Shown here one piece after another: positions 1 to 64,000 of a stretch of DNA of 64,000 nucleotides. Location: positions 622,786 through 686,785 of the forward strand of contig NZ_RCDI01000002.1 in the NCBI RefSeq assembly GCF_003675875.1, written 5' to 3'. Both the position numbers and the translations under genes were made by a program. Origin of the DNA: Halostella limicola (GTDB lineage: Archaea; Halobacteriota; Halobacteria; Halobacteriales; Natronoarchaeaceae). Every line of letters starts with the position of its first letter. Position 1 is the first letter of the stretch. The notes below the pieces were generated by a model, which made no database searches, was not told where the DNA came from, and was given only the letters and a program-made list of their open reading frames with translations.

Positions 1-887
1 AGACGGGTTACTCTAGCCCTCCGGGTGGCGTCAGGGCGGTCGCTACTCGGCGGGGGCGTCCGCAGGCCGAACTCGGTCTCCAGCACGTCGTGCCACTCCT
101 CGGGGTCGACCGAGCGCTCCCGCTTTCCGCCGTCGGCGTACACGGTCAGCGTCTCCGTCGACAGCCGTTTGTGTCCGCGCTCGGTCGCGATCGTGACGAC
201 CGGGTCGCCGGTGAAGGGGGACTCGGGCGCGGTCGCAAGGAAGTCGCAGGTCGCCGCGAAGTACGAGCGGTCCCGCGGCACGTCGCTGAAGACGTAGCGG
301 TCGCTCCAGCCGTCGGCACCGTCGCTTTGGTCGCTCTCGTCGTCGCCGTCCGCCTCGCCGTCCTCGCCGGGCGTTCGGTACTGCGACACGTACGCCGCGT
401 CGGGGCGGTCGGACTCGACGACGCGCCACTCGACGCCGGCGGCGTCCTTCCTGACCGTGCCGTCGAGCGGCGTCGCCCGTCGCATCGTGGGCGTCCCCAT
501 TCCCACGTCGACGACGTATCGCCGGTCGAACTCGACGACGTGGGTGAGGTGGTTCGCGGGCGGGCGCGCGGTGCCGTCGTTCACGACGCGGGCGGCGACC
601 CGGTCCGGGTCGAAACCGAGGTGGCGAAGCAGTCGCCCGAACAGGCCGTTGAGTTCGTAGCAGAAGCCGCCGCGGCGTCGCTCCACGATCTTCTCGTAGA
701 GGCGGGCAGGGTCGAGGCTCACGTCCTCGCCGTCGCGGGGACCGAAGGGGTCGCCCGTGATCGACAGCGTCTCGAACGGGACGCTGGTGACGTGGGCGCG
801 CTGGAGGCGTTCGAGCGTCTCGCGGTCCGCGGCGTCGACCGCTGCGGCGTCGAGGCCGATCCGGTCGAGGTAGCGGTCGGGGTCCAT
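1..887 (-). CDS. Arylamine N-acetyltransferase (3' end outside window)
   Basis: Transfers an acetyl group from acetyl-CoA to arylamines or hydrazines in the cytoplasm. About 295 codons are visible, and the frame is still open at base 1, so the C-terminus lies outside the window. The Cys-His-Asp triad of the NAT family is readable: Cys76 in RRGGFCYELN, His116 in THVVEF and Asp127 in YVVDVGMG. An acidic Asp/Glu/Ser-rich loop at about residues 180-195 looks like a haloarchaeal insertion. The ATG overlaps the stop of the upstream FMN reductase gene (TGATG), so the two are probably co-translated. Confidence is high for the family; the true substrate cannot be seen. Confidence 0.85.
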   Translation of the reverse strand, partial: MDPDRYLDRIGLDAAAVDAADRETLERLQRAHVTSVPFETLSITGDPFGPRDGEDVSLDPARLYEKIVERRRGGFCYELNGLFGRLLRHLGFDPDRVAARVVNDGTARPPANHLTHVVEFDRRYVVDVGMGTPTMRRATPLDGTVRKDAAGVEWRVVESDRPDAAYVSQYRTPGEDGEADGDDESDQSDGADGWSDRYVFSDVPRDRSYFAATCDFLATAPESPFTGDPVVTIATERGHKRLSTETLTVYADGGKRERSVDPEEWHDVLETEFGLRTPPPSSDRPDATRRARVTR

Positions 888-1468
888 CAGTCCACGCTCG
901 CCGGTTCGGGCGCGGGCGCGGCGGCCTCGGGGTAGCCCTCGACGCCGGCGTAGCGGACCAGCGCCTCGCCCAGTTCGCGCACCCGACGCTCGATGTCGCC
1001 GTCCCGAATCCCGTCCGCGCCGACCGTCGTCCCCGAGTTCGGGACGGCGACCTCGCAGGGAAGGGGCCACGCATCGAGCGTCAGCGCGACCTCCCGCAGG
1101 TGTTCGAGGGTCGACCCCGGGAAGCCCCCACCGGCGACCGCCAGCCCGGCGACGGCCGTCCCGTCGAAGTCGTCGCGCTTGCAGTAGTCGAGGGCGTTTT
1201 TCAGCGCCCCCGAATACGAGCCGTGGTACACCGGGGTCCCGAGGAGGACGGCGTCGGCCTCCCGCACGCGGCGGCGGAGGTCGACGGCGTCGCTCGCGTC
1301 CCGTCCCTCCCAGCCGTACGGTAGGAGTTCGTAGTCGCGCAGGTCGATCAGGTCCGTCATCGCGCCCGCCGCCGCCGCGGCGTCGAGCGCTGTCTCCAGC
1401 ACGGCCCGCGTCTTGCTGTCGTCGTTCAGGCTCCCGCACACCGCCGCGACGCGTGGACTTCCGTTCAT
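887..1468 (-). CDS. NADPH-dependent FMN reductase family protein
   Basis: Flavodoxin-fold oxidoreductase that would reduce FMN or a quinone/azo substrate with NAD(P)H. The N-terminus VAAVCGSLNDDSKTR is the phosphate-binding loop of the family. GTPVYHGSYSGALKNALDY at about residues 75-95 is the typical second flavin-contact motif. Length (193 aa) is normal. I prefer the ATG at 1468 (MNGSPR) over an in-frame ATG at 1480, because family members start just before this strand. The Ala/Pro-rich C-terminal tail is probably disordered. It is the first gene of a pair with the N-acetyltransferase, overlapping it by one base. Physiological substrate unknown. Confidence 0.85.
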   Translation of the reverse strand: MNGSPRVAAVCGSLNDDSKTRAVLETALDAAAAAGAMTDLIDLRDYELLPYGWEGRDASDAVDLRRRVREADAVLLGTPVYHGSYSGALKNALDYCKRDDFDGTAVAGLAVAGGGFPGSTLEHLREVALTLDAWPLPCEVAVPNSGTTVGADGIRDGDIERRVRELGEALVRYAGVEGYPEAAAPAPEPASVD

Positions 1469-1581
1469 CGTTACTCGCAACTACCCGGGAAGCCCACTAA
1501 AGCGCTCCCTGAAGCGAATTTTTGGCGAGAGAGTGACACGTTCGGAGAGGCGGGCGACGGCACGCCTCCCTCTCCCAGATC

Positions 1582-1980
1582 TCACCCCTCCGCGCGCCCG
1601 GGGAGCACCACGGGGACCGGCGAGTTCAGGATCACCTGCTGGCTGACGCTCCCGAACAGCGCCTTGCCCGTCGGCGACCGCTTCCGGCCGCCCACGCAGA
1701 TGGCGTCGGCGTCGACGCGGGACGCCTCCTCGACGACGCTCTCCGCGGGGTCGCCGCTTCCCTCCCCGACGGCGACCTCGACCCCCCGCTCCTCCAGCAC
1801 GTCCCGCGCCCGGCGCACGCCCTCGATCTGCGTCGCCGACGCGCCGGACGGGTTGTCGGTGAACGAGTGGTACACGGTCGCCTTGACGGCGTCGGGCGCT
1901 TCGGGAAGACCCGCGACCGTCTCGGCCTGTCGTCGCGCCTGGTCGCCGTCCGTGTCCACGGCCAGCAGTACGTGGTACAT
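1582..1980 (-). CDS. Universal stress protein (UspA family)
   Basis: Single-domain Usp of 132 aa. It starts with MYHVLLAVD (beta-1 and the nucleotide-facing Asp) and ends with the ATP-binding pattern GGRKRSPTGKALFGSVS followed by SPVPVVL. Usp proteins bind ATP/AMP and are linked to stress survival; a specific role cannot be assigned. The same frame is open far upstream, antisense to the M24 gene, but ATG 1980 is the family start. It is transcribed divergently from the M24 gene with about 100 bases between them. Confidence 0.9.
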   Translation of the reverse strand: MYHVLLAVDTDGDQARRQAETVAGLPEAPDAVKATVYHSFTDNPSGASATQIEGVRRARDVLEERGVEVAVGEGSGDPAESVVEEASRVDADAICVGGRKRSPTGKALFGSVSQQVILNSPVPVVLPGRAEG

Positions 1981-2079
1981 GCGTGACCGTTCGTCGAGGG
2001 GACAGTTATCCGTTGCCCCGATTCTCTCCCCGTTCGGACCGCCTGAACGCTTTTGCCCCCGCCGGCCGTGGACGGCGAT

Positions 2080-3276
2080 ATGTCGACTCGCGTTCCCGAC
2101 AGCGAGTTCGGGGACCGCCTCGCGGCGGTTCGCGACCGCCTGGCCGAGACCGACGCCGACGCGGGCGTCTGGTTCGGCGCGACGAGCATCGAGTACCTCA
2201 CCGGGTTCGACCACATCCAGACCGAGCGGCCGGTCGTCCTCGCGGTGACGGTCGACCGCGTCGCCCTCACCGTCCCCCGCCTGGAGGTCGAGCGGGTCGA
2301 ACCGAACCCCCGCATCGACGCCGTCTACGACTACTTCGACTACCCCGGCGGCGCCCCCGTCGAGACCGCGGTCGGGATGCTCGACGACCTCGGCGTCGAC
2401 CGCGTCGCCGCCGACGCCGAGGGCGCACCGGGCGTGATGGGCTACGAGGGGCCCCCGCTCACCGAGTTCGTCGAGGTGGAGATCCAGTCGTGGGTCGATC
2501 GCCTGCGCTGGGCGAAATCGGACGCCGAGGTCGACCTGATCCGCGAGTCGGCGCGCTGGGCGAACCTCGGCCACCGCTACCTCGCCGACTACGCCGAGGC
2601 CGGCGCGCACCCCGCGACGGCGAGCCAGCGCGCCTCGCTGGAGGCGTCCAGGGTCATGCTCGACACGCTCGGCGACCGCTACGTCGCGCGGACCCGCGGC
2701 GACGGTCCCGTCACGGCCGGGTTCATCAGCGGCGAGCAGACCGCGCTCCCCCACGGCCACACCGCGAACCGCCGACTGGAGGACGGCGACGTGCTGATCA
2801 CCGGCGCGACCGCGAACGTCGACGGCTACTTCGCCGAACTGGAGCGCACGATGTTCGTCGGCGAGCCGAGCGAGGAGCAGGAGCACTACTTCGAGGTGAT
2901 GCTCGAAGCCCAGTCGATCGCCATCGACGCGCTGGGGCCCGGCGCGTCCATCAGCGCGGTCGACGACGCGGTGCGGTCGTACTTCGAGGAGCAGGGCGTC
3001 GCGGACCTGGCGCGACACCACGTCGGCCACAACATCGGCCTCGGCGCGCACGAGCCGCCCTACCTCGACCACGGGTGGGACGACCACTGCGCCGCGATCG
3101 ACGACCGCGACGAGCGGGACCGCGAGATGGAACCGGGCCACGTGTACACGATCGAACCCGGCATCTACACCGACGAGGCGGGCTACCGCCACTCCGACAC
3201 CGTCGCCGTCACGGAGGACGGGACGGAGACGCTGACGTACTTCCCGCGGGAGATAGCTGGGAACGTGATCCGGTGA
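2080..3276 (+). CDS. M24-fold (Xaa-Pro aminopeptidase/creatinase-like) protein with altered metal site
   Basis: 398-aa pita-bread-fold protein with the N-terminal creatinase-type domain and a C-terminal M24 domain. The motifs HHVGHNIGLGAHEPP and GHVYTIEPGIY are clear. Aligned by eye with dinuclear aminopeptidases, three of the five metal ligands are replaced: the Asp of the usual IDAG is Thr (LITGAT), the Asp of GDITRT is Glu (AELERT), and the last Glu is Ser (YRHSDTV). It may therefore be a metal-free, creatinase-like hydrolase rather than a prolidase. I chose ATG 2080; a TTG at 2053 is an unlikely alternative. It lies upstream of the cobalamin genes but has its own spacer. Confidence 0.75.
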   Translation: MSTRVPDSEFGDRLAAVRDRLAETDADAGVWFGATSIEYLTGFDHIQTERPVVLAVTVDRVALTVPRLEVERVEPNPRIDAVYDYFDYPGGAPVETAVGMLDDLGVDRVAADAEGAPGVMGYEGPPLTEFVEVEIQSWVDRLRWAKSDAEVDLIRESARWANLGHRYLADYAEAGAHPATASQRASLEASRVMLDTLGDRYVARTRGDGPVTAGFISGEQTALPHGHTANRRLEDGDVLITGATANVDGYFAELERTMFVGEPSEEQEHYFEVMLEAQSIAIDALGPGASISAVDDAVRSYFEEQGVADLARHHVGHNIGLGAHEPPYLDHGWDDHCAAIDDRDERDREMEPGHVYTIEPGIYTDEAGYRHSDTVAVTEDGTETLTYFPREIAGNVIR

Positions 3277-3317
3277 TCACCGATCGATTCAAGTGAATTT
3301 GCACTAGCTACGACACA

Positions 3318-3947
3318 GTGGCAGTAACGTTCGACCTCTTCGGCACGCTGGTGGACGCCGACCGGCCCGCCGACCCGGCTTCGGCCGTCGCGCGGGAGCT
3401 CGCGGCCCGAGACGTGTCGGTCCCGGCCGACTGGGCCGACGCCTACCGCGAGGTCCACGTCGACGCGCCCGAGGGCGCGGAGGTTCCCTTGCCGGCCCAC
3501 GTCAGTCGGGCGCTCGCGAGCCGCGGCGTCGACGCGCCCGGCAACGCTCCCCGGCGCGCCGTCGTCGCGGCGTTCGACCCCGAGGTCGAGACCAGACCGG
3601 GCGCACCAGAGGCCGTCGCAGCGGCGGCCGACCGCGGCCCGGTCGCCGTGCTCTCGAACTGCAGCGTCCCCCAACTGGCCCGCCGGACGCTGATCCGGTC
3701 GGAGCTGGACCGCGACGCGTTCGACGCCGTCGTCACCAGCGTCGCCTGCGGGTGGCGAAAGCCCCACGAACGGGCGTTCGAGACCGTCGCCGACCGGCTG
3801 GGCGTCGACGCCGCCGACCTCGTTCACGTCGGTGACGATCCCCGGACCGACGGGGGCGTCGAGGACTGCGGCGGGACGTTCGTCGACGTCGGGGACGTAC
3901 CGCTCGCGGACTTCCCGGACTGGCTGGAGGGTCACCCGTGCCCCTGA
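3318..3947 (+). CDS. HAD-superfamily hydrolase heading the cobalamin cluster
   Basis: 209-aa haloacid-dehalogenase-fold phosphatase. Motif I is DLFGTLVD (nucleophile Asp near residue 5), motif II is VLSNCS, the Lys of motif III is in WRKPHERAF, and motif IV is HVGDDPRTDGG. The start is GTG 3318. It overlaps cbiB by ten bases and begins the cobalamin block, so a role in that pathway is likely. No CobC/CobZ alpha-ribazole-phosphate phosphatase is visible in the block, and this enzyme could fill that step; that is inference from context only. A housekeeping phosphatase is the alternative. Confidence 0.75.
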   Translation: MAVTFDLFGTLVDADRPADPASAVARELAARDVSVPADWADAYREVHVDAPEGAEVPLPAHVSRALASRGVDAPGNAPRRAVVAAFDPEVETRPGAPEAVAAAADRGPVAVLSNCSVPQLARRTLIRSELDRDAFDAVVTSVACGWRKPHERAFETVADRLGVDAADLVHVGDDPRTDGGVEDCGGTFVDVGDVPLADFPDWLEGHPCP

Positions 3948-4840
3948 CCGGCCCGCCGGCGGTCGCGCTCGCGTTCGTCCTCGACCGCGCGGCGGCGGAG
4001 CCGCCGGCCTCGCTACACCCGGTCGCGTGGTTCGGACGCCTCGTCGCGCCGGTCGACCGGGCGTGGCCCGCGCCGCGGCTCGCCGGCCTCGTCGCCGCGC
4101 TCGCCCTGCCGCTTTTCGCGGGGGGAGTCGCCGTCGGGCTCGTCCGCGGCGCGGGCGCGCTGCACCCGGTCGCCGCCGCGGCGGCCGCCGGCCTCGTCCT
4201 GTTCGTGACGACGAGCCTGCGGATGCTGCTCGGGGAGGTACGCGCCGTCGTCGACGCGACCGAGACCGACCCCGACGCGGCCCGCGACCGCCTGCGCTCG
4301 CTCGCCGGGCGGGACGCCAGCGACCTCTCGCCCGCGCAGGTCCGGAGCGCCGCCGTCGAGAGCGCCGCGGAGAACCTCGCGGACGGGGTCGTCGCGCCGC
4401 TGCTCGCGTTCGCCCTGCTCGCGCCCGCCTCGCTGGCGCTGGGGGCCGGCGCGGCCGCGTGGGTGAAGGCGGTCAACACGCTCGACTCGATGCTCGGCTA
4501 CCGCTCGAAGCCCGTCGGGTGGGCGAGCGCCCGCCTCGACGACCTCGTCATGTGGCTCCCCGCCCGCGTCGCCGCCGCCCTCGTCGCCGTCGCGGCGGCG
4601 GACCCCGACGCCCTGCTGAACGCCCGGCGGTGGGCCGGCGCGCCCCCCTCGCCGAACTCGGGGTGGCCGATGGGCGCGCTCGCGAGCGCGCTGCAGGTCC
4701 GCCTGGAGAAGCCGGGCGTCTACGAACTGAACCCGATGGGGACGCTCCCGACGATCGACGAGGCGCGGCGCGGCGCGACCGTCGTCTCGCGGGCCGGCGT
4801 CCTCGCGTACGCGCTGGCGGGGGTGGTCGCGTGGCTCTGA
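3938..4840 (+). CDS. cbiB: Adenosylcobinamide-phosphate synthase CbiB
   Basis: Membrane enzyme that joins the aminopropanol phosphate made by CobD to adenosylcobyric acid. It has 300 aa, with N-terminal hydrophobic segments and hallmark stretches SMLGYRSKPVGWASARLDD (about residue 185) and NSGWPMGALASALQVRLEKPG (about residue 245). GTG start at 3938 lies inside the HAD gene, and its stop overlaps the GTG start of cobS. The order cbiB-cobS-cobY follows the pathway sequence. High confidence from motif conservation and context. Confidence 0.93.
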   Translation: MPLTGPPAVALAFVLDRAAAEPPASLHPVAWFGRLVAPVDRAWPAPRLAGLVAALALPLFAGGVAVGLVRGAGALHPVAAAAAAGLVLFVTTSLRMLLGEVRAVVDATETDPDAARDRLRSLAGRDASDLSPAQVRSAAVESAAENLADGVVAPLLAFALLAPASLALGAGAAAWVKAVNTLDSMLGYRSKPVGWASARLDDLVMWLPARVAAALVAVAAADPDALLNARRWAGAPPSPNSGWPMGALASALQVRLEKPGVYELNPMGTLPTIDEARRGATVVSRAGVLAYALAGVVAWL

Positions 4841-5646
4841 CCCGGCGCGTGACGACGCGGGTCGGGGGCGGCGTCGCCGCCCTGCGCGGCGCCGTCGGGT
4901 TCCTGACGCGCATCCCCGTCGGTCGCGATCGGGAGTCGTGGGAGGCGTTTCGGACGACGCCGGCGACGTTTCCGCTGGCCGGCTATCTCGCCGGCGCGCT
5001 CGTCGCGGTCCCGTTCGCGCTCCCGGCGCTCGCCGCAGCCGGCCCCGCGCCCGGCGGCCTTCCGGCGCCCACGGCGGCGTTCGCGTACGTCGTCGCCGTC
5101 TACGCCGTCACCGGGATCAATCACCTCGACGGCGTCGCGGACCTGGGCGACGCCGCGGTCGTCCACGGCGACGCCGAGCGCCGGCGCGACGCGATGAAGG
5201 ACACGACGGTCGGGGTCGGCGCGGTGCTCGCCGTCGCGCTGGTCCTCGCGGGACTGGGACTGGGCGGCCTCGCGCTGGCCGGCCTCCCGGTCGCCGCGGC
5301 CGTCGCGGTCGTCGTCGCCGCCGAGGTCGGAGCAAAGGCGGGGATGGCCGCCGTCGCCTGCTTCGGGACGGCGACCCACGAGGGGCTCGGGTCGGCGCTG
5401 ACGGGGCCGGCGTCGCCGCAGTCGTTCGCGCTCCCCGCGGCCGTCGCCGTCCCCTCCGCCGCGCTGGCGTGGCCGTCGCTCGCGGCGGCCGCGGCGCTGG
5501 CCGGCGCGGGCCTCGCCACCGCAGTGCTCGTCCGGCGGGCGCGGACCGCGCTCGGCGGCGTCGGCGGGGACGTGTTCGGCGCGGTCAACGAGGTCGGCCG
5601 GGTCGCCGGCCTGCACGCGGGGGTGATCGCGTGGACGCTCTCCTGA
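4831..5646 (+). CDS. cobS: Cobalamin-5'-phosphate synthase CobS (adenosylcobinamide-GDP ribazoletransferase)
   Basis: Integral membrane enzyme that condenses adenosylcobinamide-GDP with alpha-ribazole (phosphate) to close the lower nucleotide loop. It has 271 aa and several Ala/Val/Leu-rich membrane segments. The CDP-alcohol-phosphotransferase-like motif [12 protein letters not shown] lies at residues 97-108, followed by [20 protein letters not shown] near the C-terminus is also diagnostic. Start is GTG 4831, ten bases before the cbiB stop; the same frame is open much further upstream inside cbiB, but that part is antisense-like low-complexity sequence. Confidence 0.92.
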
Positions 5647-6188
5647 TCTGCGGCGGGAAGGGGACCCGGCTCGACGCGGCCGTCGAGAAGCCGCTGTTCG
5701 AGGTCGGCGGCCGGCCGATGGTCGACCGCGTCGCCGACGCCCTCGACGAGAGCGCCGTCGATACCACCTACGCGGTCACCTCGCCGCATGCGCCCGAGAC
5801 GGCCGCGCACGTTCGCGACGACCTCGATTTGCCGACCATCGAGACGCCGGGCGACGGGTACGTCGCGGACCTCGACGCGGCGCTGTCCGCCGACGCGGTC
5901 GAGCCGCCCGTCCTCACCGTCGCCGCCGACCTGCCGCTGCTCGCGGGCGACGCGGTCGACGCCGTCCTCCGGGCGCACGAGGGCGGGTCGCTCACCGTCT
6001 GCGTCCCCGCGGCGCTGAAGGACCTGCTCGGGGCGAGCCACGACGCGGCGGTCGACGGGCTCGCACCGACCGGAATAAACGTCGTCGACCACTCCGATTC
6101 CGACACCATGCACACGACACACGACGCGCGACTCGCAGTGAACGTGAACCGCCGGTCAGACGCCGAGGTCGCGGAGGCCCTGCTGTGA
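5631..6188 (+). CDS. cobY: Adenosylcobinamide-phosphate guanylyltransferase CobY
   Basis: Archaeal non-orthologous replacement of CobU: activates adenosylcobinamide phosphate with GTP, without kinase activity. 185 aa, nucleotidyltransferase fold. GGKGTRL at residues 8-14 is the nucleotide-binding loop, [16 protein letters not shown] the following conserved strand, and TVAADLPLL carries the metal-binding Asp. The GTG start at 5631 overlaps the cobS stop by 16 bases, and its stop overlaps the cobT start (GTGA). Both neighbours act on its product or on the other half of the nucleotide loop. Confidence 0.92.
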
Positions 6189-7198
6189 GGCTCGTCCTCG
6201 CCGCGGGGACGACCCGCACGGCCGAAATCGAGGGGATCAGCGCCGCCGGCGCGGACCCGGACGCCATGGTCCACACCCCGAGCGCCGACGCCGAGATCGT
6301 CGCGTACGGCGAACCCGTCCGCGCGCCGGTCGTCCCGGTGAGCCCGACGGGCTGTCCGACGCCGGCCGTGATCACCCGCGCGGTGCGGGACCTCGTCGGG
6401 TTCGACCTCGCCGTGGTCGACGCCGGCCTCGCGGAGAACACCGCCGCGCCCACGGTGACGGTCGGCGCGCAGCCGGGCGAGGACATCCGCGAGGAAGACC
6501 CCGTCAGGACCGCGCCGGGCGCGTTCGCCGCCGCCCGGCAGTTCGGCCGGGCGCTCCCCGACGACGAGATACTCGTCGGCGAGACGATCCCCGGCGGGAC
6601 GACGACCGCGCTGGGCGTCCTCACCGCCCTCGGCGAGGAGTTCGGCGTCTCCTCGTCGCTCCCCGACAACCCCGTCGAGCGCAAGCGCGAGGTCGTCGCC
6701 GCGGCGCTGGACGCGAGCGGCGTCGCCCCCGGCGACCTTGCCGGCGACCCGAAATCCGCCGTCCGATACGCCGGCGACCCGATGCTCGCGACCGTCGCCG
6801 GCCTCACGGCCGGGGCGCTCGGGACGGACACCCACGTCACGCTGGCCGGCGGGACGCAGATGCTCGCCGCCGCGGCGCTGGTCCGCCACGCCGACGTCGA
6901 CGCGCCGCTGTCGCTCGCCACTACGTCGTTCGTCGCCGAGGACGACGGCGTGGATCTGGACGGCGCAGCCGAGCGGTTCGACCTCGACCTCACCGTCACG
7001 GACCCCGGGTTCGACGAGAGCGGCCACGTCGCGATGGAGCGCTACGTCGCCGGCGAGGCGAAGGAGGGCGTCGGGATGGGCGGCGCGCTGGCGCTGGCCG
7101 ACCGCGCCGGCGTCCCGACGGCCGAGGTGCGCGAACGAGTCGAAGCGGTGTACGAGAACCTCCTGGGCGACGAGAGCGCCCTCGCCGGAGGGCGATGA
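6185..7198 (+). CDS. cobT: CobT-like nicotinate-nucleotide:dimethylbenzimidazole phosphoribosyltransferase (archaeal type)
   Basis: 337-aa member of the archaeal CobT-related family, which makes alpha-ribazole phosphate from the lower-ligand base and nicotinate mononucleotide. Visible family stretches are [20 protein letters not shown] near the N-terminus, [14 protein letters not shown] in the middle and [13 protein letters not shown] near residue 220. GTG start shares four bases with the cobY stop; its own stop overlaps cobD. Archaeal members are divergent from bacterial CobT and their base specificity is not evident here. Confidence 0.85.
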
Positions 7199-8205
7199 AC
7201 CCCGACGCCGTCGCCGAGACCGGGCGCGTGCCCCACGGCGGGAGCACCGACGAGCGCGTGATCGACTTCAGCGCGAACACGAACCCCGAGCGCCCGCCGG
7301 ACGTGGTGAGCGTGTACGAGTCCGCGTTCGAGACGGCGCGGCGGTACCCCGACGACGACTACGGCGAGTTCCGCCGCGCCGCCGCGGAGTACCTCCACTG
7401 CGCGCCCGGACGCGTCGTCCCGACCGCGGGCGGCCTCGAAGCGATACGGCTCGCGATCGAGACGACGGTGGAGGCCGGCGACACCGTGCTCGTTCCCGCG
7501 CCGAGCTTCGGCGAGTACGCCCGCGAGGTGCGCCTGCAGGGTGCGGAGCCGGCCTTCGTCGACCACGACGCTCTCCTCGACGCCGACCCAGCGGGCCACG
7601 CCCTCGCGATCGTCTGTAACCCGAACAACCCTACCGGCGAGGCGTACGATCCGGACGCGCTCCGGGCGTTCGCCCGGCGCTGTCGCGAGGCGGGGACGAC
7701 CCTGCTCGTCGACGAGGCGTTCCTCGGGTTCACCGGGCACCCCTCGATAGCCGGCGAGGACGGCGTGATCGTCGCGCGCTCGCTGACGAAGCTGTTCGGC
7801 CTTCCCGGCCTCCGCGCCGGGTTCGCCGTCGCGACGGGCGAGCACCGCACGCGGCTGCAGAACGCCCGGCGGTCGTGGACCCTCGGCGCGCCGGCCGCGG
7901 CGGTCGGCGCGCACTGCCTGCGACAGGCGGCGTTCGTCGCGGACACCCGCGAGCGCGTCGACCGGGAGCGAGCGCGACTGCGGGACGCGCTCTCCCGGGA
8001 CTTCGACGTCTACCCCTCCGACGCGCCGTTCCTGCTGGTCGACGTCGGCGACCGCGACGCGGGCGCGCTGGTCGCCGCGCTCCGGGACCGCGGCATCGCC
8101 GTGCGCGACGCGACGACGTTCCGCGGCCTCGACTCGCACGTCCGGGTCGCCGTGCGCACGGCCGAGGAGAACGACCTGCTCGCGGAGGCGATGCGGGATG
8201 TTTGA
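7195..8205 (+). CDS. cobD: L-threonine-O-3-phosphate decarboxylase CobD (PLP, aminotransferase fold)
   Basis: Fold-type I PLP enzyme supplying (R)-1-amino-2-propanol phosphate to CbiB. 336 aa. The signature [14 protein letters not shown] near residue 24 is typical of CobD rather than His[13 protein letters not shown] carries the Asn that contacts [11 protein letters not shown] holds the Asp. Lys199 in [14 protein letters not shown] would form the Schiff base. ATG 7195 overlaps the cobT stop (ATGA). HisC-like activity cannot be excluded by motif alone, but the operon position supports CobD. Confidence 0.88.
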
Positions 8206-8911
8206 GACGGCCGTCCGCGACGGCGTCGCGCGGCTCGCTCGCCCGGGCGCTCGCTGGCTGAGCACCGGGTTCGATGGCGGCGAGCGTCGCGCCGACGCCG
8301 CGTACAACGTCACCGTCCCGGAGGGCTGGGACCGCACCGACCTCGCCGACTACGTCGCCGAGCGCCGCGCCGACGCGGGGTTCGAGACCGACGGGCCGGC
8401 GCTCCTGACGGGCGTCTCCCAGCGCCACGCCCGCGTCGCCCGGCACGGTCCCGCCGCGGCGGTGGCGACGGCCGGGCTGTCGAACCCGTCGCCGCTGTTC
8501 GCCAGCGCGGAGGCGGACCGGGGCGCGGAGGACCCGTCCGGCGCGCCGCCCGCCGGCACCGTCAACGTCTTCGTCGGCGTCGAGCGCTCGCTCGGCCCCG
8601 GCGCGCTCGCCAACCTCGTCGCGGTCGCCGCGGAGGCCAAGGCCGCGACGCTGTCGCGCGAGACGGGCTTTCCCGGAACGACCACCGACGCCGTCGTCGC
8701 CGCCTGCGACCCCGACGGCGATCACGCGCGGTTCTCCGGGAGTGGCACTGCGGTCGGCTCGGCGGCACAGGCCTGCGTCCGTGAGGCGGTGCGGGCCAGC
8801 CTCGACTCGCGGTACGCGGCCGAGGACGAGACGACGCCCGACTCCGTCGCCGACGCCCGCCACGGCGTCACTCCGGTCGCCGCGGCGGACGTGGAGGTGT
8901 TCGCGCCGTGA
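8198..8911 (+). CDS. cbiZ: Adenosylcobinamide amidohydrolase CbiZ
   Basis: Salvage enzyme that cleaves the aminopropanol arm of adenosylcobinamide to adenosylcobyric acid, which re-enters at CbiB. 237 aa. Diagnostic motifs are LLTGVSQRHARV, the GTVNVFV strand, ETGFPGTTTDAVVAAC and FSGSGTAVGSAAQACV in the C-terminal half. It overlaps cobD by eight bases and cbiA by four. Its presence means the organism can use imported incomplete corrinoids as well as make them. Confidence 0.9.
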   Translation: MFETAVRDGVARLARPGARWLSTGFDGGERRADAAYNVTVPEGWDRTDLADYVAERRADAGFETDGPALLTGVSQRHARVARHGPAAAVATAGLSNPSPLFASAEADRGAEDPSGAPPAGTVNVFVGVERSLGPGALANLVAVAAEAKAATLSRETGFPGTTTDAVVAACDPDGDHARFSGSGTAVGSAAQACVREAVRASLDSRYAAEDETTPDSVADARHGVTPVAAADVEVFAP

Positions 8912-10215
8912 AGGGGGTCGTCCTCGGCGGCACGAGCTCCGGCGTCGGCAAGACCGTCGCGACGCTCGCGGTGGTGCGCTCGCTCCAGCGCGAGGGGTAC
9001 GAGGTACAGCCGGCCAAGGCAGGGCCGGACTTCATCGACCCGAGCCACCACGAGGCCGTCGCGGACCGCCCCTCGCGGACGCTCGACCTGTGGCTGGAGG
9101 GCGAGGACGGTCTCAAACGGAACTACCACCGCGGCGAGGGCGACGTGGCCATCGTCGAGGGCGTGATGGGCCTGTACGACGGCGACGGCTCCAGCACAGC
9201 GATGGTGGCCGAGGCGCTCGACCTCCCCGTGGTCCTCGTCGCCGACGCGAAAGCCGGGATGGAGAGCGTCGCCGCCACGGCGCTGGGGTTCCGGGAGTAC
9301 GCCGACCGGATCGGCCGGGACATCGAGGTCGCCGGCGTCCTCGTCCAGCGCGCCCACGGCGGCCGCCACGAGCAGGGCATCCGCGACGCCCTGCCCGACG
9401 AGCTGGAGTACCTCGGTCGCATCCCGCCGAACGGCGACCTCGAGATCCCGGACCGCCACCTCGGCCTGCACATGGGCAGCGAGGCGGCGCTCCCCGAGGA
9501 CGCGCTGGACGCCGCGGCCGAGCACGTCCGGACGGAGCGGCTGGTCGACCTCGCCGCGGAACCGCCGCGGCCGGCCGGGAGCCTGCGGGAACGCCGCGCT
9601 CGCGAGAAGACCGTCGCCGTCGCGCGGGACGCGGCGTTCTGCTTCTACTACCCGGCGACGATGGAGCGCCTGCGGGAGCGCGCGACGGTGGAGACGTTCG
9701 CGCCGACGGCGGGCGACGACCTGCCCGACTGCGACGGGGTGTACCTCCCCGGCGGCTACCCAGAACTCCACGCCGCGGACCTCGCGGCGAGTCCCGCGCT
9801 CGACTCGCTCGCCGACCGGGCCGCAGAGGGCCTCCCCGTCCTCGGCGAGTGCGGCGGCCTGATGGCGCTGACGCGCTCGCTCGAACCCGCGGACGACGAC
9901 GCCGAACGCCGCGAGATGGCCGGCGTCCTCCCCGCCGACGTGACGATGCACGACCGCTATCAGGCGCTCGACCACGTCGAACTCGAAGCGACCGGGGACG
10001 CGCTCACCGCCGACACCGGCGGGACGCTGCGGGGCCACGAGTTCCACTACTCCAGCGCCGACGTGGACCGGGACGCCCGCTTCGCGTTCGACGTGGTGCG
10101 CGGCGACGGCATCGACGGCGAGCGCGACGGCCTCACGGAGTACCGGACGCTGGGTACGTACGCGCACGTCCACCCCGAGAGCGGGGCGTTCGACGCGTTC
10201 GTGGCGCACCTGTAA
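8908..10215 (+). CDS. cbiA: Cobyrinate a,c-diamide synthase CbiA (CobB)
   Basis: Glutamine-dependent amidase acting on the a and c carboxylates of cobyrinic acid with ATP. 435 aa in two domains: an N-terminal dethiobiotin-synthetase-like ATPase with P-loop GTSSGVGKTV at residues 7-16 and AGPDFIDPSHH, and a C-terminal class I glutamine amidotransferase domain with nucleophile Cys315 in GECGGLMAL. His in RGHEFHYS and the C-terminal AHVHP also fit. GTG start overlaps the cbiZ stop (GTGA). A 23-base gap separates it from cobA, one of the few real gaps in the block. Confidence 0.93.
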   Translation: MKGVVLGGTSSGVGKTVATLAVVRSLQREGYEVQPAKAGPDFIDPSHHEAVADRPSRTLDLWLEGEDGLKRNYHRGEGDVAIVEGVMGLYDGDGSSTAMVAEALDLPVVLVADAKAGMESVAATALGFREYADRIGRDIEVAGVLVQRAHGGRHEQGIRDALPDELEYLGRIPPNGDLEIPDRHLGLHMGSEAALPEDALDAAAEHVRTERLVDLAAEPPRPAGSLRERRAREKTVAVARDAAFCFYYPATMERLRERATVETFAPTAGDDLPDCDGVYLPGGYPELHAADLAASPALDSLADRAAEGLPVLGECGGLMALTRSLEPADDDAERREMAGVLPADVTMHDRYQALDHVELEATGDALTADTGGTLRGHEFHYSSADVDRDARFAFDVVRGDGIDGERDGLTEYRTLGTYAHVHPESGAFDAFVAHL

Positions 10216-10238
10216 CCGATGACCACCCGATCCCACTC

Positions 10239-10859
10239 ATGACAGACGACACCGCATCCGACGGACTGCGCGCACAGGCTATCGACCCCGCCGACCCCGA
10301 CGAGTTCGGCCTCGTTCAGGTGTGGTGGGGCGACGGCAAGGGCAAGACGACCGCCGCGATGGGCATGGGCTTTCGCGCGGCCGGCCACGGCTACCGCGTC
10401 CACATGCTCCAGTTCATGAAAGGCGGCGCGGGCAGCGTCGAGGACGTCCGCGGCGAGTACAACGCGATCGACGCCTTCCCGCGGTACTCCTACGAGAACA
10501 GCGGCCACTACGGCTGGCACGGCTTTCACGACGGGAGCGAGGACGACGAGCACGCGGCCCGCGCGCGAGGCGGCGTCGCCCGGGCGCGGGAGTTGCTCGA
10601 CGACCCCGAAATCGACGGCGAGCGCGTCCACATGCTGATCCTCGACGAGATACTGTACGCCGCGAACCGCGGGCTGGTCGACCCCGAGGACGTGGTGGAC
10701 CTCGTCGAGTCGAAGCCGGACGACCTCGAACTCGTGCTGACGGGCGGGCACGAGCGCCCGGAGTACGTCGTCGACGCGGCGGACCTGGTCACCGAGGTGC
10801 GAAAGGAGAAACACCCCATCGACGCGGGTCAGGGCGCGCGGAAGGGCACGGAGTACTGA
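10239..10859 (+). CDS. cobA: Corrinoid adenosyltransferase CobA/CobO (BtuR family)
   Basis: Transfers the adenosyl group of ATP to the Co(I) corrinoid. 206 aa, RecA-like fold. The P-loop [14 protein letters not shown] lies at residues 29-42, HMLQFMKGG follows, and [17 protein letters not shown] carries the Walker B-like acidic pair. C-terminal [16 protein letters not shown] is typical of the family. The start ATG 10239 gives the usual length; the frame is open far upstream inside cbiA but without family similarity. Its stop overlaps the cbiP ATG (TGATG). Confidence 0.92.
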
Positions 10860-12409
10860 TGGCCGAGGACGCCGTCTCCGCGGGCGACCCCGACGCCCGG
10901 ACGGTCCTCGTCGCCGGCACCGCCAGCCACGTCGGCAAGAGCACCGTCGCGGCCGGCCTCTGTCGCCTGCTCGCGCGCCACGGCGTCGACGTCGCGCCGT
11001 TCAAGGGCCAGAACATGAGCAACAACGCGCAGGCGGTGCCGAAGGCGGGCGAGACGGACGCCGATGCCTTCGGCGAGATCGGCGTCTCGCAGTATGTCCA
11101 GGCCCGCGCCGCCGGTGTGCCCGCGACGACCGACCACAACCCCGTCCTGCTGAAACCCCGCGGCGAGGGCGAGAGCCAGCTCGTGATCCAGGGCGAACCC
11201 GTCGGCCACTACGAGGCAGACTCGTACTACGAGGAGCACTGGGACGACGCCCGCGCAGCGGCGGTCGAGTCCCACCGACGGCTGGCCCGCGACCACGACG
11301 TGGTCGTCGCGGAGGGGGCCGGCTCCGTCGCCGAGATAAACCTGCACGACCGCGACCTGGCGAACGTCGAGGCGGCGCGGTTCGCGGACTCCGACGTGGT
11401 GCTCGTCGCGGACATCGAGCGCGGCGGCGTCTTCGCCAGCCTCGTCGGGTCGCTCGAACTGATGCCCGACGACGTTCGCGAGCGGGTGGTCGGCTGCGTC
11501 ATCACCAAGTTCCGCGGCGACGAATCCCTGCTCGAACCCGGCATCGCGGAGTTCGAGGAGCGGGCGGGCGTCCCCGTGCTCGGGGTGCTGCCGTACGACG
11601 ACCCCGGTTTCCCGGCGGAGGACAGCGTCTCGCTGCCCGCGGTGGGTGAGCGAGAGGTACGGGGCGCGGACGACGGCGTCCCCGACGCGGACGCCGTGAC
11701 GGTCGCCGTCCCGCGTACGCCGCGCATCTCGAACTTCACGGACTTCGAGCCGCTGGCGCGTGAACCGGGCGTGCGCGTGGCCTACGTCCCGCCGGAGACG
11801 GATCTGGCCGACGCCGACGCGGTCGTCCTCCCGGGTACGAAAAACACCGTCGACGACCTGCTCGAACTCCGGGAGGCGGGCTTTGGCGAGGCACTCGCCG
11901 CCTTCGACGGCCCAGTGGTCGGCCTCTGCGGCGGCTACCAGATGCTCGGCGAGCGGATCACGAACGCGAGCGTCGAGAGCGCGGATCCGCGCTTCGAGGC
12001 GACGGAGGAACGCGACGCCGTCGAGGGGTTCGGTCTGCTCCCCGTCGAGACCGAGTTCTCCGCGGACAAGCACGTGACGCGGACGACCCGCCGCCTCGAC
12101 GGCGCGGGACCGCTGGCGGGGGCCGACGGCGAGGTGTCCGGCTACGAGATCCACATGGGCGAGACGACGGCAACGGGTGAGGTGATGCGGCCGTTCGACG
12201 GCCGCGGCGCCACGACGAGCGACGCGCTCGGGACGTACCTCCACGGGCTCTTCGAGAACGACGTCGCGCGCGAGGCGTTTCTGGAGACGCTGTTCGACGG
12301 CGAGCGACCGGCGGCGGGGAAGCGTCGGTCGCCGTACGAGGCCGCTGCCGACCTGATCGAGTCGAACGCGGACCTCCATCGGCTCGGGGTCGAAACCGCA
12401 TTCGAGTGA
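10859..12409 (+). CDS. cbiP: Cobyric acid synthase CbiP (CobQ)
   Basis: Amidates the four remaining corrin-ring carboxylates (b, d, e, g) using glutamine and ATP. 516 aa. N-terminal ATPase domain: [10 protein letters not shown] at residues 20-29, [10 protein letters not shown], and [12 protein letters not shown]. The C-terminal glutamine amidotransferase domain has Cys357 in [13 protein letters not shown] and the His of [10 protein letters not shown]. It is the last gene of the cobalamin block; a gap of more than 400 bases with a new promoter follows. Length and both active sites look intact. Confidence 0.94.
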
Positions 12410-12846
12410 TCCGCGGCCGACCACGGCGGGAGCGATCGACCGCGCAACCCCGAGGGCTCGATGCGTCGCAGCCGAATCGACGGGGCGACAGGTCACCGAC
12501 TCGGACGATAACCGCGTATCGCGTTATTCGATAACAAGCGTGACGTTTCTTGCCGCCGTCTAGCCAAAAGTATTACATCATCGTACTGTTAACTGGAAGT
12601 GTGGTCGTCGCCGCCACGTCGTCTCGCCACACTGCAAGACTGGCGACAACCACGCCAACGGGGGTCGCGGGCACCGCTTTCCGCCGTGCCTGACCCTCGT
12701 TCCCTCACCCCACCCCCACGTGCGACGGGAACTCCCCGTTTCACGCTCCGTTTCCCCCTTTCCCCCTTTCGCGACGTCGACTACCGGCGAGTCCGACCGC
12801 TACGGAGGGAAAATTTTATCACGAGTAGCATCTGTAAGAATCGGCA
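12410..12846 (+). promoter_or_regulatory. 437-base intergenic region with promoter of the minD-like gene and an inverted repeat
   Basis: No coding potential is evident. A TATA-like box (AAATTTTAT, about 12811-12819) sits about 30 bases before the ATG at 12847, which would give a nearly leaderless transcript. Further upstream, a perfect inverted repeat GTTAT-TCG-ATAAC lies at 12523-12535, preceded by a looser copy (ATAACCGCG about 12508), so a protein-binding site or the end of the cobalamin transcript is possible. No run of T typical of a strong terminator is seen right after cbiP. Confidence 0.45.
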
Positions 12847-13620
12847 ATGGTCGAGGCGTTCGCCGTGGCGAGCGGCAAGGGTGGGACCGGCAAGACGACG
12901 AGCACGCTCGCGCTCGGCATGGCGCTCGCCGACGAGCACGAGGTGACGGTGGTCGACGCCGACACCGGTCTGGCGAACCTCCTCTTCCACGCCGGGCTGG
13001 CGGACGTCGACGTGACGCTGCACGACCTCCTCATCGAGGGGGCGGACGTCGCCGTCGCCGACGCCACTTACGAGCGCTTCGGCATGTCCGTCGTCCCCTG
13101 TGGCACGAACCTCGCGGACTTCGAGGCGGCCGACCCCGACCGCCTCCGCGACGTGGTGGCGACGCTGGCAGCCGACGCCGACGTCCTCCTGCTCGACTCG
13201 CCCGCCGCGCTGGGGAGCAAGAGCGCAGTTCTCCCGATCGTGCTCGCCGACCGCGTCGTCACCGTCCTCCAGCCGACGATCCCGGCGCTGTCGGACGCGC
13301 TGAAAGTCGGCGAGTACGCCCGCTCGTACGGGACCGAGAGCGCGGGCGTCCTCTTCAATAAGGTTCGGGACGAGGAGGCCGTCGACCGCATCGCCGACCG
13401 GACCGAGGAGTACTTCGACGGCCCGACGCTGGCGACGGTGCCCGACAGCGACGCCGTCCGCGACGCCCGCGACGCCGGCGAACCCCTGCTGGCCCACGCG
13501 CCAGACTCGCCGGCCGCCGCGGCGTATCGGGAGGCGGCCGAGACGCTGACCGTCGACGGCGGCGACTCCGGGGCCGTCGCGGACCGGTTTCGAAGCGCCG
13601 TCGTCCCGGACCGCCCATGA
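12847..13620 (+). CDS. MinD/ParA-family ATPase
   Basis: 257-aa deviant-Walker ATPase. SGKGGTGKTTSTLALG (Lys11 plus the P-loop Lys16) and VDADTGLANL match MinD/SIMIBI proteins; LLLDSPAALG is the Walker B region. Unlike bacterial MinD I do not see a clear C-terminal amphipathic membrane helix. Haloarchaea carry several MinD paralogues, with roles in positioning of surface structures rather than only division, so the job of this one is open. Its stop overlaps the start of the next gene by four bases, and the two probably form a bicistron. Confidence 0.85.
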   Translation: MVEAFAVASGKGGTGKTTSTLALGMALADEHEVTVVDADTGLANLLFHAGLADVDVTLHDLLIEGADVAVADATYERFGMSVVPCGTNLADFEAADPDRLRDVVATLAADADVLLLDSPAALGSKSAVLPIVLADRVVTVLQPTIPALSDALKVGEYARSYGTESAGVLFNKVRDEEAVDRIADRTEEYFDGPTLATVPDSDAVRDARDAGEPLLAHAPDSPAAAAYREAAETLTVDGGDSGAVADRFRSAVVPDRP

Positions 13621-14243
13621 AGCTCCCGCGCGGCCGACTCCTGCGTTCGCGCGTGGTGTCCGACCCGGCCACCGCGCTGTCGACGGCGCTCGAGCGCGAA
13701 CTGACGGGGTACGTCCTCTTCGAACCGCGGGACGCGCTCCTGTTCGACGCCGACGGGCGCGGCGTCGTCACCTTCGCGGACGGTGTCCCCGTGCTCGCGT
13801 ACCACACCGGCACCGACGCGGGCGGTGCGGCGGCGCTCGCCGACCTCGCTGTGCCCGGCCCGTACAGCGTCGACGTCTTCGAACTCGACGCGGCGGCGCT
13901 CGCCGAGGTCCACGAGACGCCCGAGCTACGGGTGTCGCCGGGCTTGCCCGCGGAGCGTCTCGCCGGCGACCCCGCGCTCGCGGACCGGACGCGGGAGGCC
14001 GCGCCCGCGGAGCGCCTGGCTGCCGACGGCTCCACGGCGGACGCCAATACGGTCGCCGCGTTCCTCGCGGACGAGTCGAAGATAGAAGCGATCAGAGAGC
14101 AGGCGCGAGCGGAGGCGCGCGACCGCGCCGAGGAGTGGGGGCTCGCGAGCGAACTCGAAGACTCACCGCGACCGGTAGCCGACGCCGGCCACGACCAGGG
14201 CGGCGACGAGCGCGCCGGCGAGAACGACCGTCAGCGGCACTGA
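13617..14243 (+). CDS. Uncharacterised partner of the MinD-like ATPase
   Basis: 208-aa protein I do not recognise. It starts by ATGA overlap with the ATPase gene. About residues 1-130 look like a compact domain with alternating hydrophobic strands (YVLFEPRDALLFDADGRG, FADGVPVLAYHTG). After it comes an Ala/Arg/Glu-rich helical stretch (REQARAEARDRAEEW) and a charged tail. No membrane segment and no catalytic motif. The last 81 bases overlap the 3' end of the convergent surface-protein gene. Translational coupling suggests it modulates or docks the ATPase; this is inference. Confidence 0.7.
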   Translation: MKLPRGRLLRSRVVSDPATALSTALERELTGYVLFEPRDALLFDADGRGVVTFADGVPVLAYHTGTDAGGAAALADLAVPGPYSVDVFELDAAALAEVHETPELRVSPGLPAERLAGDPALADRTREAAPAERLAADGSTADANTVAAFLADESKIEAIREQARAEARDRAEEWGLASELEDSPRPVADAGHDQGGDERAGENDRQRH

Positions 14244-15776
14244 CCCCGGTGCGGAGACGCCGCCGTCACCGGATCCGCCGCCATCGCCTTCGACGCGGAT
14301 CTCGGTCGTCGCATCGCCGACTTCGACGGTGTAGGTCCCCGGCGACTCGACCGACTGGGTGAACGTCACCGTCCGCGGTTCGTTCGGCGGCACCACGACG
14401 GAGGCCCGGTCGACCGTCTCGTCGAACATCCGCAGCTCGGTCTCGTAGGTCGAGTTAGCCGGGCCCTCGTTGACCAGCGTCGCCCGGACTTCGAACTCCT
14501 CGCCCGGTTCGACCGTGTCGCTCGACAGCGAGAGCTCCTGGGTCCGGACGTCGGGCTGTAACACCGCGACCGCGAGCGGGCCCATGCCGGTGGCGTTCGT
14601 CGACCGGATCACGTGGTCGCCGCTGCCGCGCCGCGTCAGGTGGCTGACGCGGTGCCACTCGCCGTCCCTGTACTGGAACAGGGCGACGTTCTCGGAGCGA
14701 ATGCCGCGGTCGGCGAGCTCCGCGTCGTCGAGCGAGACGAAGTACTGGACGCGGTCCGGCGACTCGTCGAACTGCGGGCTGGTCGGCTCGACGAACAGCA
14801 GCGGCTCCTCCGGACCGTCCCCGGCGACGGGGCTGTCCGTCGTCGCGCGGAGGTCGATCTGGAACCACGACTGGTTCGCCGGCGGCGCGACGGCGAGTTG
14901 GTCGACGGCGACCCCGCTCGCGTTTTCGGTCGTGAGCGCGGTGTCGAACGTCGCGTTGTCGCCGACGTTGCGCGCCGTCGCGGCGTAGGCGTCGGACCCG
15001 TTGGTCGCCACCTGCGTCGACGTCCCGGTACAGGACCCCGGACGGATCGTGACGGGCTCGGACCTGTCGAGCACGTAGTCCTCGCCGTCGGCGCCCCGGA
15101 GCCGCCAGGTGTCGACGGTCAGCGACGCCCGCAGCGACGCGTGGTGCGCGTCCTCGTTGAACCCGGCGTCGATCGTTATCGCCTCGTAGTCGCCGCGCTC
15201 CAGCCCGCGGAGCGCACCGCCGTCAGTCCGGTTCTCCTCCCAGAACCAGTCGGCGTGGGCCCGCCCGTCCTCGACGGTGAAGTTGTCGTTCCGCGTGTCG
15301 TAGTTGTCGTCCTCGACGACCCACTCGGCGCCGTCCGGGAGGCCCGTCATGGTGACGGAGGCCTGCCCGCCGCCGCGCTCGCTGCCGGCCTCCCCGTGGA
15401 CGAAGACGACGCTACCCCCGTCGTCGCCGTCGTAGAGGAACAGCTGGCTCTCGTCCCAGCGCTGGTACTCGTTGGTCCCCTGGGAGCTGTACAGCCCCGA
15501 GTGGGACCCGTACTGGTAGAAGTCACCGACGGAGTCGTCCCCGTCGCCGAACGCCGCCACTTCGACGCAGTCCCCGTTCTGGCTGACCGCGTACGTGTCG
15601 ACGCCTCCGGTCTCGTTCGGCGGCGCGGCGTCCGGGGCTATTCCGTCCGCCTCCGCCTGCGCCGCCGTCTGCCCGGTCGCGCCCGAGGCCGGCAGCGCGG
15701 CGACCGTACTCCCGAGAACGACCCCGACGAGCGCTATCACCGCAACTCTCTGATACACGTCTCTAGATCCCCCCAT
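14163..15776 (-). CDS. Secreted cell-surface protein with signal peptide and C-terminal membrane anchor
   Basis: About 537 aa from the ATG at 15776 (MGGSRD); an in-frame ATG at 15788 is possible. An N-terminal hydrophobic segment (VAVIALVGVVLGSTVAAL) ending near ASGATG looks like a Sec signal peptide. The mature part is acidic and Thr/Asn-rich with many N-glycosylation sequons. At about residues 435-510 a CARDB-like beta-sandwich can be recognised (LSLSSDTVEPGEEFEVRATL, then a GTYTVEVGD strand). A Gly/Asp linker precedes a final membrane helix ([18 protein letters not shown]) and an Arg end. Probably an S-layer-associated glycoprotein; ligand unknown. Confidence 0.8.
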   Translation of the reverse strand: MGGSRDVYQRVAVIALVGVVLGSTVAALPASGATGQTAAQAEADGIAPDAAPPNETGGVDTYAVSQNGDCVEVAAFGDGDDSVGDFYQYGSHSGLYSSQGTNEYQRWDESQLFLYDGDDGGSVVFVHGEAGSERGGGQASVTMTGLPDGAEWVVEDDNYDTRNDNFTVEDGRAHADWFWEENRTDGGALRGLERGDYEAITIDAGFNEDAHHASLRASLTVDTWRLRGADGEDYVLDRSEPVTIRPGSCTGTSTQVATNGSDAYAATARNVGDNATFDTALTTENASGVAVDQLAVAPPANQSWFQIDLRATTDSPVAGDGPEEPLLFVEPTSPQFDESPDRVQYFVSLDDAELADRGIRSENVALFQYRDGEWHRVSHLTRRGSGDHVIRSTNATGMGPLAVAVLQPDVRTQELSLSSDTVEPGEEFEVRATLVNEGPANSTYETELRMFDETVDRASVVVPPNEPRTVTFTQSVESPGTYTVEVGDATTEIRVEGDGGGSGDGGVSAPGSVPLTVVLAGALVAALVVAGVGYRSR

Positions 15777-15962
15777 CGTCTTTCTCACTGAGCCCTCTCA
15801 ACGTCATCCGTTTTGAAGTCTCGGTCGAGTGGTGTGTTAACTATTCACAGTAGTTGGCGGCTAATGAAACTCGGAGATCGACGGACTGACCGGCCGTTTC
15901 GCTGCTTCGGCGAGTTTCGTCGCCCCGCCGGGGTGTCCGACAGGGCCGTCGCGAGGCCCTCG

Positions 15963-17057
15963 CTACAGCGGGAACTCCCCGCTGGCGATGCTGTCGGCGA
16001 TCATCGCCATATAGTCGACGTACGGCTCCCAGTCGGACTCCAGCCCCGCTTCGATCTGATGCCGGTGGAGATCCTCCCACACCGTCGCGAGCATGAACGC
16101 CGCGAGCGCCCGGTAGAACCGATCGTTCTCGAAGGCGACCCCCGTCGCCTCCTCGTAGCGGGCGACGAGTTCCCGGCGACTGGGGCTGCCGGGACGATTA
16201 GTGAACGGCGCGAGCCCCCGTTCGTTGGTCTCCTCCAGGTCCCGCAGGACGTCGTCGTTCGAATACCGCGCGCGAAGCTCGTCGAGCGGCGGCGTCGGGT
16301 CGCCGTCGTCCCGCCAGCGGAGCAGGAGGTAGCCGAGTTCGGTCAGCGGGTCGCCGAGAAACGCCGTCTCCCAGTCCAGAACGCCCGCGATCACCGGACG
16401 GTCCGCGTCGGCGAACAGGACGTTGCTCGGCCTGTAGTCCCCGTGAACGAGGGCCATCTCCGAGTCCGACGGGGCGTTTCGCTCCAGCCAGTCAGCGACG
16501 CTCCGCAGCCTCGGGGGGTCGCGTCCGGTCACCGCCGTCGCCGCGTCGAGTCGGGCAGTGACGCGTTCGACCTGCTCCCGCGCGGTCTCTTGCTCGCAGA
16601 CGGCCGCGAACGGCTCCGTGTCGACCGAGTGGAGGTCGGCGAGGGTCTCTATCAGCAGGGACGCCACTCTCTCGCGCGCCGCGGGGGTCCGGAACCGCTC
16701 GGGCAGCGGGGAGCCGAGCGGGACCGACTCGCCGTCGAGATGCGTCATCACCAGGAACGGGTCGCCGAGAACTGACTCGTCGTCGCAGATCAGCACCGGC
16801 TCCGGAGCGTCGACCGCGGTGTCCCGGAGCCGCCGCAGCACCTCGTACTCCTCCCGCAGGTCGTTGAACGACTCCGTGCGTCGCAGCTTGTTCGGCCGCC
16901 GGAGCACGTACGCTCGCCCGCCGTCCTCGGTCGAGATCGCGACCGACAGGTTGAGCCCGTCGTGGAGGCCCTCCGCGTCGGCGACGGTCGCCTCGAGCTC
17001 CCGCGAGAGATACGACCGGAACGCGGCCGTATCGACGTCCGTCTCGGGATCGGTCAT
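15963..17057 (-). CDS. Aminoglycoside-phosphotransferase-fold kinase
   Basis: 364-aa member of the APH/choline-kinase-like superfamily. Brenner-type motif LVHGDYRPSNVLF (catalytic Asp) and GVLDWETAFLGDPLTELGY (metal-binding Asp) are intact, and an N-terminal lobe with YVLRRPNK gives the ATP-contact Lys. Family relatives in haloarchaea are usually annotated only as phosphotransferases; many are related to the kinase domain fused to acyl-CoA dehydrogenases, so a hydroxyacyl or small-alcohol substrate is possible. It is monocistronic and divergent from the SDR gene, sharing an 83-base spacer containing AT-rich promoter sequence. Confidence 0.82.
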   Translation of the reverse strand: MTDPETDVDTAAFRSYLSRELEATVADAEGLHDGLNLSVAISTEDGGRAYVLRRPNKLRRTESFNDLREEYEVLRRLRDTAVDAPEPVLICDDESVLGDPFLVMTHLDGESVPLGSPLPERFRTPAARERVASLLIETLADLHSVDTEPFAAVCEQETAREQVERVTARLDAATAVTGRDPPRLRSVADWLERNAPSDSEMALVHGDYRPSNVLFADADRPVIAGVLDWETAFLGDPLTELGYLLLRWRDDGDPTPPLDELRARYSNDDVLRDLEETNERGLAPFTNRPGSPSRRELVARYEEATGVAFENDRFYRALAAFMLATVWEDLHRHQIEAGLESDWEPYVDYMAMIADSIASGEFPL

Positions 17058-17140
17058 ACCCCCTCGTAAACCGCATTTTCATAAAAAGTGCCAGTATTCG
17101 TCCGGAATTATTATTTCGCTCGTCTTTCCACGGGGCTGCT

Positions 17141-17839
17141 ATGGAGGAAGCAGACGACGTCGCGGTCGTGACGGGCGCGTCGTCCGGCATCGGCGAGGCG
17201 ACTGCCAGAGCGCTGGGCCGCGAAGGCTACGCCGTCGCGCTGGTGGCCCGCCGCGAGGACCGACTGGAGGCGATCGCCGAGGAGATCGCGACGAGAACGC
17301 TCGTCGTCCCGACGGACGTCACCGACGAGACCGCGGTGGCCGCCATGGTCGAGACGGTCCGCGAGGAACTCGGCGGCGTCGACGTCCTCGTGAACAACGC
17401 CGGCATCGCCCGCGGCGGACCGGTTGGCGAGGCCGACCTGACCGAGATGCGGCGGACGGTCCGGGTCAATCTCGAGGGGGTCATGAACGTGACCCACGCC
17501 GCGCTGCCGGAGATACTCGAATCGGGCGGCGGCGACATCGTCACCGTCTCGTCGATGAGCGCCCGCTTCCCACAGGAGGGCGGAAGCGCGTACAGCGCGT
17601 CGAAGTTCGGCGTCAACGGGTTCTGCCGCTCGCTCCGGAAGGAACTGTCGGACGAGCAGGTCCGGGTGACGATCGTGATGCCGGGGCCGGTCGTCACCGA
17701 ACTGAACGACTGGGAACACTGGGACGGCCGGCCGATGGCTCCCACCGACGTCGCGGAGAGCATCGTGTTCGCCGTCTCCCGGCCCGACCACGTGGAAATC
17801 CCCGATATCACTGTCAACACGACCGACAAGCTCGACTAG
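17141..17839 (+). CDS. Short-chain dehydrogenase/reductase
   Basis: 232-aa classical SDR. The nucleotide-binding motif VTGASSGIGEA is at residues 10-20, the structural NNAGIARGG follows near residue 86, the catalytic Ser is in TVSSMSA and the Tyr-x3-Lys is YSASKFG. An Arg-rich turn (VARREDR) after beta-2 suggests NADP(H) preference. Substrate is not predictable. It is divergent from the kinase gene upstream; a TATA-like ATTATTATTT lies about 35 bases before the ATG. Confidence 0.9.
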   Translation: MEEADDVAVVTGASSGIGEATARALGREGYAVALVARREDRLEAIAEEIATRTLVVPTDVTDETAVAAMVETVREELGGVDVLVNNAGIARGGPVGEADLTEMRRTVRVNLEGVMNVTHAALPEILESGGGDIVTVSSMSARFPQEGGSAYSASKFGVNGFCRSLRKELSDEQVRVTIVMPGPVVTELNDWEHWDGRPMAPTDVAESIVFAVSRPDHVEIPDITVNTTDKLD

Positions 17840-17972
17840 ACCGCGGAAACCGCGGTCATGCGAAGTCGTCCTCGGCGACCGACTCGTTGCGCCGGACGCA
17901 ATTCTCGGCAGTTGGCGCCTGCAGTGTGGGCGTGAGCGGCGAAGCTGCGGGTCCGGACCGCCGCGGGTCCGA

Positions 17973-18341
17973 CTACGGTTTCTCGCTGGAGTGCTCGAAC
18001 ACCGTCTCCCGCAACGACTCCGCAGCCGGTTCGACGCTCACGACCCGGCCGTAGAACGCCTCTGTCTCCGGGAAGTGGTAGACGATGGCGTCGTCCAGCC
18101 AGTACGTGAGCGCGTTGAACCCGCCCGCGTCGAGGAACTCCTCAAGCCGGTCCTTTCCGAGCATCAGGACGATCATCTCCTGCCGTATCTCGTCGAGGTC
18201 GTCCGTGGTGTACTCCTCCTGTAAGTCCGGCCGAACGTAACGGGAAACGTAGCCGGTTTTGTCGTACTCGGCGGCGACCCGGAGGTCGTCGCCGACGTCC
18301 TCGACCAGGTCGGTGATCCAGTCCGGATCCTCCCCGCTCAT
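17973..18341 (-). CDS. Small conserved haloarchaeal protein, unknown function
   Basis: 122-aa acidic soluble protein starting at ATG 18341 (MSGEDPDW), directly preceded by a purine-rich GGGAGGGAGGG that may act as a ribosome site. An in-frame ATG at 18416 would add 25 poorly conserved-looking residues. The middle (DLDEIRQEMIVLMLGKDRLEEFLDAGG) is clearly helical and amphipathic, followed by a strand-like C-terminal half. I recognise no catalytic motif; it resembles small haloarchaeal sensor-associated proteins of unknown function. Confidence 0.6.
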   Translation of the reverse strand: MSGEDPDWITDLVEDVGDDLRVAAEYDKTGYVSRYVRPDLQEEYTTDDLDEIRQEMIVLMLGKDRLEEFLDAGGFNALTYWLDDAIVYHFPETEAFYGRVVSVEPAAESLRETVFEHSSEKP

Positions 18342-18620
18342 CCCTCCCTCCCGTTCGTTGTGCGTCTGTCTGACCTGTCTCTCATCCGTCCCCCTCCAAT
18401 GTTCGGCACGTTTCACGGCGAAACGTATAAGGACTTTCTGGGAGCGTTGACACGTTTCCGGGTCGGCAACGGGCAGTCGGAAGCGGGACGCACCGCCATC
18501 GGGAACACGACTCGCGTGGGTGGGGCACGTCCCGTGGTCAGGGGACGTGACCGCGATCGCTAGCGGACGGGTCGAAGGACCGGAATACGGCGGCCGGTGT
18601 CGATCGGAAGAACGTCGCGA

Positions 18621-19214
18621 TCAACGCTTCCCTGACAACCCGGGTTGCCGCCGGTCGCTCGACCGCCGCTCCTCGATATCGATCAGGGTCTCGTCGAGCG
18701 CCCGGAGGACGTCGCGGTCGCGCGGCCCGTCCGACCACGACTGGTCGTATCTCGCGACGTCGAGCCCCACGGCCGCCCCGACCAGCAGGTCCGGGTCCGG
18801 TTCGGCGTCGCCGTACCCCCCGTCGTCGAACGTCTCGGCGTACGCGTCGCTCCTGACCCACTCGGTCCACGTGCCCTCGGCACCGGCGCCGAACAGCGCG
18901 AGGACGCGCTCGTCGGCGAGCCAGTCGACGGCCTGCTCGGCGTCGGTGTCGGGGTCACCGGGCAGCACGACGAGGTCGGCGTTGTTCGGCGCGCTCGCGG
19001 TCGAAACGTCGTCGGGAACGGAGAGGTCGACGCCGCCGTCGAGGTAGACCGCCGTCCGCTGCAGCCGGTCGAACTCCAGGTCGTCGGCCGATTCACCGTC
19101 CGGAAGGGCCGCGCAACCGGCTACCGTTCCCGCCAGCGTGGCGCCCGCGGCGGCCAGCACGTCCCGACGAGACCCCGCCGTCCGCGGTCGGCGTTCGTTT
19201 CGGTTGCCTCGCAT
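18621..19214 (-). CDS. Tat-exported lipoprotein, unknown function
   Basis: About 197 aa. The N-terminus has the twin-arginine signal SRRDVLAAAGATLAG followed by lipobox VAGC, so the protein should be exported folded and anchored by lipid on Cys. The mature part has alternating strands and an acidic surface; I see no recognisable catalytic motif. The ATG at 19214 (MRGNRNERR) is preferred over one at 19226. A perfect palindrome CTCCTTAAGGAG at 19233-19244 lies just upstream and may be part of the promoter or an operator. Confidence 0.72.
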   Translation of the reverse strand: MRGNRNERRPRTAGSRRDVLAAAGATLAGTVAGCAALPDGESADDLEFDRLQRTAVYLDGGVDLSVPDDVSTASAPNNADLVVLPGDPDTDAEQAVDWLADERVLALFGAGAEGTWTEWVRSDAYAETFDDGGYGDAEPDPDLLVGAAVGLDVARYDQSWSDGPRDRDVLRALDETLIDIEERRSSDRRQPGLSGKR

Positions 19215-19358
19215 ACCGTCACGCACTATCGGGCCTCCTTAAGGAGTCACTGATGCTCAAAGCGACGTTTGACCATACGGGAGAGCCACATGCGGAGAAG
19301 ATCCGACGCAGGCGAGGAGCGGCCCTGTCGCGCAGCGGACGACGATCGGACGGCGTGG

Positions 19359-19523
19359 CTACTCCGACGGTTCGTCGCCGGCCGGCGACTCCTGAAGCGC
19401 GTCGGCCGCGTCGTCCGACCGGTACATGTTCACGCCGAGACCGGCGGCGAACGTCGCGATCCCGACAGCAACTAACCAGACGAGGTTCGGGTGCTCGATG
19501 CCGATGTGTGCCGGAATTACCAT
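19359..19523 (-). CDS. Small single-span membrane protein
   Basis: 54 aa starting at ATG 19523 (MVIPAHIGIEHPN). One membrane helix (LVWLVAVGIATFAAGLGVNMY) is followed by an acidic tail ending in SE. The pattern HIGIEHPNLVW plus one helix is common among small haloarchaeal membrane proteins, but no function is known to me. Monocistronic, with an AT-rich stretch (ACTTAATAACG) upstream that could hold its promoter. Confidence 0.55.
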   Translation of the reverse strand: MVIPAHIGIEHPNLVWLVAVGIATFAAGLGVNMYRSDDAADALQESPAGDEPSE

Positions 19524-19626
19524 ACGGCTACTGGCCGTTCGTGGCACTTAATAACGACTCACTTCGGGTCGCGAGACGCCCGTCCGCGTCGCAAGTCAGT
19601 CGGTCTCGCTCCCCCGGACGCCGGAG

Positions 19627-20091
19627 TCACCAGTCGAAGTCGCGGTGGATCCGGCGCCCCTCCTCGTTCAGTACGGGACCGACGACGTCACTGACGCCGT
19701 CGAGGATCGCCGCCGACCTGACCGGCGACTCGGCACCGGTGAACTCGGCGATCTCGTCGCTACCGACGCTGTAGACGACCCGCCCGAATCCGGCGTTGGT
19801 CATTCCGGTGGCACACATCGGGCACGGCTCCGTGCTCGTGTACATGACGGTCTCGGCGCGCTCGTCGGGGTCGAGTTCTCGACACGCCCGATACGCGAGG
19901 TGGAGCTCGGGATGACGGCGGATGTCGTCCTCCGTGTTCACGCGGTTCGAGTCGGCCATGACGACCGCGTCGTCGCGGACGAGGACGCTACCGAACGGTC
20001 GGTCGCCGCGGTCGGCGGCCTCGCGAGCGAGCGCGAAGGCCCTGCGCATGTGCGAGTCGTGGTCGAAGTCGTCGGAGGTCGGGTCGGGCAC
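19627..20091 (-). CDS. Cytidine/guanine-type nucleoside deaminase (CMP/dCMP deaminase fold)
   Basis: Zinc deaminase of about 154 aa. The metal site is complete: HPELHLAYRA (His and Glu) and STEPCPMCATGM (two Cys). RPFGSVLVRDD is the usual N-terminal strand pair. Closest in layout to guanine deaminase/TadA-like enzymes; substrate not certain. I choose GTG 20091, which gives family-like length; TTG 20112 and ATG 20049 are alternatives. The frame stays open upstream to the edge of the TnpB element, so the native promoter may have been replaced by the insertion. Confidence 0.82.
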   Translation of the reverse strand: MPDPTSDDFDHDSHMRRAFALAREAADRGDRPFGSVLVRDDAVVMADSNRVNTEDDIRRHPELHLAYRACRELDPDERAETVMYTSTEPCPMCATGMTNAGFGRVVYSVGSDEIAEFTGAESPVRSAAILDGVSDVVGPVLNEEGRRIHRDFDW

Positions 20092-20163
20092 GTCCGTACG
20101 CTGGTTCGCCAACGACGTAGTTCCACCCCCTGAGCGGTTTCGAGGTCGAGTCGGCTCAGGGTG

Positions 20164-20220
20164 GGGATTGCCTGCTCTGGGCGCCCCGTACCGATCGTCG
20201 ACCGGTTCGAACTGGTGGTA

Positions 20221-20223
<3 letters not shown>
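20164..20223 (-). pseudogene. Possible 3' remnant of the GNAT gene cut by the TnpB element
   Basis: Directly outside the downstream end of the TnpB element, the minus strand reads YHQFEPVD, which resembles the C-terminal end of haloarchaeal GNAT acetyltransferases (their last strand often ends in YHxFEP). The first part of a GNAT-like protein lies on the other side of the element, on the same strand. About the central half of the gene would be missing, so a deletion accompanied or followed insertion. The short length makes this tentative. Confidence 0.3.
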
Positions 20224-21515
<1,292 letters not shown>

Positions 21516-21636
21516 TACAATTGTAATCAGATGAACTGTCTTAAGTATCTGTGGGAATATCAGACTGTGCTATCGTCGGTGGTTTATATCATCGACTGTC
21601 GGATTCATCCCCGCCCTAAAGGACGGGGCTTTCTCC

Positions 21637-22059
21637 TCATACTTCCGTAACCGCGCTGAAGTCGTCGCGTCCGTCCGGACCGGTCACCGCAGCGATATCG
21701 ACAGCCGAGTCAGGAGGTCGTATCTCACCGAGCGAGCCTATCGCCATACCTGGTTGCTCTCCGGCTTTCACGAGGTCGAGGTCGGCGAGTTGGTCCGCGA
21801 CGTCCTCGACCACGGGCTCGGTTACGGTGACCCAGAACGGAACCTCCCGCTCGATCATCCATGCGACTGCCGCTGAAAGCTCACCAGCGGGCGGGGCGTC
21901 GAAGACGAACACACGATTGAAGATCGGTACGGGGACCCCGGTGCAGGCCGCCGTGAGCGGCCCGAACTGTCGGAGCTCTCCGGCTTGGGCTTCGTCTGCC
22001 AGCGTGCCGAAGGCACTCCGCAGGTTTTCGTTCGCATCAGTGACGAGGTCGCGCGTCAC
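21637..22059 (-). pseudogene. GNAT acetyltransferase-like gene truncated by the TnpB element
   Basis: 140 codons beginning MTRDLVTDANENLRSAF. The sequence looks like the N-terminal half of a haloarchaeal GNAT protein (FGPLTAACTGVPVPIFNRVFVF, then a PFWVTV strand). It stops exactly where the TnpB element begins, the last residues TEV and stop coming from the junction. The acetyl-CoA-binding half (Arg/Gln-x-x-Gly-x-Gly/Ala) is absent. A short piece that may be its original C-terminus lies beyond the element. The product is unlikely to be an active acetyltransferase. Confidence 0.6.
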
Positions 22060-22202
22060 GAGTGCGGCCTCTCCGCGTACCGTATTAACAGTTATCGAGG
22101 GCGTTTTCGAGGATCGAGAGACACCGTTCGAGATACGCGCCCCGAATTCAGCACGGCTCGACGAGCGTCAGCTGCATCTGCAAGATATCTCGGCGTTCAG
22201 TT

Positions 22203-22272
22203 CGCGGGTCTACTCTTCCGCCTGTTCGCGACAGTAGTGACTGAAGGGAGGAGAAACGGTTTACACCGATGA
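22203..22272 (-). repeat. R1 dispersed repeat, degenerate copy
   Basis: Read on the minus strand it starts about two bases after the histidine kinase stop and runs CGGTGTAAACCG, then CTCCCTTCAGTCACTACTGTC and later AGAGTAGAC. It aligns with the R1 copies elsewhere (CTGTATGNACCG, CCGTCACTACCGTC, AGAAGTAGAG) but is the most diverged. Position right after a same-strand stop codon matches most other copies. Confidence 0.5.
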
Positions 22273-22273
22273 T

Positions 22274-23827
22274 CTACGAAGCAGAATCAGTCACTACCGG
22301 AAGAGTGAACGAGAACGTCGACCCCTCACCGGGTTCGGAATCGACCCATATCTCCCCGCTGTGGCGTTCGACGATTCGCTCACAGACTGCGAGGCCAATG
22401 CCCGTCCCTGCATACTCCCCATCGCTGTGCAACCCCTCAAAGATCTCGAAAATCTGTTCTTTATCGTCCGAATCTATGCCAACTCCTTGATCCGCTACGG
22501 AGACTCTCCACTTCTCGCCGTTCCGCTCGGCAGAGACGTGTACTTGCGGCGGTTTCTCACCGCTGAATTTGATCGCGTTAGATAACAGGTTCTGGAACAC
22601 CTGGCGCAGCTGGTTTTCATCTCCTTTTACGCGAGGAAGCTGGTCTACGGTTATCTCAGCATCGCTCTCTTCGATCTTCACTTGGAGGTCCTCACAGACG
22701 TCACCGAAAACGACATCGAGATCGACCGGTTCGAACTCGTCGCCCATCGTCTCGATTCGGGAGTACTGGAGCAATCCGTCGACCATTGAACGCATGCGCT
22801 CGGCGCCGTCCACGGCGTACTCGAAGAGTTCCTGACCCTCCTCGTCGAGTTCGTCCCCATACCGACGTTCGATGAGCTGGATGTAGGTAGAAACCATTCG
22901 CAGTGGTTCTTGCAGGTCATGCGAGGCGGCATAGGCAAACTGCTCTAACCGTTCGTTTGATTCCTCGAGGTCGGCGACTAACTGTTCGAGTTTCTCCTCG
23001 TACTGCTTGCGCTCGGTGATGTCCTGGGACATCGAGAGGATGGCGTAGACGTCGTTCTCCTCGTCGGTCAACGGGTGTGTGCGGAACTGAAACGTTCGAC
23101 CCTGAATGTCCACTTCGAATGTGGTCGGCTCTCCGTTGAGTGTTGCCCGGTAGTGTGATTCGATGACCCGTAAAACATCCCCTGAGTAGATATCCTGGAC
23201 CCGTTCACCCTCGAGGTCCGCGGCACTGAAATCGGTCTTCTCGAAGCCTTGACCTGCAACGAGCGTATGACGCAGTTCGGTATCCAGTAGTCCCACCCCT
23301 CCGTTCGGGAAGTTCTCTGCAAGAGTGCGGTATCGCTGCTCGGATTCTTCGAGTCGGGCTACGGTTTCTTCGAGTTCTGCCTGGGTTTCTTCTAGCTCCT
23401 CGTTACGCTGTTTGAGGGTATATGTCCGTGTTTTGGCCCGCGCGTCGTGCTTGCCTGCGCCAACGCCAGCGACGGCAGCAAGCGCCGGCAAGATGAGGAA
23501 GTTGTGTGCTGGATCGTTCAAATTGGCAGCGAGTGCAATGAATACGAGGATACCAACCATCACTCCGACTGTACGGAAGCACCAACTGGCGACGGTATCG
23601 AAGAATTCGGGCCGAATGTCAGTCTGCGGCAGGCGATAACTCCAATAACAGAGAATGATTCCCGCCCCACCGATCAGGATGGAAACGATCAGTTCCTCCA
23701 CCAGGGGAGTCGGTCTCGAGATCCTCACGAACGGCCACAGAACACTAAGCAGGAGATACAGGCACCCGAGACTCAAGATGGCGCGCCGTCCGCCGATCTT
23801 TGAAAGAATGCCAGCCAAAGGCTGCAT
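22274..23827 (-). CDS. Membrane PAS sensor histidine kinase (first of three related kinases)
   Basis: About 517 aa from ATG 23827. The N-terminal part has four or five membrane helices (ILSLGCLYLLLSVLWPF, VSILIGGAGIILCYW, VGILVFIALAANL, FLILPALAAVAGVG), then a coiled coil (about 150-180), one PAS domain (YRTLAENFPNGGVGLL), HisKA with His303 in ASHDLQEPLRM, and HATPase motifs N (LLSNAIKF), G1 (DQGVGID) and G2 (GTGIGLAVC). No receiver partner is adjacent. The same frame is open upstream to 24016, with a GTG at 23950 closer to the TATA box, so the N-terminus is uncertain. Almost identical core to the kinases at 39.5 and 58.6 kb. Confidence 0.88.
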   Translation of the reverse strand: MQPLAGILSKIGGRRAILSLGCLYLLLSVLWPFVRISRPTPLVEELIVSILIGGAGIILCYWSYRLPQTDIRPEFFDTVASWCFRTVGVMVGILVFIALAANLNDPAHNFLILPALAAVAGVGAGKHDARAKTRTYTLKQRNEELEETQAELEETVARLEESEQRYRTLAENFPNGGVGLLDTELRHTLVAGQGFEKTDFSAADLEGERVQDIYSGDVLRVIESHYRATLNGEPTTFEVDIQGRTFQFRTHPLTDEENDVYAILSMSQDITERKQYEEKLEQLVADLEESNERLEQFAYAASHDLQEPLRMVSTYIQLIERRYGDELDEEGQELFEYAVDGAERMRSMVDGLLQYSRIETMGDEFEPVDLDVVFGDVCEDLQVKIEESDAEITVDQLPRVKGDENQLRQVFQNLLSNAIKFSGEKPPQVHVSAERNGEKWRVSVADQGVGIDSDDKEQIFEIFEGLHSDGEYAGTGIGLAVCERIVERHSGEIWVDSEPGEGSTFSFTLPVVTDSAS

Positions 23828-24072
23828 CGGTTGTCGAAAATGGTGCCAGACAAATATGGGTACTGGATTGTATTGGCGGCAAATCCGCTCGTCCGGAGGT
23901 ACAGAGGGTGTACCTATCGTGATGGGGGCATGTTCTTTTCTGACATCCACCTGACTGAAATAGCTGCTTAGTGAGCCTGCGTATATATAAGAATCCGGAA
24001 TCGAGTGAGCCCTCAAACACGTATAGTGGGCAAATGGAACAGATGTTCGTATGGGGTAGAGTGAAACGTATT
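23828..24072 (-). promoter_or_regulatory. Leader of the histidine kinase gene: TATA box and inverted repeat
   Basis: On the minus strand a strong TATA-like TTCTTATATATACGC lies at about 23979-23993, giving a predicted start of transcription near 23955 and a leader of about 130 bases before ATG 23827. Inside the leader is a perfect inverted repeat GGTACA-GAGGG-TGTACC at 23898-23914, a candidate operator or RNA hairpin. No gene is visible here. Confidence 0.45.
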
Positions 24073-26337
24073 TCAGTTACGGCTAAATAGCCGCTCCCAA
24101 AGGGAACGTTCCGATGGCCGTTCAGTCAGCAGTACTGGTGTATCTAGCGTCTCGATAGTGTCGATCACGAGTGAACCGCGAACGATGCGCGATAGCAATC
24201 CTCGCTCCGTCGCCCCAATTATTACCAAACTGTACTCGCTTCCCATGCGCCCGATAACCGTCTCAACGACCCCTGTTTCAACATGTATCTCCGCGTCGGA
24301 CAACTCATGACTGGCCGCCCAATCGCGCAGGAAGTCGCGACCAGCTTCTTTTTCACCGTCATTGACGACGTGAAGCAGTGACACGTCACTACCGACGGTG
24401 TCCTGCAACGCATGAGCAACCTCAGCGGAGAGATCGGACGAGAGTCCGCCAGCAGTCGGAACGAGTACATCGGAGTAATCGAGTTCCTGACCGTCGAGCA
24501 CGAGGAAGTCACACGGCAAGTCGTGGGTCAGTTCGTCTAGGGTACCTTCAGCACGCCCACCTGCGAACTGCGTCCCACTGTATCCCATCACGACCGTGTC
24601 AGCATCGGTCGTTCGTGCTGCGTCGAACACTTCTTCAAGCCCACGGTGTGAGAGAATCGTCTTGGTCTCAATGGGGACGTCGAATGCCTCTGCGTCCGAT
24701 TTCGCAGCGCTGAGAAGGTCTTCCGAGGAGGCATCGATCCGGGCTCTATTCTCGGCAGCAGTCTCGAGCGATGTTTGATCCGGTACTGTGACGATGTGGG
24801 TAGCAAGTACGCGTCCGCCTTTGTGTTGTGCGAGTGCACCGGCAAGGGTGATGAGAGCACTTTCGGTTCGCGGGTTCGCCAGCGCCACCATGATAGTCGG
24901 CCCCTCGTTCCCGACCGGCGCGACCACATTTGCAGCCTCAACGACCGAATCCGGTAGTTCTTCCTCGCGACCTCGGATATAGTTCGAAAGCACACCCTGT
25001 TGTGGGGTTTTGCTCCGTGCGTAGACGAAGTACCACACCACCGCAGCGATAACGAATCCCCCCGAGAGGGCAATCTCTACTGCGTCCATGAAGGCGACGA
25101 GTCCGAGTGACAGTAGTGCGCCGAGTATCGGAGTGATGGGATACAGCGGAACTTCGAAATCCGGGTCGTACTCGGGCACGTCGGCCTCCCGGAAGACGAT
25201 CAGCCCCACGTTCATGAGTGCGTACACGATGAGGTGAAGCACACTGGCCGCTTTCGCAAGCACCTCGATGTCACGCCCCAAGAACGCGATGAACACGATG
25301 ATGAGTCCACCGGTCACGAGAATCGACCGATAGGGGGTCGCGTAACTTGGGTGAATCTCATTGAGCCAGTTGGTAACGATCTTGTCACGACCCATCGCGA
25401 AGTTGATCCGTGCGGAGGCAAGGATCGACGCGTTCGCCGAGGAAGCCGTCGCTAGAAGCGCACCGACGGTCATCACCGCCGCAGCGGCGGCGGCGACCCC
25501 CTTAACAGGACCGATAGACGAGGGGAACGAAACTTGTGCCGCCTGTGCTACTGGCGCATCAAGGCTGAGCTCGGGCCAGGGAATCACTCCGAGCATGGTC
25601 GTCACGAGAATCGCGTAGATGACGGTGACGATGCCGACACTCCCGATGATGGCGATAGGGAGGTTCCGTCCTGGGTTCTTCAGTTCCTCGGCGACAGTTG
25701 CGATTTTGGCGTATCCGAGGAAGGAGACGAACACGAGTGCTGTTGCCGGGAGAATTGCCCCGGATCCGTACGGCGCGAGGCCGCCTTCATCGGAGAGTGT
25801 TGCGTAGTCGAACGACGCAAAGCCCGCCACGGCGAACGCGGTCAAAATCGAGAGGAGTATGAACACGATGACTGTCTGGACGCCGCCGGTCTCCTTCGCT
25901 CCGATGTAGTTGACTCCGACGAAGATCGCGCCCGCGATGAGTGCGCCGATCTGGATGGGGTTGAGAAAAGCGACTTCGGGTAACGAGACGAAGACAGCCA
26001 GATATTGTCCGAATCCGATACAGTAGAACGCGGAGGCGAACGCCAATCCCATCCAATCGCCCATCCCAGCGATGGAACCGAACATCGGGCCAAGTGACTT
26101 GTTGATGTAGTAGTAACCACCGCCAGCCTTCGGCATCGCCGTCCCGAGTTCGGAGACCGACAACGCGTTCACCATCGCGATCAGTCCACCGACGACGAAC
26201 GAGACGACGACGATCGGTCCCGCCGCGTTCGCGGCGACTCCAGGCAGGACGAAAATGCCGGCTCCAATCATCGTCCCGATACCGATGGTCATGGCCGACA
26301 CGAGACCGAGGTCTTTGGCCAATTCTTCGTCGCTCAT
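24073..26337 (-). CDS. APC-family amino acid permease fused to C-terminal tandem Usp domains
   Basis: 754 aa. Residues 1 to about 430 are an amino acid-polyamine-cation permease: GIGTMIGAGIFVLPG in the first helix, twelve hydrophobic segments, FVSFLGYAKIATVAEELKNP near helix 6. Residues about 470-754 are two Usp-like units (PTIMVALANPRTESALITLA; DVLVPTAGGLSS; ending RIVRGSLVIDTIETLDTPVLL with G-x-S/T nucleotide contact). Such permease-Usp fusions are common in haloarchaea; the Usp part is thought to sense nucleotide or stress. The substrate is likely an amino acid, unspecified. The ATG overlaps the stop of the preceding Usp gene (ATGA), forming an operon. Confidence 0.9.
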   Translation of the reverse strand: MSDEELAKDLGLVSAMTIGIGTMIGAGIFVLPGVAANAAGPIVVVSFVVGGLIAMVNALSVSELGTAMPKAGGGYYYINKSLGPMFGSIAGMGDWMGLAFASAFYCIGFGQYLAVFVSLPEVAFLNPIQIGALIAGAIFVGVNYIGAKETGGVQTVIVFILLSILTAFAVAGFASFDYATLSDEGGLAPYGSGAILPATALVFVSFLGYAKIATVAEELKNPGRNLPIAIIGSVGIVTVIYAILVTTMLGVIPWPELSLDAPVAQAAQVSFPSSIGPVKGVAAAAAAVMTVGALLATASSANASILASARINFAMGRDKIVTNWLNEIHPSYATPYRSILVTGGLIIVFIAFLGRDIEVLAKAASVLHLIVYALMNVGLIVFREADVPEYDPDFEVPLYPITPILGALLSLGLVAFMDAVEIALSGGFVIAAVVWYFVYARSKTPQQGVLSNYIRGREEELPDSVVEAANVVAPVGNEGPTIMVALANPRTESALITLAGALAQHKGGRVLATHIVTVPDQTSLETAAENRARIDASSEDLLSAAKSDAEAFDVPIETKTILSHRGLEEVFDAARTTDADTVVMGYSGTQFAGGRAEGTLDELTHDLPCDFLVLDGQELDYSDVLVPTAGGLSSDLSAEVAHALQDTVGSDVSLLHVVNDGEKEAGRDFLRDWAASHELSDAEIHVETGVVETVIGRMGSEYSLVIIGATERGLLSRIVRGSLVIDTIETLDTPVLLTERPSERSLWERLFSRN

Positions 26338-26774
26338 TCGTCGGAGTCCACACGCGGGAGAGCGATTACAGGACAGTCCGCCTTTGTGACCAGTTTCAGA
26401 GAGAGATCGCCGGTGAGGAACTGCATGATACGATTTCCGCCACGGGAGCGGTATGCGATGGCGCTTGCGCCAACTTCGTCAGCGGCTTCGAAAATCTCGG
26501 CAACGATATCTCGGCCATATGCAGTGTGGTCGTCAGCGTCGGGGAACACTCTCCGGACGGCGTCGAACGATTCTTCCGCCACCTGTTCTGATTGCTCGAT
26601 CGGCGTTTTGTCTGGAACGCCTTCACCTTTCTCAACCACGTGGAGAGCGGTCACATGCTCGGGTTGATACGGCTCGAGTTCAGTCGCTGTGGCGAGAGCG
26701 TCTTTCTCGTGGGCAACCGGCAGAAGAACGTGAGCGAGTAGGTCTCGGTCGCCAGCGTCACAGGGAGAGTTCAT
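26334..26774 (-). CDS. Universal stress protein, partner of the permease
   Basis: 146-aa single Usp domain: HVLLPVAHEKDALATATEL, HVVEKGEG, a central helix, AIAYRSRGGNRIMQFLTGDLSLKLVTKADCPVIAL with the ATP-loop positions partly altered (the usual G-x2-G-x9-G is reduced). First gene of a two-gene operon with the permease-Usp fusion (4-base overlap). A TATA-like TATATAC at 26808-26814 on the minus strand lies about 35 bases upstream of the ATG, so the mRNA has a very short leader. Confidence 0.85.
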   Translation of the reverse strand: MNSPCDAGDRDLLAHVLLPVAHEKDALATATELEPYQPEHVTALHVVEKGEGVPDKTPIEQSEQVAEESFDAVRRVFPDADDHTAYGRDIVAEIFEAADEVGASAIAYRSRGGNRIMQFLTGDLSLKLVTKADCPVIALPRVDSDE

Positions 26775-27281
26775 ACTGATCGGTATGTTCGCTATCTCTT
26801 AAGAGTGTATATACTATTTCCGGTATCGTGAAAGAGTTTTTATAATGAGGAGAGGAAAGCAAAATTACGAGTGTGATTTTTAGCCGAATTCGGAATATAG
26901 TGGAAGGCCAACATTCACTACTGTGCTAGTACTGGGTCTGTGGGGCGACTCCTGATGAAAAGACGGAGGAATGATCCTCTTGTGGCGCGACCGAGATCGC
27001 GTGCTATGAATTCTGAGTTCTGAAACCACGCTTTTACTGGTAAACCGGGGGGAGGAGGTTTCCGTCCGCAAGGAGGCCCGTTCCAAATACACATTCTATA
27101 TTCAGCAGGCCATTCCTGACAGATACCGGTAGATTGCCGACCGGCCTGTTATCTCTTTCCCCCTGTATATACTGATCTTCTCACACCTTTCCATCACTAC
27201 CGTCCCGAATTAGCTGAGAGGTAGAGACGCGTATTGGTCGTTCATGGACACGACCCTCTCCCAACTAAATGGCCAAGCACC
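26775..27281. other. 507-base intergenic region
   Basis: Contains the promoter of the Usp-permease operon at the left (minus-strand TATA about 26808) and a composite R2/R1 repeat at the right (separate entry). Between about 26830 and 27085 the sequence is AT-richer, with no convincing reading frame; short frames of 60-70 codons there lack protein-like composition. Confidence 0.5.
27089..27231 (+). repeat. Composite R2-R1 dispersed repeat
   Basis: Starts with TATTCAGCAGGCC and CTGACAG (R2 start), continues through CCTGTTATCTC to CTGTATATACTGATC (shared core), and then has the R1 arm CCATCACTACCGTCC followed by GAATTAGCTGAGAGGTAGAG. This copy shows that R2 and R1 are parts of one modular element. 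It lies between the PAP2 3' end and the Usp promoter and is antisense to PAP2. Confidence 0.7.
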
Positions 27282-28190
27282 TCACCGGTCGAGGAGTTTC
27301 TCACCGGCCAGTGGGGCGATAACAGCACCACCGACGGTTATCATGGAGCCACAAAACGTGACTATCAGTGGTGGCTTGAGAGCATACAGGAGTGCAAAGA
27401 AACCGCCCGCGAGTCCAAGGATGGCGAATCCAGCACCGACCTCTCGGCGGTTCGATGGATGGGCTGGCGTTGAATCGGCAATGCCATGCCAAACGAGCCA
27501 TGCGCCAACGGCGCTTCCGAGCGCGGCCACGCTTTCGAAGGAGACCCCTTGTGGCAACCCCAACACCCCGATCCCCACAGCAACGAGGAGCACCTGACCG
27601 GGAGCGGTGCCACAGTCGGCGATCACGTACAGCACCCCCAGTACCACCAGCCCAAGACCGGCTCCAGCCACGATATCTACGAGGTAGTGGACCCCCAGGA
27701 CGAGCCGCGAGACCGAGACAATACCGACGACAACGCCCGCGAGTCCGAGCCACACGCGCGACAGTTCGTCCTCCACAACGACGAGCGCAAATCCACCCCA
27801 CACCATCGTACTCCCGAGGGCATGACCACTCGGAAACCCTGGCCCCTCTCCCGTCGTGATACTAGTGAACACCCCCTGAAGGACAGACGGAATCCATTGA
27901 ACGACGGGTGGATCACTCGCTCCTGGTGGACGGGGGAGCAAGAAAAACTCCTTGAGTACCCCAATGAGGGCGACATACGTGAGCAGGAGTCCAAGGACGA
28001 ACAGGCCACGCCGTCGATCGATCCCCCACCGCGGAAACTCGTCGCCAGCGACGTAGAGCACGCCACCTAGCAGAAAGAGGAACCAAACGTCGCCGAGTTG
28101 CGTAAGCAGTGCAAAGAGTACGAGAACTGGGTCCGTCGCCGACGCATGAAGCACCTCGGTGACGCCAATACCGCGGTCTTCCGCGAGCAT
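27282..28190 (-). CDS. PAP2-superfamily membrane phosphatase
   Basis: 302 aa with about six to eight hydrophobic segments. The three phosphatase signatures are in order: KEFFLLPRP (Lys and Arg, about residue 80), PSGH (about 121) and SRLVLGVHYLVD (Arg, His, Asp, about 160). It would act on a lipid phosphate such as polyprenyl or phosphatidyl phosphates at the outer membrane face. The C-terminal 100 residues add further helices beyond the catalytic core. It is a single gene bordered on both sides by R1 repeats in direct orientation, possible evidence for spread as a unit. Confidence 0.88.
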   Translation of the reverse strand: MLAEDRGIGVTEVLHASATDPVLVLFALLTQLGDVWFLFLLGGVLYVAGDEFPRWGIDRRRGLFVLGLLLTYVALIGVLKEFFLLPRPPGASDPPVVQWIPSVLQGVFTSITTGEGPGFPSGHALGSTMVWGGFALVVVEDELSRVWLGLAGVVVGIVSVSRLVLGVHYLVDIVAGAGLGLVVLGVLYVIADCGTAPGQVLLVAVGIGVLGLPQGVSFESVAALGSAVGAWLVWHGIADSTPAHPSNRREVGAGFAILGLAGGFFALLYALKPPLIVTFCGSMITVGGAVIAPLAGEKLLDR

Positions 28191-28238
28191 AGTCGTGCGG
28201 GAATTTATCGGCTTCAGTGCTGTTATACCCTTGGCCTG

Positions 28239-28362
28239 ACGGACCGACCTTGCCCACTTCTTTCCGCCACCACCGTCCCGAATTATCTGAGAGGTAGAGA
28301 TACGAACCTCACGTGGCTAATTCTGACAGCCATATATTGACAGCGCCGTGCTGAATACAGGG
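28239..28362 (+). repeat. R1 dispersed repeat with inverted R2-start extension
   Basis: R1 arm: ACCGACCTTGCCCACTTC, CACCACCGTCCCGAATTATC, GAGAGGTAGAG. It is extended by CTAATTCTGACAGCCA and TTGACAGC, ending in GTGCTGAATACAG, which is the R2 start in inverted orientation. The same extension occurs after the copy at 36138. The pair of R1 copies around PAP2 (this one and the one ending 27231) are direct repeats about 1.1 kb apart. Confidence 0.65.
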
Positions 28363-28540
28363 GGCGAATGCAGCATAGGACCAATCACCCGATCGAGTTA
28401 CTCGAATCGGGCGGTCAGAGGATGTCGTAACAGCAAAGCGTCTATTCCCCAGCCTCTGTCAGGAACGTCGTGCTAAATATAGAGCACATATTCTGTGCCA
28501 CACAGAGACATTATCTACAGGACCGATAACTACCTGAATA
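28363..28540 (-). repeat. R2-start repeat downstream of the oxidoreductase gene
   Basis: At 28452-28495 the minus strand reads GTGCTCTATATTTAGCACG and then TTCCTGACAGAGG, matching the R2 start (CTCTGTATTCAGCACGCCTG, TGACAG) with a few changes. It begins about 45 bases after the stop of the FAD oxidoreductase gene, on the same strand. Nothing else is seen in this stretch. Confidence 0.4.
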
Positions 28541-29932
28541 TCAGTCAGCCGGTTCGATGTTCTGATTCATCCGGAATAGATTCTCCGGATCCCACTCGGA
28601 TTTGAGCTCCCGAAGCCGCTCATACTTCTCGGCATATGCATTCGGGATTCGCTCCTCTTCATCGCGGTCCATGAAGTTCACGTACACGTCAGCTACCCCA
28701 TACTCGGCCATAGCCTCGTGGAAATCCCGGGCCCAGGAGACGTGTTCATCGTCCCGCTCGGGGTCCGTCCACCGCATTTCCGCAGTCAACAAGCTCGTCT
28801 TATCGCGGTGGGGGAAGGCAGTCTCGTCAGCACCGACCCGACTGATCGCCCCCTCCATCCATTCGTTGAACACGGCGAAGAACGGCGCGTCTGAATGGCA
28901 ATACTCCACTATGGTCTCGATAGCACCATCGGTGATCTCCCGGAAGTGGCGCGACTTCCAGTACCAGCGGTAGCCACTGGAATGTTGGTCGTCAAGTAGC
29001 TGTTGTAACTCCGTGTACGGCATCGGTGCAACGAGATCCACGATCGGATCGCCGAAGTCCCGAACCGGTTGGAGCGCCTCCTTGCCTTCCTCAATCGAGC
29101 CCGAATAGACGGGCAGCAGAATGAGGACGGTTTCGCCGAGAAGCGGTTCAGGAAGCCCCAGCGTCGGTGAGCCCTTTACGAAAATCGCCATACACTGAAC
29201 CTCATCCGGTGCATCGGACATGAAATCACGATGGAACCGGAGGACCTCCGCGGCGTCCTCGTATCGATAGACGATCGGCCCGGCCAACACCTCGGGACCG
29301 ACCTCGTGGAGCTCGAACTCGAAGGACGTGACGACGCCAAAATTCCCGCCACCGCCACGGACGCCCCAGAACAGGTCTGGATTCTCGTCCTCACTTGCGT
29401 GCACGAGTTCGCCTTGAGCGGTTACAAGGTCAACCGACCGTAGATTGTCGTGGGCGAGACCGTACGTTCGATCGAGCCAGCCGAGACCACCCCCGAGGGT
29501 GAGTCCGGCCACGCCCGTTTCGGACATGATTCCGCCCGTGGTGGCGAGTCCAAACCGCTGGGCTTCGTGGTCGAAGTCACCCCACGTAGCGCCCCCACCG
29601 ACGCGGGCGGTCTGTGTCTCCGGGTCGATACGGACACTGTTCATCGGCGAGAGGTCGATCATCAGACCGTCGTCGCACACTGCCGTTCCGGCGACGTTGT
29701 GACCGCCCCCCTTGACGGAAAGCAGCAGGTCCAGGTCCCGGGCGAGGTCAACCGCAGCCATGACGTCAGCTGTACCCGAACACCGCGCGATGAGCGCAGG
29801 TTTCCTATCGACCATTGCGTTCCAGACCGTTCGAGCCTCATCGTAGCCCTCGTCCCCTGGTTCGAGAACCGCTCCCCGTAGCTGTTCATCGAAGGCCTCA
29901 ACGGTTGCCGTCTCAAGGCTGGTTGCTGACAT
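28541..29932 (-). CDS. FAD-linked oxidoreductase, berberine-bridge (BBE) type
   Basis: 463 aa. PCMH-type FAD domain: LLSVKGGGHNVAGTAVCDDGLMIDLS (the His of GGGHN is the usual covalent FAD site), VGGGATWGDFD, GVAGLTLGGGLGWLDRTYGLAHDNL, then FWGVRGGGGNFGVVTSFEF. The C-terminal BBE motif ends YVNFMDRDEEERIPNAYAEKYERLRELKSEWDP. These enzymes oxidise alcohols, sugars or alkaloid-like compounds with oxygen; substrate unknown. The second covalent Cys of bicovalent BBE enzymes is not evident (GVAGLTLGG instead of GxC). Divergent from the HTH gene at 30068, which is the likely regulator. Confidence 0.9.
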   Translation of the reverse strand: MSATSLETATVEAFDEQLRGAVLEPGDEGYDEARTVWNAMVDRKPALIARCSGTADVMAAVDLARDLDLLLSVKGGGHNVAGTAVCDDGLMIDLSPMNSVRIDPETQTARVGGGATWGDFDHEAQRFGLATTGGIMSETGVAGLTLGGGLGWLDRTYGLAHDNLRSVDLVTAQGELVHASEDENPDLFWGVRGGGGNFGVVTSFEFELHEVGPEVLAGPIVYRYEDAAEVLRFHRDFMSDAPDEVQCMAIFVKGSPTLGLPEPLLGETVLILLPVYSGSIEEGKEALQPVRDFGDPIVDLVAPMPYTELQQLLDDQHSSGYRWYWKSRHFREITDGAIETIVEYCHSDAPFFAVFNEWMEGAISRVGADETAFPHRDKTSLLTAEMRWTDPERDDEHVSWARDFHEAMAEYGVADVYVNFMDRDEEERIPNAYAEKYERLRELKSEWDPENLFRMNQNIEPAD

Positions 29933-30067
29933 GGTTAGGTTCTGGGTAGTACTGCAGTTCGAACGAGGTCGCTGAGGGGCTTGTAGCTACGTCCTGGGAA
30001 TGTCTCACACCGTGGCCGGGCTTCTACGGCGTAAGATTTGATACGAGTTAACATGGATCACTAAGCC
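29933..30067. promoter_or_regulatory. Divergent promoter region between oxidoreductase and HTH regulator
   Basis: 135 bases separate the two start codons. AT-rich TAAGATTTGATACGAG about 30-40 bases before the regulator ATG could be its TATA region. No clear inverted repeat is visible. Shared control by the HTH protein is inferred from layout only. Confidence 0.35.
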
Positions 30068-30895
30068 ATGATCTCCGGATCCGAGGACGTGCCCGAGGAG
30101 GCCCTGAGTGATGTCGCCTTCCTGGCTCGATCCGTCAACCGAATCCGTGTTCTCGGAACGCTATCTCGGGAAGCGTATCCCCCACGTGAACTAACTGAAC
30201 GGACGGAGACGTCCCGATCGACTCTACGGCGGATCCTCTCCGAATTGGAAGACCGTGGCTGGGCCAAGCGGAATTCCGATGGAGACTACGGAGCTACAGT
30301 GACTGGAAAACTCGTCGTCGAGGAACTGGCACCGTTCGTTCGAACGATGGAGACGATCCGGCGACTCGATGACGTCGTCACATGGCTACCGCTGGAGGAG
30401 ATACCATTGGAACACTTCAGTGATGCCACTCTCATTGGGCAGTCACCGAACAACCCACTTGCGCCAGCATCGTTCCTGACCGAACGACTCCAGGGGGCAT
30501 CCGAGTTCCAATGCCTCGTCCGTCTCGCACCTCCGGTCGCGTTCGAGATCCGGATGCGGGATGCCGTCGTTGACGGTCGCCTGACCACGGAACACGTGAT
30601 AACCAGGGGCGAACTTGATACGCTACGTGACCATCCAGAGCGACTCCCCAGATGGCGAGAGTATATCAATGCAGGCGCCAACGTCTACGTCTACGACGGA
30701 GACATTCCGTGTAATGTGTTCGTGTTCGACGAAACGGTCGTCCTCGGCAAAAGAGGACACCCATTTGTGAAAAGCGAACGTGAGGCAGTGAGAAACTGGG
30801 CCATCGAAAAGATAGAATCGTATCGGGAGGGGGCCGACCGACTCCATCCGGACACCTTCGTGGCGAACTCCACCGTTGCTCAGGAAGAACGATAG
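30068..30895 (+). CDS. HTH transcriptional regulator, FilR1-like C-terminal domain
   Basis: 275 aa. Winged-helix N-terminus (RVLGTLSREAYPPRELTERTE, then TSRSTLRRILSELEDRGWAKR) followed by an effector-type domain with GELDTLRDHP, GANVYVYDGDIPCNVFVFDETVVLG. This architecture is widespread in haloarchaea as MarR/ArsR-like regulators. Divergent from the FAD oxidoreductase gene, so that gene is the most likely target. An R2 repeat starts ten bases after its stop. Confidence 0.82.
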   Translation: MISGSEDVPEEALSDVAFLARSVNRIRVLGTLSREAYPPRELTERTETSRSTLRRILSELEDRGWAKRNSDGDYGATVTGKLVVEELAPFVRTMETIRRLDDVVTWLPLEEIPLEHFSDATLIGQSPNNPLAPASFLTERLQGASEFQCLVRLAPPVAFEIRMRDAVVDGRLTTEHVITRGELDTLRDHPERLPRWREYINAGANVYVYDGDIPCNVFVFDETVVLGKRGHPFVKSEREAVRNWAIEKIESYREGADRLHPDTFVANSTVAQEER

Positions 30896-30904
30896 CGATG
30901 AATG

Positions 30905-31012
30905 TACCCTCTGTATTCAGCACGCCTGTCCTGACAGCTATTTGACAAATAGCTGACCGATGTGTTACCTCGTTCCTCTGTATGTACCAATTCGGATCTC
31001 CCTTGCAGGAGT
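30905..31012 (+). repeat. R2 dispersed repeat, best-preserved copy
   Basis: Order of blocks: CTCTGTATTCAGCACGCCTG, TCCTGACAG, an inverted repeat CTATTTG-ACAAATAG (30941-30955), TGTTACCTCGTTCC, CTGTATGTACCAATTCGG, and CTCCCTTGCAGGAGT. It begins ten bases after the HTH gene stop, same strand. Three further copies (27089, 38205, 52890 region) share this block order with diverged spacers. Confidence 0.7.
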
Positions 31013-31081
31013 ACACCGTTCGACGGCCGCCGACTACGACATCGGCCGGAGACTGACGACGGCACTGGAGCAGCGGGGCGC

Positions 31082-32629
31082 TCAGGACTCGTAAGTGAGG
31101 ACGCGGGCCATTCCGGCTTCGAGGTGGTAGATATTGTGGCAGTGGAACAGCCAGTCGCCAGGGTTGTCGGCCACGAAGTCGAGGACGACCTCGCCCATAC
31201 GTGGCGGGACGCGAACGGTGTCCTTCACGGCGTCACCCACCTGGAAGAAGTGACCGTGGAGGTGCATCGGATGGACGACCGGGCTGCGGTTGACCATCCG
31301 GATGCGGACATGGTCACCCGTCGACACGCGGAGCGGGTCAGCGTCGGGGTAGGCCTGCCCGTCGATGTACCACTCGTAGCTTCCGCCCATGTTGCCCGAC
31401 AGCGTGAGGTCGAAGGACCGGTCGGGTCGCCCGCTGATCCCCTGAATTGGATTTAGCGCCCGGAGGTCGCCGTACTGGAGTCGGCGACTGTCCGCGGATG
31501 GACTTCGGGGCGACCCCGACTGGCTCTCCCCGTATTGGACTACGCCGAGGGCAGAGGTTTCGTCGCCGTCTACTGGGTCCGCCCGGAGTTCCCACGAACC
31601 CGGACTGTCGGCCTCAACTACTGCGTCGTAGCGCTCCCCTGTCCCGAGGTCGAAGGCATCGACCGCGACCGGTTCGACGGGTCGACCGTCGGCGTGCGTG
31701 ACCGAGAACCGGTGGCCAGCCAGTCGCACGCGGAACGTCGTCGCGCCGCTCCCGTTGACGAACCGGAACCGGACGCGCTCGCCCTCCGTTAGCTCGAAGG
31801 TAGGCGCGTCGGACGGGAGCTGACCGTTCATCAGCATGCCCTCGTAGGGCGGTCGATGATCGCCCATCCCGCCCCTGCCGTCCCTGCCGCCCATTCCACC
31901 GGGACCGCCACCGCCGCCGCCACCGCCGGGACCGCCACCATCGCCCGGACCGCCACCGCCACCGCCGGGCCCGCCACCGTCACCGCCGGGACCGCCGCCA
32001 GGGAGACTCGATGGCAGGCGGGGCGCCTCGTCGAGGTAGTCGTCGAGAAAAACCGTGTACTCACGGTCATACTCGACGTGGGGTGATTCTTCCTCGATGA
32101 TCAGCGGACCGACGAGCGCGCGGTCGAACTGCAGGCCGACGTGGCTGTGGTAGAAGTAGGTTCCGGCCGGCTCGGCCCGGTACTTGTAAGTGTCCGTCTG
32201 GTCGTTCGAGATGGGGTCCTGCGTCACGTCCGGCACGCCATCCATCGGGTTCGGAACGGGGATGCCGTGCCAGTGAACTGTCGTCCCTTCGGGAAGCTGG
32301 TTCGTCACGTCCGCCTGTAACACGTTACCCTCTGGAATTCGCAGTTCCGGCCCGGGAAACTTTTCGTCGTACAGCCATGTCTCGGTTCCCGAGTCGCCAC
32401 CGGGCTGGACCGCCCCCTGCTTCGCGGTGAGTCGGACGTTCTCGTCGGCCGGGCCGGAGGGGATAGGTCGAGGCGTGACCTCGCCGTCGGTCGCGCCTCG
32501 ACGCCCCCGATCGCCGTTCTCGTCGTTTCCCAGAAGGGAGTCGGACACGCAACCTGCGAGCGACGCGACGCCGAGACTGCCCAGCGACTGGAGTAACGTC
32601 CGGCGTTTCGAGGTTTTCTCCCCAGTCAT
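31082..32629 (-). CDS. Multicopper oxidase (laccase-like), Tat lipoprotein, with Gly/Pro-rich insert
   Basis: 515 aa. The N-terminus KRRTLLQSLGSLGVASLAGC is a twin-arginine-like signal with lipobox Cys. Copper ligands: HWHG (about residue 118), FYHSHVG (about 160), HPMHLHGHFF (about 452) and HCHNIYHLEAGM (about 493), so type 1, 2 and 3 centres look complete. Residues about 210-256 are a low-complexity run of Gly, Pro, Asp and Met (GGPGGMGGRDGRGGMGDHR), unusual and possibly copper- or surface-binding. It follows the SHOCT gene with a 4-base overlap. Probable extracellular oxidation of Cu(I), phenols or metals; a heavy-metal ATPase lies at 62.9 kb. Confidence 0.93.
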   Translation of the reverse strand: MTGEKTSKRRTLLQSLGSLGVASLAGCVSDSLLGNDENGDRGRRGATDGEVTPRPIPSGPADENVRLTAKQGAVQPGGDSGTETWLYDEKFPGPELRIPEGNVLQADVTNQLPEGTTVHWHGIPVPNPMDGVPDVTQDPISNDQTDTYKYRAEPAGTYFYHSHVGLQFDRALVGPLIIEEESPHVEYDREYTVFLDDYLDEAPRLPSSLPGGGPGGDGGGPGGGGGGPGDGGGPGGGGGGGGPGGMGGRDGRGGMGDHRPPYEGMLMNGQLPSDAPTFELTEGERVRFRFVNGSGATTFRVRLAGHRFSVTHADGRPVEPVAVDAFDLGTGERYDAVVEADSPGSWELRADPVDGDETSALGVVQYGESQSGSPRSPSADSRRLQYGDLRALNPIQGISGRPDRSFDLTLSGNMGGSYEWYIDGQAYPDADPLRVSTGDHVRIRMVNRSPVVHPMHLHGHFFQVGDAVKDTVRVPPRMGEVVLDFVADNPGDWLFHCHNIYHLEAGMARVLTYES

Positions 32630-32949
32630 TCGACGGAATTGGAGTCACTGCGGAGTCGCTGAGCGCGCTTTTCGAACTCTTCGTCGTCGATCTCGCCGCG
32701 GGCGTACCGCTCCCGAAGTTCGGCGAGCGCCGTGTCCTCGTCACTGGGCGAACGACTGCGGGCGGCGGTCCCGCTTCGGTCCGCAGCTCCCCCACTGTTT
32801 CCGCCGCCGAGGGCACGTGCAAGGAGGTAGACGACCGTGCCGAAGACCAGCAACATCACGGCGAGGCCGACGAATCCGTAGCCGAATCCCCATCCTCCCG
32901 GCCCCATTCCGTCCCCCATCTGAAGGAACACGAGCAAACTGGCGTTCAT
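32626..32949 (-). CDS. Small membrane protein with C-terminal SHOCT domain
   Basis: About 107 aa from ATG 32949. One membrane helix (FVGLAVMLLVFGTVVYLLARAL) flanked by Gly-rich turns, a Ser/Arg linker, then the SHOCT signature LAELRERYARGEIDDEEFEKRAQRL. SHOCT domains are short oligomerisation units next to many membrane proteins. Its stop overlaps the ATG of the multicopper oxidase gene, so the two are co-translated; related SHOCT-copper gene pairs are frequent in haloarchaea. An upstream in-frame ATG at 33084 would add an unlikely N-terminus. Confidence 0.85.
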   Translation of the reverse strand: MNASLLVFLQMGDGMGPGGWGFGYGFVGLAVMLLVFGTVVYLLARALGGGNSGGAADRSGTAARSRSPSDEDTALAELRERYARGEIDDEEFEKRAQRLRSDSNSVE

Positions 32950-33662
32950 CAGTACGATATAGTTGCCATAGCCGTAAGTAATGCACGCAAAACACAATTC
33001 TGCAAGAAAGAGTGAAAAAGGAACGCCGATCAACTGGTCATCGGGTCTGTCGTGAACCTGTCCGATTAGCTGTATCCCGTTCACGAGACAGCGATAAGAG
33101 GCGCTCCGAGACTAACGATTCCGGAACTCTGGATTTTGGGTTTTTACCGTACTGAATACGTGTTCTATGTTGTATTATATGTACAAACTCTACCAGTGGT
33201 TGCCAGAAGCGCCGATCGTAAGGCGGTCGAACAGAGCCTGCAGCGTTCATACATTTGAAGGACAATCATCGCCAGACTCTTCGACTGGACGAAGGGTTCC
33301 GCTGTCACCCTCCAGAAAGACCGGTTCAGGCATATCTGAACGTGAAGCAAGCAGCATGAGTACTTTTGGGTACTGTGAGTATTGGTAGCGTTCAGATGGG
33401 TTTGCCCGGTCCAATTAATATCCTCTGCTGTGAAAAAGACAAATCAATAAGTGATTCATTCGGCCGAGTCTACCGGAGCAACCGAAGGCTGTTCGGTAAA
33501 TACACGCTCTGGAGGAACCGGTTCTCTACGCTTCTTTCAGTCACTTCTCTCGTGAAGAAGCTGAAAAGTAGAACTGCGTATTGCTCGATGTTCTCCAGTA
33601 CATGACACTCAGGTCACGACGTCATCATACCCGCTTATACAGCGAGGGGATGTCTATCCTCT
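32950..33662. other. 713-base region without convincing genes
   Basis: Holds the SHOCT promoter at the left and, close to 33632-33640, a TATA-like CTTATACAG for the DUF2270 gene. At about 33145 CGTACTGAATACGTGTTCTATG resembles the R2 start core. Short frames (up to 79 codons) lack protein-like composition. A minus-strand stretch near 33200-33240 (LQALFDRLTIGASGNHW) might be a decayed protein end, but it is too short to name. Confidence 0.4.
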
Positions 33663-34382
33663 ATGAGCGATTCGAGTAGTGACGAGTTCGACCCTACAGC
33701 ACCAGACCAACGGGAGATTGGCCGCGAAATGGTTGACGACAGTACGGGACTCGGTTCGGTGATGGCTCACGCCTATCGCGGAGAGATAGACCGAGTGGGG
33801 ACGTGGCGGCAGCGCCTTGACGAGACAACGACATGGGCGGTGACGCTGATGGCAGCAATTCTCACGTGGGCGTTTTCGAGTACCGATAACCCACACTATA
33901 TTTTGCTGATCGGGATCGTTGTCGTCACCATCTTTCTGAGCATCGAAGCACGGCGGTACCGGGACTACGATGTCTTTCGCTCTCGTACTCGAGTCATCCA
34001 AGAGAACCTGTTCGCAAACGCCCTCGATCCGTCCGAGGGTGTCGAAAGTCACGACTGGCGAGCGGAACTGAGCAGGGACTATCGCAGGCCGACGCTGAAA
34101 GTCTCGTTATACGAAGCACTCGCAAACCGGCTTCGGAGTGTGTACCTTGCTCTGCTCAGTGTCCTATTGGTCGCATGGGCCTTCAGGATTACCGCGTTCG
34201 CACCGCGCCAAGACTGGCTGACAACCGCTGGAATCGCCCGTATCCCCGGGATTGCTGTGGTTGCCGTTGTGGGTGTGTTCTACGTCGTACTGCTGGGCGT
34301 CACCTTCTGGCCCCATGAGCGCCATGCCAAGGGTGAATTCCGGGAAGGGGATACGGACGACTGGAAAGAGACAGACCGGTAA
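33663..34382 (+). CDS. DUF2270 membrane protein
   Basis: 239 aa. The family signature VMAHAYRGEIDRVGTWRQRLDETTTWAVT (about residues 33-62) is followed by two membrane helices (VTLMAAILTWAFS; ILLIGIVVVTIFLSIEARRYRDYDVFRSR) and two more in the C-terminal half (SVYLALLSVLLVAWAF; IPGIAVVAVVGVFYVVLLGVTFW). Function of DUF2270 is unknown. A TATA-like box about 26-30 bases upstream suggests a short leader. R1 copy starts nine bases after the stop. Confidence 0.88.
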   Translation: MSDSSSDEFDPTAPDQREIGREMVDDSTGLGSVMAHAYRGEIDRVGTWRQRLDETTTWAVTLMAAILTWAFSSTDNPHYILLIGIVVVTIFLSIEARRYRDYDVFRSRTRVIQENLFANALDPSEGVESHDWRAELSRDYRRPTLKVSLYEALANRLRSVYLALLSVLLVAWAFRITAFAPRQDWLTTAGIARIPGIAVVAVVGVFYVVLLGVTFWPHERHAKGEFREGDTDDWKETDR

Positions 34383-34390
34383 ATTCGTTC

Positions 34391-34462
34391 CCTGTATGGA
34401 CCGACCTTGTCCACTTCTTTCCGTCACTACTGCCCCGAATTATCTGAGAAGTAGAGCTGCGA
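34391..34462 (+). repeat. R1 dispersed repeat
   Basis: Blocks CTGTATGGACCGACCTTG, CCACTTCTTTCCGTCACTAC, GAATTATCTGAGAAGTAGAG. ACTTCT and AGAAGT near the two sides can pair to a stem closing a loop of about 30 bases. It begins nine bases after the DUF2270 stop, same strand. Confidence 0.75.
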
Positions 34463-34536
34463 ACTAACCGTCAAGAAGTGAGCGTGGTATACAGAAGGAA
34501 CCAGATTACGTGCCGGAACCAGCCTTCGCCGTCGGA

Positions 34537-34989
34537 TTAGCTGCTTGACGAACTGCTACTACTTTCATCCGCTTTCTCGGCGGCCGTCTCACCGGCCTGT
34601 TCGGTCTTTTCAGCGGCGTTCTCGCCCGTCTCTTGCACCTGTTCAGCAGCTTTTTGCGAGTCTTCTTCGACGCGCTCGGCCACAGTCTCACCGTTCTCTT
34701 CGATCGTCTCGGCGGCCTGTTCGGTCACGTGCTTGGTCTGGTCGGCGGTCTCGCTCGCTACGTTCTGAAGTTCTTCAGTCGGCTTCTGCGACTTTCGCAG
34801 CAAGTAGACAACCGTGAGTGCGCTGCCAATGAACAGCATCAACCGTAACATCCCCCCTCCTCGCGATTTGTTTGCCGACTTGCTCTCAACGATCTTATCG
34901 TTCGACTTCCGCATTGCGTCTGTCACCTTCTCTCGAAGCTGTCTATCCATCTCGGCCTCTGATTCAGTTGGTCCTCTTAGGCGTCTCAT
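34537..34989 (-). CDS. Membrane-anchored amphipathic helical repeat protein
   Basis: 150 aa (ATG 34989; ATG 34950 possible). One membrane helix (MLRLMLFIGSALTVVYLLRK, about 47-66) is followed by a long, Glu/Ala/Thr-rich helical tail with heptad or 11-residue-like repeats (ETADQTKHVTEQAAETIEEN..., QVQETGENAAEKTEQAGETA) and ends in eight serines. This resembles apolipoprotein/LEA-like or YtxH-like proteins that coat membranes or protect under stress. No enzymatic motif. Low-complexity composition makes homology assignment weak. Confidence 0.7.
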   Translation of the reverse strand: MRRLRGPTESEAEMDRQLREKVTDAMRKSNDKIVESKSANKSRGGGMLRLMLFIGSALTVVYLLRKSQKPTEELQNVASETADQTKHVTEQAAETIEENGETVAERVEEDSQKAAEQVQETGENAAEKTEQAGETAAEKADESSSSSSSS

Positions 34990-35241
34990 CGTTACGTGAG
35001 TATTCGGGGAGCGACAGGGAAAAGGCGTGGGCCAGATGGCAGAACTGAGAGGCGTTCACAAGCCGTCGCGGCTGTCTCTCCAGGAGCTCTCGGATAAATA
35101 GTTTAGAACTCGGTCTGCGTCAACACGGTGGATTTCCTCTCGCCCGATGCTGGCTGAGATCTCTCACCCATTTCGCACACCTCAGTATTATGGGCGCGCT
35201 GTCTTCCCTGTCTGCACGCTATTAGGAGATGGAGTTATACA

Positions 35242-35706
35242 ATGAGTAACGAACATACAGACACCGACTACGACCAACCACGGGATACGGACGAGTACGA
35301 CCCGAATCCGCGTGAAGACGGAAAATGGCTCTCAGCACTCGTTGCCCTTCTCGGGTTGTGGATGATCGTGCAGGCAGTGGTTTTCGACCTCGTCGCAACC
35401 CAATTCTGGAGCGACGTCATCATCGGGGCGGCACTGCTCGCCCTCGGGGGATACAACTACAGTCGCCGCGCGGACGAGCGCTTCGGTAATGTCGCCGCCG
35501 CAGGACTTGCTGCACTCCTCGGGCTGTGGCTCATCATCACTCCGTTTGTACTCGGGGCTGACTCGGGAGTCACGGAAACGGTTAACGACGCCGGATTCTG
35601 GAATGACATCCTTGTCGGTCTCGCAGTGACCATCATCGGCGCGTACAGCGCCTATAAGGCCCGCGGCCGACAGTCAACCTCACCAAGAGCCACGACAGAC
35701 CGATAA
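35242..35706 (+). CDS. SPW-repeat membrane protein
   Basis: 154 aa with a hydrophilic Asp/Tyr-rich N-terminus and two SPW units, each a pair of helices: WLSALVALLGLWMIVQAVVFDL with FWSDVIIGAALLALGGYNY, and AAAGLAALLGLWLIITPFVLG with FWNDILVGLAVTIIGAYSAY. The SPW motif proper appears as FWSD/FWND. Function unknown; often in stress-associated clusters. An AT-rich AGTTATACA lies right before the ATG. R1 copy follows at 35790. Confidence 0.88.
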   Translation: MSNEHTDTDYDQPRDTDEYDPNPREDGKWLSALVALLGLWMIVQAVVFDLVATQFWSDVIIGAALLALGGYNYSRRADERFGNVAAAGLAALLGLWLIITPFVLGADSGVTETVNDAGFWNDILVGLAVTIIGAYSAYKARGRQSTSPRATTDR

Positions 35707-35789
35707 TCAATTCTTGAGGCAGCAGGCATTTGACGCTGGTCTGGCGACGAAACCACCTTTTTCTTGAAATTGCCCCTGAGTAGTAATCG

Positions 35790-35862
35790 CTCTGTATGAA
35801 CCGCTCTTGTCCACTTCTTCCCGTCACAATCGTCATGAATTAGCTGAAAAGTAGAGCTGCGC
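35790..35862 (+). repeat. R1 dispersed repeat
   Basis: Blocks CTCTGTATGAACCGCTCTTG, CCACTTCTTCCCGTCACAAT, GAATTAGCTGAAAAGTAGAG, GCTGCGC. About 85 bases after the SPW stop on the same strand, and about 40 bases before the next gene, so it could serve as an end signal for one and lie in the promoter of the other. Confidence 0.75.
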
Positions 35863-35903
35863 ATTTAACGTAGTTTCAAGTAGCACTTCCCCGGTAGGTT
35901 CGT

Positions 35904-36131
35904 ATGGCATCTATCGATGACGATCGGCAAGTGACGCCACTTCTGAAGACGGTATTCGGTGTCGAGCTGACTCTCCTTGGGGGGATACTCTTGAACGAGT
36001 TCGCTGTGAATACGGAGTTTCTATTTGTTCCGCTACAGCCGCTTGGTTGGATACTCGTTCTCAGTGGGTTCGCAATCGTGATGACAGTCAGTCTTATACA
36101 AGATCGGGAAGGAGGAATCATCAAGCAGTAG
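35904..36131 (+). CDS. Small two-span membrane protein
   Basis: 75 aa. Two membrane helices (VFGVELTLLGGILLNEFAV; LGWILVLSGFAIVMTVSLI) with a short positively and negatively charged tail (QDREGGIIKQ). Not recognised beyond similarity in style to small haloarchaeal membrane proteins. An R1 copy begins seven bases after the stop. Confidence 0.6.
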   Translation: MASIDDDRQVTPLLKTVFGVELTLLGGILLNEFAVNTEFLFVPLQPLGWILVLSGFAIVMTVSLIQDREGGIIKQ

Positions 36132-36135
36132 CTCT

Positions 36136-36272
36136 GCTGTATGAACCGTTTCTCTACCCTTCCTTCAGTCACCACTGTCGTGAATAAGCTGAGAAGTAGA
36201 GCGTGCTAACCTCCCGAGGCTGATTCTGACAGCCAACAATTATATTGGCAGGGCCGTTCTGAATTGAGGGCG
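36136..36272 (+). repeat. R1 dispersed repeat with inverted R2-start extension
   Basis: Blocks CTGTATGAACCG, CTTCCTTCAGTCACCACTGTC, GAATAAGCTGAGAAGTAGAG, then CTGATTCTGACAGCCA, TATTGGCAGGGCC and GTTCTGAATTGAGGGCGCA. Same extension as the copy at 28239-28362. It starts about five bases after the small membrane gene stop. Confidence 0.7.
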
Positions 36273-36297
36273 CATATCGGTCACCAAGTTTTCGTGA

Positions 36298-36599
36298 TTA
36301 CCACTGTAGGAATGCTTCAAACGGTGGGTGAACACGATGCGATTCAGTCGCCGGACAGGTGCTTCCATGAGTGATGACATACATAAGTACGATCCCCGCA
36401 GCGATGGCGAGGATAAATTGGTCGATCACTGCTAGTATCGCAGCTGGACTCTGAGCACCGAGCAAGAATACAAGAGTGAACGGGACGAGACTGACGAGCG
36501 CGAACGCACCGATGAGTTTGCCGAGCAGGACTGCTTCGTATCGAATCCAAGACTATCGTCGGAACGTCCCGGCGGCGTGAGGGAGTGCTCGCCATCCAT
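36298..36599 (-). pseudogene. Frameshifted small membrane-protein gene
   Basis: From ATG 36599 the first frame reads MDGEHSLTPPGRSDDS, a typical hydrophilic start. Around 36545 the protein-like reading moves to another frame: RYEAVLLGKLIGAFALVSL, then LVFLLGAQSPA and FILAIAAGIVLMYVITHG, two clear membrane helices, ending at TAA 36298. The second part has no start codon of its own and a TAG just upstream. One frameshift would join both into a protein of about 100 aa. Sequencing error cannot be excluded. Confidence 0.4.
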
Positions 36600-36732
36600 T
36601 GTCCGCTTTGATGTCCGAGTGCTTGCGCGTTGTACTGCTGGGCGTCCAAGCAAACCATATTCCGTATCAGAAATGTTCCTACTACCTCGGTGGTGGATGG
36701 GGTATAGAGGACTGTAGTTCCTACTAGGAGTG

Positions 36733-36939
36733 ATGTCCGAATCAGAAGTGACCCGCTGGGAGTACGAGACGCTTCGCCCACCGCGCGATGAGACCCAAAA
36801 AGAAGCAGAGGATCCGAAAGCGGAGTTGAATCAACTCGGTGCAGAGGGCTGGGAGTTTGTGGAGACGATCGACTACGAGGGAGGCGGCACCAAATACCTC
36901 GTTTTCAAGCGACCTGCCCAATCGGGTGAGCCAGTATGA
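36733..36939 (+). CDS. DUF4177-like small protein
   Basis: 68 aa. TRWEYETLRPPR at the start and LNQLGAEGWEFVETIDYEGGGTKYLVFKRP match the DUF4177 pattern, a small beta-alpha-beta protein of unknown function. Start ATG 36733 is preferred over GTG 36730; a GGAG lies directly before it. Its stop overlaps the next gene's ATG by four bases, so both probably act together. Confidence 0.85.
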   Translation: MSESEVTRWEYETLRPPRDETQKEAEDPKAELNQLGAEGWEFVETIDYEGGGTKYLVFKRPAQSGEPV

Positions 36940-37952
36940 CTGACGAGACCGACATCAGTACGGCCAACACGATGCGTGAGCGCTCAGGCGAGAGTCGGAT
37001 TAAACTCTGGTTGCTGCTTCGCGCGAACCGATTTGTCGTCTCCAGCTTCCTGACCAGTGCCATGTTCGTCGCATTCGTCATCACCGTCGCTGTTCTCGAT
37101 CCACCGTTTTCACAGCAAATCGAGTCCGGCGACATGATCGAGACGATGTTCTCGACGATGATCTCGGTCATCGTGACTGGGACGACACTCGTCGTCACGA
37201 TCGGTCAGCTCGTCCTCTCCCAAGAGAACGGCCCGCTCGGCGATCAACGCGAGCGTATGTCCAGTTCGATGGATTTCCGGGACTATACTGAAGAATTAAT
37301 CGGATCTCCGAGTCCTGCCGATCCATCCGAATTCCTCCGGCAGATCATCGAAACCACGGCACAACGGACGACGGCTCTTCGAGAGTCTATTAACAAGAAT
37401 GATAACGAGAACCTCCGAGAAGAGGTCGATGAATTCACTGAAAGCGTCACTGGGAACGCTGATACGGTGGATGACCAACTTGAGGATGCCCAGTTCGGCT
37501 CGTTTAATGTGTTATTCGCTGCACTAGACTTCAACTATGGCTGGAAAATATTCCAAGTTGAACGCCTTACGAACAAATACGAAGAGAGCCTCAATGAGGA
37601 AGAACGCGGCTTGCTTGACGACCTCAAAACAGCGCTGTCTCTGTTTGGTCCGGCGCGCGAACACATCAAGACGCTGTACTTCCAGTGGGCACTCATCGAC
37701 TTGTCTCAGATGATTCTCTATGCTGCAGTCCCGGCATTGGCCGTTGCGGGTATCATGGTCGCAATCGTCGATGCGGAGACGTTCCCAGGAAGCACACTCG
37801 GTCTCGATCACATCATCCTCGTCGTGGGCGGTGCGTTTGCGGTGACGCTCGTTCCATTCATGCTGTTCGTCTCGTACATCCTTCGCATCATCACCATAGC
37901 AAAACGGACTCTTGCCATCGAGCCGCTGATCCTCCGCGACTCACAACGCTAA
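36936..37952 (+). CDS. Four-helix membrane protein of unknown function
   Basis: 338 aa. Two membrane helices near the N-terminus (SFLTSAMFVAFVITVAVL; MFSTMISVIVTGTTLVVTIGQLVL), a charged cytoplasmic or outer domain of about 150 residues with coiled-coil character (LREEVDEFTESVTGNADTVDDQL), and two C-terminal helices (MILYAAVPALAVAGIMVAIV; IILVVGGAFAVTLVPFMLFVSYIL). Translationally coupled to the DUF4177-like gene. I do not recognise the family; the layout (2 TM, helical domain, 2 TM) recalls DUF2254-like or mechanosensitive-type scaffolds but no motif proves it. Confidence 0.75.
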   Translation: MTDETDISTANTMRERSGESRIKLWLLLRANRFVVSSFLTSAMFVAFVITVAVLDPPFSQQIESGDMIETMFSTMISVIVTGTTLVVTIGQLVLSQENGPLGDQRERMSSSMDFRDYTEELIGSPSPADPSEFLRQIIETTAQRTTALRESINKNDNENLREEVDEFTESVTGNADTVDDQLEDAQFGSFNVLFAALDFNYGWKIFQVERLTNKYEESLNEEERGLLDDLKTALSLFGPAREHIKTLYFQWALIDLSQMILYAAVPALAVAGIMVAIVDAETFPGSTLGLDHIILVVGGAFAVTLVPFMLFVSYILRIITIAKRTLAIEPLILRDSQR

Positions 37953-38204
37953 GATCCGACGCAGAACTCAAACCTCAGACACGGTTGGGTGTGGACGCTT
38001 CGTAGGGTACGAGATCAGTCACTCTCAGAACGGGCGTCGATTGCTCGCGTCCCACTACAGTTCCAATACCGTCCTCCCCGAGGAGATGGTCACAGGCGCT
38101 GTTGAATGCCTTTGGGAAATTCCACAACCCTATAGAAGCCTCTAACATCGAAAATATAGCCCCGAAACGATTCGTCGGCCTTAATCCACTGGAATGACCG
38201 ATAG

Positions 38205-38320
38205 ACACTCTAAATTCAGCACGCGGCTCTTGACATACTATTTATAGGACAATCGCTCTGCTGGTAACGTTCTCACCTGTATGTACCAATCCGGCCCTCC
38301 CTTGCAGGGGTGATATGAGT
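38205..38320 (+). repeat. R2 dispersed repeat
   Basis: Blocks CTCTAAATTCAGCACGCGG, CTTGACA, a weak inverted repeat around TATTTATAG, TGGTAACGTTCTCAC, CTGTATGTACCAATCCGG and CTCCCTTGCAGGGG. The right half is almost identical to the copy at 30905-31012, the left half is diverged. Confidence 0.7.
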
Positions 38321-38365
38321 ACTGAATATGCGCGTTGTATTCATATCGTCTGGCCGAACTACCGA

Positions 38366-38406
38366 ATTTTTGTCATAAATCGCGTGCTGGATACAGAGCG
38401 TTCACT
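38366..38406 (-). repeat. R2-start repeat downstream of phzF-like gene
   Basis: Minus strand reads CGCTCTGTATCCAGCACGCG and then TTATGACA. It starts about 68 bases after the stop of the PhzF-like gene, on the same strand. Only the left half of R2 is present. Confidence 0.5.
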
Positions 38407-38472
38407 CATCTCGGAACCCACGATGTGTTCATGTTGGTTCAGGTAAAACGCTATTACATCGGTACTTCGTGT

Positions 38473-39357
38473 TTATTGAAGTCGTCCATCTAAGACAGAA
38501 CGCACGCGCCCACCGACTTCGACACCAATACCGCCTGGCGATTTTGACGCTCGAAGGTGGAGGAGTGATGGTCGATCCATCTCGTAGCCCTGTTCGACAG
38601 TGACCTCGATCTCATCCGTGTCGAAGTAGTTGTGCTTGACGAGGTAGGCAGCAAGGCAACCGTTCGAGGAGCCTGTCGCGGGGTCTTCTGGGACACCAGC
38701 GCAGTCAGCGAATACACGGGCATGCAGGTCGTTGTCCTCAGACGTCTCAGTAGAGAACACGAGCACGTTCAAGTTGCCGTAGGGGTCGATGAGCCGATTA
38801 TAGTACGGTTCCAGTTGCGTCTCGGCTCGTTCGACGGCGCTGAGAGAGGTCAAGGGGACAACGACGGTGGGAAGACCCGTCGAGACGAGTCTGATCGGAT
38901 GGGAGTCATCGATATCCGCCGTGTCGAGACCGAGAATATCTGCGAACAGGCCCGGGGAGAACTCGTCATCGAATGTCGGCTGAATTTGTCGCATCCAGTA
39001 GATCTCGCCGCCGTCGTGGTTTTCGACCCAAACGGGGATCTGGCCGACGTCGAGGTTAAGCACGACTTCCTCCGGGCGATCGTCTCGGAGGTATTCACGG
39101 ATTACGAATGCCGTTCCGAGTGTTGGGTGGCCGGCGAAGGGGATCTCCTCAGCAGGGTCAAAGATCCGGACATCGTATGCGCCCTCTGTCGTGTCGGATG
39201 ATTCGATGAATGTCGCTTCGGAGAAGTTCGTCTCGCGGGTGAAAGCGAGCATCTCATCAGTAGACAGATTCGATGCTTCACGAACGACCGCCAGTTGGTT
39301 TCCCGTGTACTTCCCCTGCGCGAATACATCCACGAAATGGACTCGATCGGTCGCCAT
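38473..39357 (-). CDS. PhzF-family isomerase/epimerase-like protein
   Basis: 294 aa, diaminopimelate-epimerase-like fold. Signature VDVFAQGKYTGNQLAVV at the N-terminus, the catalytic Glu of TNFSEATFI (about residue 47), IPFAGHPTLGTAFVI, and C-terminal DPATGSSNGCLAAYLV. Members isomerise small aromatic or hydroxy-acid compounds; nothing here indicates phenazine synthesis, and the family name should not be taken literally. Single gene; an R2-start lies downstream. Confidence 0.9.
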   Translation of the reverse strand: MATDRVHFVDVFAQGKYTGNQLAVVREASNLSTDEMLAFTRETNFSEATFIESSDTTEGAYDVRIFDPAEEIPFAGHPTLGTAFVIREYLRDDRPEEVVLNLDVGQIPVWVENHDGGEIYWMRQIQPTFDDEFSPGLFADILGLDTADIDDSHPIRLVSTGLPTVVVPLTSLSAVERAETQLEPYYNRLIDPYGNLNVLVFSTETSEDNDLHARVFADCAGVPEDPATGSSNGCLAAYLVKHNYFDTDEIEVTVEQGYEMDRPSLLHLRASKSPGGIGVEVGGRVRSVLDGRLQ

Positions 39358-39440
39358 TTGCGTCTATCGATGTGGCGGTACAGGAATATTTATAGCTAAT
39401 CTGCGTGGTTGAATCGTTGCAGTCGTAGTGATCGATATGC

Positions 39441-39511
39441 ATCGCTACCTCTCAGCTAATTCTGGACGGTAGTGACGGAGAGAAGTGGGCAAAATCGGTT
39501 CACACGGCCGT
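39441..39511 (-). repeat. R1 dispersed repeat
   Basis: Minus strand: GTGTGAACCGATTTTG, CCCACTTCTCTCCGTCACTA, CCAGAATTAGCTGAGAGGTA. It begins within three bases of the stop codon of the second histidine kinase, on the same strand. Confidence 0.75.
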
Positions 39512-41851
39512 CTATAGATCGTGTTCACTATCGGCTGGGAGCGTGAACGAGAACGTCGCTCCCTCGCCGGGTTCGGACTCGACCCATATCTCACCACCGT
39601 GGCGTTCGATGATACGCTGGCAGAGCGCGAGGCCGATGCCTGTTCCGTCGTACTCCTCGCGACTGTGGAGTCGATCGAAGACCGTGAATACCTGCTCCTG
39701 ATCGTCGGGTTCGATACCGATGCCGTCGTCTTCGACCGAGATCACCCACTCGTCGTTGCGTCGATCTGCGTCGACGTGGATCAGCGGCGGCTCGTCGCCG
39801 CTATACGTGATCGCGTTGTCGAGCAGGTTCTGGAACAACTGCCGGAGCTGGCTGGCGTCGCCCTCAAGGTGGGGAAGTTCCTCGACCGTAACTTCGGCGC
39901 CGCTCTCCACGATCTGGACCTGAAGGTCCGCGAGCACGTCCTCAAGGATCTCGTTCAGGTCGACGGGCTCGAACGGCTCGCCTCGCGTTTCGATCCGCGA
40001 GTACTCGAGTAAGGCGTCGATCATATCGCGCATGCGCTCGGCCCCGTCGACCGCGTACTCGAGGAACTCCTCGCCGTCCTCGTCGAGGGTGTCGCCGAAC
40101 CGGCGCTCGAGCAACCGGAGGTAGCTCGTGACCATCCGCAGGGGCTCTTGCAGGTCGTGGGAGGCCGCGTAGGCGAACTGTTCGAGGCGCTCGTTGGACT
40201 CCTCCAGCTTGCGCTGGTACTCCTTCCGATCGGTGATATCGCTCGCCATTCCGATCCATTCCTCGATCTCACCGTCCTCGTTCAGCATCGGTACCGCACG
40301 CGAGAACGTCCAGCCCATGCTCCCGTCGTCCTGTTCCACGCGGTGTTCCAACTCGAACGTGTTCTTCGTCTGGATTGCTTCGTCAATGGCCTCCTTGACT
40401 CGCGGCTGTTCGTCCGGATGAATGTATTTATCGAGCCAGTCTCTGGTCGGTTCGTCCGTATCGGCGAGGAACTCTTTGCCCTTGAGCTCGTGCATCTCGC
40501 TCCAATCGGGGCTCATGCGATACACCACGTCCGAACTGGCAGTGACCAGCGCGCGGAATCGTTCTTTACTCTTCTGGAGTTTCTCCTCGGCCTGCCTGCG
40601 TTCAGTGACGTCGCGCGACGTCCCGGCGATGGCTTCGACGTCGCCGTCGTCGTCGAGCACCGGTGCGAAGATGTACTCGTAGACGCGACGGCCGCGTTCG
40701 GCGTGTGGGAATGCGACCTCGCCGCGAACCGGCTCTTTCGTCTCGATGACCTCGTCGATCTCACACTCGTGCATCTCCGCGTGCCACGGCTCGTAGCCGA
40801 TCTCCCGTAGCGTTTTGCCGATGGACTCCTCACGGGTTCGGCCCCACATCTCCAGCACCGCGTCGTTGGCGAACGTGAAGCGGTAATCGAGGTCGAAGGC
40901 GTAGATGAGATCGGGCGTGCTGGAGATGATCGTCTCGTAGAGCCGGTTCTGCTCCTCGGCCTCGGCTTCGGACGACGCTCGCTTCGACGCTGCCTCTACT
41001 TCCTCGCGTTCAGTGACGTCAGCGGTAGCACCGATTAGCCGGTACGGTTCACTGTTGCCGTCACACTCGACCTCGCCACGGGACACCACCCACAGCGTCT
41101 CGCCCTTCGCGTCAGTAATGCGGTACTCGGCTTCGAACTCACCCGCCTCCTCGACCGCCTCGTCGAGTCGGTTCCACACCCGTTCCTGGTCCGCCTCGTG
41201 AACCGAGGCGAAGAATTCCTCTATCGGTACGCCCGCAGTGATCTCCTCTGGGGCCGTGCCGTAGGGTTCAGCGAGACGTTCGTCCGCAGTCACAACGTTT
41301 TCTCGAACGTCCCATGACCACGTGCCGACAGACCCGACGGACTTGGCAACTTCGAGTCGAGTTTCCGTCTCACGGAGCTTCCGTTCGCACTCGGTAGTCG
41401 GCCCACGGTTCTGCCGCTGGGCGGGGTTTCCCAGAGGCTGATCCGGTCGCCTGCAGTCGGTGGTAGATTGAACGATACCGACGGTTCCCTGCACCGTGCC
41501 GTCCGATTCGAGCGGGGTGACCCGCACGTCGCAACGAACTCGGTCTCCCTCGGCAGTCTGTACAGCGACCTCGAACTCTCTGCTCTGATCGGTCGGTTTC
41601 GCGAGGAGCGGTTCAGCGGTCGAGTCGTCGTTGTCGACCAACAGAGAGACGTGTTCGCCGAGAAGTTCTCCACGTGCATATCCCGTTAGCTCGACGATAC
41701 TGTCGTTCACCGCAACGAATCGACCATCAGCATCGAGTTGGTAGATTCCATCGTCGATCGCCCTCATGAGCGACCGATAACGCCCGAGGGCCTCGGCGTC
41801 ATCAATGTCACCCCAGAATACCGGGTCAGGAGACCCAGCTCGTTCACTCAT
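39512..41851 (-). CDS. Soluble multi-PAS sensor histidine kinase (second of three)
   Basis: 779 aa, no membrane segment. Four PAS/PAC units can be followed: about 25-135 (DDGIYQLDADGRFVAVND), 165-290 (SVGTWSWDVRENVV), 305-430 (TPDLIYAFDLDYRFTFAND) and 440-550 (SSDVVYRMSPDWSEM). HisKA has His565 in ASHDLQEPLRM; HATPase has LLDNAITYSG, EDDGIGIEPDD and GTGIGLALCQRI. Cytoplasmic ligand or redox sensing is likely. The first PAS is close to that of the kinase at 58.6 kb, so these are paralogues. No response regulator is nearby. Confidence 0.92.
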   Translation of the reverse strand: MSERAGSPDPVFWGDIDDAEALGRYRSLMRAIDDGIYQLDADGRFVAVNDSIVELTGYARGELLGEHVSLLVDNDDSTAEPLLAKPTDQSREFEVAVQTAEGDRVRCDVRVTPLESDGTVQGTVGIVQSTTDCRRPDQPLGNPAQRQNRGPTTECERKLRETETRLEVAKSVGSVGTWSWDVRENVVTADERLAEPYGTAPEEITAGVPIEEFFASVHEADQERVWNRLDEAVEEAGEFEAEYRITDAKGETLWVVSRGEVECDGNSEPYRLIGATADVTEREEVEAASKRASSEAEAEEQNRLYETIISSTPDLIYAFDLDYRFTFANDAVLEMWGRTREESIGKTLREIGYEPWHAEMHECEIDEVIETKEPVRGEVAFPHAERGRRVYEYIFAPVLDDDGDVEAIAGTSRDVTERRQAEEKLQKSKERFRALVTASSDVVYRMSPDWSEMHELKGKEFLADTDEPTRDWLDKYIHPDEQPRVKEAIDEAIQTKNTFELEHRVEQDDGSMGWTFSRAVPMLNEDGEIEEWIGMASDITDRKEYQRKLEESNERLEQFAYAASHDLQEPLRMVTSYLRLLERRFGDTLDEDGEEFLEYAVDGAERMRDMIDALLEYSRIETRGEPFEPVDLNEILEDVLADLQVQIVESGAEVTVEELPHLEGDASQLRQLFQNLLDNAITYSGDEPPLIHVDADRRNDEWVISVEDDGIGIEPDDQEQVFTVFDRLHSREEYDGTGIGLALCQRIIERHGGEIWVESEPGEGATFSFTLPADSEHDL

Positions 41852-43335
41852 ACGCGCAATAGTACGGAACGTCAGTCGGATAAGTCTTCATTCGGCCGGC
41901 GTTCTCGGAAGATACGGACTCCGCGTTTTCCCTCCAATTCACCAGTTGTGAGGAGTACACTCACTCTACTCGGCAGGCCGTTCGCATCGACGACGCCGGC
42001 CGCAAACTGGCCGCGGTCGCCGACGTGCTGGGCGGCCGAGCGAAGAATCTGGACGGCGCCGCGAGCGTTCGACGCCGCTGTTGTGTCGAACGTCGTTCGA
42101 ATGCCGGACCCTACATCACGGCGTGGCGGTCGTTCCGGTCGCCGCCCGTACCACCAGCGTCGACCGCGACCAGCCGCGGGCAGAAACAGACGGTTCCAGT
42201 GGGACGGAGTATGTGAGGTAGCGTAACTCCCTCGAAGCAGGCACCAGTTGGAATTTGTTCTGGTATCCACTACACGCTCAGACACATCGTACGAGAGGCA
42301 ACTAACGCAGGTCTTGTCTCGTTTGCGAGAGCCCTGAACTTTCACAATCGGCGTTTTCGGCCGCAAGAACACCCTCTCTGATGAATCTGGAGCAAGTGTG
42401 GACGCCGCCGTCGCGGCGAGCGCGGAGGGCAGCAAGCGAGAGCCTGCACGAAAACAGCAGTTACAGTCCCTATAGGGGACGAAAACGGTCTGATCGCGGA
42501 GGCGATACCTGACTGTCCTACATCCCGGAGATCGTGCGTCCGGATGACTGCCGTCTCACACACGGCTGCCGTCGGGCGATTTCCGGATCTACAGTGAGAC
42601 ACAGCCCTGTAGCGACGAGCGGACCGACATCCAGATAGGCCGTTATCGCCGCGTAGAGCGCCTCACTCCTGCGCCTTCGCGCTCGAACTTCGCCCTGAGA
42701 AACGGTCCACACTCGGCCCCCACGAACGCCCACACACCCGGTAAAGTGTCTGTTTGCGGCGTGTGCCGCCGAGTGTGGAAATGCGGAGCGCCCGCGAGAG
42801 ACCACAGGCGAACCTCTGACACGCTCAACTGCTCGCTCCCCGACTGTGACGAGCGATCGTCATGCTTGCCAGCCGTCGTCGAGGATCACGTGTCAATCTC
42901 TCGCAACGTAGGAATGGGGGCGTCACCACCCGAGATGGCTATCAACCGAACCATCAGCAGCGTCATCGTGTCTCAGGTGGGTGGGGTGGATGCTGAGGGG
43001 GTAGGGTGGTGACAGATAGAGATATCCTCTACTGGAGATAATGTTTGTGGCCGTACAGGTGAAGCGGTGATAGAAGGGGCCAATCAGTCCGCGCAGATGG
43101 CTGGTTGTGGACGGCGAGTGGATCTGGCAGGTGGTATGGAATGTACAGCGCGGAACTGGTGACCCATGCAGAAGGTCACTGATTCTCGTAATAGGTTTTC
43201 TGGTGGTGTAACTGTCCCGTCATCAGGGTGTATTGCTGCGACACCCGTGACTGAGAGAGCGGCGTCGGTATCGCTTGGACTTGCACTCGGATGACGATCG
43301 GGGAACGACGAAAGCGAAGAAGCGCCCTTGGCGGA
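41852..43335. other. 1.5-kb gene-poor region next to the plasmid-like segment
   Basis: No frame here has convincing protein character on both composition and start site. Decayed coding traces may exist: a minus-strand stretch near 41880-42090 (VDANGLPSRVSVLLTTGELEGKRG) and another near 42560-42660 (ALYAAITAYLDVGPLVATGL) read like protein but have no family I recognise and no good starts. A plus-strand frame at 42746 carries CGVC and CSLPDC pairs. The region lies at the left border of the segment with its own replication origin and may be an old integration or deletion scar. Confidence 0.4.
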
Positions 43336-46300
43336 CTACTCTCCCTCACGCTCTATCCTGTCGCGGAGATAGTCGACCGTGTAGACTGCCGTCAGCCCGG
43401 GTGTATCGATCTTGAAGTGGTCCGGCGGGGTGTTCTGGCTGTAGGTCTTCTCGACGCGAGGCTCCCCTTCGAGCGGGTCGTTCAACGCTTCGAGAACGTC
43501 GTGGGCCTCCTGGCGCGTCGTCACAACCCAGATCGCCTCGTCCGGGTCGCAGTCAGCGATCTTGTCGAAGTCGTCGGGGACCGCGCGTCTCGTGTCGTGG
43601 TTCACGCGCTCGGCCTCAACGGCGACGACGACCTCGCCGTCGTCGTCGAGCGCGGCGATGTCGAGTCGGCGCTGGTCGTACGCGTCGGTCACCTCTTCGC
43701 TCTCGTCGGAGTCCGGAGCCATGAACGCCGACGCCGGAAGTGACACCTCCTTCAGGTCGTAGTACGGCGTCACCTCCACGACCTCGGACTCGGGGTCGTC
43801 GAGGTACTCCGACTCCAGATACTGCCGGGCGATCTCGACGGCCATGATGTGCTGGCTCGACTCCTCGAGGTCGCCCTGGCCATGGCCGTAGTCGACGCCG
43901 AGGCGATAGCTCTCGCCGATCACGTCGCGGCCGCTCGGCGTCACCGTGAACAGCCGGTGAGGATGGTCCGTGTCGTGGCGGAGAACGTCCGCATCGACCA
44001 GATCCTGCACGGCCTCGCTCTCGATACCGACGTACTCCTGTAAGCGGATCATGCTGTCGTACAGCAGGTCGTACTCCAGCGGGTCGTAGCGTAGTTGCTG
44101 GGCGTTGTACACCGCCTGGACGAACATGAGCTGTGTGTCCGACCACGGCGACGCCTGGCGTTCCTCGGGCGTGAGCTTCAGGTTCAGGTCGCAGATCGGG
44201 ACGTCGTCGGGCTCGACGTCGTCGAGCGTACCACAGCAGCCGATCGCTCGCTTCATTCCCGATATCTGCGGGTCGTAACGGTTGTCGCAGTTCGTACAGC
44301 GCAGCGCGTGGATCGACTCGTCGTACTCGACGGTCTCCGGGAGGCGCTTCGTGTGCGGGAGGGCGCTATCGACGCGCATCGTCGGTTGGTGGGCGGCCGA
44401 GTCGGTCGCGACGTCGCTCTCCGCGAACTCGTCGGCGTCCTCGTCCGTTCCGGCCGTACTGGGCGAGCCGAGCGTCAAGCCGTACTCCGCGGTCGTCCGC
44501 TCGGTCACGGCGTCGACGGCATCACGAAACGCCGCCTGCTCGCGGTCGCGGAGCGGCCGCGGGCCTTCTGGGTCGCCCGGAGGCGGCGACGCCGACTCGA
44601 CGAGGAACGGTCGCGGTTCCGGTTCGCCGAACGGTGCGGGCAGGTTCACGAGCCACTGGCCGCGTTCGAGTGCACGCAGGCGGTTCCCGACCTCCTGGGG
44701 CGGCATGTCGTCGGTGGCGAGTCGCTCCGTGAGCCGCTTGTCGACGGGGACGTTCCCCGTGACGAACGTCGAGATGTTGTTCAGAACCTCGTCGTAGACA
44801 TCGGCGTGCTGGTCGCGGAGCTGGCCGGGGAACTGCATCGCCAACGTGACCGAGCAGTCGAAACTCCGGGACTGGGCGAGCAACTCCTTGAGGAGGTCGG
44901 AGACCGCGACGCTCGCGGCTTCCTCGACGTAGAGGTTGACCAGCGGGAGGTCGTCGTCAGTGCTGGCGGAGCGAGCGTCGTCACCGTCGCTGTCTCGCTC
45001 CGTCTCGTCGTCATCCGCGAGGCTCTCGTCCTGGTGGCGTCGCTTCCGACGGCGAAGGGCCGTCCAGAGGTTCGAGAGGATGAGCAGCGTGAGCACGCGT
45101 TGGGCCTCCGAGCGGAGCGCGCCCGTGTCGAAGATGACGACCACGTCGTCGTTCAGGAAGTCCGCGAGGTCGAAGTGTGGCCCGTCCTCGGTCGCGACGT
45201 GGTTGAAGATCGTCCCGAGGCGTTTGTCGACCGGGATCTTCTCCATCCGGTTCGCCACGCCCTGCATGAGCTCGTCGAACGTCCGCGACCGGTTGGCCGC
45301 GACGCCGCCGAGCATCCGCTCGAGGTCGGTGTCGGAGACCGCCTTCGTCGACTGGCGTTCGTGCATCACCCGCGCTTCCTCGTGCAACTCGCGGTGAGAG
45401 AACGCGTCCTGTCCGTGGACGGGGTCGAACATCGCCTTTACGAGATAGCGGATGATGTCCGGCGACCGGACGGCCTGTTCGAAGCGGTCCCTCCCCATGA
45501 TCCCCCTGAGGATCTCGATGTAGTGATCGACCGTGTCCTCGACGGCGGTCGTCCGGGCGATGCCGGCGTCGAGTTCATCGCGGATGTCAAAGAAGGAGAA
45601 CGCGGGGACGACCGACGAACAGTCGAAGTAGACGACGTTCTCGGCGTGGCCGTAGCGCGCATAATGTGCACGAATGTACTCCAGCGCCATCCCGTCGCCC
45701 TTCGGGTCGACGAGGATGTTCGCGCCGTCGGTGGCGGCGTGGTTCTCCAGCATCGCGTTGATCAGGCTCGTCGACTTCCCCGAACCGGTTTTGCCGAACC
45801 AGCCGACGTGGAGCGGCTGGAGCGACGGCGGGAGCCGGAGCGGGTCGACGTCGGGCATTCCGTCCTGGGTGAGCGGGTCGCCAAGGAGGAGTCCCGGGCC
45901 GTGGTAGCGCCCGAGCTGGTCGACGGGCGGGCGCGGGAGCGTGGTCCGTTCGCCGGGCGTCGGCGAGAGGCTGCGTCTCCCCTCGGCGTTGAGCGTGCTG
46001 CCGTCGAGCAGACAGAGCGTCGGGGCTTCCGCCGGGTCCGCGACGATAGGGTTGGTCGACGTGGTGCCTGGGAGTCGGTCGCGGAGTCCGTCGCTCGAAA
46101 GCGAGTGGCCTCGGCGGTCGCAAAGGTCGCGGGCGACCGCGACGGCGTCGTCGCCCGTAGCGTGGCGCCCCTCGACCGCGTAGCACGTCTTGCCGACCGG
46201 ATTCAGCGCCGTCTGGAGTGCCTCGAGGTGGCGCTCGGTTTCGTCCGTCGCGACGGCGACGGCGCGTGCGGTCACTTCGAAGCAGTGTCGCGGGTCCTTT

Positions 46301-47136
46301 GCGGAGAGTTCCTCGAGTCGCGTCTCGTCGCTCGCGCTGTAGGTCACGTGGTCGTCGTCGGGGTCGGGCGTGCCGAAGAGCCCGTTGAGGAGTTTGTCGC
46401 CGACCGTGTCGGCCTGCATCTCGATGTCCTGTCGGCGCTCGTCCAACTGGCCGCTCCAGTCGGGCTTCGGTCGGAGGAGCGCCTGATAGACCATCGGCTC
46501 GGTCGCGTTCGCCATCGTCTCGGCGACCGTCGCGAGCGGGACGCTGATCGAGTCTTGTGTGTCGTCCTCGTCGTCCGACTCGTGGAGCGACTCGAACGAT
46601 CGGAGGCGCGTTTGCCAGTCGTTGCCACGCTCCGGGTTTCCGGTGTAGTCGACCGCGACGAGGGCTGGGTCGCCGGCTCGTGGGGGATCCGCTTCGTCGT
46701 CGTTGCCGGGGATCCCGAGGAGACGAGCGGGAAACGACTGGAGGTGGTCGACGCGGTCGAACTCGTAGCTGTCCGGGAAGACCCCGCGGAGCGTCGTTTC
46801 GAGCGCGTCGAGCGCGTCCGGGTCGACGATCCCGAAGCTGTAGGTGATCGGCGTCTCCGGGTCGCCGTCCGCGACGAGGAGACACTCCACGGTGCGGTGG
46901 TCGGCGTTGCCGCGGAGTCGATCGAGCAGTCCCACGTCCGTGTCGAGACAGAGCTGGTGGAGGCGTTCGAACTCGGCGTCGAGGGTCTTTCGGATCGGGT
47001 CTTCGGTCGGACGGATGCGGACGTACTCCCGCGGTGGGTCGTCGACGGGTACGGGCAGGGATGTCTCGCTCGGATCGTCAACCTCGTTCTCGGCGGCGGT
47101 CTCGTCGGATGTAGCGGAAGTATCGGATGACAGCAT
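43336..47136 (-). CDS. HerA/VirB4-like DNA-transfer ATPase with C-terminal zinc-ribbon and nuclease-like domains
   Basis: 1266 aa. An N-terminal 400 residues resemble the non-catalytic part of archaeal plasmid VirB4/HerA proteins. The ATPase domain has Walker A GWFGKTGSGKSTSL at about 446-459, LVDPKGDG after it, and Walker B PLVNLYVEEAAS at about 730; AMQFPGQL is the sensor region. At about 945-967 CTNCDNRYDP and GCC suggest a zinc-ribbon. The last 150 residues contain DIAALDDDGEVVVAVEAE and a following DKIA, a pattern of PD-(D/E)XK nucleases. Likely function: DNA pumping or conjugation of the integrated element. Palindromic AT-rich promoter upstream. The nuclease call is tentative. Confidence 0.82.
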   Translation of the reverse strand: MLSSDTSATSDETAAENEVDDPSETSLPVPVDDPPREYVRIRPTEDPIRKTLDAEFERLHQLCLDTDVGLLDRLRGNADHRTVECLLVADGDPETPITYSFGIVDPDALDALETTLRGVFPDSYEFDRVDHLQSFPARLLGIPGNDDEADPPRAGDPALVAVDYTGNPERGNDWQTRLRSFESLHESDDEDDTQDSISVPLATVAETMANATEPMVYQALLRPKPDWSGQLDERRQDIEMQADTVGDKLLNGLFGTPDPDDDHVTYSASDETRLEELSAKDPRHCFEVTARAVAVATDETERHLEALQTALNPVGKTCYAVEGRHATGDDAVAVARDLCDRRGHSLSSDGLRDRLPGTTSTNPIVADPAEAPTLCLLDGSTLNAEGRRSLSPTPGERTTLPRPPVDQLGRYHGPGLLLGDPLTQDGMPDVDPLRLPPSLQPLHVGWFGKTGSGKSTSLINAMLENHAATDGANILVDPKGDGMALEYIRAHYARYGHAENVVYFDCSSVVPAFSFFDIRDELDAGIARTTAVEDTVDHYIEILRGIMGRDRFEQAVRSPDIIRYLVKAMFDPVHGQDAFSHRELHEEARVMHERQSTKAVSDTDLERMLGGVAANRSRTFDELMQGVANRMEKIPVDKRLGTIFNHVATEDGPHFDLADFLNDDVVVIFDTGALRSEAQRVLTLLILSNLWTALRRRKRRHQDESLADDDETERDSDGDDARSASTDDDLPLVNLYVEEAASVAVSDLLKELLAQSRSFDCSVTLAMQFPGQLRDQHADVYDEVLNNISTFVTGNVPVDKRLTERLATDDMPPQEVGNRLRALERGQWLVNLPAPFGEPEPRPFLVESASPPPGDPEGPRPLRDREQAAFRDAVDAVTERTTAEYGLTLGSPSTAGTDEDADEFAESDVATDSAAHQPTMRVDSALPHTKRLPETVEYDESIHALRCTNCDNRYDPQISGMKRAIGCCGTLDDVEPDDVPICDLNLKLTPEERQASPWSDTQLMFVQAVYNAQQLRYDPLEYDLLYDSMIRLQEYVGIESEAVQDLVDADVLRHDTDHPHRLFTVTPSGRDVIGESYRLGVDYGHGQGDLEESSQHIMAVEIARQYLESEYLDDPESEVVEVTPYYDLKEVSLPASAFMAPDSDESEEVTDAYDQRRLDIAALDDDGEVVVAVEAERVNHDTRRAVPDDFDKIADCDPDEAIWVVTTRQEAHDVLEALNDPLEGEPRVEKTYSQNTPPDHFKIDTPGLTAVYTVDYLRDRIEREGE

Positions 47137-47297
47137 TGTTGAGAGATGGTATTGATGGCGGATCGCATCGCTATATTCGATATAGTTTTATATAAAATTA
47201 TATACAGCAGAACCAGATGAATCGCCCACGGCGGACACGGCGATGTTTTCGTCAGAGATTCTGGGTGGATCTCCCGTCTTTCAGTGGAGGGGAAACG
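47137..47297 (-). promoter_or_regulatory. Promoter of the HerA-like gene with stacked palindromes
   Basis: CTATAT-TCG-ATATAG (47171-47185) is a perfect inverted repeat, directly followed by the palindrome TTTTATATAAAA (47186-47197). On the minus strand the first one coincides with a TATA box about 36 bases before the ATG at 47136. A repressor bound here would block transcription, fitting control of a transfer gene. Confidence 0.5.
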
Positions 47298-47723
47298 TCA
47301 TTCCCAAAAAGCCTGCACGCGTTCGTCGAGGTCGCGCAATACGCGAGCGAGTACGTCACGCCAATCCTCGCTATACTCAGCGTCGTTTGCTGGGGCTCCT
47401 GCCTCAGGTGGCGGATGAAAATGCCCTCTCGTATTGTGGTCGTTTGGATGTCTGTCCCATCTACAGTCCCACGACTCACCGCTATCATATTGCTCCGAGT
47501 AGTGGATGCAGAAGTCATCCGTTTCGAACCACCGTATCCGCAGATACGCTCGTTCGACGGCTGCCGGAAAATAGCCCATTTCGTAGTCCGTAATGACCGA
47601 GTTCGGTGCGTACTCCGGATGATACGCGACCGCTGCGATCCGGCTACTCCCTTTCAGGCGACGACCGATCCGTTCGAGAACGTCGATATCGATCGCACCG
47701 ACGTCCTGCTCGTCATCAGGCAT
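47298..47723 (-). CDS. TumE-like toxin candidate
   Basis: 141 aa starting at ATG 47723 (MPDDEQDVG). The middle FCIHYSEQYDSGESWDCRWDR, followed by HPNDHNTRGHFHPP and an alternating-strand start (IAAVAYHP), resembles the TumE/DUF6516-type toxin layout (strand, YxYH-like, RxDnxxHH, HxH, C-terminal helix VLARVLRDLDERV). It overlaps the upstream HTH protein by eight bases, the usual antitoxin-toxin arrangement. The family call rests on motif shape and layout, not on a search. Confidence 0.6.
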   Translation of the reverse strand: MPDDEQDVGAIDIDVLERIGRRLKGSSRIAAVAYHPEYAPNSVITDYEMGYFPAAVERAYLRIRWFETDDFCIHYSEQYDSGESWDCRWDRHPNDHNTRGHFHPPPEAGAPANDAEYSEDWRDVLARVLRDLDERVQAFWE

Positions 47724-48285
47724 CGGCGCGTCCGTCCCGTCCACCGGGCACATCCTCATCGCGGCGAGCGGCATCCAACAGTTCCGCACGCTGCTCTAGC
47801 GTCTTCCACTCAGAGAGTGCCTCCCAGACCTCTTCGACTGGTGTCTCGCGACTCGCATTGACGAGTGATACTGCGTCCGGACTCTCAGCGGCGAACCGCG
47901 CTTGATACTCCTTGAGCGCCTCCACCGTCTCCGTGAGTTTCTCGACGATTTCCGTTGCCGAATATGCATCACGGAGCCGCTCTACTCGCCGCCACCGAAG
48001 ATACGACTGATTCCGTTCGTATCGGACGGGTCGCCCCGAATACTCATGTACGATTCCCATCGCGGCGAACCACTCCAGATAGTCCCGCGCGGTCTCCGTA
48101 TCACAGTTTGCACTCTCTGCTATCGTCGAGACCTTCGTCGGTTCACGCAACTGCACGACAACGTCGAGCAGTCGCTCTCTCGTTGGACCGCCTTTTAGCT
48201 CGTCTTCAGGTGCGTTCAACTCATCGAAATCAGGCGGATCCTCGCTGACGTCGCGAACATCATCTGGGACGTCGGTCAAATCCAT
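47716..48285 (-). CDS. HTH protein, probable antitoxin (DUF7342-like)
   Basis: 189 aa. A winged-helix part (TRERLLDVVVQLREPTKVSTIAESAN, CDTETARDYLEWFAAMGIV) is preceded by an acidic N-terminus and followed by a long helical region (ATEIVEKLTETVEALKEYQARF) likely for dimerisation or toxin binding. The stop lies inside the toxin start (ATGCCTGA), so translation is coupled. A minus-strand TATA-like ATATATTAC lies about 40 bases upstream of ATG 48285. Similar HTH proteins occur beside TumE-like genes in haloarchaeal mobile regions. Confidence 0.65.
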   Translation of the reverse strand: MDLTDVPDDVRDVSEDPPDFDELNAPEDELKGGPTRERLLDVVVQLREPTKVSTIAESANCDTETARDYLEWFAAMGIVHEYSGRPVRYERNQSYLRWRRVERLRDAYSATEIVEKLTETVEALKEYQARFAAESPDAVSLVNASRETPVEEVWEALSEWKTLEQRAELLDAARRDEDVPGGRDGRADA

Positions 48286-48485
48286 GCGCGTGTACCTCCG
48301 TACTCGTACTATCGCGGCTACAGTAATATATCTGTGGACAGCTGAATTATTTCAGCATAGAGCGTGGGCAAGCCCATCACGGTTATTGCGTGGGAGGAGA
48401 GGCATCGGCGGCCATAGTCGATATCGTAGGAAGCCGGTGCCCGTAGATCGGCCAGCAGCGATGATCTAGAGAGCAGTGTTTGTAT

Positions 48486-48507
48486 GCGTCTCCACGGGTG
48501 GAGACGC
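48486..48507. promoter_or_regulatory. Perfect 10-bp inverted repeat before a small gene (candidate operator)
   Basis: GCGTCTCCAC-GG-GTGGAGACGC ends two bases before the ATG at 48510. A weak TATA-like TTTGTATG lies just upstream, so the repeat would sit between TATA box and transcription start, where a bound repressor would block initiation. As RNA it would be a strong hairpin if transcription starts further upstream. Confidence 0.6.
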
Positions 48508-48509
48508 CA

Positions 48510-48731
48510 ATGAATAACTCGAAGAACGTGACGGACGATGGACGACTAACGCCGCGACAACGACTCGCGACGCAACCTCGATTACTCCGAGCAGGGATCA
48601 CGACGATCTCCGATATGGAGACGCTTCGGGCGTGCGTCGCCTACGAGAACACGCACCGAAACCGGCTTCCGGTGCTGAAACGGCTACAGCAGCGGGCAGA
48701 TGAACTGCGTAATGACGAGAGCAGTAGGTGA
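48510..48731 (+). CDS. Small helical protein, possibly regulator or antitoxin
   Basis: 73 aa from ATG 48510. Basic N-terminus (LTPRQRLATQPRLLRAGI) followed by a helical C-terminal part (METLRACVAYENTHRNRLPVLKRLQQRADELRND). No family recognised with certainty; similar small proteins accompany toxin-antitoxin loci in haloarchaea. The perfect inverted repeat immediately upstream suggests autoregulation. It precedes a decayed toxin-antitoxin locus. An in-frame ATG at 48480 is inside the repeat region and less likely. Confidence 0.55.
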   Translation: MNNSKNVTDDGRLTPRQRLATQPRLLRAGITTISDMETLRACVAYENTHRNRLPVLKRLQQRADELRNDESSR

Positions 48732-48796
48732 TGATCTACTTTATGAGGCGGACGACAGCTCGTAGAGTAATATGTTCTTCAGTCGTAGAAGGATGC

Positions 48797-49212
48797 ATGA
48801 CCGAGGTTCCGATGGACGAGGTGAACGAATCTGTCCAATCGGAGTGGATGGATAACTCGACGCCGTTCGAACGAGTGTGGGCCGTAATCAAGCGCACTTA
48901 CCACCCGCAGTCAGTGTCCGAAGTGACTTCCTCCTCGCCGGAAACGGCGAGCATATCCGCGGTGAACTCGGGCGAGGAGCCGACGACGAGACCGATATCC
49001 TTCCGTACGCACGAGAACAGGATCTCATCATCGTCACGAGCGACGTGACGGATTTCGGGCCGGTACCCTCCGAAGCTCACGCAGGCATCGTGCTTCTTTA
49101 CGACGACGCGATGCCCGCATACCGTGTTGCATCCGGACTGCTTGCGATGGTTGATGCGTACGGCAACCGTGCGGAGTTTGGTGGCCGTGAAGAACTCGAT
49201 CCGTGGGCCTGA
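48797..49212 (+). pseudogene. Decayed toxin-antitoxin locus: HTH-protein start joined to DUF5615 (PIN-like) toxin end
   Basis: From ATG 48797 MTEVPMDEVNESVQSEWMDNS and TPFERVWAVIKRTYHPQSV read like the beginning of a DUF7342-type HTH antitoxin. Before its HTH is complete the frame ends in unrelated sequence. From about 48918 another frame reads GELGRGADDETDILPYAREQ and DLIIVTSDVTDFG, the conserved core of DUF5615 PIN-like toxins, without their N-terminal Asp-containing strand. A deletion seems to have fused the two genes. Neither product should work. Confidence 0.6.
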
Positions 49213-49384
49213 CGAGCGTCCATCACTTCGGCTTCCAGCCATCCACGCCATTATCGCTTCAACAGGGCGCTCCCTTGTTCGACGAAGTGACGAACAATCT
49301 CTGTAAGACGAGAGAATTCGTCGACGTTTTTCTGCCCCAGAAGGGTGCGGGGCAGTCCGCATCCGGGCTGCTCCGGACATCATC

Positions 49385-50317
49385 ATGGCGACGAGTGACG
49401 ACACCACGGTGTCTTTCGGCGAATCGAAGACCCGTTCCGACGAGATGCACAGTACGATCGAAGCGTGGATCGACGACCTGGTCGACCTCGTCGACGAGGC
49501 AGCGGCGAGCCAGCAGTTCCAGGAGTGGCTCGACGTCCAGAGTCGGTTCCACGACTACTCCTACCGGAACACGCTCCTGATCAAACTCCAGCGTCCCGAC
49601 GCGACGCGCGTCGCGGGGTATCGGACGTGGCAAGAAGAGTTCGGTCGCCACGTCAAGGAAGGAGAGTCGGCCATCTGGATCTGGGCACCGATCATCACGG
49701 AGCAATGCCCCGAGTGCGGGAATTCGCTGTCGTACCACGACGACGGTGACTGCGAGTACGACGAGACACCGCCCGAGGAGTGGTCCGACGGCGTCGTCGG
49801 GTTCAAGCCGATCCCCGTGTTCGACGTCTCGCAGACCGACGGCGTCCCGCTTCCCGATCTGGATACCGAGGCAGCAGGTGACGGCACGGAACTGGTGCCC
49901 GCGCTGCTGGATGTCGCCGACGAACTGGGCGTCGACGTCCGCGTCGTTCCCGCGAGCGACTGGTCGCACGGCGACGCCGAGGGCGTGTGTCGACAGGACC
50001 ACTCACCCGGGGATCGTCCCCTGGTCGAGGCGAAAGATCGGGAGAACCGCGCCGACCTCGCGGCGACACTGATTCACGAGTACGCCCACGCCGTGCTTCA
50101 CGTCGGTGCCGACATCGTTGACGAGACGGCGCGGTCGAAACGCGAGGTCGAGGCCGAAGCCGTCGCGTACGTCGTCGGCCGATACTTCGACCTAGATACG
50201 AGCGGGTCGGCGTTCTACCTCGCTGCCTGGCAAGACGACGATACGGAGACGCTCATGGATCGACTCGGCCGGATCAGTCGGACCGCGAGCGAGATCATCG
50301 AAGTCGTCGAGGAATAG
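49385..50317 (+). CDS. ArdC-like antirestriction protein with metallopeptidase domain
   Basis: 310 aa. The N-terminal part (FQEWLDVQSRFHDYSYRNTLLIKLQ, AGYRTWQEEFGRHVKEGESAIWIWAP) is the ssDNA-binding domain of ArdC/DUF1738. A CPECG and distant Cys may form a metal knuckle, an addition to the usual family. The C-terminal domain has zinc-peptidase motif LIHEYAHAVLH (His231, Glu232, His235) and EAEAVAYVVGRYF as third ligand. Plasmid-borne ArdC proteins protect entering DNA from restriction. Encoded between the decayed TA locus and the origin, consistent with a mobile replicon. Confidence 0.85.
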   Translation: MATSDDTTVSFGESKTRSDEMHSTIEAWIDDLVDLVDEAAASQQFQEWLDVQSRFHDYSYRNTLLIKLQRPDATRVAGYRTWQEEFGRHVKEGESAIWIWAPIITEQCPECGNSLSYHDDGDCEYDETPPEEWSDGVVGFKPIPVFDVSQTDGVPLPDLDTEAAGDGTELVPALLDVADELGVDVRVVPASDWSHGDAEGVCRQDHSPGDRPLVEAKDRENRADLAATLIHEYAHAVLHVGADIVDETARSKREVEAEAVAYVVGRYFDLDTSGSAFYLAAWQDDDTETLMDRLGRISRTASEIIEVVEE

Positions 50318-50356
50318 AGTCGTAAGCGCGTCCCACGACCTCGACGAAAACACCGT

Positions 50357-50515
50357 TTACTGGATGATCGATGGCGTCTTCCCTGTTGCCGATACCTTCG
50401 TGATCTCGTCGGGAGGGAGACAGTGTACACAACCGTAGATCGTCTCCTCGTTGTCTCCGAACACTCGGGCGAAGGACGCTGACACCATCTCTCCGCAGTT
50501 CTCGCAGTTTGGCAT
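50357..50515 (-). CDS. Small zinc-finger protein (DUF7563-like)
   Basis: 52 aa, a short gene easily missed. MPNCENCGEMVSASFARVFG and, further on, GCVHCLPP give two CxxC pairs 25 residues apart, forming one treble-clef-like zinc site; TKVSATGKTPSIIQ is the tail. Such small C2-C2 proteins are abundant in haloarchaea, where one group affects motility and biofilm. It is convergent with the ArdC gene and lies at the edge of the replication origin. Function unknown. Confidence 0.75.
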   Translation of the reverse strand: MPNCENCGEMVSASFARVFGDNEETIYGCVHCLPPDEITKVSATGKTPSIIQ

Positions 50516-50737
50516 TCTGAACACCTATTTGTTACAAGTTAACACACACACCAAGGTTGTATATAGCTTTATCGGCGACGTACTGGAGAGAACGGCGGCG
50601 ATAACTCACGGTGCTCGCTGAGTCATATGCTTCAGTGCATGCGTTTCGTCCGTAGCGTCCTGCCGGTCGACAACACGGACAGGGGAGAAGTTGGAAAAGA
50701 GTGGGGTTCCGGTACCGCGCGGTTGTTTGAGTGCCCC

Positions 50738-51411
50738 ACCCACCACCGTTTCAGGAATTTCGGCGTTGTCGTAGATGACTGACGATGTTCGTCAGCAGAA
50801 CGAAGGGAGACACACCACCGTTTCATGAATTCTGGGTCGTCCATTGGAGGGGAAACGCTGCAGTTCCAAGGCACACACCACCGTTTCAGGAATTCGATTC
50901 CAAGTAGCGGCCAGTCACCGCTGTGAGTCCCCCACCACCGTTTCAGCAACTCCTCGATGCCGGATGACACGTACTGCAGTTCTGCCGAGCAGATACACCC
51001 CTGTTTCAGGAATAGATCTCGGAACTGTCGGGGAGGACGGCTGTGTTATCGCTGTGTGAAGTACACTGTGAACGGGACCCACACCACCGTTTCAGCAATT
51101 CCAACGGACTGGTGTCTATATAAAGAATCATACAGTGAACGTATAGAGACTCTAGATGAGTGAGTGAGACTCTCATTCCCTGCCTTTACTATTCCTAGAC
51201 GAAATCGTTATAATATAGTATAATAGCCAGTTTCACCGTTTGTCAGGTACAGTCACCCGTAACGACTGGTATCGTCAGTTTCTGGGTTTTCTTCCCACGT
51301 TTTGCCCACCCGCCTTCTCAGGCCGGAATTGCTGAAACGGTGGTGTGGGTGTGGATCGCTGCAGGTGGGACACCTATTGCCGTCTTCCCCGTCATTCCTG
51401 AAACGGGGGTT
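50738..51411. other. Replication origin with ORB-like repeats and AT-rich core
   Basis: Eight copies of ACACCACCGTTTCAGGAATT-like boxes: six in one orientation (about 50740, 50811, 50872, 50931, 50992, 51081) at roughly 60-90 base spacing, and two inverted (51327-51349, 51393-51411). Reversed they read TTCCTGAAACGGTGGTGTG, close to the haloarchaeal origin recognition box (a GAAAC core followed by a G-rich run). Between both sets lies an AT-rich stretch (51110-51240, including GTTATAATATAGTATAATAG), the likely unwinding element. The adjacent orc1/cdc6 gene completes the classic layout. Confidence 0.88.
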
Positions 51412-51440
51412 TTATTGCGCCCGGGGCAGGTATCCGTTCC
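51393..51440 (+). promoter_or_regulatory. orc1/cdc6 promoter overlapping an inverted ORB
   Basis: The last origin box (TTCCTGAAACGGGGGT, 51395-51410) directly abuts GTTTTATTGCG, a TATA-like element about 28 bases before the ATG at 51441. Binding of Orc1 to this box would cover the promoter, so the initiator gene is probably autoregulated. Confidence 0.6.
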
Positions 51441-52766
51441 ATGACCCAGTTCTCGGACACCTCTCCTATCTTTGAACGCGAGGAGGTTCTTCGCGAGGAA
51501 TACCGCCCAGACGATCTCCCGGAGCGAGAAGACGAGATGGACGACCTCCACATGTCCCTCGCACCAGCCGCGCGGGGCGTCGGTGCCAACAACGTGTTTC
51601 TGCACGGGAAAGCGGGACAGGGAAAGACTGCGACTGCCAAAGCGAAACTATCCGAACTCCAGGTCCACGCAGAGCAGGAATCGGAACATCTCGATCTCAC
51701 CACCTGCTACGTCTCCTGTGAGTCACACGATCTCTCGACGTCGTACAAGACGGCCTCTCGCATCTATCAGGAACTCACTGGCGACAGCCGCCCTACGGGG
51801 TACGCGACTGACGTGGTGATGGACATGATGTTCGAGGCGATGAACGAGATCGGCGGCACCATCATCATCGTCCTCGACGAGATCGACACGCTCGGTGACG
51901 ACGACCGGATCCTCTACAGCCTCCCGCGCGCTCGGGCCCAGGGGGACGTCGACGATCACGTCTTCCCGAGCATCATCGGCATCAGCAACGACCTGCAGTG
52001 GCGGGACAATCTCAGTCCGAAAGTCAAGAGCTCGCTCTACGACGACTCCGTCCTGTTCTCGCCCTACGATGCGACTCAGCTCCAGCAGATCTTGCGACGG
52101 CGAGCGGCCAAGGCGTTCCGACACACGGAGATCGTCCCCGCGGACGAGGTGAGTAAGCGGACTGCACAGCACGGGAACGTCGTTGAGATCGACAACTCCG
52201 CGGACGAGTACCTGTTCCGAAGCGACGTCCTGACCGACGACGTGATTCCCCTGATCGCCGCACTGTCGGCGCAGGACACAGGCGACGCCAGACAGGCGAT
52301 CAAGTACCTTCGGAAAGCCGGCGAGCTGGCGGACAAGAACAACGCGGACCAGGTGACTGCCGAACACGCCCGCAAAGCACAGGCCCTCGTCGAGCGCGAG
52401 GCCGTCGTCGAAGCCATGCGCGAGATGACGATGCAGGCGCATCTGGCACTCGCCGCCCTTACCGCGCTGGAGCTATCCGGGGACGCGCCCGTCCGTGCCA
52501 AGCCGATCTACGGGATGTACAAGAACATCGCCGCCGAGGTTGATATCGACAAACTCGGCCAGCGGCGATTCAAGGACCATCTCCGAGAACTCGACATGCA
52601 GGGCATTGCCGACGGCGAAAAGGTGGCTGCAGGATCGATCGGTGGCCCGGCGTGGGTGTATCAGTTGCAGGTCGACACCGAGATCGCCGTCGAAGTTCTC
52701 AAGGACACGCCGCGGTTTTCGTCGCTCGATTTCCGCAGCGTCAGCGCCGACCGTCTGCGTTCGTAA
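51441..52766 (+). CDS. orc1: Orc1/Cdc6 replication initiator
   Basis: 441-aa AAA+ initiator. FEREEVLREEYRPDDLPERE is the family N-terminus; Walker A is HGKAGQGKTATA (about 55-66), Walker B IIIVLDEIDTLG (about 137-148), with sensor 1 GISND and sensor 2 DTGDARQAIKYLRKAG. The C-terminal winged helix (MYKNIAAEVDIDKLGQRRFKDHLRELDMQG) should contact the ORB boxes upstream. With its own repeat set of unusual sequence, this initiator-origin pair looks plasmid-type. All functional motifs are intact. Confidence 0.95.
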   Translation: MTQFSDTSPIFEREEVLREEYRPDDLPEREDEMDDLHMSLAPAARGVGANNVFLHGKAGQGKTATAKAKLSELQVHAEQESEHLDLTTCYVSCESHDLSTSYKTASRIYQELTGDSRPTGYATDVVMDMMFEAMNEIGGTIIIVLDEIDTLGDDDRILYSLPRARAQGDVDDHVFPSIIGISNDLQWRDNLSPKVKSSLYDDSVLFSPYDATQLQQILRRRAAKAFRHTEIVPADEVSKRTAQHGNVVEIDNSADEYLFRSDVLTDDVIPLIAALSAQDTGDARQAIKYLRKAGELADKNNADQVTAEHARKAQALVEREAVVEAMREMTMQAHLALAALTALELSGDAPVRAKPIYGMYKNIAAEVDIDKLGQRRFKDHLRELDMQGIADGEKVAAGSIGGPAWVYQLQVDTEIAVEVLKDTPRFSSLDFRSVSADRLRS

Positions 52767-53074
52767 TTGGCCATCGACATACTATCGTACTCTAGAAAGC
52801 TAACTTCAATTATATTATTGGAATATAGTGATTTCATAGTTGTTGGTTTCGTCTGATAGCTCGCTCTGGATAGAGCATTTGTTCAGCTCCGAGGAGTCTA
52901 GTAAGGGAGAACCGAATCGGTACATACAGGCAGACGATGTAACGCGACGGATTAAGATCTACCCGCCACCTGCCAAGAATCGCCTGTTGAATTCAGAGGG
53001 TATATTCAGCAGTCTGGAGTTAGTTTCCGCGTTAGCCAGGTCAGTAAACAGGGTACAATGAATCGTCGGTGACC
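52767..53074. other. 308-base intergenic region
   Basis: AT-rich sequence after orc1 (TTATATTATTGGAATATAG, about 52810) and an R2 repeat on the minus strand (separate entry). No gene is seen. The change from element-like to chromosomal-looking genes happens here, so a right border of the plasmid-like segment may lie in this stretch. Confidence 0.45.
52890..53022 (-). repeat. R2 dispersed repeat
   Basis: On the minus strand: CTCTGAATTCAACAGGCG, TTGGCAGG, TCGCGTTACATCGTCTGC, CTGTATGTACCGATTCGG, TTCTCCCTTAC. It starts about 55 bases after the stop of the trans-sulfuration gene, same strand, and shows the join CTGTATGTACCGAT that R2 shares with R1. Confidence 0.7.
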
Positions 53075-54259
53075 TTACGGTAGCGCCGTCCGGAGATCCT
53101 TGCAGAGGTCATCGGCGTCTTCGAGGCCAACGGAAACCCGGACCAACGTCTCGGGGATCTCTGCTGACTCCTCACTCCGACTGAACTCTTCGGGGAGCAT
53201 CAGTGACGGCACCTCGATAAGGCTCTCGACCCCACCGAGACTCGCGCCCGGCGTGAACACCTCAAGGCCCTCAACGAACGCCTCAAGTTCGACGAGTGAT
53301 CCGTCGAATTCGAAGGACAGCATCCCGCTATACCCGGACATCTGCTCTCTTGCAAGCTCGTGTTGCGGGTGGCTCTCAAGCCCTGGATAGTGAACTCGAC
53401 CGACTCGCTGGTGGCGTTCAAGGAACTGGGCAACTGCCATCGCGTTCTTCTCATGGTGTTCCATCCGCGCGGGCAGCGTCTTGATGCCTCGCGCAACGAG
53501 GTAGCAGTCGAATGGCGATAGCATATTTCCAAGGCCAACCTGCTGCGCGAATGCCAATTGCTCGTAAACCTCCTCGGTGTCAGTAATGACAGCACCGCCG
53601 ATCGAGTCAGAGTGGCCGTTGAGATACTTGGTGGTGCTGTGGACAACGATGTCGGCACCCAATTCAAGTGGCGCTTGGTAGTACGGACTCGCAAAGGTAC
53701 TGTCCACGCCGAAGAGGATATCGTGGTCATCGGCGATGTCGGCTATCGTTTGGATATCGCACAGCCGAATCAAGGGGTTAGATGGTGTTTCTGCCCATAT
53801 CACATCAGTATCCACGGTGACGGCATCGGCGACGTTGTCGGGGTCACGGGCGTCAACAAAGTCGATGTCAACGCCGATCTGTCCGGCCATGTGGTCCGTG
53901 AGCAGTTTTTCGGTTCCGCTATAGATGGAATCCGAGCAGACGACGTGGCCTTCCGGTGGGACCAGCGACAGCATCGTCGTCGATGTAGCGGCCATTCCGG
54001 AAGCGAACGCCAACCCATGCTCGCCACCTTCAAGGCGGGCTAACTGCTTTTCGAGGGCTGCCCGAGTCGGATTACTCTCCCGTGAATAGTCGTGTTCATT
54101 GGCGTCCTTCCCGCTGGCCCACTCGAACGTCGTCGAGAGGTGAATCGGCGGGACGACGTCGTTCGTTCCATCCCTGTGAGGATGCGGCTGGGCGTCAGCT
54201 GTGCCGACTGCAATGGTTGCGAATCGACTTCCATCGGACTGACTATTGTGTCGTGTCAT
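53075..54259 (-). CDS. Cys/Met-metabolism PLP enzyme (cystathionine gamma-synthase/lyase or methionine gamma-lyase type)
   Basis: 394 aa. Motifs in order: PPIHLSTTFEW, YSRESNPTRAALEKQLARLEGG, FASGMAATST, AETPSNPLIRLCDI, FGVDSTFASPYYQAPLELGADIVVHSTTKYLNGHSDSIGG with Lys211 as PLP-binding residue, and C-terminal RVSVGLEDADDL. The family makes or breaks C-S bonds of cystathionine, homocysteine or methionine; the exact reaction cannot be told from motifs. Divergent from the monooxygenase-like gene at 54462. Confidence 0.9.
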   Translation of the reverse strand: MTRHNSQSDGSRFATIAVGTADAQPHPHRDGTNDVVPPIHLSTTFEWASGKDANEHDYSRESNPTRAALEKQLARLEGGEHGLAFASGMAATSTTMLSLVPPEGHVVCSDSIYSGTEKLLTDHMAGQIGVDIDFVDARDPDNVADAVTVDTDVIWAETPSNPLIRLCDIQTIADIADDHDILFGVDSTFASPYYQAPLELGADIVVHSTTKYLNGHSDSIGGAVITDTEEVYEQLAFAQQVGLGNMLSPFDCYLVARGIKTLPARMEHHEKNAMAVAQFLERHQRVGRVHYPGLESHPQHELAREQMSGYSGMLSFEFDGSLVELEAFVEGLEVFTPGASLGGVESLIEVPSLMLPEEFSRSEESAEIPETLVRVSVGLEDADDLCKDLRTALP

Positions 54260-54461
54260 TGGATATTCACCACGAGACCCGCTTGGATCCGATTTTGAGG
54301 GTGTTCATAGGAATGTTCTCAGTTGCGAAGGATAGGCGTGAAGTTCCCAGCGAAAGTGGCCAGAAACCCAACCCGACTTTGATGTGGGTCAGCGAGTTGT
54401 TAGTTGTTTACCGTTGTACACTCCGGGGGAAGCGTCTTGCGTGAACAAGTGAATAATTCTG

Positions 54462-54782
54462 ATGTATTTGGTAACGTTCCGCCTCGCTCCGGGCGAGTAC
54501 GATGCGGAGTTTCATGAGTTGAATGACGCGATACAAGCGGCTGCCGAGGACACGGAGGGATATCTGGGCAAGCAGACGTGGCATGCACCGGATAGTGAGG
54601 AGGTTCTTGTCGTCTACTACTGGGAGTCGTTGGACGCAATTGAGTCGTTTGGAGCGGATTCGGATCATAAACGCGCGAAAAATCGGTGGACAGAGTGGTA
54701 CGATGCGTATGAGATCACCGTTACGGAAGTCATTGAGACGTATGGGAGCGGGTTCGGTGACGACGCGAGCCCTCTCGCGTAG
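54462..54782 (+). CDS. Antibiotic-biosynthesis-monooxygenase (ABM)-fold protein
   Basis: 106 aa dimeric alpha-beta barrel type: VTFRLAPGEYDAEFHELNDAIQAAAEDTEGYLGKQTW, VLVVYYWESLDAIESFG, then DHKRAKNRWTEWYDAYEITVTEV. Proteins of this fold range from haem-degrading and quinone monooxygenases to simple stress proteins. No specific active-site signature can be read. Encoded divergently from the trans-sulfuration gene with 202 bases between, probably sharing a promoter region. Confidence 0.78.
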   Translation: MYLVTFRLAPGEYDAEFHELNDAIQAAAEDTEGYLGKQTWHAPDSEEVLVVYYWESLDAIESFGADSDHKRAKNRWTEWYDAYEITVTEVIETYGSGFGDDASPLA

Positions 54783-55149
54783 GGGTCACTGACTGATTTT
54801 GATTAGTGAAGTCTGAAAGCGGATAACGAGTTCCTCCCTGTATCGATCAATTCAGTGGCTCCCGATCGAGATCTCCTGTTCCTGCAAAATACACGTCCTC
54901 TATCAGCACTACACCGAGAACATCAATGATATCTGGAAGAATCTCCAGCGGTATGTTCGCAAGTTCACTAAACAGGTATCTCACTTCATAATATCTCAAT
55001 ATTTTCTGTACGGGAGGATGAGGTTTTCTCCTACATACTGTCCAACTCTTCGCGCAGAACCAGACAAGGTAAGAGTGCAATTATCGGAAGCTAATGTGTC
55101 TCCAACTGAGACTGGGGCTAAGTGGTATATACAGCTTTGTGTACGGATA
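54783..55149. other. 367-base intergenic region with degenerate R2 copy
   Basis: At 54828-54900 GTTCCTCCCTGTATCGATCAATTCAGTGGCTCCC resembles the right half of R2 (GTTCC, CTGTATGTACCAATTCGG, CTCCC), about 50 bases after the monooxygenase-like stop and on the same strand. A minus-strand frame at 54847-55080 contains a hydrophobic stretch (LANIPLEILPDIIDVLGVVLIEDV) but has no family and overlaps the repeat; I do not call it a gene. Confidence 0.4.
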
Positions 55150-55503
55150 TTATGTGGAAGACGGTGTCAAGAGATCGTCTGGAGGCCACGTGCCTAATTC
55201 CTCAGCCACTTCAAATAATTGATCTACACACTCTTTCTCAGTCAGGGCCACATCTCCGTCCCTCCAACTTTTCTTGATAATTTCTCTCTCCTCCAATAGA
55301 GGCAGATGTTCATGGACCAACCGGATTTGGGCACGGTGGACCTCTTCCTCACTAATTGATTCAGGATCCACTCTATATCTCCGGGAGGATACTTGCTCAG
55401 AGAGTTTCTTCACAGAGATCGCTTGATTCCTTCTTACCAACTCATGGAGCACAATCTGTCGGTCAGCACTGGCCAGCACTCTGAATACTTTCACCTCCTC
55501 CAT
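55150..55503 (-). CDS. DUF7344-type winged-helix protein
   Basis: 117 aa from ATG 55503 (MEEVKVFRVLASADRQ). A HTH of the type LASADRQIVLHELVRRNQAISVKKLSEQV, then HRAQIRLVHEHLPLLEEREII (recognition and wing) matches the haloarchaeal DUF7344 regulators, in which the His/Leu-rich helix is conserved. C-terminal helix DQLFEVAEELGTWP may be for dimerisation. Targets unknown. Lies beside TrmB, HalOD1 and Lrp genes, making a regulator-rich stretch. Confidence 0.8.
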   Translation of the reverse strand: MEEVKVFRVLASADRQIVLHELVRRNQAISVKKLSEQVSSRRYRVDPESISEEEVHRAQIRLVHEHLPLLEEREIIKKSWRDGDVALTEKECVDQLFEVAEELGTWPPDDLLTPSST

Positions 55504-55628
55504 AGCAAGAATCACCGTACACAACAGGTTCCAAGCGCAAAGACGCCGTGCCCAAAGTCATTGGGTCATGCGTCACAACGCCGGTGATACGAAATGAACC
55601 GTATCTCGTAGTACTTCGTTAAGACATT

Positions 55629-55702
55629 CATATCTCTACTTCTCATCTAATTCATGACGATAGTGACGGAAAGAAGTGGACAAGATCGGTCCATACAGAG
55701 AT
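55629..55702 (-). repeat. R1 dispersed repeat
   Basis: Minus strand: CTGTATGGACCGATCTTG, CCACTTCTTTCCGTCACTAT, ATGAATTAGATGAGAAGTAG. It starts directly after the stop of the TrmB-family gene, same strand. With the copy at 34391 it is one of the two best matches to the R1 core. Confidence 0.75.
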
Positions 55703-56500
55703 TTAATCACCGGATTCTGAGGAGAGGGAATCGAGTCGCCAGGAGAAGATGGTCCGCAGCACCACGACGAGGCTGTTGCGCTCGCCCGTCCCCCAGATGC
55801 CCGTCTCGTGGATGCTGTTCGTCGCCTCTTGGTCAACGAGGACACTCACAAGAGCGGTTCGCTTGTCAGTGATGAGCAGGCTTCCGGCTCCCTCATCGGA
55901 CCACGCCCACAGCGTCTCGAAGAGTTCAGCCGAGGGAACCCGCTCCTGAATCTGGGTCTGAACGGGCTCGGAAAGCCCCGCGAGATAGATGTCGACGTCA
56001 CGCTCTTCGGCCGCCTTCAGGTGGTCGAGGTGGTCATCGGTCAGGAGTTCGTCGACGGTCATGTAGATGAGTTCGTCTTCAGCGTCGTCGATAAATTCGA
56101 GGAGTCGATTGGTGACGGCCTCGTGACCCGTGACCGTCCACACCCCAAGTTCCTCGGGCGGCTGGGTGGCGGGTTCGAGGTGTTCGAGCAGTTCGCTCAA
56201 CTCCGAGATAATGTTTTTTCGCTGGAGGTCGAGCTTTCGGAGGGCGCTCTCTCGTGACACCGGCGTGAATTTCTTGGGCGACGTGTGTTGGATATCGACT
56301 AGTCCAACCTTGTGGAGGGCGTCAACCGCGTCATAGACACGGGTGCGGGGCACGTCGCCGACGTCTGCAACATCCTTTGCGGTACCAGCCCCGAGTCGAA
56401 GGAGATAGACGAACGTGTAGGCTTCGTACTCGCTGAAGCCGAATTCTTTGAGCAAATTGGCACACTCATACTCGAGTTGCTCGGTCGGCTTTCCCGCCAT
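55703..56500 (-). CDS. TrmB-family transcriptional regulator
   Basis: 265 aa. Classic TrmB HTH: LLKEFGFSEYEAYTFVYLLRLGAGTAKDVADVGDVPRTRVYDAVDALHKVGLV, then a coiled coil (DLQRKNIISELSELLEHLE) and an effector domain of PLD-like type (AVTNRLLEFIDDAEDELIYMTVDELLTDDHLDHLKAAEERDVDIYLAGL). Haloarchaeal members control sugar or stress genes. No adjacent target is obvious. An R1 repeat abuts the stop codon. Confidence 0.88.
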   Translation of the reverse strand: MAGKPTEQLEYECANLLKEFGFSEYEAYTFVYLLRLGAGTAKDVADVGDVPRTRVYDAVDALHKVGLVDIQHTSPKKFTPVSRESALRKLDLQRKNIISELSELLEHLEPATQPPEELGVWTVTGHEAVTNRLLEFIDDAEDELIYMTVDELLTDDHLDHLKAAEERDVDIYLAGLSEPVQTQIQERVPSAELFETLWAWSDEGAGSLLITDKRTALVSVLVDQEATNSIHETGIWGTGERNSLVVVLRTIFSWRLDSLSSESGD

Positions 56501-56738
56501 GGTACCTCATACGATGCAGTACCGGAAAAGGAAGGTGGCAGTTCACTCCCAATGGTTTTCGGGAACTCTGTGTTGAAACGGGTATCCCACACCGAATGAT
56601 ACGTACTCCAGACGCAGGGGCGATTCAGTGCGCTACCGTTGAAAGAATCGTACGGTTGATCGGATCATATAGAGTATGTATACAGCAAAGTATTACATAT
56701 TGAAGTGTTTACATCATCGATTCTCTACCCGATCGTGG

Positions 56739-56990
56739 TTATGTACCGTGGTATTTGACCGAAACATACCCATCAGAGAAAACACTCACCTCACACCTAT
56801 TATAATTGAAAACGACCTTCCCAACTGCTTGATCGTTGGCGAACAAGTTCTCCAATGCGTCAAGGTCGATTACTTCGTAGAGCGAAGGAGTGAGTTTCAG
56901 AGGGTCAACGTCTTCTGCTTCGGCAACTGTCTTAACTACCTCATTGCTAACATTACCGACGTGTGCTGTTGCGGACTGTGCTTTGACCAT
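56739..56990 (-). CDS. HalOD1 output-domain protein
   Basis: 83 aa from ATG 56990 (MVKAQSATAHVG). The signature VAEAEDVDPLKLTPSLYEVIDLDALENLFA followed by GKVVFNYNRCEVSVFSDGYVSV is the HalOD1 domain, an output module of haloarchaeal signalling whose partner is unknown. An in-frame start at 57095 would overlap the Lrp gene and is less likely. Lies 79 bases downstream of the Lrp gene on the same strand, possibly one transcript. Confidence 0.85.
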   Translation of the reverse strand: MVKAQSATAHVGNVSNEVVKTVAEAEDVDPLKLTPSLYEVIDLDALENLFANDQAVGKVVFNYNRCEVSVFSDGYVSVKYHGT

Positions 56991-57069
56991 ATACCACTGT
57001 AGTCTCTCACCCTCCTTTAACCTGTTGCGATATTGATAATTTACAGAGTGACTTAAGATGGACTGGAGA

Positions 57070-57558
57070 TTATCCAGTGTCGTCCTCACCCGCAAACTCC
57101 TCCCCGAAGTGGTTGTAGGGGTTGGTTCGTTCCTGTTTCATCATCTCCATCCGCTCAATATCGACACCGAGTGAGTCCAGAGTTTCAAGGGTATCCTCAA
57201 CGTCATCTGATGTGAGGCCCACTACTTCCAGAGACAGGTTTTCGTTGTTAGTCAATAGCTCCCGAATGCTTACGATACCGGAGACCTCCATAAGATCGTC
57301 CATCATCTTCTCTCGGTCTTGGAGGGGGACTGTCGCAGTGACGAGGAGGTGATGACCTAATCCCGTTTCACTGTAATTGATAATTGGGTGATAGCCGAGA
57401 ATAACGCCACGCTCCTCAAGACTGTTAATTCGATTAGCGACGGTGCTGGATGAAACACCGACTTTCTCAGCCATATCCTCGGTCGTGTTACGCCGGGCGT
57501 CCTTCTGAAGAAGATACAGAATGCCTTTATCCACGTTGTCGAGTTCCTCGGAAACCAT
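57070..57558 (-). CDS. Lrp/AsnC-family transcriptional regulator
   Basis: 162 aa. N-terminal HTH (LDNVDKGILYLLQKDARRNTTEDMAEKVGVSSSTVANRINSLEERGVILGYHPIINYSETG) with the typical Lrp linker, then a RAM-like effector domain with HHLLVTATVPLQDREKMMDDLMEVSGIVSIRELLTNNENLSLEVV. Ligand unknown, probably an amino acid or related metabolite. Start at ATG 57558 follows the family. The C-terminal tail TNPYNHFGEEFAGEDDTG is acidic and longer than usual. Confidence 0.9.
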   Translation of the reverse strand: MVSEELDNVDKGILYLLQKDARRNTTEDMAEKVGVSSSTVANRINSLEERGVILGYHPIINYSETGLGHHLLVTATVPLQDREKMMDDLMEVSGIVSIRELLTNNENLSLEVVGLTSDDVEDTLETLDSLGVDIERMEMMKQERTNPYNHFGEEFAGEDDTG

Positions 57559-57788
57559 CTTTAGACTATAGGGGTCGCAACGGGAAATGGATTTTCACAG
57601 TAGTCAACACACGCCGACCTCGCCGATTGCTGCCGTGTGTTTTTACCCAGCATTGAATAATACTATTGTGAACAGTCCTACTCGAAGGGGCTGGATCCAG
57701 AGGATATGTCGTGCGAGATACGCCCTGTGTATCTTGCACGTTTATCGGAACACCCCCTTGAACTGGTAGAATTCACGGCGGTCAATAA

Positions 57789-57862
57789 GCAGCTCTACTT
57801 CTCAGCTAATTCACTACGGTAGGGACTGAAAGACGCCTAGAGAGCCGATTCATACAGAACGT
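57789..57862 (-). repeat. R1 dispersed repeat
   Basis: Minus strand: TTCTGTATGAATCGGCTCTC, CGTCTTTCAGTCCCTACCGT, GTGAATTAGCTGAGAAGTAG. Unlike most copies it does not follow a same-strand stop codon; the nearest gene on the right is the plus-strand lipoprotein. Confidence 0.7.
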
Positions 57863-57913
57863 GCATTTCACAGAAGCAGAAAGGATTTATCGAGTGATAT
57901 TCTGACTGGAACC

Positions 57914-58402
57914 ATGCCCTCCACCCACCTTCGAAGAGATGTTGTTCACTTCTGTGGGGTCGCGCTCGGCCTCGGAACTGCGGGCTGTCTCGAGGATTTG
58001 CCAAATGAAAACGGTTCGCGTGAAACCAGCACAATTCAAGCACAGTCAACGACATCCGAACGAACGACGATCGCGGCGGGTGACGTATCAGACGAAGAAG
58101 CGAAAGAACGCGCTCTGACTGCCGAAGAAGAATACCTTACCGAGCAATTTCAGAACGCGTCCTGTCTCTCGAATTGGGGAACATCCCCAACTACGGTGGG
58201 TGAACAGGCGACTATCACCGAGCGGTCCGCAGACGGGGTGTACGTGGAAGTCGTTCATCCATTCTCCTATTCGGCGGAACAGACGGAGGCAGAAGGGGAT
58301 CCTCGTGTACGTGAAGAGGCAGATGGGGGTTCAAATGCACTCTACCTCGTTACTGCCGACAGTATCGAGCGTGTCCGTGGCGATAACATCGCACCCTGCT
58401 AA
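57914..58402 (+). CDS. Putative lipoprotein, unknown function
   Basis: 162 aa. The N-terminus THLRRDVVHFCGVALGLGTAGC has a basic twin-arginine start, a short hydrophobic stretch and lipobox AGC, indicating Tat export and lipid anchoring. The mature part is Thr/Ser/Glu-rich, then has a conserved-looking core (ALTAEEEYLTEQFQNASCLSNWG, YVEVVHPFSYSAEQTEAEGDP, ALYLVTADSIERVRGDNIAPC) with two Cys that could form a disulfide. Not recognised further. Confidence 0.72.
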   Translation: MPSTHLRRDVVHFCGVALGLGTAGCLEDLPNENGSRETSTIQAQSTTSERTTIAAGDVSDEEAKERALTAEEEYLTEQFQNASCLSNWGTSPTTVGEQATITERSADGVYVEVVHPFSYSAEQTEAEGDPRVREEADGGSNALYLVTADSIERVRGDNIAPC

Positions 58403-58594
58403 GTTCGTAGCGCTACTAAAGAGGTCATTCTCCACAGATCCATTCTCAATAATCTCCCAGTGGAGATCGAGCTGGTGTCCGTTTCTCAACGGAGAACCGG
58501 ACAGGTGAGTGTGCCTGTATAGAAACCTAGGAGCAGTTCCGGACCCGACCAGTACACGACGAACTTATCCCACCTGAGATCCACCACTGGTCGT

Positions 58595-61500
58595 ATGAGC
58601 GATCAGGCCGGGAATACACAGAGAGGATTCTGGGCGGACGCTACCGGCGAGCTCGCACTTGATCGCTACTCCACAATCGTCAATATGGTGGACGACGGCA
58701 TCTACCAGCTTGATTCCGAAGGGCGGTTCGTCGCGGTCAACGACACCATCGTCGAGTTAACCGGCTACTCCAAGGATGAACTTCTCGGCGAGTACGTGTC
58801 GCTCGTGCTTGCCGACGAGGACGTCAGTCGTATCCAGCACGAGATTCACCGACGGCTTACCGATGATGACCGCAGAGATGAGCCGATCGAGTTCACGGCC
58901 CGGACGGCTGACGACGACTCGATCCCGTGTGAGCTGGAGCTGCAACTGCTCGTCGAGGATGGAACGTTTCAGGGGTCGATGGGAGTCGTGCGTGACATCA
59001 CCGGACGCAAGCAGGAGGAGCGCAACCTCCGACAGGAACGCGATATCGTCGAAGGGATCGTCGAGACTAGCCCCGTGGGGATCGCGGTCGTCGACGCCGA
59101 CGGCGAGGTGACGTTCGCCAACGAGCGCGCCGAAGAAATTTACGGACGCTCTCGCGACGAACTCAGCGAGTTCTCCCACGATGATACTCGCTTGGACCTC
59201 GTCGAAGAGAATGGGGACCCGCTCGAAACGGGGGAAATGCCGTTCAACCGCGTCGTCACACAGGAAGAGGAGATACACGATCAGATCCTTGGCCTTCGCA
59301 GACCCTCTGGTGAGCGCGTCTGGGTGTCAGTCAACGGCGCCCCGCAATGGAACGAAGACGATGAACTCGAACGGGCCGTGTTCGCCTTCGAGGACGTCAC
59401 CAAACAACGCGAGAACGAGCGCAAGCTCGAAAAGAGCGAGCACCGGTACCGAACACTCGTCGAGAACTTTCCGAACGGATCGGTGGGCATGTTCGACGAG
59501 GACATGCGGTACACCGCCGTTGGCGGACAGCTCCTCGATAGTCTCGATATAGAGCCGGAGGACCGAATCGGGAGCACCATCCACGAGCTCCATCCGGACG
59601 ACCTCGTCGAACAGATTGAGCCGTACTTTCAGAGTGCACTCGAAGGAGAAGCCGATACCTTCGAGATCGAGTTTGGGGACCGATACCTCTACGCACACGC
59701 TCTCCCCGTCAGGGACGCCGCGGACGAGGTGTTCGCCGGTATGCTCGTCGTCCGGGACGTCACCGAGCGCAAAGAATACGAACGCGAGATAGAGCGGAAC
59801 AACGAACAGCTTGAGACCCTGTTCGAGGTGCTCCCAGTCGGTGTCGTCGTCGCAGAGGACGATGGGGAGATCGTCGCGGCCAACGACAACGCACACGAAA
59901 TTTGGGGCGGAGACGTGTTCGATGCAGACTCTGTAGCGGAGTACGAACAGTACCCGGTGAGATGGGCCGACTCGGGTGACCGGGTCAAACCCGAAGAGAT
60001 GACCCTGGCCCGTGTGATCAACGGCGAAGAGGTGACCGACCCCGAAATCTTCGAGATCGAGGCTACTGACGGCGAGCGCCGCGTCGTCGAAGCGGAGGGC
60101 ATGCCGATCCGGGACGAGACCGGCGAGGTCGACCGTGGGGTCATCACTCTGAGTGACGTCACTGAACGCAGAGAGGCCCAGCGCCAGCTTGAGGAATCTG
60201 AACGCCTCTACCGAACGCTTGCCGAACACTTCCCGAACGGTGTCGTCGGCGTCTACGACCACGACCTCCGGTACACACTGGCGGCGGGTGAGAAGATCGG
60301 TGACCCAGCGCCCAGCGCAGAGGAAGTCGAGGGGACGCGAATGCCGGATCTCTACCCCGACGACGCCGTGGCCGACCTCGAACCACTGTTCCGGGCCGCT
60401 ATCGAGGACGGTGAAACCGGGAGTATCGAAACCGAGGTCGTCGGTCGGCATTGGCGCGTATGGGCCACACCACTTCGGGCCGACGACGGCGAGATTTTCG
60501 CTGGTCTGAGCTTCGCTCAGGACATCACCGAGCGCAAGCAGCGTGAACGCGAACTCGAACGGACGCTCGACTTACTCGAGCGGACCGAACGTATCGCTGA
60601 TGTCGGCGGCTGGGAGATCAATCCGGAGACGCAGGACGTATTCTGGACCGACCATATCTTCGACCTTCTGGAGGTGCCCGGCGACGAGGAACCACCGCTG
60701 GACGAGGCGCTGGACATGTACCACGAGGAAGACAAGCCGAGGGTCGAGGCGGCCGTCGAGGAAGCGCTCACCTCGGGTGATCCCTTCGACATCGAGGTAC
60801 GGCTCCGGACCGTGGCCACTGGCGACGTACGCTGGCTCCGGTTACAGGGAGTCCCGGAGACCGTCGACGGCGAAGTCGTCTCGTTCCGCGGGGCAGCTCA
60901 GGACATCACAGAACGCAAACAGCGCGAGCGACGACTCGAAGAGCTAATCGACCGGCTCGAAGAATCGAATGAACGCCTCGAACAGTTTGCCTACGCCGCA
61001 TCCCACGACTTGCAGGAACCCCTGCGGATGGTGTCGACCTACCTGCAGCTGATCGAACAGCGCTACGGGGAGGTCCTCGACGAGGAGGGCGAGGAATTCC
61101 TCGAGTTCGCGGTCGACGGCGCGGATCGGATGCGCAACATGATCGAGGGACTTCTCCAGTACTCGCGGGTCGAGACACAGGGCGACGACTTCGCGTCCGT
61201 CGATCTGGACGACGTTATCGCAGACGTCCGCGACGATCTCCAGGTCCGGATCGAGGAGAACGACGCCGAGATAACCGCCGACGAGTTACCCGTCGTTGAG
61301 GGCGACGGCGGACAGTTACGCCAGGTGTTCCAAAACCTGCTCAACAACGCCATCGAGTACAGCGGCGACGGTCCACCCCGGGTTGATATCTCGGCCGAAC
61401 GAAACGATGGCCAGTGGGTCGTCTCGGTTAGCGATGAAGGGATCGGTATCGACCCGGCCGACGCCGACCGCGTTTTCGAGGTGTTCCAGAGCCTCCACGT

Positions 61501-61651
61501 GGACGACGAACACACGGGGACGGGAATCGGCCTTGCGCTGTGCGAGCGCATCGTCGAGCGCCACGGCGGCGAGATATGGGTCGACTCCGAACCCGGTGAG
61601 GGAGCGACGTTCTCCTTTACACTACCTGCGGCGAGTGACCAGAAGAGATAG
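58595..61651 (+). CDS. Multi-PAS sensor histidine kinase (third of three)
   Basis: 1018 aa, no membrane segment. Six PAS/PAC units can be followed, each ending in a DxTxRK-like PAC hinge: about 25-135, 145-265, 280-395, 405-520, 530-645 and 655-780. HisKA has His804 in ASHDLQEPLRM, HATPase has LLNNAIEYSG, SDEGIGIDPAD, GTGIGLALCERI. Start ATG 58595 gives the same N-terminal PAS (DDGIYQLDSEGRFVAVND) as the kinase at 39.5 kb. No receiver gene is nearby. Its stop lies five bases from the stop of the convergent hydrolase gene. Confidence 0.92.
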   Translation: MSDQAGNTQRGFWADATGELALDRYSTIVNMVDDGIYQLDSEGRFVAVNDTIVELTGYSKDELLGEYVSLVLADEDVSRIQHEIHRRLTDDDRRDEPIEFTARTADDDSIPCELELQLLVEDGTFQGSMGVVRDITGRKQEERNLRQERDIVEGIVETSPVGIAVVDADGEVTFANERAEEIYGRSRDELSEFSHDDTRLDLVEENGDPLETGEMPFNRVVTQEEEIHDQILGLRRPSGERVWVSVNGAPQWNEDDELERAVFAFEDVTKQRENERKLEKSEHRYRTLVENFPNGSVGMFDEDMRYTAVGGQLLDSLDIEPEDRIGSTIHELHPDDLVEQIEPYFQSALEGEADTFEIEFGDRYLYAHALPVRDAADEVFAGMLVVRDVTERKEYEREIERNNEQLETLFEVLPVGVVVAEDDGEIVAANDNAHEIWGGDVFDADSVAEYEQYPVRWADSGDRVKPEEMTLARVINGEEVTDPEIFEIEATDGERRVVEAEGMPIRDETGEVDRGVITLSDVTERREAQRQLEESERLYRTLAEHFPNGVVGVYDHDLRYTLAAGEKIGDPAPSAEEVEGTRMPDLYPDDAVADLEPLFRAAIEDGETGSIETEVVGRHWRVWATPLRADDGEIFAGLSFAQDITERKQRERELERTLDLLERTERIADVGGWEINPETQDVFWTDHIFDLLEVPGDEEPPLDEALDMYHEEDKPRVEAAVEEALTSGDPFDIEVRLRTVATGDVRWLRLQGVPETVDGEVVSFRGAAQDITERKQRERRLEELIDRLEESNERLEQFAYAASHDLQEPLRMVSTYLQLIEQRYGEVLDEEGEEFLEFAVDGADRMRNMIEGLLQYSRVETQGDDFASVDLDDVIADVRDDLQVRIEENDAEITADELPVVEGDGGQLRQVFQNLLNNAIEYSGDGPPRVDISAERNDGQWVVSVSDEGIGIDPADADRVFEVFQSLHVDDEHTGTGIGLALCERIVERHGGEIWVDSEPGEGATFSFTLPAASDQKR

Positions 61652-61656
61652 ACTCG

Positions 61657-62472
61657 CTATTCTGCCTCGATTGGGGTTCGATCCGTGAGGAACGTTTGAA
61701 TTGTGCTGTTGAAGAATTCGGGGTTATCCCAGGGAGATGCATGGCCTGCGTCGGGGACTTCTTGGGCAGTCGAGTCGGGGATTTGGGAGGATAGTATCGG
61801 GGCGTGGCGGCTGATTATGGAGGTTTCGTGCTCCCCGTATAGAATGAGCGTCGGGACGGTGATCGAAGAGAGGTCGAGATCGGTAGTATGGAAGTCGGCG
61901 ACCGCCTTGAGAGCATTCACGGCGTCCTCGGTATCCATATCCGGGAAGGCGTCGGTGCGGAGACTTGTGGTCTGATCCCGCTCTAGTTTGCGTCCGAACC
62001 ATAGTATGAGACCCTTCGCACGGTTGTATCCAACAAGGCGAACGAGCCCTATCATGGCATTCACCAGCGTCGATCGCTCCATGCGGTCGCGCCGGCCGAG
62101 GAACGCTGGGGAGAAGGTGTCGGCGAGCACGAGCCCGCTAAGCTGATCCGGGTAACGACTTGCGTAAACCTGGGCGATCATCCCTCCCATCGAGGCCCCG
62201 CAGAGAACCGGACGATCGAGGCTCATCTCCGTTATAAATGCGTGGAGATCCTCTGCCAACAAGTCGATTGAATACGGTGTGTGCTGGGGATTCGTGGTGT
62301 TGCCATGGCCTCGAAGATCGTACGCAATGGCAGTGTATGTGTCACTGAACGCCTCTAGCTGTTGTGCTGCTGCTGAATGATCGGACAGTGCGCCATGTAT
62401 GAAGACGATAGGTGGACCATCTCCGCTCACCTCGTAGTAGGTCTCGATATCGTCCATCTGAACGGTGGGCAT
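61657..62472 (-). CDS. Alpha/beta-hydrolase-fold protein
   Basis: 271 aa from ATG 62472, preceded by GGGGGAG. GDGPPIVFIHGALSD is the oxyanion loop, YDLRGHGNTT follows, the nucleophile elbow is CGASMGGMIAQ, and the catalytic His is in DAGHASPWD. The acid residue is less clear: the loop LYGEHETS has Glu where Asp is common. Substrate unknown (esters, lactones, or haloperoxidase-like chemistry). An upstream in-frame ATG at 62643 would add 57 hydrophobic, atypical residues and is rejected. Confidence 0.85.
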   Translation of the reverse strand: MPTVQMDDIETYYEVSGDGPPIVFIHGALSDHSAAAQQLEAFSDTYTAIAYDLRGHGNTTNPQHTPYSIDLLAEDLHAFITEMSLDRPVLCGASMGGMIAQVYASRYPDQLSGLVLADTFSPAFLGRRDRMERSTLVNAMIGLVRLVGYNRAKGLILWFGRKLERDQTTSLRTDAFPDMDTEDAVNALKAVADFHTTDLDLSSITVPTLILYGEHETSIISRHAPILSSQIPDSTAQEVPDAGHASPWDNPEFFNSTIQTFLTDRTPIEAE

Positions 62473-62912
62473 CTCCCCCAACACTACGGCACTCTGCAAG
62501 ATGAAGATGCCGTAGAAAACCACTGTGAAGTCTCGTTCCCCACAAAACACCACATACCGATACCACGCCACCTCCGTAGAATACACCAGACAATAGAACG
62601 CTGAATACGCAATAGCGGGATCGGACGAATGCCGACCTTGCAATTCTTCGTTGGGAGCCGCCCTCCAGTCATGCTACCGATGCACGAGCCGTTCCCGGAT
62701 CACTTCATGATGAACTGAGTACAGGCACATTATGGGATATCGCAGACCAAGCACGATGGATTTTCAGGAATTCTGTGACTGGATTGAGCGGAATCGCTGA
62801 GTGAATCAGAACGCTTGGATCCCAGGTCCCGACGTTTGACCACCGGAGTCAAAAAGTATCGCTACCAGTGAGGCTTCCCCGACGTGTGCTCGTCGAGGAT
62901 CGTTCCTGTGGT
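62473..62912. other. 440-base intergenic region
   Basis: No gene is supported. The minus strand near 62580-62612 reads GCGTATTCAGCGTTCTATTGTC, a diverged R2-start. The promoter of the hydrolase gene is expected at its left end; no clear TATA box could be fixed. The right part shows nothing distinctive. Confidence 0.4.
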
Positions 62913-64000
62913 CTAGTCTGCCGGACGGGCCTGACCACCTACTGAGACGCCTGAAAGACTCGGTACGGAGAGGTCGACGCGCCGCAGTAACTGCGCGTTG
63001 ATCGCGACGATGACCGTACTCAGCGACATCAGCAGTGCGCCAACGGCCGGCGACAGCAGAATCCCGATCGGAGCCAACACGCCCGCTGCAAGCGGGAGTG
63101 CGAAGACGTTGTATCCCGCGGCCCAGACGATATTCTCCTGCATCTTCCGGTAGCTCGCCTTACTCAGCTTCACCAGCCGAACCACGTCCATGGGATTATT
63201 CTGGACAAGGATGACGTCGGCCGACTGAACGGCCACGTCGGTGCCGCTTCCGATGGCGATACCGACATCGGCCCGTGTCAGCGCCGGAGCATCGTTCACG
63301 CCGTCACCGACCATTCCTACGAGCTTGCCCTGGTCCTGGAGTTCCTGGACTTTCTTGTCCTTGTCTCCGGGGAGGACCTCCGCGAACACCGTGTCGATCC
63401 CCAGTTCGTCGGCGACGGCGTTGGCCACGTCCTGAGAGTCCCCAGTCAGCATCGCTACCTCGATGCCCAGATCGTGGAGGGCGTCGACGACACGGAAACT
63501 CTCCTCGCGGATTACGTCGGCCATCGCGAAGGCGGCGATCAACTCTCCCTCGCGAACGAGATACACCACGGTCCGTGCGTTCTGGCCGGCTTCGTCAGCG
63601 AAGCGCTGGAGGTGGTCAGGGACCTCGCGATCGAGTTGGGGCAACAGATTCGGCCCGCCGACGTACACCTCGTTTCCGTCGACGGTCGCTCGGACGCCCC
63701 GGCCTTTGATCGCCTCGAAGCCGGACGCGTCAGGACCGGTGATGTCTCGCTCTTCGGCGGCCTCGCGGATGGCTCGTGCGATCATGTGTTCGGAGTCTCT
63801 CTCGACGGCCGCCGCCAGCGCGAGTGCGTCGTCCTCGTCGACGCCGTCGACAGTCGCCATGTCGACGACGCCGTGCTCACCTTCGGTGAGCGTCCCCGTC
63901 TTGTCGAAGATGATAGCGTCCAGATTCCGTGCCTCCTCCATGGCTATCCGATCACGGACGAGCATTCCATTGCGAGCCGCGAGCGACGTATTGATCGCGA
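62913..64000 (-). CDS. Heavy-metal (probably copper) P1B-type ATPase, C-terminal part (5' end outside window)
   Basis: The open frame runs off the right edge; about 362 codons are visible. Phosphorylation loop DKTGTLTEG, nucleotide domain with SEHMIARAI (the His-Met instead of the usual HP pair) and [10 protein letters not shown], then [13 protein letters not shown] and the hinge [26 protein letters not shown]. Two C-terminal helices follow ([38 protein letters not shown]). Subtype markers in helix 6 (CPC/CPH) lie outside the window, so metal specificity (Cu+, Cu2+/Ag+) stays open. The multicopper oxidase at 31 kb could act in the same detoxification. Confidence 0.93.

Follow-up and report, generated by a model that had tools for sequence, protein, structure and literature searches.

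Does the repeat array beside an orc1/cdc6 gene in chromosomal-looking DNA of Halostella limicola mark an origin of the chromosome itself, or one that arrived with a plasmid? The window (the whole stretch of 64,000 nucleotides analysed here) lies on contig C3, which is chromosomal, with 19 tRNA genes in the scan and a GC content of about 69%. Our reading is that the site is, with good confidence, a putative Orc1/Cdc6-dependent origin from a family of plasmids, which the chromosome took up as part of a foreign island of 175 kb.

Anatomy of the origin

The box pattern was CACCACCGTTTCAGSAA, with matches accepted at up to two mismatches and counted also at up to three. At the stricter threshold, eight boxes (six on the plus strand, two on the minus strand) lie on either side of an AT-rich core, and an intact orc1/cdc6 gene follows shortly downstream. 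The matches start at 50741, 50813, 50876, 50933, 50996 and 51082 on the plus strand, and at 51329 and 51395 on the minus strand. The features are, in window coordinates:

50741..50759, plus strand: ORB 1, 0 mismatches
50813..50831, plus strand: ORB 2, 1 mismatch
50876..50894, plus strand: ORB 3, 0 mismatches
50933..50951, plus strand: ORB 4, 0 mismatches
50996..51014, plus strand: ORB 5, weak, 2 mismatches
51082..51100, plus strand: ORB 6, left box of the core inverted pair, from pattern match and alignment with relatives, nearly all of which have its counterpart about 380 to 435 nt before orc
51117..51124, plus strand: conserved ATAAA element (TATATAAA), from the alignment of the window and 21 relatives
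51184..51207, plus strand: degenerate copy of a tract of TAC triplets (family consensus CTTACTACTACTAgacGAAAACG; here CTTTACTATTCCTAGACGAAATCG)
51207..51225, no strand assigned: AT-rich part, putative unwinding region (GTTATAATATAGTATAATA), from alignment and AT content
51327..51345, minus strand: ORB 7, right box of the core inverted pair, 0 mismatches
51393..51411, minus strand: ORB 8, weak, 2 mismatches, abutting the TATA element of orc
51410..51415, plus strand: TATA-like element of orc, TTTTAT, 31 nt before the ATG
51441..52766, plus strand: orc1/cdc6 initiator gene, 441 aa (profile matches to TIGR02928 at 349 bits, Cdc6_lid and Cdc6_C)

The core inverted pair (51082 plus, 51329 minus) is perfect, and two of the eight boxes (50996 and 51395) are weak, with two mismatches each. 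At up to three mismatches the window holds nine matches, eight of them at the origin, where shuffles gave an expectation of 0.17; none of 100 shuffled windows reached nine. The 4.1-Mb genome also holds nine matches at up to two mismatches, eight at the origin and only one other, which is weak, and the pattern read backwards, used as a control, matched nowhere in the whole genome. The six direct and two inverted boxes described by the first-pass annotation are thus real by pattern search and shuffles, and the scattered identical boxes away from orc genes that it had named as evidence against its reading are absent.

Of the 60-mers near the core, the richest in AT begins at about 51185; it is 68% AT, a level reached by 0.27% of the 60-mers of the island. 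The origin region is intergenic and lies directly beside the initiator gene. The encoded Orc exceeds 300 aa and is full-length, with AAA+, lid and winged-helix domains; it has a Walker A motif (GKAGQGKT) at residue 56, a Walker B motif (IIIVLDEID) at 141 and a C-terminal winged helix. It is under purifying selection, with dN/dS of about 0.03-0.08 where synonymous sites are unsaturated. Its solved homologues found by sequence are 2v1u and 2qby, which we take to be complexes with origin DNA. Boxes, AT-rich core, intact Orc and relatives together bear out the anatomy of a complete plasmid-type origin.

A family of plasmid-borne origins

A tblastn search against plasmids returned five records with Orcs 86-87% identical to that of the window, the next best being 52-54%. 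On two of these plasmids, NZ_CP026312 and NZ_CP135526, orc was the sole place matched by the query. A genome scan added loci in Halorubrum, Halorientalis, Halarchaeum, Haloarcula, Natronoglomus, Haloarchaeobius and others, and 35 of 392 sampled genomes of the class have an Orc match at E <= 1e-80. Orcs that are 75-92% identical, on plasmids and contigs of many haloarchaeal genera, come with the same boxes and the same core layout: one plus-strand box about 380-435 nt and one minus-strand box about 103-121 nt before orc, with extra plus-strand boxes further upstream of this fixed pair. In the window, the spacer between the core boxes falls about 30-50 bp short of that in most relatives. Orthologues usually have another plus-strand box past the end of orc, at a distance of about 14-60 nt (at 295 nt in one); in the window no box was found downstream of orc, the best candidate having six mismatches. 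A logo of 119 boxes from 20 origins gave a near-invariant C.CC.C..TTTC..AATT.

By these comparisons, the site is a member of a widely shared plasmid-borne origin family, and no isolated class. Another genome (G068) carries the same origin type in its only contig, of 3.33 Mb, likewise in a low-GC stretch.

In the Orcs of three Haloarchaeobius-type loci of the same family (L052, L064 and L083), the AAA+ domain is separated from the lid by an insertion of about 65-70 aa that is acidic and rich in Ser/Thr. The same loci have more upstream boxes, with seven or eight on the plus strand.

A low-GC island in the chromosome

The origin sits in an island of 175 kb (C3:643005-818384), mostly 50-65% GC and rich in plasmid-type genes. 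Features of the island within the window are:

20220..21591, minus strand: left island boundary, a TnpB element of 1372 bp, with its other copy at the right boundary (C3:817013-818384)
43336..47136, minus strand: HerA/TraD-like ATPase of 1266 aa, a plasmid-type gene (weak match)
47716..48285, minus strand: DUF7342 protein, with a relative near the orc of locus L047
49385..50317, plus strand: ArdC-like gene ahead of the origin, with 71% identity to the ArdC-like gene ahead of orc on Salinigranum rubrum plasmid NZ_CP026312

At the DNA level, plasmids of Natrinema, Haloterrigena, Halomontanus and others have genes 80-95% identical to those of the island. The transfer-ATPase genes at 704-710 kb form a group colinear with one on the Halomontanus plasmid NZ_CP135526, which bears the same orc. 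In the window and on the Salinigranum plasmid alike, orc has an ArdC-like gene ahead of it. The two TnpB copies are inverted and 91% identical, with no third in the genome. The pair at the island ends resembles a giant composite element.

No tyrosine integrase was found in the island, and a search for att repeats across its ends gave no direct repeat above 18 bp, only short chance-like ones. Comparison with eight genomes of the same family gave no clean empty site, the flanks being rearranged; homologues of the island flanks lie apart in genomes of the same genus. Base composition and plasmid-type genes point to an integrated plasmid or island, in agreement with the earlier suggestion of an integrated replicon in chromosomal DNA.

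GC skew was considered as evidence for an origin at the island and rejected: the minimum of C3 falls there (permutation P of 0 to 0.002 for the whole contig and 0 to 0.016 without the island), whereas oriC1 on C2 lies at a local maximum, opposite in sign. In archaea, GC skew is weak and difficult to link with origins (PMC12999951). A significant skew V spans C3:430000-1040000 (G000); its minimum coincides with the island, and the island itself is flat. This V may mark a zone where forks meet.

A conserved tract of TAC triplets

Across the 22 aligned origins, CTTACTACTACTA..GAAAAC followed by TATAATATATAATA is conserved between the core boxes, and the spacer has otherwise diverged. Most sister origins have a recognizable version of this TAC tract; the copy in the window has about four changes in 22 bases. 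The tract, the GAAAAC and the AT stretch (51184-51225 in the window) were also seen at loci L040-L052 and L127-L131.

The string CTTACTACTACTARNSGWWAA, at up to one mismatch, matched 15 times in 384 haloarchaeal genomes, all 15 ahead of an Orc of the superfamily, at a distance of no more than about 310 nt, and none away from superfamily origins; it was built from some of the matched origins, so matches at origins are expected and the absence elsewhere is the informative part. The reversed string, as a control, had no match in the same 384 genomes. The tract was not found in Orc families of about 40% identity or ahead of the remaining Orcs of this genome. Searching the literature for TTACTACTACTA turned up no paper containing the string. 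As far as the accessible parts of the literature extend, the TAC tract in the unwinding region is a previously unremarked conserved element, new here.

We presume a likeness to the bacterial DnaA-trio / BUS, as a series of three-base repeats (TAG on the complement) adjoining an AT-rich region of opening. It is tempting to speculate that the tract is a dedicated element for opening or helicase loading in this archaeal plasmid origin superfamily, similar to the DnaA-trio or the Sulfolobus ucm, and that recognition of the boxes evolves module by module: changes in the box core would go with the winged helix, and those in the G/T tail with the AAA+ domain. We put this forward tentatively, the modular part because hybrid relatives at 66-67% Orc identity suggest it. 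In any case, the tract provides a specific, testable non-ORB element in the putative unwinding region.

Box type follows Orc type

The genome has about ten genes of the Orc family, and the boxes adjoining the others differ from CACCACCGTTTCAGSAA: AGCATCGGAAACGTGGGGTGGGTG on C4, TTCACCGGAAACGTGGTGTGTG on C6, and TTTTCACTCGTTGCGAGGGGTGTGTGG and GAACAAATCGATAGAGGTGTGTGG on C5. An oriC1-type ORB, CGTTCCACTGGAAACGTGGGGG, lies at C2:223338 beside an Orc with an above-cutoff match to NF001625. Compared in this way, the boxes of the other Orcs are unrelated to those of the window origin, which are private to the Orc beside them. The box tail of the window, GGTGGTGTGGGTGT, is conserved and G-rich without a pure G-run, and similar tails occur at other origins of the same genome. 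The first-pass annotation took this tail, in place of the classic G-run, as distinctive; in this genome it is ordinary. A unique G-less tail is ruled out by the other ORBs of the genome, which end in similar G/T tails (GTGGTGTGT, GGGGTGTGTGG or GAGGTGTGTGG).

Among relatives, Orcs 75-92% identical have the same box, as does one at 72%, a partial copy with boxes downstream only. At 66-67% identity (L049 and L051) a hybrid box appears, CACCACC(A/G)TGTCCGCAATT-like, with its tail in common with the window and its core with the sisters. The sisters, at 47-52%, have a different box, CCCCGGGGTTGTCCGCAATT, and families of about 40% identity have CCCACCATGTCCGCATAATT and other forms. The Orc tree has the same group order as the box types, with 100% support for the window clade and an insecure placement of the long-branched paralogues of this genome. 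The expected coevolution of initiator and box is therefore seen across relatives, where box type follows Orc relatedness. The proposed separate specificity class is supported in that the boxes go with this Orc type, but it is not isolated, being shared by a plasmid origin family of many genera.

That each Orc family has its own ORB is a published rule in haloarchaea (PMC3528665, PMC3936714), and the origins of H. hispanica depend on their own cdc6 (PMC3936714). An Orc-specific box class here is supported by inference and follows this known rule. At positions that differ between the window and sister clades, the hybrids agree with the window clade at 31 sites of the AAA+ domain and with the sister clade at 4; in the winged helix the corresponding counts are 10 and 9 (AAA+ versus winged helix, Fisher P 0.006, a post hoc test on two phylogenetically non-independent hybrids). 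The pattern of these two fits a model in which the box tail would be read by the AAA+ domain and the core by the winged helix. The Orc family thus forms a natural ladder from same box to hybrid to different box, with matching protein changes. This bears on how initiator and box specificity diverge; haloarchaea often have many Orcs and many origins.

How the origin may work

From this arrangement we infer Orc binding, unwinding and autoregulation. Using its winged helix and AAA+ domain, the adjacent Orc would bind its own boxes. On the inverted core pair (51082 plus, 51329 minus), two Orcs would bracket about 230 bp that include the TAC tract and the AT stretch, and together they could open this segment and load MCM. 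The upstream plus-strand boxes may raise the local Orc concentration or titrate Orc. At the weak box on the orc promoter (ORB 8), Orc may repress its own gene.

Most likely, the site is a captured plasmid origin that is silent or serves as a backup, like Haloferax mediterranei oriC4. This is likelier than a role as main origin, given a degenerate TAC tract, the lack of the downstream box that most relatives have and the presence of a canonical oriC1 elsewhere. A fully active second chromosomal origin, firing in normal growth, is possible though not favored. In its favor are an intact Orc under constraint, perfect core boxes and the precedent of H. hispanica, in which an acquired oriC2 is used alongside oriC1 (PMC3936714); however, the changes in the tract, the lack of a downstream box and a skew at the island opposite in sign to that at oriC1 all argue against regular firing. 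The same tract changes, together with the weak boxes and the lost downstream box, could instead reflect decay to a non-working origin whose Orc is retained for another role such as regulation, and archaea are reported to have non-initiator Orc1-2 regulators (PMC9738581). We consider this improbable, as the core pair is perfect, dN/dS is low and the genome offers a regulator no other box sites.

The two remaining readings carry little weight. A free plasmid wrongly joined to the chromosome contig could produce the sharp GC change at repeated elements, but end copies that are inverted, 91% identical and without a third copy would hardly confuse an assembler, making such an artefact very unlikely. 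Repeats alone cannot tell their binder, which might be a transcription factor or an iteron-type Rep. This is the least credible reading of all: the boxes change in step with Orc phylogeny while neighbouring genes differ between plasmids, and the layout, with inverted boxes on either side of an AT core, is that of archaeal ORBs. As a captured plasmid origin, probably silent or in reserve, the site adds a further case of a chromosome capturing a plasmid origin.

Comparison with known origins

The closest known systems are the haloarchaeal origins adjacent to orc/cdc6 (Wu 2012, PMC3528665; Wu 2013, PMC3936714), which have the same intergenic inverted ORBs and AT-rich core beside orc, and likewise family-specific ORBs and arrival with acquired DNA. 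The window differs from them in its G/T-rich tail without a pure G-run, and the accessible portions of those papers do not mention the conserved TAC tract (PMC3528665, PMC3936714). H. mediterranei oriC4 is an acquired origin, dormant yet functional, in a region of variable GC (PMC4595724). Like the window origin, oriC4-cdc6H was acquired, lies in a variable-GC chromosomal region and is linked to its own cdc6, but oriC4 was shown to be dormant and activatable (PMC4595724), whereas for the window origin a silent or backup state is a probable one.

For the tract, the Sulfolobus ucm (PMC12141716) is likewise a conserved non-ORB motif in the unwinding region between inverted ORBs. The ucm is bound by UBP and needed for firing (PMC12141716), while the TAC tract is without a known binder and is likened to it by description. 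The bacterial DnaA-trio / BUS (PMC10721633) works with an initiator that differs from the Orc of the window. The kind of origin found here is already known (PMC3528665, PMC3936714, PMC4595724); further attention is best given to the tract and the hybrid boxes.
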